This document shows positions 1 through 32,259 of a stretch of 32,259 bases of DNA, piece by piece (the stretch's first letter is position 1; every line of letters starts with the position of its first letter). The stretch covers positions 1 through 32,259 of the forward strand of contig VGZJ01000035.1 of assembly GCA_016872595.1 (NCBI GenBank), given 5' to 3'. The stretch comes from Planctomycetota bacterium (lineage in GTDB: Bacteria; Planctomycetota; Planctomycetia; Gemmatales; Gemmataceae). The notes under the pieces are model-generated. The model saw only the letters and a list, made by a program, of their open reading frames with translations. It searched no databases and had not been told where the DNA came from. Both the position numbers and the translations under genes were made by a program.

Positions 1-126
1 ACCTTGTCGAACTCGTCGGCCGAGAGCCCCGTGAACATGCGGAACAACAACGGCTTCCGACGCAATTTCTCGTAATTCGTCATAACCCTATGAATAGGCC
101 ATCGATCGCTATTGCGCAACGAGTCT
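1..126 (-). mobile_element. 5' terminal part of an insertion sequence; partial transposase N-terminus (MTNYEKLRRKPLLFRMFTGLSADEFDKV...) encoded at 1-83 on the minus strand
   Basis: 4-126 is an exact reverse complement of 32137-32259; identity stops abruptly at 126/127. ORF starts at 83 and reads out of the window. N-terminus resembles IS5/Tnp4-like DDE transposase N-termini. Confidence 0.8.
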
Positions 127-294
127 GGTATCCTTGGGCCAGTGGTAAGGCATCCTGCCGACCTCCACGTTTGAGCCGCCTCCAGCGAAAAGATGATCAC
201 GCAAGAGTTTACACACAGAATACGCTACCTTCTAGCCCTCTCGCGGATCGTTGAAAGTTTTCCGTAGCTAACGGTTGGTTCGGAGCCTCCGCCG

Positions 295-2283
295 ATGCGC
301 GCGCGTCTGACCCTCGAAGGCGGCGAATGTGTGCCGCCCACCCTCGACCTGTCCCCGACCGGGCAGCCGGTCACGCTCGGGCGCAGCCGCGACAACACCA
401 TTGTTTTGCGCGACGAACTCGCGAGCCGCACGCACGCCAAGATCTACTTCGAGGACGGGCGCTGGCACGTGCGCGACTTCGGGCTGAACGGCACCCGCGT
501 GGACGGCACCCGCATCAACGGCTCGGTCGAACTGCGCGACGGCCAGAAGGTGCGCATCGGGGAAGTCGTTCTGAAGTTCGTGCTCGAACCGAAGGCCCCG
601 CCGCGGCCCGTGAAGGACGCCCCGGCCACGATGCCGAACCGTGCCCTTCACGCGGCGGTCGAGAACCCGCACAACGCGACGAAAGTTCACGAGGTGCCGC
701 TCGACCGACTCCTGCCCGCAGAACCACCCGTGGACGAAACCGCACAGTTGCGGGTGGACGAGCTGACCGCGCTCTGCAAGTTCATGTCCGGCGCGGTGGA
801 GGCCCGGAGCGCCCACGACCTCGCGGGGCTTGCCCTGCGCGCGATCCTGAACCAGACCGCGGCCAAGATCGCCGGGTACCTGAGCCTCGACCCGGACGAC
901 CCCGGCCCGAAGATCGTGATGCCCGAAACCGGCGCGATCGATGTGCCGCTCTCGCGCCGGCTCACGGCCCAAGCCCAAGCGCACGGCAAGACCATCTGGC
1001 TGTTCCCGGACCTGAGCGACTCGCACCCGCCCACGGACTCGCTGTCCGCGTTCGCCGACGCCATTTGCATTCCGCTGAAGGCCAGCGGCGAGCCGTTCGC
1101 GACGCTGCACGTGTACCGCACCGGGCGCGCGTTCGCGGAGCGCGACGTGCGGTTCATCGAAGCCGTCGCCGGGTTCCTCGCGCACGGGCTCGAGATCCTC
1201 CGCACGCGCCGCACCCTCGAGGCCGAGAACTCGCGGCTCCGCACCCACACGCCCGCGGCCGACGACATCATCGGCGGCAGCAACGCCGTCATCCTCCTGC
1301 GCCAGCAGATCTTGAAGGCCGCGCCGCAGCCGTTCACCGTGCTCGTTCACGGCGAGAGCGGCAGCGGCAAGGAGTTGGTCGCGCTGGCGCTGCACCGCAA
1401 CAGTCGCCGGGCCGACGGTCCGCTGGTCGTAGTGAACTGCGCCGCCATCGCCCCGACGCTCCTCGAGGCCGAGCTGTTCGGGTACAAGAAGGGCGCGTTC
1501 AGCGGGGCCGACCGCGACCACCCCGGCCTGTTCCAGCAGGCCGACGAGGGCACGCTGTTCCTCGACGAAGTGGGGGAGTTGTCCCTCGAGTGTCAGGCGA
1601 AACTGCTGCGCGCGATCGAGGGCAAGGCGTTCCGCCCGGTCGGGGCGACCGCCGACATCAAGGTGGACGTGCGGATCGTGGCGGCGACGCACCGCGACCT
1701 CGACAAGGACGTGAAAGCCGGGCGGTTCCGCCAAGACCTGCTGTTCCGCCTGAAGGTGATCCCGATCCGCGTGCCGCCGCTGCGCGAGCACCCGGAAGAT
1801 GTGCCCGAGTTGGCGGCGTTCTTCTTGGCGAAGGTGTCCGCGGAGTGCCGCCGCAACTTCCGGCTCACGGCCGCAGCGGTCCGGAAGTTGCAATCGCACC
1901 CCTGGCCCGGCAACGTGCGCCAGCTGCGCGCGGCCATCGTGAGCGCCGCGGTGATGAGTGAGGGCGAGACGCTGGACGCCGACGCACTCCCGCTGGCCGG
2001 CACCCCGGACGCGGTCGCGCCCGCACCGGGCGGCACGATGGCGATCCCGGACCTGCCGCCGAGCCTGAACATCGACGAGATCGAGGAGTGGGCCATCTGC
2101 CGCGCGATGCGGCAGACCGAGGGCAACGTGAGCCACGCGGCGAAGCTGCTGAACATGAGCCGCGACACGCTCCACAACAAGCTGAACAAGATGAAGCGCG
2201 AGAAGGGCATCGACCGCGCGATGCTGACGAACACCCCCCCGCCGCTCGCCACCCCGGAGCCGGTCAACAGCGCGGAGATGTAG
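295..2283 (+). CDS. FHA-GAF-sigma54-interaction AAA+ transcriptional regulator with Fis-type HTH
   Basis: FHA (LGRSRDNTIVLRDELASRTHAKI...NGTRVDGTRI); Walker A GESGSGKE; GAFSGA loop; LFLDEVGEL Walker B; C-terminal Fis-like HTH (EGNVSHAAKLLNMSRDTLHNKLNKM). Confidence 0.93.
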   Translation: MRARLTLEGGECVPPTLDLSPTGQPVTLGRSRDNTIVLRDELASRTHAKIYFEDGRWHVRDFGLNGTRVDGTRINGSVELRDGQKVRIGEVVLKFVLEPKAPPRPVKDAPATMPNRALHAAVENPHNATKVHEVPLDRLLPAEPPVDETAQLRVDELTALCKFMSGAVEARSAHDLAGLALRAILNQTAAKIAGYLSLDPDDPGPKIVMPETGAIDVPLSRRLTAQAQAHGKTIWLFPDLSDSHPPTDSLSAFADAICIPLKASGEPFATLHVYRTGRAFAERDVRFIEAVAGFLAHGLEILRTRRTLEAENSRLRTHTPAADDIIGGSNAVILLRQQILKAAPQPFTVLVHGESGSGKELVALALHRNSRRADGPLVVVNCAAIAPTLLEAELFGYKKGAFSGADRDHPGLFQQADEGTLFLDEVGELSLECQAKLLRAIEGKAFRPVGATADIKVDVRIVAATHRDLDKDVKAGRFRQDLLFRLKVIPIRVPPLREHPEDVPELAAFFLAKVSAECRRNFRLTAAAVRKLQSHPWPGNVRQLRAAIVSAAVMSEGETLDADALPLAGTPDAVAPAPGGTMAIPDLPPSLNIDEIEEWAICRAMRQTEGNVSHAAKLLNMSRDTLHNKLNKMKREKGIDRAMLTNTPPPLATPEPVNSAEM

Positions 2284-2320
2284 GGCGCGTGCCCGAGATG
2301 CGCATGCGCGCCGTGCGGTA

Positions 2321-2399
2321 GCGGTTGCGACTTCGCGATAGCTTGGGGTCAGCGAGGCTCTGCGAGCGCCACCCCAAGCTCCCGCGAAGTCGCAACCGC
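2321..2399 (+). terminator. Long hairpin downstream of the sigma54 regulator, probable terminator
   Basis: gcggttgcgacttcgcg (2321-2337) is the perfect reverse complement of cgcgaagtcgcaaccgc (2383-2399); inner agcttggggt/accccaagct extends the stem. Confidence 0.6.
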
Positions 2400-2505
2400 G
2401 CAATCGCGCATCCCACACCGCCAACCAAGTCTCGCGCCTTGCCTCCCTTGCGTGTAAACTACCTTCGTCCGGCGCAAGCCGGGCGCGGGTCGCGCCTTCT
2501 TTGGT

Positions 2506-4722
2506 ATGGGAGCCTCCACCGCTGTGAGTGACGTCGGGCTGACACCCGTGATGGGCGACGACGACCGCACCGCGGCCCGCGCCCTGAGCCTGCGCGGGGC
2601 GCGCCCGCCGGCGAAGGTGCCCGGGTACGAACAGGAACAGTTCCTCGGCCACGGCGCGTACGGCGAGGTTTGGACCGCCGTGAACCGCAACAGCGGGCGG
2701 CGCGTCGCCATCAAGTTCTTCACACGGCGCGGCGGCCTCGACTGGTCCGCGCTCGCGCGCGAGGTCGAGAAGCTCCGCTACCTGTTCTCCGACCGGTACG
2801 TCGTTCAGCTCTTCGAAGTCGGCTGGGAGTCCGACCCGCCGTACTACGTCATGGAGTACATGGAGAACGGCTCGCTCGAGGAGTACCTGTGCGCGCACCG
2901 GCCCACGGTCGCGGAGGCCGCGGGGCTGTTCCGCGAGATCGCCGTGGCCCTCGTTCACGCCCACGACAAGGGCATCCTGCACTGCGACCTGAAGCCGGCG
3001 AACGTGCTGCTCGACTCGGACCGCAAGCCGCGGCTCGCGGACTTCGGCCAGTCGCGGCTGACGAACGAAATGGCCCCCGCACTCGGCACGCTGTTCTACA
3101 TGGCCCCGGAGCAGGCCGACCTGAGCGCGACGCCGGACGCGCGCTGGGACGTGTACGCCCTCGGCGCGGTGGTGTACCGGATGCTGACCGGCGCGCCGCC
3201 GCACCGGGGCGACGCCGGCGCGAGCGCCGTCACCAGCGGCACGCTGGACGCGCAACTCGCCGCGTACCGCAAGCTGATCCTGAGCGCGCCGAAGTCGGAC
3301 GCGCACCGCGCGGTGCCGGGCGTGGACGCGGGCCTCGCGGCCGTCATCGACAGGTGCCTCGACCCCAGCCCCGGCAAGCGGTTCGCCAACCCGCAAGCGG
3401 TCCTCACCGCGCTCGACGCGTGGAACGTGCAGCGCGTGCGCCGCCCGATCTTGTGGCTCACCGGGTTCACGTTCGCGGCCCTGTTCCTCGCGATGGCGCT
3501 GTTCGGCCAGTACCTGTTCCGCACCACGGTGAACACCGCGGCGCAGGGCGTCGAGAGCCGGGCGCTCGAGGCGAACCGCTTCGCGGCCGAGACCGAGGCC
3601 CGGCAGTTCGCGGCGCAGATTCAGTTGCGCTGGGTGCAGCTCGAATCGATGGCCCGGAACGCGCAACTGCGCGAGTTCCTCATGCGCGGCGCGCGCCTGA
3701 AGGACGACCCCGAGGCCGGGCCGAAACTCGACCAGTTGCTCGCGGAGCGCAAGGCGCGCGGGGACAAGCAGTTCGCCGATGCCGACAAGTCGTCGCTGTG
3801 GTTCGCGACGGACGCGGGCGGGTTCCAGCGCGGCAGCGCGCCGACCGTGCCCGGCAGCCGGCACGTGTACCGCGGCTACCGCGACTACTTCCACGGGCTG
3901 GGCGAGCGACCGAGTTCGGCCCCGCCGCCGCCGGGCATCGTCCGCGCGCCGCACCGCTCGGTCGCGTACCGGCGCGAGCGGCCCACGGGCGAGCGCATCT
4001 GGTCGGTGGCGTTCACGGTGCCGATCGCGGCCGACGCGCCGGGCGCGTCGCCGGTCGGCATCGCGGGCATGACCATCGACCTCGCGGACGCGCCGCCGGA
4101 CCGCTCGGACCACTTCGCGGTGCTGATCGACACGCGCCCGGACGCGAAGAACAACCGCCGCGGGCTGATCCTGCGGCACCCGTATTGGGCCGAAATGGAC
4201 GGCGACCCGGACCCGCCGCTGTACTACGCCGACGAGGTCGTAACGTGGGCCGACGAGGTGACGAGGGGCGGGGACGAGCGCGCGCCGTTCGCCGGCGGCG
4301 CGGAGTACACGGACCCGGTTTCCCTGCCGAGCGGTGCCGCGCCGGGCCGCGCCGGGTATGAAGGGAAGTGGCTCGCCTCCGTGCGCCGCGTCCGCGTCGG
4401 CCCCGATCAGATCGACACCGGCTGGGTCGTATTAGTACAGGAGCGCCGCGACGCCGCGCTCCAGCCGGTGCGCGACCTGCAATGGCGACTCGGCTACGTC
4501 GCGGTCGCCGCGACCGTACTCGTGCTGGTGCTGGTCGCGCTGATGTGGGCCGGGATGGTGTCGGTCATGGGCGGCTCGTCGGCCTCGCCGGTCACGCGCC
4601 TGCTGCGGCGCTGGGCCGGCGTGCCCACGAGCGGTACCGCGGGCGGCAGTTCGCTCCCGGCCGCGCCCACCGCCCGCGGCACCGCGACGCCCACACCCAC
4701 ACCGGGCGAGCGGGGGGCGTAA
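2506..4722 (+). CDS. Transmembrane Ser/Thr protein kinase with C-terminal TM-flanked extracytoplasmic (Cache-like) sensor region
   Basis: Kinase motifs LGHGAYGEV, VAIKFF, HCDLKPANVLLD, ADFG, YMAPEQ; TM segments GFTFAALFLAMALFGQYLF and LGYVAVAATVLVLVLVALMWAGM flank about 330 aa. Confidence 0.92.
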   Translation: MGASTAVSDVGLTPVMGDDDRTAARALSLRGARPPAKVPGYEQEQFLGHGAYGEVWTAVNRNSGRRVAIKFFTRRGGLDWSALAREVEKLRYLFSDRYVVQLFEVGWESDPPYYVMEYMENGSLEEYLCAHRPTVAEAAGLFREIAVALVHAHDKGILHCDLKPANVLLDSDRKPRLADFGQSRLTNEMAPALGTLFYMAPEQADLSATPDARWDVYALGAVVYRMLTGAPPHRGDAGASAVTSGTLDAQLAAYRKLILSAPKSDAHRAVPGVDAGLAAVIDRCLDPSPGKRFANPQAVLTALDAWNVQRVRRPILWLTGFTFAALFLAMALFGQYLFRTTVNTAAQGVESRALEANRFAAETEARQFAAQIQLRWVQLESMARNAQLREFLMRGARLKDDPEAGPKLDQLLAERKARGDKQFADADKSSLWFATDAGGFQRGSAPTVPGSRHVYRGYRDYFHGLGERPSSAPPPPGIVRAPHRSVAYRRERPTGERIWSVAFTVPIAADAPGASPVGIAGMTIDLADAPPDRSDHFAVLIDTRPDAKNNRRGLILRHPYWAEMDGDPDPPLYYADEVVTWADEVTRGGDERAPFAGGAEYTDPVSLPSGAAPGRAGYEGKWLASVRRVRVGPDQIDTGWVVLVQERRDAALQPVRDLQWRLGYVAVAATVLVLVLVALMWAGMVSVMGGSSASPVTRLLRRWAGVPTSGTAGGSSLPAAPTARGTATPTPTPGERGA

Positions 4723-4754
4723 GCCCTGATACCTTCGCCAATACGTTAAAGACA

Positions 4755-4914
4755 GAATGGCCTCAAAGAAGCACAAAAACCACACAAGAAGACCGAAGAC
4801 AAGACACGAGAGCGCGTTCAAAGCAACTCGTGGTTGTGCTCTATCTGCTGTCTTCTGAACGCTGCCTTCGGTTTTGATGTTCTTTGTGGTTCTTGTGCTT
4901 TTTTGTGGCCATTC
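4755..4914. repeat. Imperfect long inverted repeat, low GC
   Basis: gaatggcctcaaagaagcacaaaaaccacacaagaagaccgaag (4755-4798) vs reverse complement of 4866-4914 (gaatggccacaaaaaagcacaagaaccacaaagaacatcaaaaccgaag). Confidence 0.8.
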
Positions 4915-4926
4915 TCTTCTTCGTTG

Positions 4927-6747
4927 ATGCCCATGCTCCTTCTCGCACAAGGTCCGACGCCGGGCGACACTTGGCGCAAGGCGCTCCCCACGGACGTGCC
5001 CGTTGTGCTCGGGCGCGACGCGCCGGGCTGGGCCGCGCCGTGGGAGCCGTTCCTCGCGCGCAAGCACGCCGAGCTGACGGCGCGCGGCGGGCGGCTCAAG
5101 GTGCGGAAGCTCGCGGGCGCGTCGAACCCGGTGTTCCACGCCGGCGCGCCCGCGGACTCGTTCGAGTTGGTGCCCGGCGGCTCGTTCGTGATCGGGCGCA
5201 CCACGTTCACGCTCCACACCGAAGCCGGCCCGTCGCCCGTGTCACCCGGCGACGACCGCCCCGTGATCGAGGCCCGCACGGTCGCGCACCACGAACTCGA
5301 CCGGCTCGCGTTCCGCGACGCCCCGCACCGGCTCGACGTGCTCAGCAAACTGCCGGAGGTGATCTCTCACGCCACCGACGAGGCCGACCTGTTCGGCCGC
5401 CTCGTCGATATGCTCCTCGCCGGCATCCGTCGGGCCGACGCCGCGGCCATTGTCGCGCTCCCCGCCGACGACGAGCCGATGAAGGTGCTGCACTGGGACC
5501 GGCGGTTGTCCGGCACCGGCGAGTTCGAGCCGAGCAAGCGGCTGGTGAAAGAGGCCGTGGCCGAGCAGAAGCAGACCGTGCTGCGCGTGTGGGGCGCGCG
5601 CCCGGAGGTCGAGGCGTCGCCCACCGACGCCAACACGCTGCAAGGGCGCTTCGATTGGGCCTTCTGCACGCCCATCTACAGCGACGCCTGCCCCGGTTGG
5701 GCCATGTACGTCGCGGGGCGGTTCAATGGCGCGCAGGCCCACTCGTTGCTGGCCCCGTGGGAGTCGAACGAGCTGCGCGACGACGTGAAGTTCACGGAAC
5801 TGGTCGGCGACATCCTCGGCTCGCTGCGGCAGGTGCAACTGCTGCGCGAGCGGCAGGGCGTGTTCCGCCGGTTCTTCTCGCCGGGCGTGATGAACGTGCT
5901 CTCGGGCGGCGACGCGCCGCGCGCGCTCGAGCCGCGCGAGGCCGACGTGACGGTCCTGTTCTGCGACCTGCGCGGGTTCTCGCGCAAGGTGGAAGAGGCC
6001 AGCGACCAGTTGCTCGAAGTGCTGAACCGCGTGAGCGCCGCGCTCGGCCTGATGACGCGCAACATCCTCGACAACCGCGGGGCGATTGCCGACTTCCTCG
6101 GCGACGCCGCGATGGGGTTCTGGGGCTGGCCGCTGGAGCAACCGGGGAAGGTGGAGCAGGCGTGCCGGGCGGCGCTCGGCATCCGCGCCGCGTTCGAGGC
6201 CGTTGGCCGCGACCCGGCGCACCCGCTGTACGGGTTCCGCGTCGGCGTCGGTGTGGCGACCGGGCGCGCCGTGGCCGGCGGCATCGGCACCCCGGAGCAA
6301 GCGAAGGTGACGGTGTTCGGCCCGGTCGTGAACCTCGCCTCGCGCCTGCAAGACATGACCAAGCTGTTGCGCGTGCCGATCTTGATCGACGAGCCGACCG
6401 CGGACGCGGTGCGCGCGCTGCTGCCGCCGGACGTGGGCCGCGTGCGCCGCATGGCGAAGGTGCGGCCGTTCGGCCTCGAAACGCCGCTGGTCGTGGCGGA
6501 ACTGATCCCGCCCGCGCCGCCACCGGGCACCGAGGCCGAGGGCGCGCTGACCGACGCCGACCTCGACGCCTACGACCAAGCGCTCGACGCCTTTCTCGCC
6601 GGCGACTGGACCGCGGCGTACAAGCACCTGCACCGCGTCCCGCCCGACGACCGCGGCAAGGACGTACTGACGGAGTTCATCTTGAAGAACAACCGCACGC
6701 CCCCGCCCGGCTGGGACGGCGTGATTCCCCTCGGCAGTAAAGGCTGA
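4927..6747 (+). CDS. FHA-like / GAF / class III adenylate-guanylate cyclase
   Basis: FHA-like N-terminus (VVLGRD...LARKHAEL...NPVF...FVIGRTTF); class III cyclase motifs ADVTVLFCDLRGFSR and GAIADFLGDAAMGFWG. ATG at 4927 preferred because the ORF upstream of it runs through the inverted repeat. Confidence 0.88.
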   Translation: MPMLLLAQGPTPGDTWRKALPTDVPVVLGRDAPGWAAPWEPFLARKHAELTARGGRLKVRKLAGASNPVFHAGAPADSFELVPGGSFVIGRTTFTLHTEAGPSPVSPGDDRPVIEARTVAHHELDRLAFRDAPHRLDVLSKLPEVISHATDEADLFGRLVDMLLAGIRRADAAAIVALPADDEPMKVLHWDRRLSGTGEFEPSKRLVKEAVAEQKQTVLRVWGARPEVEASPTDANTLQGRFDWAFCTPIYSDACPGWAMYVAGRFNGAQAHSLLAPWESNELRDDVKFTELVGDILGSLRQVQLLRERQGVFRRFFSPGVMNVLSGGDAPRALEPREADVTVLFCDLRGFSRKVEEASDQLLEVLNRVSAALGLMTRNILDNRGAIADFLGDAAMGFWGWPLEQPGKVEQACRAALGIRAAFEAVGRDPAHPLYGFRVGVGVATGRAVAGGIGTPEQAKVTVFGPVVNLASRLQDMTKLLRVPILIDEPTADAVRALLPPDVGRVRRMAKVRPFGLETPLVVAELIPPAPPPGTEAEGALTDADLDAYDQALDAFLAGDWTAAYKHLHRVPPDDRGKDVLTEFILKNNRTPPPGWDGVIPLGSKG

Positions 6748-6762
6748 GGTACGAGAGAGGAA

Positions 6763-6974
6763 GAGTTGATCCACCGATTCCACAGAAGACACAGATTGAT
6801 AGGCAGAAGGCAAAAGGCAAAAGAGTTTTGACAGGATGAACAGGATGAAGACAGAACGGAAAGTACTCAGTTCTCCACCATCTCTGTCCATCCTGTAAAT
6901 CCTGTCAAAACTCTGCTGCCTTTTGCCTTCTGCCTTTCAATCTGTGTCCATCTGCGCAATCTGCGGATCAACTC
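6763..6974. repeat. Long imperfect inverted repeat, low GC
   Basis: Left arm 6763-6854 (gagttgatccaccgattccacag...cacagattgataggcagaaggcaaaaggcaaaagagttttgacaggatgaacaggatg...) pairs with 6884-6974. Confidence 0.85.
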
Positions 6975-7077
6975 TTCTGCCCTCTGCCCCTTTCGCAATT
7001 CGGCTTGCCCACGTTGCCAACGGTTGCTATTTCCGCGCGGCCGGGTCGCCCGCTGTTCCCCCGCACGGACGCATCGC

Positions 7078-8067
7078 ATGTTTCGCACCGCCGCGCTCGT
7101 CGCGCTCGCCCTGTCGTTCGTCGGGTGCTCTCAGTTCCAGCCGGCCCGCCGGCCGTTCGCCAAGCCGAAGAAAGACCCGCCACCGCCCTACGGTTCCCCG
7201 GTATCGGCGGTACCGAACGCGCCCGTCGCGAACCAGTCGCAACTCGGCATCGCGACCGCCGATCCCGCACCACCGCGCTCCGGCGACGACCCGCCGCTGA
7301 TCCCCGCGAAGGACGTGCGCCCGGTCAGCTCGATCGTGCCCGCCGCGCCGCCCGCGAACCGCAACCTCGCGGACCTCAACGAACTTGTGTCCACGGCGCG
7401 CGCCTCGTGGAAGGGCATCAATGGCTATGAAGGAAGCCTGACGCGCCGCGAGCTCAACCCCAAGGGCGTGGTGAACAGCGAAGTGCTGGTGTACCAGTTC
7501 CGGCGCGAACCGATGAGCGTGTACTCGCGCACGACCGCGGGCAACGGCAAGGGCCGCGAGGTGCTGTACGCCCCCGCCAAGCACGGTGACAAGATGCACA
7601 TCGTTCTGGGCGACGGTGACAGCAAGCTCGCCAAAGCCGGGTTCAAGCCGGACCCGATCTCGCCGGACGATTCGCAGGTGCGCGCGAAGGCCCGGTACAG
7701 CATCCGCGACGCCGGGTTCGGGAAGTGGATCGAGCGCCTCGGAACGGCGGTCGCGCAACTGGAGCGCGGCGCGCTCGCCCCGGGCGCGCTCACCTTCGAC
7801 GGCCCCGTTTCGCGCCCGGAGTTCGCGCACCCGCTTACGGGCGTGACGCACCGCCTCAAGCCCGGCGACGACCCGGCGATGCCGGACGGCGGCACGCGCG
7901 TGTACCTGTTCGACACCGCGCCCGGCTCGCCCTCGTGCGGGATGCCGCTCGTGATCACGGCCACCGACCCGACCGGGCGCGAGGTGGAGTTCTACCTGTT
8001 CGAGAAGTTCCGCGCCTCGGCCCTCACGGACGCCGACTTCAGCCCGGCCCGGTTGGGGAAGAAGTGA
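7078..8067 (+). CDS. DUF1571-like lipoprotein
   Basis: Lipoprotein signal MFRTAALVALALSFVGC; body YEGSLTRREL...VYQFRREPMSVYSR...GREVLYAPAKHGDKMHI typical of DUF1571 proteins. Confidence 0.8.
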   Translation: MFRTAALVALALSFVGCSQFQPARRPFAKPKKDPPPPYGSPVSAVPNAPVANQSQLGIATADPAPPRSGDDPPLIPAKDVRPVSSIVPAAPPANRNLADLNELVSTARASWKGINGYEGSLTRRELNPKGVVNSEVLVYQFRREPMSVYSRTTAGNGKGREVLYAPAKHGDKMHIVLGDGDSKLAKAGFKPDPISPDDSQVRAKARYSIRDAGFGKWIERLGTAVAQLERGALAPGALTFDGPVSRPEFAHPLTGVTHRLKPGDDPAMPDGGTRVYLFDTAPGSPSCGMPLVITATDPTGREVEFYLFEKFRASALTDADFSPARLGKK

Positions 8068-8070
8068 TCA

Positions 8071-8090
8071 CGAAGCCGCTCGCGGCTTCG
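8071..8090. terminator. Perfect short hairpin after the DUF1571 gene
   Basis: cgaagccg-ctcg-cggcttcg. Confidence 0.45.
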
Positions 8091-8153
8091 CGCGTTGGTT
8101 GGCTCACCCCTGAATGATCGCTCCCAAGATGCCGCCGATCACCGCGCCGTCGT

Positions 8154-8242
8154 TGCGCGCCCCGGCGTGCGCGGCGTCCACGAACGGCAAGAGTACCTTA
8201 CTCTACCCCGCCGGTGCGCGCCCCGGCGTGCGCGGCGTCCAC
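8154..8242. repeat. 28-bp direct repeat (8154-8181 and 8215-8242), product of a 61-bp tandem duplication
   Basis: tgcgcgccccggcgtgcgcggcgtccac occurs identically at both positions. Confidence 0.9.
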
Positions 8243-8707
8243 CTTCTTCTTCATCCGCTCCTTGAACGCCTTCGCACTCTCGAGCTTGCCGAACGCGGCC
8301 TCCGGGCCGGCGGCGTCCGCGGTCGCCGTCTCGCCGGTCTCGATGAGCGCCCGGCACTTCGGACACTGCGCCTCCGGCGTGCCGGCCTCGAACTCGACCG
8401 ACACTTCGCGAAAACACGCGAGACAGGTGACGCGGAGGCTCTTGATTTCGACCGCGGTCTGGAGCGCGACCGACTCCGGGTCGAGCGACAGCGGTTGTTG
8501 AGCGGCGGGCGCGAACGGGTTCTGCACCGGGGTCGGTGGCGGCAGCAGGCCGGGCACGGCACTCGCGGCCCACCAGTGCGGTTGGCCGACGAGGTTGAGC
8601 TGGTCGGTGGGGAAGATGCGGCCGGCGCGGGCCGACTCCGCGAGTTGCGCGTCCGTGACCGGGCCGAACACCTGCCCATTGCGCGAAAGATACCACTGCC
8701 GATCCAT
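8198..8707 (-). CDS. GYF_2-domain (DUF4339-like) protein with altered C-terminus
   Basis: MDRQWYLSRNGQVFGPVTDAQLAESARAGRIFPTDQLNLVGQPHWWAAS; CLAC...CPKC zinc-ribbon-like Cys pairs. Confidence 0.82.
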   Translation of the reverse strand: MDRQWYLSRNGQVFGPVTDAQLAESARAGRIFPTDQLNLVGQPHWWAASAVPGLLPPPTPVQNPFAPAAQQPLSLDPESVALQTAVEIKSLRVTCLACFREVSVEFEAGTPEAQCPKCRALIETGETATADAAGPEAAFGKLESAKAFKERMKKKVDAAHAGARTGGVE

Positions 8708-9027
8708 AACCGCTTCACCGTGGGGAAGGGGCGCGTTGGAGTTGGGTCTATGCTAAACGGCGTGCCCGAGCTGGTCAATCCGCGGAATCCGCGGTGCGGT
8801 GTGACATCTGCCACCGTGTCAGGTGCGCCGGTGCGGGTGGCAGTTTTGGGCGGTGTTCGGCCCGGAGTCCGACTTGACCGGGCGTTCGCATCTCGCGTAT
8901 CTTCCATATGTTAGCGCCGCGCGCCCCCTCTCCCGCCGCGTGCGGCACTGGGTTTGCACCGCAAACGACCAACGTTCCTTCCAATGGCCGCGCCCGCAGG
9001 ACGACGGCGCGCCGGGGAGGTGCCCTT

Positions 9028-9543
9028 ATGACCGTCGAACCGCGGCCCGCGACCGCCGCGCCGCCAGACACGACCGACCCCGCGCCCGGCGGTTCCCGCG
9101 AACGGCACCGCTTCTCGATCCTCATTGCCGACGACGACCGCGGGAACCGCGAGACGCTCGGCGAGATGCTCGACAAGCGCGGGTTCCGCACCATGCTCGC
9201 CGCCGACGGCGGCGAGGCCGTCGAACTGGTCCGGGTGGACATGGTCCACCTCGTCCTGTTCGACATGCACATGCCGGGGCTGACCGGCCTCGAGGCGTTC
9301 GCCGTGATCCGCGAGACGCTCGACCGCGTGTTGCCCGCGGTGCTGATGACCGCGGACGCCACGAACGAACTGATCCGCCAAGCGTTCGCGGCTCAGGTGT
9401 ACAGCGTGATCCCGAAGCCGGTGAGCGCGAACGTGGTGCTGCACACCCTGTCGCGCGCGCTGACGAAGGTGTACGGCCCGGCGGACCCGCCGCCCGGCGA
9501 CAAGGGCGAGAACGGCGAGAAGCAAGAGAAGCCGAGCGCGTGA
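9028..9543 (+). CDS. Stand-alone response-regulator receiver protein
   Basis: ILIADDD, LFDMHMPG, LMTAD and PKPV conserved receiver motifs; no output domain. Confidence 0.87.
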   Translation: MTVEPRPATAAPPDTTDPAPGGSRERHRFSILIADDDRGNRETLGEMLDKRGFRTMLAADGGEAVELVRVDMVHLVLFDMHMPGLTGLEAFAVIRETLDRVLPAVLMTADATNELIRQAFAAQVYSVIPKPVSANVVLHTLSRALTKVYGPADPPPGDKGENGEKQEKPSA

Positions 9544-9570
9544 TCGCAGGTTCGCGGTTGATCTGCTGTA

Positions 9571-9631
9571 CCCGGCCTCCGTGCGGCCGGAAGCTCGACC
9601 TGTGGGATAGCCCCGGCCTCCGTGCGGCCGG
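9571..9631. repeat. Duplicated hairpin-forming element upstream of groES
   Basis: cccggcctccgtgcggccgg at 9571-9590 and again at 9612-9631; each contains the inverted arms ccggcc/ggccgg. Confidence 0.7.
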
Positions 9632-9675
9632 CTACAACAGACTTGGTCCGACACACTCAACAGGAGTTTCCCGCG

Positions 9676-9969
9676 ATGGCCCTGAAGATCGTCCCGCTGA
9701 ACGAGAAGATCGTGGTCGAGCGCCTTGAGGCCGACGAGAAGACCCTCGGCGGCATCATTCTGCCGGACACGGCGAAGGAGAAGCCGAAGCAAGGCAAGGT
9801 GCTGGCCGTGGGCGAGGGCAAGCCCCTCGACGACGGCGGGCGCGCCAAATTCCAAGTGAAGGTCGGCGACCGCGTGCTGTTCACCAGCTACGCCGGGAGC
9901 GAAGTGACCATCGACGGCAAAGAGTACCTCATCATGACCGAGGACGACCTCCTCGCCGTCGTGGACTAG
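9676..9969 (+). CDS. groES: Co-chaperonin GroES
   Basis: MALKIVPLNEKIVVERLEADEKTLGGIILPDTAKEKPKQGKVLAVGEG...VLFTSYAGSEVTIDGKEYLIMTEDDLLAVVD. Confidence 0.96.
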   Translation: MALKIVPLNEKIVVERLEADEKTLGGIILPDTAKEKPKQGKVLAVGEGKPLDDGGRAKFQVKVGDRVLFTSYAGSEVTIDGKEYLIMTEDDLLAVVD

Positions 9970-10007
9970 GGCCACCCGGCGCGGCGTCGCGTGCCTGTGC
10001 ACCACCG

Positions 10008-10055
10008 CGGGCCACGTCTCTCCTCCGGCCGAGCGCCGGCGAGGGGCGTGGCCCG
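10008..10055. terminator. Structured GC-rich hairpin downstream of groES
   Basis: cgggccacg (10008-10016)/cgtggcccg (10047-10055), with inner cctccggc/gccggcgagg arms. Confidence 0.45.
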
Positions 10056-10244
10056 GTCGCATTCCGGCTCGGCCGAGGTGTCCCGGCCGGCACGGGGCAC
10101 GGCGCGTGCGCTCAGCACATCGTGCCCGTCCCGCGGTGCGCTCGTGCGTCCCGGGACCCGCCCCCGGCGTAACTCGAACTTGAGACTTTCCGAAGGCGAT
10201 TGAGCGCGCGATAATCTCGCGGCCGATTACCACAGGAGGAAGTC

Positions 10245-10769
10245 ATGCGACCGGACGCGCGTGCCCGTATGAGTGTTGTGCAGGGGGACATCACCGAGCT
10301 GCAAGTGGACGCTATCGTGAACGCCGCGAACGCCACGCTGATGGGCGGCGGGGGCGTAGACGGCGCGATCCACGCAGCCGCGGGGCCGGCACTCTTGCGC
10401 GAGTGCGCCGGGCTGGGCGGGTGCGAAACCGGCCGCGCGAAGATGACCGCCGGCTACTACCTGCCGGCGCGCCACGTGATCCACACCGTCGGCCCGGTGT
10501 ACGACGACGGCCGCCACGGGGAACCGATCCTGCTGGCGTCGTGCTACACGGAGTCGCTGCGCCTTGCGGCGGAAGCGGGGCTGGAGGTGGTCGCGTTCCC
10601 GTGCATCTCGACGGGCGCGTTCGGGTACCCGCACCGCGCCGCGTGCGAGATCGCGGTGGCGACGGTCGCGGAGTGGCTCGAGAACAACGAGTTCCCGCGC
10701 GAGGTCGTGTTCTGCTGCTACGAAACGACCGACGCGCGGCGCTACCGCTCGCGGCTCGAAAAGGACTGA
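10245..10769 (+). CDS. Macrodomain protein (YmdB-like O-acetyl-ADP-ribose deacetylase family)
   Basis: GDITELQVDAIVNAANATLMGGGGVDGAIHAAAG...VIHTVGPVY...FPCISTGAFGYP; aggagga RBS upstream. Confidence 0.93.
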   Translation: MRPDARARMSVVQGDITELQVDAIVNAANATLMGGGGVDGAIHAAAGPALLRECAGLGGCETGRAKMTAGYYLPARHVIHTVGPVYDDGRHGEPILLASCYTESLRLAAEAGLEVVAFPCISTGAFGYPHRAACEIAVATVAEWLENNEFPREVVFCCYETTDARRYRSRLEKD

Positions 10770-10800
10770 AGCGCGAACCCGCCGAATTCACAGGTGTGAA

Positions 10801-11321
10801 ATGTCCGCGTTCCCAACCCTAGCGGAAAGTACGAGTTCGCGGACCACCACAACGCCGCGTTCGAGCACCTCGCTAAGTTCATGCGGATCGTCGCCACGTT
10901 CATGGTGGTTTTGGGCGGCCTTAACGTCCTCTCCGACTTCCTCACGATCTTCGTGATCCCCCATTCAGACCAGTTGGTGTCCCGGTGGTTCCGGTCCATG
11001 TCCCGGTTGTTCTCCGGCGGGGTCTGGATCGCGATGGCCGTGTTCCTGTTCCAAGCCGCGCACACGTTGGTGCGAAACGTGAACGGACGGGCACAGCCGC
11101 GCGAACCGAGGCGGCGCGAACCGATGTGCCCGTCGATCTGTCCATTCGACAGGATTTTTCAAGGACCTCCGCGCGGTCTTCGCAAAACGGGCCGCTTACC
11201 GGGCTTGCAACCGGACAGCTTGAACCGAACAATACACGTACCACCAACCCGGCACGCGCTCGCCCCCGACGCAGGACGCTACCCCGCGCGCGCCGGCCAG
11301 ACGAGAGGAACCCGTCGATGA
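10801..11321 (+). pseudogene. Small two-TM membrane protein, apparently frameshifted near its N-terminus
   Basis: Frame from 10821 reads SGKYEFADHHNAAFEHLAKFMRIVATFMVVLGGLNVLSDFLTIFV... but its only ATG is internal (10881); ATG at 10801 (MSAFP) is in another frame, and a +1 correction near 10812-10815 joins them. Confidence 0.45.
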
Positions 11322-12064
11322 ACTCGTATGCCTCACTCTGCGACGATTTCGGCGTCTCGACATACGTTCACGGCAAGCTCGAGATGCCGACCGGCCGCGA
11401 GACCGTGCTCCACTTCTTCGAGGCGCTCCAGAAGGCCGCCCCAACAATGACCGAGTTCGAGAAGCGCGGCGACACGGAGTACGCGCTCGAAGAGGACCGC
11501 GAACCCGGTAACTACCGCTGGGCCGCGCTCGACCACCGCCGCCTCAGCGCCGGGTACGTGAACCCGCCCACGCTCGACGACGCCGACGCCCATAACGAGC
11601 GCGTGCTCGAAATCGCACCGTACCACCTCGACATCGGCGGCATGCAGACCGAGTCGATGGACGTGCTGTACTACTTCGACTTCACCTATCAGGGCAACCA
11701 CGACGAAGTGGTGGCCGAAGCGCTGACGAGCGGAACGCCGCTGGAGGGGTTGATCCAGATTCCCGCGGCGCGGGTGCTGCACTTCCAGCCGACGATGATG
11801 CTCGCGCTCGACGAGGGCTGCCAGTTGCAGGCGCGGCTGAGCATCGAGACGCGCACGACCGCGTACCAAGTGCGGACCGCGCAGTTCTCGGAGTCGCCGA
11901 TCACCGTGTACTTCACGGTGCGCCAGTTCTGGGGCAAGCAGCCGTTCAAGACGTTCGCCGAGAGCTACCACAACCAGCGCCGCGTCCTTGACGAGTTGGT
12001 GAGCACCTACGTCGTGCCTCAAGTCATCAACCCGCTGGCAAAGGCGATCAGCACGAAGGGGTGA
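11318..12064 (+). CDS. Hypothetical protein, 248 aa
   Basis: Continuous ORF with consistent codon bias from ATG 11318 (MNSYASLCDDFGVSTYVHGKLEMPTGRETVLHFFEALQ...); no family recognised. Confidence 0.75.
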   Translation: MNSYASLCDDFGVSTYVHGKLEMPTGRETVLHFFEALQKAAPTMTEFEKRGDTEYALEEDREPGNYRWAALDHRRLSAGYVNPPTLDDADAHNERVLEIAPYHLDIGGMQTESMDVLYYFDFTYQGNHDEVVAEALTSGTPLEGLIQIPAARVLHFQPTMMLALDEGCQLQARLSIETRTTAYQVRTAQFSESPITVYFTVRQFWGKQPFKTFAESYHNQRRVLDELVSTYVVPQVINPLAKAISTKG

Positions 12065-12153
12065 GCCGGGGCGCGGGGTGCCACGGGGAGTGGCACCGCG
12101 CGCGCGGCATCCGTACAGTAGCGGGCACCGCCCCGCCGCGCGAGACGCCTGCC

Positions 12154-12480
12154 GTGGACATCTTCTCGTTCTTTCAGTTGTGCCGACAGGTCCCCGTCGC
12201 CCTGTTCACGGGCTACTTCCAAGTCGACGAGCGGCACTGCGTCCGCGGGTTCCCGGCCCGACTCGTCGGGCTGTGCTTCCTCGCCATCGTGGGGTTCGCG
12301 GTCACGGCAACGGTCCTCAGCGCCACCAGCGACGAACTCGCAACGCCCCTGCTCTTCGGCGGCTTCTTCCTCTTCATCTTCTGTGTGATCGTGGCCGCGA
12401 CCGTGTGCGTGGCTTGTCAGCAGAAGATCGACCAAGGCGCGGAGCGCGCGAAGCGGGAGAAGGCCGACGACCGCTGGTAG
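12154..12480 (+). CDS. Small membrane protein, probable GTG start
   Basis: VDIFSFFQLCRQVPVALFTGYFQVDERHCVRGFPARLVGLCFLAIVGFAVTATVLSATS...LLFGGFFLFIFCVIVAATVCVAC: two TM helices. Confidence 0.6.
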   Translation: MDIFSFFQLCRQVPVALFTGYFQVDERHCVRGFPARLVGLCFLAIVGFAVTATVLSATSDELATPLLFGGFFLFIFCVIVAATVCVACQQKIDQGAERAKREKADDRW

Positions 12481-12502
12481 CCCCTCGAACGCCCGCCCCG
12501 TG

Positions 12503-12533
12503 CCGCGCCCGCTGTAGCCGACAGCGGGCGCGG
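12503..12533 (+). terminator. Intrinsic terminator-like hairpin
   Basis: ccgcgcccgctgt-agccg-acagcgggcgcgg followed by ttcgttt. Confidence 0.75.
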
Positions 12534-12583
12534 TTCGTTTGATGAACCTATCCTCTCCGCTTTCCCAACTTGAGTCCGACACC

Positions 12584-13846
12584 ATGAGCGCCAGCGTTCC
12601 CGCCCTTTCCTCGTTCGCCAGCGGCCTGACCACCGAGACCGCGTTCGACGTGCTGGCCGTCGCCCGGAAGCTCCAAGCCGGCGGGAAGGACGTGATCGCG
12701 CTCCAGATCGGCGACTCGCCGTTCCCGACCACCGCGAGCGCGATCAAAGCCGCGCACGCGGCCATCGACGCCGGACTGACGCGCTACTGCCCCTCGCTCG
12801 GCCTGCCGGAGTTCCGCGAGACGATCGCGCGGACCGTGCAAAAGGAGTTCGGCATCCCAGCGACCGCGGACAACGTCGTTGTCGGCCCCGGCGCGAAGGT
12901 GTTCGAGACGTACTTCGCGGAAGCGTTCCTCGAGCCGGGCGACGCGGTGCTGGTGTTCCAACCGGCGTTCCCGACCTTCGAGCCGAACATCCTGCGGCGC
13001 GGCGCGCGCCCGGTGTACGTTCCGCTCAAGCAAGAGAACCAGTTCCGGCCCGACGTCGCCGCGATCGAGAAGTTCGTGAAGACCGAGCCGCGCGCGCGCG
13101 CGATCTTTCTGAACTTTCCCCACAACCCGACCGGCGGCGTGGCGACGCGCGACGACCTGAAGGCCATCGCGAACATCGTGCGCGGCACGAACATCGCAGT
13201 GTTCAGCGACGAGCCGTACTGCCACATGGTCTGGGGCGAAGGGGGCAAGCACCACAGCATCCTGTCCGAACCCGGAATGCTCGACCAGTGCGTCGGGGCG
13301 TACACGTTCTCGAAGAGCTACAGCATGAGCGGCTGGCGCTGCGGGTACATGCTCGCGGCCCCGTCGGTCGCGCAGATCGTGGGTAAGATGATTAACACGT
13401 CGCTCTCGTGCGTGCCGCCCATCGTCCAGATGGCGGGCAAGGCCGCTCTCGAACACGACGCCGCGGAGCGCGATGACGTAATGGCGAAGTTCCACAAGAA
13501 GGTGGAACTGCTGGTGAGCGAGCTGCGCAAGGTTCCCGATGTTACCGTGCTGATGCCGGCGGGCACGTTCTACGTGTTCCCCCGCGTCGAGCCGATCTGC
13601 AAGCGGCTGGGTATCACGTCGCACGGCCTCGCGATGTACCTGCTGGAAGGGGCCGACGACACGCGCGGCGTGGCGTGCCTCGGCGGTGAGTGCTTCGGGG
13701 CCGCGGGCGCGGGCTTCCTGCGGTTCAGCTGCGCCGAACCCGACGACCGGCTCGTGAGCGCCGTCGCCTTCTTCGCCGAGGCGATCCAGAAGAAGGACCG
13801 CGTCAACAAGTACCTCGATGGGCACCCCAAGTATCGCCTCGCATGA
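12584..13846 (+). CDS. Pyridoxal-phosphate aminotransferase, class I/II
   Basis: FPHNPTGGVATRDDL, SDEPYCHMVW, TFSKSYSMSGWRCGY (PLP lysine), fold-type I pattern. Confidence 0.93.
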   Translation: MSASVPALSSFASGLTTETAFDVLAVARKLQAGGKDVIALQIGDSPFPTTASAIKAAHAAIDAGLTRYCPSLGLPEFRETIARTVQKEFGIPATADNVVVGPGAKVFETYFAEAFLEPGDAVLVFQPAFPTFEPNILRRGARPVYVPLKQENQFRPDVAAIEKFVKTEPRARAIFLNFPHNPTGGVATRDDLKAIANIVRGTNIAVFSDEPYCHMVWGEGGKHHSILSEPGMLDQCVGAYTFSKSYSMSGWRCGYMLAAPSVAQIVGKMINTSLSCVPPIVQMAGKAALEHDAAERDDVMAKFHKKVELLVSELRKVPDVTVLMPAGTFYVFPRVEPICKRLGITSHGLAMYLLEGADDTRGVACLGGECFGAAGAGFLRFSCAEPDDRLVSAVAFFAEAIQKKDRVNKYLDGHPKYRLA

Positions 13847-13865
13847 TCGCCCAATCGGGTCGAAG

Positions 13866-15617
13866 CTACACCTTCTCCTTGCGCCGTGCGAGTTCCTTAG
13901 TCACGTCCGTCAGTGAACGGGTGTTAAAAACGTCGTCACGCGTCAGCCAGCCGCGGCGTGCGACCTGCACGCCGAAGTTGTACAGCGCCAGCTCGCCGGG
14001 GCTGTGCGCATCGGGGTTGATGGCGATGGGAATGCCGAGCGCCTTCGCCCGCTTCACGTACCGCCAGTCGAGGTCGAGGCGCGACGGCTGGGCGTTGATC
14101 TCGATCATCTTGCCGTGCTTCGCGGCCACCTTCAGCACCTCGTCGAGGTTGATCTTGTACCCCTCGCGGCGGAGCAAGAGGCGGCCGGTCGCGTGGCCGA
14201 GCATCGTCGTCGCCGGGTGCGCGAGCGCCTTGCATACGCGCCGCGTCATGTCCTCTTCCGGCATGTTGAACAGCGAGTGAACGCTGACGACGACGTACTC
14301 GAACCCGGCGAGCAGCTCGTCGCTGTAGTCGAGTGAGCCGTCTTCGAGAATGTCCACCTCGATGCCCTTCAGAATGCGCACGCCGCTCAGCTTCGCGTTC
14401 ACGCGGTCGATCTCGGCCCACTGCTTACGGACGATGTTCACCGGCATCCCGCGGGCAATGGTGAGCGACTGCGAGTGATCGCCGACGCCGAAGTACTCGA
14501 AGCCGAGCGCCTTCGCCGCGAGCGCCATTTCTTCGAGCGTCGCGTTGCCGTCACTGTAGGTGGTGTGGTTGTGGAACACGCCGCGGATGTCGCCGTCCGC
14601 GACCAGCGCGGGCAGCACCTTCAGCTCGCCGGCCTCGATCTCGCCGTTGTCCTCGCGCAGCTCCGGTTCGATGTATGGCAGGCCGAGCGCGGCGAAGATG
14701 TCCGCCTCGGTCTTGCACGGCACCGTGGACGACTTCGCCTCGTTCGAGAGCGCGTACTCGTTGAGCGTGAGGCCGCGGTCGATGGCCCGCTGGCGCATGC
14801 GGATGTTGTGATCCTTGCTGCCGGTGAAATAGTGCAGGGCGAACGGGAACTGCTCGTCGGTGACGACGCGTAGGTCGGCCTGCATCGTCACCTTCTCGCC
14901 GCGGCTGTGTAGCGTCGCGATCACGCTCGACTTGGTCGGCCCCTGCCCCAGCACTTGAACCACTTCCGGCAGCTTCACGAACGCATCCATAATAGGCTGC
15001 GCGTTCGCGCTACTGACGAGAATGTCGAGGTCCGCGACGGTCTCCTTGTGGCGGCGCAGGCTGCCGCACAGCTCGCTCCGCAGCACGCCGGGGAAGGTGC
15101 GAATCTGTTCCAGAAGCGCCGTGCCGAGCGGCAGCGCGAGGTCGATGCGAACGCGATGGCCAACCTTCTCGAAGTGCGCGATGCCTTCGAGTATGCGGGC
15201 CTGCGTCTTCTCGCCGAACCCCTTCAGCTTCGCCACTTCGCCCGCTTCGCACGCGGCCTTCAGCTTCTCGATGGTGTCGATGTGCAGGTTGTCGTGTAGC
15301 GCCTTCACCTTCTTTGGACCGATCCCCGGCAGGCGGAGCATCGTGACCAGCCCGGCGGGAACCGACGCGCGCAGGTCTTCGAGGTACGGCAGCTTGCCCG
15401 TGGTTACGAGCGTGGTGATCTTCTCGGTCAGCGCCTCGCCGATCCCGCGAACCTTGCCGAGTTCGCCCTTCGCGACCATCTCCTTGAGATCGCCCGGAAG
15501 CTGCTGCACCAGCCGCGCGGCGTTGTGGTAGGCATTCGTACGGAAGCTGTTCTCGCCCTTGAGTTCGAGCAGCGTGCCGATCTCGTCGAGCGCGTCGGCA
15601 ACATCGTCCTTCGTCAT
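13866..15617 (-). CDS. polX: DNA polymerase/3'-5' exonuclease PolX (NTase + HhH + PHP domain)
   Basis: N-terminal helix-hairpin-helix (LPGIGPKKVKALHDNL), NTase GSLRRHKETVADLDILV, PHP FHNHTTYSDGNATLEEMALAAKALGFEYFGVGDHS. Confidence 0.95.
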   Translation of the reverse strand: MTKDDVADALDEIGTLLELKGENSFRTNAYHNAARLVQQLPGDLKEMVAKGELGKVRGIGEALTEKITTLVTTGKLPYLEDLRASVPAGLVTMLRLPGIGPKKVKALHDNLHIDTIEKLKAACEAGEVAKLKGFGEKTQARILEGIAHFEKVGHRVRIDLALPLGTALLEQIRTFPGVLRSELCGSLRRHKETVADLDILVSSANAQPIMDAFVKLPEVVQVLGQGPTKSSVIATLHSRGEKVTMQADLRVVTDEQFPFALHYFTGSKDHNIRMRQRAIDRGLTLNEYALSNEAKSSTVPCKTEADIFAALGLPYIEPELREDNGEIEAGELKVLPALVADGDIRGVFHNHTTYSDGNATLEEMALAAKALGFEYFGVGDHSQSLTIARGMPVNIVRKQWAEIDRVNAKLSGVRILKGIEVDILEDGSLDYSDELLAGFEYVVVSVHSLFNMPEEDMTRRVCKALAHPATTMLGHATGRLLLRREGYKINLDEVLKVAAKHGKMIEINAQPSRLDLDWRYVKRAKALGIPIAINPDAHSPGELALYNFGVQVARRGWLTRDDVFNTRSLTDVTKELARRKEKV

Positions 15618-15775
15618 GGCTCCGGCTCCTCAGTGTTGGTGAGAGGATACCAGATGAGCGCGCGGGATGGGATGTTGGAGGTGAGCAGTCGTTAGCCGCA
15701 AGTCGTAGGCGAGCACGCCGCATCAGCGTTTCGGGGGCGAACACGCGGCCCAGAATACCTGCGATGAAACGAAGC

Positions 15776-15817
15776 GGCCCCGGTCGATCACGCCTTGCAG
15801 CGTAACGGGCCGGGGCC
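15776..15817 (-). terminator. Hairpin downstream of the PseG-like gene
   Basis: ggccccgg (15776-15783)/ccggggcc (15810-15817). Confidence 0.45.
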
Positions 15818-15853
15818 TTGCTCGCAAGCTCGCGGAGTCGCGAGCGACTTCCG

Positions 15854-16948
15854 CTAGGCGGCGATCTTCAGCGGCGCGAAGCCGGTGGCGCGCTTGCGGG
15901 CCGGGCCGTGGAGCATGATCTCCAGCCCGTTTACGATGCGGTCCGGGCCGCGCCCGTCGAACGTGTTCCGCGCGCAGCGCGTCATGCTCTTGCGCTCCAT
16001 CGCGTCGTCGTGCAGCAGGTCGACCGCTTCCTTCAACTGATCGAAGGTCACGGCGTCGGCGCTGCCGAGGTGCGTCGCGACGCCGTCCTCGTCGAGCCGC
16101 TTAGCGTTGCCCGCGTGCCGCCGCGTCTGGCTCAGGATCAGTTGCGGCACGCCGACCACGCACAGTTCGGCCGACCACGCATCGCCGCTGGTGAGCGCGA
16201 AGTGGACGCGCACCAGCCGCGTCATCAGTTCTTTCGTCTCGGTCACGACTTCGACCCGGCCCTTGCTGCCGTCCGCGAGGTCGAGCATGTCGTCGTAGCG
16301 CGGGTGGTGCGTGCGGGCCGTGACCGTCACCTTCGACACCTTGTCCATCTCCAGAAGCTGTTCCGTGCGGGTGATCGCTTCGCCCGCGAGGTCGTCGTCG
16401 CCCATCGCCACGAGCGCGCGGAACGGCATCGGCGGCTCGACCGCGCGAATGGTGCGCTGGCGGCGGAAGATGCCGCGGCACAGCGCGTAGCGGTGGCCGA
16501 GCAGGAGCTGACACCCCGGTTCGACGCGGAACGCCTTGCGCGACGGATACAGCAGCGGGTTCACGACGAGATCGGCGGGGAACTTCATGTCCGCGGTGGA
16601 GTCGAAGCACATCACGAGCGCGCCGGTCTTCTTCAGCTCGCGCACGTAGTCGGCGGTGTAGTTCGTCCCGGCGAGCACAACGGCCGCGGCCTCGCGCTTG
16701 CGCACTTGGGCGATGGTGGCTTCGAGGTCGCCGGGCGCGCCCATCGGCTGCTCGGCGGGCGTCCAGTCGTTGTTGCCCCGGTTGATGACCGTGGCGAGCG
16801 AGAGCGGGTCGAGGTAGCTGAAGAACTGGGTGCCGCGCCGCCGGCGCTGAAGGGCCGCCGCGAGAGACAGGCACTGGTACAGCGGCTCCCAGCCGTGTTC
16901 AGTAGTGCCGTCGCAGCGAAACAGAATGGGGCCACGGGTCGCGTCCAT
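15854..16948 (-). CDS. PseG-like / GT28-like nucleotide-sugar hydrolase or glycosyltransferase
   Basis: MDATRGPILFRCDGTTEHGWEPLYQCLSLAAALQRR; VVLAGTNYTADYVRELKKTGALVMCFDS; C-terminal SGDAWSAELCVVGVPQLILSQTRRHAGNAKRLDEDGVATHLG. Confidence 0.7.
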   Translation of the reverse strand: MDATRGPILFRCDGTTEHGWEPLYQCLSLAAALQRRRRGTQFFSYLDPLSLATVINRGNNDWTPAEQPMGAPGDLEATIAQVRKREAAAVVLAGTNYTADYVRELKKTGALVMCFDSTADMKFPADLVVNPLLYPSRKAFRVEPGCQLLLGHRYALCRGIFRRQRTIRAVEPPMPFRALVAMGDDDLAGEAITRTEQLLEMDKVSKVTVTARTHHPRYDDMLDLADGSKGRVEVVTETKELMTRLVRVHFALTSGDAWSAELCVVGVPQLILSQTRRHAGNAKRLDEDGVATHLGSADAVTFDQLKEAVDLLHDDAMERKSMTRCARNTFDGRGPDRIVNGLEIMLHGPARKRATGFAPLKIAA

Positions 16949-17300
16949 GCGCAACACTCCTCCACAACCTTGGGGGTGTAACGGCGCGCGGGCGCACTCG
17001 CGAGAGAGTACACGTCGCGCGGTCCGGTGGTGCGGAGGGGGGCACACGCACGACTGGCGCGCGGGCGCGTCTCGACACCTCTTCTCCGGGCGGGATCATT
17101 GCTGACCCCGTACGACGCGCCTTCGGGTTCCGGTCCGTTGGCGCGGCGTGCTCGCTCGAAGGGTTCCGGTCCTCCGACCGAGCGGGGCGGATGGTAGTTC
17201 AGAATCTTCGCAACCGACAAGGCCATTTTTTTCGTGCCGTGCGATCGTCGCGTGCACAGGGATTTCCAGCGGTTCCGCACGGGGGTCGGGTGCGCGGCGC

Positions 17301-17314
17301 GTTCCACGTGGAAC
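17301..17314. promoter_or_regulatory. parS site 1
   Basis: Perfect palindrome gttccacgtggaac, matching the bacterial parS core (GTTCCACGTGGAAC class). Confidence 0.9.
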
Positions 17315-17356
17315 GTTTGCGCAGATTCGCGCGGCCGTAGCGGTTCGGCCGACGGC

Positions 17357-17370
17357 GTTCCACGTGGAAC
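17357..17370. promoter_or_regulatory. parS site 2
   Basis: Second identical gttccacgtggaac, 56 bp from site 1. Confidence 0.9.
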
Positions 17371-17421
17371 GCCGCACATCCGGCACCACCGATTCCCCTT
17401 TCCCCAACCGCGGAGATTGCT

Positions 17422-18336
17422 ATGACGCCGCCCGACCCGACCGACACTGGAGACGAGCGCATGGACGCCACCGCCAAGCCGCGGCTCGCCCGCGGGCTGA
17501 ACGCACTACTCGGAGACGCCCCGCCCGCCGCGGCGAACGGGATCGCCCGCCTCGCGGTCGAGAAGATCGCGGAGAACCCGTACCAGCCGCGCAAGCAGTT
17601 CGATGCGGAAGAACTGGCCGCGCTCGCCGCCAGCGTGAAGGCCCACGGCGTGCTGCAACCGCTCGTGGTGCGGCAGACGGGCGACACTTACCAGCTCATC
17701 GCGGGCGAGCGCCGCCTGCGCGCGGCGAAGGACGCCGGACTCGCCGACGTGCCCGTTCACGTCGTCGCCTTCGACGATCAACAAGTCTTCGAAGCGGCCC
17801 TCGTCGAGAACATCCAGCGCGCCGACCTGAACCCCATCGAAAAGGCGCAGGCGTTCAAGGCGTACATCGACCGCTACCACATCACGCAGGACCAACTCGG
17901 GGCGCGACTCGGCCTCGACCGCAGCACGATCAGCAACCTCGTCGGCCTGCTGAACATGCACACCGAGATTCAGGACGCGGTGCGGAACGGGCAGCTCACG
18001 ATGGGGCACGCGAAGGTGTTGAAGGGCGTTCTCGACATCGAGCAGCAGGTGTCGTTCGCGCGCGAGGCCATCCTCAAGAACTACTCGGTTCAGGCGCTCG
18101 ATATGCTCATCAAGCAGCAGCGCATCGCCGCCGCTTCGGTGGTACTGGTGCCCAAGCCGGAGAGGACGCCGACGGCCGAAAAGACGGCGCACGTAAAGGG
18201 CATCGAGGACGACCTGCGCCAGCGCCTCGCGGTGAAGATCGAGATCAAGGTGCGGGCGAAGGACAAGGGCCAGATCGTCCTCGGCTTCGACTCCAACGAC
18301 GACTTCGAGCGCATCGTCCAAGCCCTCCAGAAGTGA
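17422..18336 (+). CDS. parB: Chromosome-partitioning protein ParB
   Basis: RGLNALLGD; IAENPYQPRKQFDAEELAALAASVKAHGVLQPLVVR; AGERRLRAAKDAGL (CTP-binding GERRxRA); ENIQRADLNPIEKAQAF; HTH DQLGARLGLDRSTISNLVGLL. Alternative start ATG 17461. Confidence 0.95.
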   Translation: MTPPDPTDTGDERMDATAKPRLARGLNALLGDAPPAAANGIARLAVEKIAENPYQPRKQFDAEELAALAASVKAHGVLQPLVVRQTGDTYQLIAGERRLRAAKDAGLADVPVHVVAFDDQQVFEAALVENIQRADLNPIEKAQAFKAYIDRYHITQDQLGARLGLDRSTISNLVGLLNMHTEIQDAVRNGQLTMGHAKVLKGVLDIEQQVSFAREAILKNYSVQALDMLIKQQRIAAASVVLVPKPERTPTAEKTAHVKGIEDDLRQRLAVKIEIKVRAKDKGQIVLGFDSNDDFERIVQALQK

Positions 18337-18360
18337 GAACGCCTGTGTTCTTCTTGATCT

Positions 18361-18401
18361 GCCGCTCGCGGTTTCGCACCCCTTGCGAAGCCGCGAGCGG
18401 C
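18361..18401 (+). terminator. parB terminator-like hairpin
   Basis: gccgctcgcggtttcgc/gcgaagccgcgagcggc, 17-bp stem with one G-T pair, followed by gtcgctttt. Confidence 0.7.
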
Positions 18402-18475
18402 GTCGCTTTTCACCCACGCTTGTCGCGCCGGCGCGGTTCGGGTACTCTGCTAGCGCACTCCACGGAGGGTTTCCC

Positions 18476-18988
18476 ATGAGGGCACGGGCGCTGGCACTGA
18501 TCGGGTTCGCGCTGGTCGTTTCCGGTGCGGACGGACAGGACTTCAAGCAACACTCGTCTGCCGAGGGGCGCTACAAGGCGCAGTTCCCCGGCGAGGTGAA
18601 GACCGAAACGAACGACATCACGATTGGGAAGGACAAACTGAAACTGGTCCTCGAGTCGGTGGAATTGAAGGGCGACACGGTGTTCATGGTGAGCTACATC
18701 GACGCCACGGAAGCCGGGGCCAAGACGCCGGCCGCGACGCGGCTCGACAAGGTCCGCGACGGGAACAAGGGCGACGCCGGGAAGGTCGTGTCGGAGAAGG
18801 ACATCACCGTTGGGGCCGAGCGGTTCCCGGGGCGCGACATCGTCATCGAGATGCCTTCGCACTTCATCCGCAACCGCGTCGTCATCGTCGGCCCGCGGTT
18901 GTATCAGGTGATGGTGCAGGGCACGAAAGAGGTCGTCACGTCGGCCTCGGCCGACCGGTTCCTGAACTCGTTCGAGATCACGAAGTAA
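18476..18988 (+). CDS. Secreted protein, paralog 1 of 3
   Basis: Signal peptide MRARALALIGFALVVSGADG; shared pattern YKAQFPGEVK...RLYQVMVQGTKE...ADRFLNSFEITK. Confidence 0.8.
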   Translation: MRARALALIGFALVVSGADGQDFKQHSSAEGRYKAQFPGEVKTETNDITIGKDKLKLVLESVELKGDTVFMVSYIDATEAGAKTPAATRLDKVRDGNKGDAGKVVSEKDITVGAERFPGRDIVIEMPSHFIRNRVVIVGPRLYQVMVQGTKEVVTSASADRFLNSFEITK

Positions 18989-18998
18989 CAGGTGCGCG

Positions 18999-19511
18999 AT
19001 GCGAACGGCGGTCGCGGTGGCGGGACTTGTGACGCTCGCGTCCGGCGCGCTCGCGCAGCCGAACGGCGAGTACGTCTCCGACAAGGGGGCGTACAAGGTG
19101 CGGTTCCCCGAGAAGCCGAAGGTGACGACGCCGACCGCGAAGACCGCCGTGGGCGACCTTCAAGTCACGGTCGCGCTCTACGCCAACGCCGACGGCAGCA
19201 CGTACATGGTCTCGCACACCGACTACCCCGCGACCGCGGCCAAACCGGAGAACCACGCCTCGCTGTTGGGCGGCGTGCGCGACGGGATGAAGGGGAGCGC
19301 GGCGCTGATCGGCGAGGAGCGCGAGTTCGCGTTCGGCCCGGACAAGTGGCCGGCCCGCGAGTTCGTCTTCGAGCGCAACAAGCAGCGCGTGAAGGTGCGG
19401 CTCGTGTTGAGCGAGAACCGCCTCTATCAGATAGTGACCATCGGTTCAGAAATGTTCGTGAAGGGGAAAGACGTGGCGCTGTTCCTCGATTCGTTCCAGA
19501 TCACCAAATAA
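18999..19511 (+). CDS. Secreted protein, paralog 2 of 3
   Basis: Signal peptide MRTAVAVAGLVTLASGALA; YKVRFPEKPKV...RLYQIVTIGSE...VALFLDSFQITK. Confidence 0.8.
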   Translation: MRTAVAVAGLVTLASGALAQPNGEYVSDKGAYKVRFPEKPKVTTPTAKTAVGDLQVTVALYANADGSTYMVSHTDYPATAAKPENHASLLGGVRDGMKGSAALIGEEREFAFGPDKWPAREFVFERNKQRVKVRLVLSENRLYQIVTIGSEMFVKGKDVALFLDSFQITK

Positions 19512-19523
19512 CGGAGACGAGCC

Positions 19524-20033
19524 ATGCGGACGGGGATCGCGGTCGCGGTGCTGGCGCTCGGGGCCGGCGCGCTGTGGGGCCAACCGGCCGGGAAGTTCGA
19601 GTCGAAGGAGGGGAAGTTCGGCGCGGTGTTCCCTCAAGCGCCCACGCCCATGACCAAGACCGCCGCGGGGCAAACGCTGTACATGGTCCACCTCGCGGTC
19701 GAGAAGGACAAAAGCGGCTATCTCATCACCTACTCGGACCTGCCCGCGGAAGTGGTAAAAGCGCCGAAGCCGGAGCAGGTGTTGGAGAGCAGCGTGAACG
19801 AGTTCGTGGAGCGCTTCAAGGCGAAGGAGGCGACGAAATCGACGGCGACGACGTTCGGGCCGAAGAAGTACCCGGCGCGCGACTTCACCACAGAAGGCCC
19901 GGCTCTAACCGCGCGAGGGAAGCTGGTGCTGGTCGGCAACCGGCTGTACCAAGTTTGCGTGTACGGACCGAAGGAGTTCGTAGAGGGCAAGGACGCGGAC
20001 ACGTTCTTGGGGTCGTTCGAGATCACACAGTAA
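19524..20033 (+). CDS. Secreted protein, paralog 3 of 3
   Basis: Signal peptide MRTGIAVAVLALGAGALWG; FGAVFPQAPTPM...RLYQVCVYGPKEFVEGKDADTFLGSFEITQ. Confidence 0.8.
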   Translation: MRTGIAVAVLALGAGALWGQPAGKFESKEGKFGAVFPQAPTPMTKTAAGQTLYMVHLAVEKDKSGYLITYSDLPAEVVKAPKPEQVLESSVNEFVERFKAKEATKSTATTFGPKKYPARDFTTEGPALTARGKLVLVGNRLYQVCVYGPKEFVEGKDADTFLGSFEITQ

Positions 20034-20113
20034 GCCGAAGGGCCGAACCGCGCCTACCGGGCGCGCGTCGGGTTCGGTAGGATGACGGTGCGGGCGCACG
20101 CGGCCCGCGCGTT

Positions 20114-20188
20114 CGGGGTGTAGCGCAGCCTGGTTAGCGCGCCTGCCTTGGGAGCAGGAGGTCGTGGGTTCGAATCCCGCCACCCCGA
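20114..20188 (+). tRNA. tRNA-Pro (anticodon TGG)
   Basis: cggggtg acceptor pairs with caccccg; anticodon arm cctgc-cttggga-gcagg gives TGG; T-arm gtggg-ttcgaat-cccgc; CCA not encoded. Confidence 0.95.
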
Positions 20189-20219
20189 CTGACGACCGCT
20201 CTCCGCGCGGTGTGATCGC

Positions 20220-21377
20220 ATGTCCTCACCGTTCTCTCTCCCACCTTCCCCGGTTCCGCGGTTCCTCCCGCTCTTCCTCGTCGCGCTCGGCGCGCGCCTC
20301 GGCACGGTCGCGCTCGGGGCGCTGCTGGCGACCACCCCGCCGCACATCGAGCCGCCGTTCGATCCCGACGTGGCCGCGGTCAACGCGCGGCTGACGAGCG
20401 CGGTCACACGCCCCATCGAACCGTGGTACCGGTGGGACGGGCGCTGGGTCGCCAACGTCGCGCTCAACGGGTACGGCGGCGCGAGCGACCGCGGGGGGCG
20501 GCTCGGCGTGGCGTTCATGCCGGCAGCGCCGTTCGCACTCGCTCTCGGCGACGCGGTGGGGCTGAACCCGTACTGGTTCGCGCTGACCGTGGTGAACCTC
20601 GCAGGCGCGGCGGGCGCGTCCGTGTTCGCGCGTGTCGCGGCGCGCCAGTTGAACGACGCCGCGGCCGGGTGGGGCGCGCTCGCGCTGCTCCTCACGTTCC
20701 CGACCGCGTTCTTCTTCTCGGCCCCGTACAACGAGTCGTTCGGCCTGCTGTTCACGGCGCTCGCGCTGTCTGCGTGGCAGGTGAACCGGCCCGCGGCGGC
20801 CGGACTGAGTGCGGCGTGCGGGTCGCTCGCGCGCCTGACCGGCCCGGCGCTCGGGGTCGCGGCGCTCGTCGACTGGCTCGGCACCCGCGAGCGAGCCAAG
20901 TTGCCCCGCGCCCTCGCCTTGGCCCTCGGCAGCTTCGGCGGGCTGGCGCTGTTCTGCGGGTACCTGTGGTGGGCCGTCGGCGACCCGCTCGCCGGGTTAA
21001 AGTCGCAGGCCGCGTGGGGTCGACCGGAATTGTCGTGGAAGAACCTGCTGCTCGCCGTACGTTCGATCTACGATCCCGTTGTGCCGCACTGGGGCGAAGC
21101 GGCCGTCGTGTTCGCGGCGGCGCTGCTCGGCGTTCGCGCGTGGGCGAAGCGCGGTGCGTTTTGGGGCGTGATCGTCCTCGTGCCCGTCGCGCAGATGTTC
21201 CTGTCGGGCACGTTCCTCAGCGCACACCGGGTCATCCTCGCGGCGCTGCCGGCGTTCATCGAGCTGGCGGACCTGCTGCGCACGAACCCGGCTCGGCGGT
21301 TCGCGGTCGCGGTCGCGTTTGGCGCGATCCAGTTTGTGCTTCTGAACCGCTACCTTCACTGGCAGTTCGCAGGGTAG
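20220..21377 (+). CDS. Multi-TM PIG-V-like mannosyltransferase family membrane protein
   Basis: YRWDGRWVANVALNGYGG, GVAFMPAAPF, FFFSAPYNESFGLLFTALALSAW; many hydrophobic segments. Confidence 0.75.
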   Translation: MSSPFSLPPSPVPRFLPLFLVALGARLGTVALGALLATTPPHIEPPFDPDVAAVNARLTSAVTRPIEPWYRWDGRWVANVALNGYGGASDRGGRLGVAFMPAAPFALALGDAVGLNPYWFALTVVNLAGAAGASVFARVAARQLNDAAAGWGALALLLTFPTAFFFSAPYNESFGLLFTALALSAWQVNRPAAAGLSAACGSLARLTGPALGVAALVDWLGTRERAKLPRALALALGSFGGLALFCGYLWWAVGDPLAGLKSQAAWGRPELSWKNLLLAVRSIYDPVVPHWGEAAVVFAAALLGVRAWAKRGAFWGVIVLVPVAQMFLSGTFLSAHRVILAALPAFIELADLLRTNPARRFAVAVAFGAIQFVLLNRYLHWQFAG

Positions 21378-21554
21378 CGCGTGGCCCGGGCTGACTTCGG
21401 CGCTAACTTGTCTGTGCGCGCCGGTTAGCGCGTAAATGTTTCCGACAATTCCTGTCTGTTTTCCTTGCATAGCGCGATTCACGCACTAGATTTCGCCCCC
21501 TCCCACTGCTATTTCTTCCGACAGGTGCCCGATTCCCCCTCGTGGGCCTGTCCG

Positions 21555-22379
21555 ATGAACCGTCGCGCGTTCCTCAAGACCGCGGCCGTGGCGCTGGTGC
21601 CGGGCGCGGCGGCAACGGCCTCCTACGGCTTGTACGAGGCCGGGTGGGTCGAGATCGTGCGGAAGGAACTCGCGCTCGCGCGGCTCCCGCGGGCGTTCGA
21701 CGGCACGCGCGTCGCCTTTCTCACCGACATCCACCACGGCCCGTTCACCTCCCTCGACTACATCCGCTCGGTCGTGCGCACCACGCTGTCGCTGCGCCCG
21801 GACCTGATCCTCCTCGGCGGCGACTACTCGCTGAAGGACGGGAAGTACATCGCCCCGTGCTTCGACGTACTCGCCGGCCTCACGGCCCCGATGGGCGTGT
21901 ACGGGGTTCTGGGCAACCACGACTACTGGCACGGGCTGGCGGAAACGAAGGACGGCTTCCGGCGCGCGAGGATCGAGGAACTGACGAACCGCGGGGTCTG
22001 GTTCGAACGCGGCGGCGCGCGGTTCCGCGTGTGCGGAGTGGACGACATGTGGATGGGCAAGGTGGATATGGCCGCGGCGCTGGGTGACGCGACCCCGGCC
22101 GATACGTGCTTGGTGGTGAGTCACAATCCCGACGTGGCGGAGAAGTTGCGCGACGTGCGCGTCGGGCTGATGGTCAGTGGGCACACGCACGGCGGTCAGG
22201 TGGTGCTGCCCGGCGGCGCGCCGTTCGTGCCGAGCAACTACGGCTCGAAGTACCTACACGGCGTCTGCCAAGCCCCGGCCACGACGGTGTACGTGTCACG
22301 CGGCCTCGGCTGCACCAGCATCCCGATCCGCTTCGGCAGCCGCCCGGAGCTGACGCTCATCACGCTGAAATCGGCGTAG
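21555..22379 (+). CDS. Tat-exported metallophosphoesterase (YaeI-like)
   Basis: Twin-arginine MNRRAFLKTAAVALVPG; AFLTDIHHG, LLGGDYS, GNHDYWHG, VVSHNPD, SGHTHGGQV. Confidence 0.93.
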   Translation: MNRRAFLKTAAVALVPGAAATASYGLYEAGWVEIVRKELALARLPRAFDGTRVAFLTDIHHGPFTSLDYIRSVVRTTLSLRPDLILLGGDYSLKDGKYIAPCFDVLAGLTAPMGVYGVLGNHDYWHGLAETKDGFRRARIEELTNRGVWFERGGARFRVCGVDDMWMGKVDMAAALGDATPADTCLVVSHNPDVAEKLRDVRVGLMVSGHTHGGQVVLPGGAPFVPSNYGSKYLHGVCQAPATTVYVSRGLGCTSIPIRFGSRPELTLITLKSA

Positions 22380-22401
22380 GTCGCGAAGCCACAAGCGGCG
22401 C

Positions 22402-23016
22402 TCAAGCCGTCCAAGTTTGCGTACTTGTGGTGTGGGCGATGTGGATCGTGGGGCGATTCGCCCCGGCCTTCAACTGGAACGTCAGCGGCAGCACGGCGCT
22501 CGTCAGAACCGCCGAAGTGGTCACGTCGGACACGCCCGCCGACACGAGCTTCGCGCCCTTGAGCTGGTACAGTTCCAGCGCCCACGGGTCGCGGTCCACA
22601 ATCAGCACCTCCCGCGTCTTCACCTTCGCGTAGAAGTCGAGCTTCAACCGCGGGTCCTCACCGGGACTGGCGATTTCCACCGCCAGATCGGGGCCGCCGA
22701 CCATGTGCGTGTCGTGTCGCTTCGCCTTGTTCGTGTGCAGAATCACGAGCACGTCCGGTTCGCGGTAATTGCTCATCCAGTCCGCGTCTCGGTCGCTAAC
22801 GTTGGCCCCGGTCAACGACAGGTCGCCGGCCTTTCGGTCGATGACGGCTGAGAACGCGAGGGCGAGGTCGAACACCATGATTTGGTGCTCGAAGTTCGGT
22901 AGTGCTGTCACGACGAGAACTCCTTCCCACACCTCATCGCGTTCGTTGGGCCACGCCTTCTCGCGCTCCGCACGAACGTGCGCCTCGAACGCGGGATCGT
23001 AAATCATCACCGCCAT
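22402..23016 (-). CDS. Uma2 family (DUF820) endonuclease-like protein
   Basis: EVWEGVLVV...NFEHQIMVFDLALAF...NYREPDVLVIL...GGPDLAVEIASPGEDPRLKLDFYAKVKTREVLIVD. Confidence 0.87.
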   Translation of the reverse strand: MAVMIYDPAFEAHVRAEREKAWPNERDEVWEGVLVVTALPNFEHQIMVFDLALAFSAVIDRKAGDLSLTGANVSDRDADWMSNYREPDVLVILHTNKAKRHDTHMVGGPDLAVEIASPGEDPRLKLDFYAKVKTREVLIVDRDPWALELYQLKGAKLVSAGVSDVTTSAVLTSAVLPLTFQLKAGANRPTIHIAHTTSTQTWTA

Positions 23017-23076
23017 AGCTGCTTCCTCTGTGGGAAGAACAGGGGGCTTACGCCCCCCGCTCGCCTAAACCATTGT

Positions 23077-26000
23077 TTACTTCTTCGGGGGCTCCTTCAA
23101 GCTCGATAGGAACTCGACCACGTCGCGCAGTTCGCGCCGGCTCAGTTTCTTGTGCAGGTCGTCGGGCATGGCGCTGGGGCCGGTGCGCCGGGCCACGATG
23201 TCTTCGACCGCGATTGTCAACTCTTTCGCCTCGGCGGTCACCAGCTTCACGGTCTTCTTATCCTCGGCCTTGATGATGCCGCTGACGACGCGGTCGTCGG
23301 CCAGTGTCAGCACCACCGTTTCGTAGCCCTTCGCGATCTTGGCGTTCGGCAGCACGACAGCTTCGAGCAAGTAGCGCCGGGTCTTCTCCTTGTCCGCGGC
23401 GAGGCCGTTGAGCGCGGGGCCGACGTCGCCGCCCTGCCCGTCGAGCTTGTGGCACCGCTGGCAGTACACCGCGGAGTTGTTCAGCACGATGTTGCGTCCG
23501 CGGTCGATGTCGCCGCCTTCGAGTTGATCGGTGTAACCCGCGAGCTTGTCGCCGTTGGTGGCGGTCGCGATCTTGTTCTGCGCCGCCCGGTACTTGTCCA
23601 CCGGCGGCTTCAGTTGCGCGAACAACTTGAGCTTGGGCGTGGCGGCGCGCACCTCGGCCGCGTCCAGCACGTCGAGCAGGATCGCGGCCGGCACCTTGCC
23701 GGCGTTCACCTGATCGAGCCAGTGCGCCAGAATCTTGTCGGCCTCTTCGGACGCCTTGAACGTCGCGAGGATGGCGAACGCGCCCTGCTTCTCCTCGAGC
23801 GAGGTCTTCTCGTCGCTCAGCAGTTCGGGCAAGTCCTTCAGCACCGCGGCCGGGTCGAGCTTCGCGCGAACCGTGCGCCCGGCGGCGCGGAGCTTGGGCT
23901 GATCGGTCGTCATGGCGAAGTTCGCCAAGTCCTTCGTGTCGGGGGCTTTCAACTCCGCGACCGCGATCAGCGCGTCGGCGCGGAGGCCCGCCGCGGCCTT
24001 TGCGTCCTTTACGAGCGCCGACAGAACAGGGGCGAACTCCTTGATGTCCAGCTTCGTGACGGTCTCCGCGGCCTGTTTGCGAACGAGGTCGCTCCCGGCG
24101 AAGATCGGTGCCCCGGCGCGGAGAACCGCGTCGGCCGCGGGCTTCGCGGAGCGCGGCGCGATGTCGAGCGTGAGGCCGGTGATGGGGTCGCGGCGCGGCG
24201 GCTTCGCCCAATCCGCAAGCAACTTCAGCGCGAACGCGCGGAGGTAGCCCGGTTCTTGAAGCCGGTCGGCAAAGGACGCCAGCCGACGGGCCGCGTCCGC
24301 GTCGCCAATCTGGTAGTTCGCGGCGAGCGCGCGGAAGCTGACCGCGTCCGACAGGTTCGCCTTTTCCGTGAGCTTGGCGAGCGCGTCCATCCCGCCGATG
24401 CGTTCGTCGTAGATGGCCCGCGCCGCCTCCGCGACGATCCGCGGGTCGCTATCGCTCAGGAACTCCGCGATCTTCGGCTCGCGGGTCTTGCGGAACGCGA
24501 GCACAAGCCCCATGCGCACCGCGGGCGCGTCGTACTTGGCCTTGTCCTGCTCGACAGCCCGCATCCACACGTTAAACAGATCGACCGGGTTCCGGGCCAT
24601 GTGAACCAGCCCCATCACCGCAGCCTGCCGCAGGTACGGGTCTTTGTCGTTGTTCGCGCGCAGCAGGTCGAACAGCGGGCCGAAGTAGCCAAGTTCGCCG
24701 ACTGGTCGGACCACCAGCGGGGCTTGCCCGATCTTGCCGAACGCGACTGCGGCGGCGGCCTTCACGCGGTCGTCCGGGTCGGCCAAGAGCTTGCCGACGG
24801 CTTCCTGAACCTCGCCAGCGCCGGGCGCTTGCTCGAGCCCGCGCCCGCTGTGCTGGACGACGTTGCCGAGTTGTTCGACCGCGGCGCGCTTCACCTCGGT
24901 GTCATTCGTGCCCAGAGCGCGAAGCAGCGACGGCACGGCCCCACGGTTGGTCCGCGCCACCTGCCCCAAGCCCCACGCCGCGTGCAACTGTGCGATCCGG
25001 TTCTTGGAGTTTTCGAGCACCCCGGCGAACGCCGCCTTCGCGTCCTCCGACTTCCGCGCGGCCAGTTCGAACTGCGCCTCTTGGCGCACGAGTTGGTGCG
25101 GGAACTCCAGCAGCTTCGCCAGTTCCTCGATGCTTTTCTTCGACCAGTCGCCCGCGATCAGCTTCTGCGCCTCCGCGATCTGCGGGTTCTTCATCGCTTC
25201 GGGGTCGGTGACGCGGAAGATGCGCCCGCGGTTCTGCGGTGCCCAACCGCCGACCCAGTCCGACCAGTAGAACGCGCCGTCCGGCCCGAACTCGCAGTCG
25301 GTCGGCACCATGCCCTTGATGAACGGCTCCGGCTTGCTCACCTCGAAGCTCGCACCTTTCGGCTTTACCGACAGCGCCCAGATCGTGCTGCTGCCCGCGT
25401 TCGAGGTGAAGTCGCAGGCGAAGAAGTGATCCTTGTACTTGTCGTTGAGGCCGATGCCGGGGTAGTGCGTCAGGCCCGCTGGCCCGGCCCCGAAGTTGAG
25501 CAGCGGCGGCACGATCCACGCCGGCTGGCCCTCGTGCTGCGGCAGCCACAGCTTCTCGGTGTTCCACGCGCCGCGGTTACCCTGCGGCACGCTCTGCGTG
25601 TGGTAGCCGGTGCCGTACTGGAAGCCGCCTCGCCAGCCGCTGTCGCCGCCCTCGACGATGTGAACCCAGCGCGCCCGGTCGCCGCTGTCGCAGTTGTTGT
25701 CGTATGTGAACAGGTTGCCGAAGTCGTCGAAGGCGATCTCCTGCGGGTTCCGCAACCCGCCGTGAACGACTTCGAGGTTGCTGCCGTCCGGGTCGCACCT
25801 GAGCACCGCGCCCTGATTGGGGTATTCGAGCTTCTTCTTCTCCTTCGTCATCACAACGAAGCCGCGGTCGCCCATGCTGAAGTAGAGCTTACCGTCCGGC
25901 CCCATGCGGAGGCCGTGCAGGTCGTGGCCGAGGAACTGCACAGTCGGCCCGAACCCGGTGAACAGCGACTTCTTCTCGTCGGCCTTGTTCGCGCCCTTCG

Positions 26001-26547
26001 TGTCCTTCAGCACGTACAGATCGGGGATGCACGCGAGGTATACCTGACCCTTGCGCGCCAGCACGCCGGCGGCGAGCCCGTCCTGCGGCCGGTTGTAGCC
26101 GCCGCTGAACACCTCGCTCTTGTTGGCCGTGCCGCTTCCGGTGCTGTCCCAGACGATCCGCACCTGATCGCTGTAGCTCTCGAAGCCCTTGTAGTTGTGC
26201 TTCTTGTACATCGCGAGCAGGTCGTCGATGGTGCGGTTCGCGAGATCCTCGTCGAGCCACTGCATGTGGCCGCGGGTGTCGGGCACGCCCTTCTCGAACC
26301 GCGTCGTCTCGGCGACGAACACGCGGCCCTTCTCGTCGAAGCAGAACGCGACCGGGTTCGCCATCAGCGGGGCCGCGGCCCAGACGCTGACCTTCAGCGA
26401 CTTGTCCGCGGTCTGCACCTGCGCAACGGCCGCCTCGTCGGGGGTCTTGTCCTTCTTGGGCTGCGCGCCGGCGTTGGGCGCGCCGTGCGGCGTGAGCGTC
26501 AGCGCGAGAGCGGCAACGAGCGGCACCGCGACCAGATAGCGAGGCAT
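23077..26547 (-). CDS. PVC-type heme-binding cytochrome c protein with N-terminal beta-propeller and HEAT-like repeats
   Basis: Signal peptide MPRYLVAVPLVAALALTLTPHGA; FDEKGRVFVAETTRFEKGVPDTRGHMQWLDEDLANRTIDD; CQRCH heme motif; C-terminal DLHKKLSRRELRDVVEFLSSL. Confidence 0.92.
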   Translation of the reverse strand: MPRYLVAVPLVAALALTLTPHGAPNAGAQPKKDKTPDEAAVAQVQTADKSLKVSVWAAAPLMANPVAFCFDEKGRVFVAETTRFEKGVPDTRGHMQWLDEDLANRTIDDLLAMYKKHNYKGFESYSDQVRIVWDSTGSGTANKSEVFSGGYNRPQDGLAAGVLARKGQVYLACIPDLYVLKDTKGANKADEKKSLFTGFGPTVQFLGHDLHGLRMGPDGKLYFSMGDRGFVVMTKEKKKLEYPNQGAVLRCDPDGSNLEVVHGGLRNPQEIAFDDFGNLFTYDNNCDSGDRARWVHIVEGGDSGWRGGFQYGTGYHTQSVPQGNRGAWNTEKLWLPQHEGQPAWIVPPLLNFGAGPAGLTHYPGIGLNDKYKDHFFACDFTSNAGSSTIWALSVKPKGASFEVSKPEPFIKGMVPTDCEFGPDGAFYWSDWVGGWAPQNRGRIFRVTDPEAMKNPQIAEAQKLIAGDWSKKSIEELAKLLEFPHQLVRQEAQFELAARKSEDAKAAFAGVLENSKNRIAQLHAAWGLGQVARTNRGAVPSLLRALGTNDTEVKRAAVEQLGNVVQHSGRGLEQAPGAGEVQEAVGKLLADPDDRVKAAAAVAFGKIGQAPLVVRPVGELGYFGPLFDLLRANNDKDPYLRQAAVMGLVHMARNPVDLFNVWMRAVEQDKAKYDAPAVRMGLVLAFRKTREPKIAEFLSDSDPRIVAEAARAIYDERIGGMDALAKLTEKANLSDAVSFRALAANYQIGDADAARRLASFADRLQEPGYLRAFALKLLADWAKPPRRDPITGLTLDIAPRSAKPAADAVLRAGAPIFAGSDLVRKQAAETVTKLDIKEFAPVLSALVKDAKAAAGLRADALIAVAELKAPDTKDLANFAMTTDQPKLRAAGRTVRAKLDPAAVLKDLPELLSDEKTSLEEKQGAFAILATFKASEEADKILAHWLDQVNAGKVPAAILLDVLDAAEVRAATPKLKLFAQLKPPVDKYRAAQNKIATATNGDKLAGYTDQLEGGDIDRGRNIVLNNSAVYCQRCHKLDGQGGDVGPALNGLAADKEKTRRYLLEAVVLPNAKIAKGYETVVLTLADDRVVSGIIKAEDKKTVKLVTAEAKELTIAVEDIVARRTGPSAMPDDLHKKLSRRELRDVVEFLSSLKEPPKK

Positions 26548-26662
26548 GGGGAGAAGCTCCGAAAGCGACAACAGGCGGATGCTGTGAGGCTACCGGAGAT
26601 AGAAGAGAGAGGCAACTCAAGGTCGCAGGCACGCGGGCGTTTCGGCTCGCCTGAAAACGAAC

Positions 26663-26692
26663 GCGGCGCGCGTCACTGGTGACGCGCGCCGC
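26663..26692 (-). terminator. katG terminator hairpin
   Basis: gcggcgcgcgtcac-tg-gtgacgcgcgccgc, perfect 14-bp arms; minus-strand 3' side continues gttcgttttc. Confidence 0.75.
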
Positions 26693-26718
26693 GCGGATTC
26701 ACCACGGTACCGACTCGC

Positions 26719-29181
<2,463 letters not shown>

Positions 29182-29321
29182 CTAACCGCGGAGCCGGCGA
29201 AGTGTTATCCCCGCGCGCCCATTGTGAACCATAGGCGGCAGCTATGATGCGCGACGAAAGTAGAGGGCGCTACGACTACGGCGCGCGCCCGCGGCTTGCG
29301 GCTGACCCAACCCCGCCAGCG

Positions 29322-31124
29322 TCAGAACTTCGCGATCGTGCTCTTCGCGCTCGCCAGTAATGAGGCGTCGTCGTTGTCGTCGAGGGCGGCGAAGCGCTCG
29401 CGGATGCGGCGGAAGGCCAATTGTAGGAAGTACTTCCCGGCGGTGGCGTCGGCGTAGGGGTCGGCCGCGGCCGGCTTGCCGTTCGTGCCCTTCGTCGCCA
29501 TGTGGTCGAGGCGCGCCAGCACGCACGCCGAAACGTACAGGTCGATGGCGATGTCCGCGATCCGTTCGTGAACCAGTTCCGCTTGCGCGAAGTTCTCTTC
29601 GGTCTTCGCCGCGAGGAACACGTGCGGCAGCTTCAGGCCGAAGTCTTTGACGAACTTCGCCAGCGTGCGGGCGTCGTTCTGCAGGTCCGCAGACTTCACC
29701 GGCACGGTCGGCGTGCCGGTCGTCAGCCACGACGGGCCGACCAGCTTCGCGCCCACACCCAGCGCCGCCGGGATGCTGCGGAAGAACCCGCGGATGCCGC
29801 CCAGCGCCTGATCTTGCAATCCCTTCAGGTACATCCCCGGCCCGCGACAGCCGACCACGGCGATGAACGCTTTCAGTACGTCGTTCGCGCCCTCGCCGAT
29901 GGTGTTAATGCGGGCGTCGCGCATCCACCGCTCGATGGGCTGGTCGCTGAAGTAGCCCTTCCCGCCGTACACCTGCAGCGTGTCGTTTACGACGGTCCAA
30001 AGGTGTTCGGTCGCGAACACCTTCAGGATGGCCGTTTCGAGCATGTAGTCCGGCGCGCCCTTGTCGATAAACGCGGCACACTCGGTGGTGGCCGCTTCCA
30101 TCGCGAAGCAGTGGGCCGCGGCGAACGCAATCTTCTTCTGAACGAGGTGGAACTCGCTCAGCGGTTGCTGGAACTGCTTGCGCCGCTTGGCGTGCTCGGT
30201 CATGGCCTTGATGCAGGCCTTCGCGTGCCCGGTGCAGGTCGCGCCGAACGTCACGCGGCCGTAGTTCAGCACCGTGAGCGCGGCCTGCAAACCCTTCCCG
30301 ATCTGGCCGAGGACGTTCTCCTTCGGCACGCGCATGTTGGTGAACCGCATCTTGCCGGTCGCGGTGCCGCGGATGCCGCACTTCTCCGCGCGGGCCTCGA
30401 TCACCTCGAACCCCTGCATATCTGGCGTAACGAGGAACGCGGTCACTTTCCCCTTCGGGTTGCTCGCGTCCGGCGTGCGGGCCATGACCGTAAGGATGTG
30501 CGCGATGCCGCCGTTGGTGATGTAGTGTTTCGTGCCGTTCAGGATGTACGCGCTGCCGTCCTCGGTGAGAGTGGCGGTGGTCTGCACGTTGCCCGCGTCC
30601 GACCCGGCTTCCGGTTCCGTGAGCGCGAAGGCGCACAGCTTCGAGCCGTCGTAGAGGCCCGTCAGCCACTTCGCCTGTTGCTCCTTCGTTCCGAACAGGC
30701 AGAGCGCGCGAACCCCGATGCTGTGGTGGGCGTTCACGAACACCGCGACGCTGGCGTCGTGCCCGCCGAGGATTTCCATGCACGGCAGGTACTGTTGCTG
30801 GCCGAAGCCGAGGCCGCCGTACTCGGTAGGAATGGTGAGCTTGTAGAGGCCGATGTCGGCCAAGCCCTTCACGACGCTGTCGGGGATGCGCGCGTCCCGA
30901 TCAATCTGCATGTGATCGATGTGGGCGTCGGCGTAGGCGCGGACCTTCGCCGCCATCGCGTCGGACGCGGCCTGCTTGTCGGCCGCGAGTGTGGGATACG
31001 GGTACAGTAACTCGCCCTTGAACCTGCCGTAGAAGAGCGCTTTGGCGAACCCGACGTCCGGCCCTGCGATCAGCTCTTCGACTTCCTTCCGCTGTTCCGC
31101 GATCTGCTGCGCAGTAAGTGCCAT
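29322..31124 (-). CDS. Acyl-CoA dehydrogenase
   Basis: CAFALTEPEAGSDAGNVQTTATL, GTKHYITNGG, YGGKGYFSDQPIERWMRDARINTIGEGANDVLKAFIA. Confidence 0.94.
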   Translation of the reverse strand: MALTAQQIAEQRKEVEELIAGPDVGFAKALFYGRFKGELLYPYPTLAADKQAASDAMAAKVRAYADAHIDHMQIDRDARIPDSVVKGLADIGLYKLTIPTEYGGLGFGQQQYLPCMEILGGHDASVAVFVNAHHSIGVRALCLFGTKEQQAKWLTGLYDGSKLCAFALTEPEAGSDAGNVQTTATLTEDGSAYILNGTKHYITNGGIAHILTVMARTPDASNPKGKVTAFLVTPDMQGFEVIEARAEKCGIRGTATGKMRFTNMRVPKENVLGQIGKGLQAALTVLNYGRVTFGATCTGHAKACIKAMTEHAKRRKQFQQPLSEFHLVQKKIAFAAAHCFAMEAATTECAAFIDKGAPDYMLETAILKVFATEHLWTVVNDTLQVYGGKGYFSDQPIERWMRDARINTIGEGANDVLKAFIAVVGCRGPGMYLKGLQDQALGGIRGFFRSIPAALGVGAKLVGPSWLTTGTPTVPVKSADLQNDARTLAKFVKDFGLKLPHVFLAAKTEENFAQAELVHERIADIAIDLYVSACVLARLDHMATKGTNGKPAAADPYADATAGKYFLQLAFRRIRERFAALDDNDDASLLASAKSTIAKF

Positions 31125-31283
31125 GAAACCCTCAGAACGGCTGTGGAGAGGGGAAAACAACCGTAATGAGCCATTCTAGTCGATTTTCCCTGTTTGCGAA
31201 GGCACAAGCGGCTCGGCGCTTCGGGCTTTGCGATCGTAAAGCCCGTACAATGCGAGCGTTCGCCCTCTCCCCGGAGCCGCAAC

Positions 31284-31898
31284 TTGGACACCCCGACCGA
31301 TGGGCCGCTCGGCTCGTCGAACGAACTGACCCCGCTGCCGGTCGATCACGCCCGCCTGCGCCGGGCCGTGCGCGAACTGCTCGCCGCCGTGGGCGAGAAC
31401 CCGGACCGCGAGGGGCTGCTCGACACGCCGGATCGTGTGGCCCGGATGTACGCCGAGGTGTTCGCCGGCCTGCGCACCGACCCCGCGATCTTCCTTCAGA
31501 AGACCTTCACGCAGAAGCACGACGAAATGGTGCTGGTAAAGGACATCGAGTTCAGCAGCATGTGCGAACACCACCTGCTGCCGTTCTTCGGCAAAGCGCA
31601 CATCGCGTACCTGCCGAACGGCCGCATCGTCGGCCTATCGAAACTGGCTCGCGTGGTGGACGCGGTCGCCCGCCGGCCGCAGGTTCAGGAGCGCATGACG
31701 GAGGAAATCGCGGATCTGGTGATGACGCACCTGAAGGCCCGCGGCGTCGGCGTGATCGTGGAAGCGGCCCACACCTGCATGAGCGTGCGCGGTGTGCGCA
31801 AGGCCGGCGCGATGACCATCACCAGCTCCATGCGCGGCGGCTTCCTCGACCACCCCATGACCCGAAACGAGCTGATGGCACTGGTATTCGGGAAGTAG
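31284..31898 (+). CDS. folE: GTP cyclohydrolase I (TTG start probable)
   Basis: GLLDTPDRVARMYAEVFAGL, FSSMCEHHLLPFFGKAHIAYLP, GRIVGLSKLARVVD, GVGVIVEAAHTCMSVRGVRKAGAMTITSSMRG. No ATG between 31194 and the conserved core. Confidence 0.95.
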   Translation: MDTPTDGPLGSSNELTPLPVDHARLRRAVRELLAAVGENPDREGLLDTPDRVARMYAEVFAGLRTDPAIFLQKTFTQKHDEMVLVKDIEFSSMCEHHLLPFFGKAHIAYLPNGRIVGLSKLARVVDAVARRPQVQERMTEEIADLVMTHLKARGVGVIVEAAHTCMSVRGVRKAGAMTITSSMRGGFLDHPMTRNELMALVFGK

Positions 31899-31976
31899 CG
31901 TACTTTCCCTCCAGTGTGTATCATTTGCTCGGAGTTAGGGCCTTCTGGCTTCGTCCACCCGAATCGAGGAGCTAGT

Positions 31977-32138
31977 ATGTCGCGGTTGATGCTGTGCGGG
32001 GTCGTGTCCTGCGCCGTTCTCGTTTCACCTGTGCCAGCTCGTGCCGACGACACCGAGGAGAAGGTCGTCATATTCGTTGAGCTACTGGGGGGAAGTGCCT
32101 TACGCGATGACATGAAACCCGGGAAGCCCGTCTATTAG
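31977..32138 (+). pseudogene. Truncated secreted protein, probably the N-terminus of a leucine-rich-repeat protein, cut by the IS
   Basis: MSRLMLCGVVSCAVLVSPVPARADDTEEKVVIFVELLGGSALRDDMKPGKPVY then stop at the IS boundary; ...RDDxKPGKPV resembles the segment preceding LRRs in Gemmata proteins. Confidence 0.6.
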
Positions 32139-32259
32139 ACTCGTTGCGCAATAGCGATCGATGGCCTATTCATAGGGTTATGACGAATTACGAGAAATTG
32201 CGTCGGAAGCCGTTGTTGTTCCGCATGTTCACGGGGCTCTCGGCCGACGAGTTCGACAA
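32137..32259 (+). mobile_element. 5' terminal part of the second IS copy; partial transposase from ATG 32180
   Basis: Perfect 123-nt inverted copy of 4-126; MTNYEKLRRKPLLFRMFTGLSADEFD running off the window. Confidence 0.8.

Follow-up and report, generated by a model that had tools for sequence, protein, structure and literature searches.

The GYF-domain gene and the repeat at its 3' end

The window analyzed here is a stretch of 32,259 nucleotides that makes up the whole of contig C35 in a draft planctomycete genome (6.8 Mb, 590 contigs). Its minus strand carries a gene for a protein of 169 amino acids (Table 1), in which an N-terminal GYF_2 domain (PF14237, residues 5-54, 36.3 bits against a curated cut-off of 25.8) precedes a CxxC...CxxC ribbon. 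The Pfam match bears out the GYF-domain assignment that had been made in a first-pass annotation based on the bare sequence. Near the 3' end of this gene, at approximately 8147-8242, one sequence is present in two direct copies that lie 61 bp apart from start to start. The exact repeat has the plus-strand sequence TGCGCGCCCCGGCGTGCGCGGCGTCCAC. The first-pass annotation had described a match of 35 bp between the copies; 28 bp of this are indeed identical, but the additional 7 bp include two mismatches.

The structure had initially been interpreted as a tandem duplication of 61 bp, an interpretation that does not survive comparison of the two copies. Only 28 bp are exactly duplicated, and the remaining 33 bp resemble neither flank; the unit is thus a repeat-insert-repeat structure, in which 28 duplicated and 33 inserted base pairs add up to 61 bp. 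A 26-bp core of the insert occurs once in the genome, even when up to three mismatches are allowed. The window contains no further copies of the 28-bp repeat and only this single insert. Tandem Repeats Finder does not call the structure, as would be expected if the insert is unique. No other exact close direct repeat in the window is as long as the 28-bp pair. In 60 simulated sequences (order-3 Markov) close repeats reached at most 21 bp, with 12-15 bp or no repeat at all being the usual result.

Table 1. Features at the 3' end of the GYF-domain gene (window coordinates)
Feature	Position	Strand	Basis or remark
GYF_2-domain gene, 169 aa, present end ...VDAAHAGARTGGVE	8198-8707	-	ORF; Pfam GYF_2
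28-bp repeat, copy 1	8215-8242	-	Exact direct repeat; gene-body side
33-bp unique insert, candidate misplaced spacer	8182-8214	-	Resembles neither flank
TAA stop carried by the insert, ending the short form	8198-8200	-	Sequence and ORF end
28-bp repeat, copy 2	8154-8181	-	Exact direct repeat; old-tail side
Putative displaced C-terminal tail NDGAVIGGILGAIIQG with TGA stop (8104-8106)	8104-8154	-	Codon-usage score
Perfect hairpin GAAGCCGC-TC-GCGGCTTC	8072-8089		14 bp beyond the old stop; read from sequence

Several other structured sequences are found elsewhere in the window. Upstream of a groES-like gene, at 9571-9631, there are two copies of a partly palindromic 20-bp sequence, CCCGGCCTCCGTGCGGCCGG, which lie 41 bp apart. 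At 17299-17371 a palindrome that is perfect except at its centre, GCGTTCCACGTGGAACG, occurs twice, 56 bp apart, and looks like an operator pair. A tRNA gene lies on the plus strand at 20114-20188 (Rfam RF00005, 69.8 bits).

A probable displaced C-terminus

The minus-strand reading frames are those originally described: the first copy yields ...KKKVDAAHAGAR-TGGVE-stop, and the second yields VDAAHAGAR-NDGAVIGGILGAIIQG-stop. The first copy also encodes VDAAHAGAR, which is followed there by TGGVE and the TAA of the insert. When scored against the codon usage of the genome, the 16-codon tail obtains +8.5 bits in its own frame and -22 and -20 bits in the other two; for reference, the mean is +8.5 (sd 6.3) for real genes and -16.4 (sd 8.6) for shifted frames. 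The score of the 33-bp insert is negative in every frame. Since the codon usage of the tail is that of real genes, a truncation is supported, and the earlier suggestion of an older C-terminus that was displaced by an insertion of a length not divisible by three, but is still readable, holds up in this respect. The first-pass annotation regarded this glycine-rich hydrophobic tail as a possible membrane anchor. The net insertion of 61 bp has probably shifted the reading frame and supplied the TAA codon, leaving a protein that ends in TGGVE instead of NDGAVIGGILGAIIQG. More speculatively, the TAAGG within the insert, located five bases before a TTG codon, could let ribosomes restart and produce a tail peptide of 28 residues. 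The hairpin downstream of the old stop codon is possibly a terminator shared by two convergent genes; it has no T run, and it was not called by a terminator scan.

No ortholog combining the GYF domain with the CxxC ribbon was detected among 98 relatives, 95 genomes of the family and 392 genomes of the phylum, and GTDB contigs contained no ortholog of either the protein or its tail. The searches for the displaced tail returned no homologue, and the matches that were inspected were rejected as unrelated reading frames. Congeners retain the flanking lipoprotein and response-regulator genes, and in the 17 congeners compared no GYF gene was recognized at the syntenic site after the lipoprotein gene. 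The GYF gene thus seems to be lineage-specific, since neither that site nor the sample of the phylum yielded a recognizable ortholog.

Type I-E CRISPR machinery in the same genome

In type I-E CRISPR systems the protospacer measures 33 bp and one base of the 29-bp repeat comes from the protospacer; this base is the G of the AAG PAM, and hence 28 bp are duplicated (PMC10011333). Each spacer acquisition adds 61 bp (PMC11788318). Because 28 duplicated and 33 inserted base pairs are the geometry of type I-E integration, the genome was searched for Cas1. Contig C348 encodes a type I-E operon consisting of cas8e, cas11e, cas7e, cas5e, cas6e, cas1e and cas2e, all of which exceed their NCBIfam cut-offs (cas1e, TIGR03638, 370 bits; cas2e, TIGR01873, 60.6 bits). 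The encoded Cas1e has the motifs MEG, GFIHTG and YDIADLYK, which we take to be the catalytic motifs of the family. The composition of this contig is not unusual for the genome. A CRISPR repeat, ATGCTCCCCACGCTCGTGGGGGTGAACCG, follows the cas operon at the end of the contig; the stretches of the genome that were examined did not yield the remainder of the canonical array, and the spacer length of this strain is therefore assumed.

The cas operon contains one further repeat-like sequence. A degenerate version of this CRISPR repeat (L166 on C348, 4911-4936, five mismatches in 26 positions) is located between cas6e and cas1e, just upstream of the likely start of cas1e, and folds well (z = -3.8). 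It may be a relic, or it may take part in the regulation of cas1e.

In minus-strand orientation, the 28-bp repeat of the GYF gene matches the CRISPR repeat of the genome in register at 16 of 28 positions, a level reached by 0.35% of genomic 28-mers on either strand. Its predicted folding has z-scores of +0.9 or +0.6 versus -1.8 for the CRISPR repeat, and in this folding test it does not form the kind of CRISPR-repeat hairpin that Cas6e uses. Without a CRISPR-type fold in the repeat, a working crRNA is unlikely, and what persists at the GYF gene is probably a dead scar that supplies no working crRNA.

A second insertion in a porin gene

A scan for isolated direct repeats with periods of 33-150 covered 1.85 Mb of unmasked sequence (27% of the genome), with runs of N masked; the 21 smallest contigs sampled consist of N sequence. 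It returned 27 isolated repeat pairs, and only two of these combine an exact 28-bp repeat with a period of 61-62: the pair in the window and one on contig C102. Judged by period and sequence, nearly all of the other pairs look like in-frame coding repeats with periods divisible by three, palindromic intergenic repeats or a tRNA pair. The expected number of further pairs of this kind arising by chance is about 0.01-0.02 (approximately 0.05 for a length of 28, multiplied by approximately 0.012-0.018 for the period and by 20 pairs), a rough estimate from how the other exact pairs are distributed and not a formal test.

On C102 the repeat copies start at 15920 and 15982 (L188, span 15920-16009), and the 28-bp exact repeat and a 34-bp insert make up 62 bp. 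Mismatching bases bound the 28-bp repeat at this site as they do at the GYF site. The insertion interrupts a gene of the Porin_O_P family, whose 5' piece corresponds to positions 21-176 of the profile and whose 3' piece, in another frame, corresponds to 172-353. The same protein is encoded by a single uninterrupted frame in three relatives, including Gemmata sp. IIL30, so by sequence comparison the insertion on C102 is derived, and it is frameshifting. In this porin search the closest named relative of the genome was a Gemmata. Aligned to the intact proteins of the relatives, the two pieces show an overlap of 5-7 residues, which is what a short duplication of the target would produce. Read on the plus strand, the GYF insert (GAACGGCAAGAG...) begins with G, as does the porin insert, which is a weak point of agreement.

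Off-target spacer integration as a candidate mechanism

Taken together, the geometry of the locus, the cas genes of the same genome and the insertion of matching geometry on C102 indicate that the GYF gene probably carries a gene-truncating scar left by off-target type I-E spacer integration, a so-called neo-CRISPR event. Under this model, the type I-E Cas1-Cas2 complex would have captured fragments of 33-34 bp as prespacers, and one of these, 33 bp long, would have been integrated not into the CRISPR array but near the end of the GYF gene, on its 3' side. The fragment would be joined to two nicks on opposite strands, 28 bp apart, and gap filling would then copy the 28-bp target on both sides, leaving a neo-CRISPR unit with one spacer: a repeat, a 33-bp spacer and a second repeat. 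For both insertions, we infer Cas1-Cas2 as the maker and mobile elements as the source of the insert.

This explanation was formed after the geometry had been seen, and the insertion on C102 is its sole independent test. Some observations argue against it. The porin insert is 34 bp long (the range of type I-E spacers is 31-34 bp plus one base; PMC10011333), and the porin target is unlike the CRISPR repeat of the genome, with 11 of 28 positions matching, which is not unusual. In addition, a relative that lacks the 28/61 geometry, G011, has a repeat-insert-repeat structure of another size. This structure (L057, 930-1031) consists of an exact 33-bp repeat flanking a 36-bp insert and lies outside any obvious gene; the CRISPR unit of the same relative (L162) has 37-bp repeats and a 36-bp spacer. 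The structure in G011 possibly represents misplaced integration by another CRISPR subtype, or it may caution that structures of this type also arise by other processes.

A search of IMG/VR, INPHARED and PLSDB found no protospacer for either the GYF or the porin insert. Unmatched spacers are usual for poorly sampled hosts, and this result consequently carries little weight in either direction. Five 20-mer matches were recovered for the porin insert; they extend to only 23-25 of 34 bp, look like chance similarities between GC-rich sequences and were rejected.

Alternative explanations

The most serious alternative is an error of replication or repair, in which a staggered break or a template switch was filled in, so that 28 bp were copied with 33 bp of filler between them. 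Duplications with filler DNA are generally seen among the products of break repair, and the porin insert shows weak local similarity, albeit at a level that 13 of 500 random segments equal and in one of several comparisons. However, a repair process offers no reason why the duplicated length should be 28 bp on both occasions and the inserts 33 and 34 bp, and no local or genomic template was found for the GYF insert. A search of the genome for Ku was negative, and Ku-mediated end joining was rejected on this basis. Repair with filler is accordingly considered unlikely, although it remains the strongest competitor of off-target integration.

An assembly artefact, in which a false loop was created at a 28-bp overlap, has to be considered in any draft of 590 contigs. 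The core of the GYF insert, however, has no second occurrence in the assembly even with three mismatches allowed, so the reads must have carried it, and one geometry is common to two unrelated places. An artefact is thus improbable, more so than a repair error.

The tandem duplication of 61 bp proposed at the outset, with copies that diverged later, accounts for the period of 61 bp, but divergence cannot be so uneven as to leave 28 bp identical and the adjoining 33 bp unlike either flank, and this explanation is very improbable. Least credible of all is that TGGVE is the natural end of the gene and the second copy a chance intergenic sequence: the longer form has been seen in no ortholog, but an exact close repeat of 28 bp is far beyond chance, the tail is coding-like where the insert is not, and the porin case shows such an insertion to be derived.

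Comparison with known systems

If off-target integration produced both insertions described here, CRISPR adaptation would be a measurable natural mutagen, with two gene-interrupting scars and the enzyme in the same genome. Extrapolated from the 1.85 Mb scanned, two scars would correspond to about seven genome-wide, with wide uncertainty. It is possible, though as yet a tentative proposal that falls somewhat short of an even chance, that type I-E adaptation is a recurrent chromosomal mutagen in this wild planctomycete, inactivating genes or giving them new ends by misplaced integration. Any genome, whether or not it has a type I-E system, can be screened for the signature: an exact 28-bp repeat with a unique insert of 33-34 bp and a period of 61-62 in a gene that is intact in relatives. 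If the proposed origin is correct, this 28/61 signature could be used to count misplaced integrations across genomes.

The protein affected resembles other GYF_2 proteins in its N-terminal domain and differs from them in the ribbon that follows and in a C-terminus for which no ortholog was detected. Compared with a canonical type I-E array, the GYF structure has the same 28-bp unit, 33-bp insert and 61-bp period, and its repeat has the partial identity to the CRISPR repeat of the genome noted above. Unlike such an array, it has one spacer, lies inside a coding gene away from cas genes and leader, and has a repeat that lacks the stable hairpin of the genomic one.

Nivala, Shipman and Church reportedly described in 2018 non-canonical spacer integration in Escherichia coli overexpressing Cas1-Cas2. 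Off-target integration by type I-E Cas1-Cas2, giving rise to neo-CRISPR loci, is also described for E. coli in PMC11788318 and PMC9456107. The GYF structure resembles these loci in that a spacer-sized fragment lies between two copies of its target, outside an array, and that the genome encodes cas1e and cas2e. It differs from them in its setting, a natural planctomycete draft genome in place of E. coli overexpressing Cas1-Cas2, with integration deduced from sequence instead of being observed, and in its consequences, since here one gene is truncated and another is frameshifted. The GYF insertion most likely represents, in nature, a process that has been described in laboratory work.
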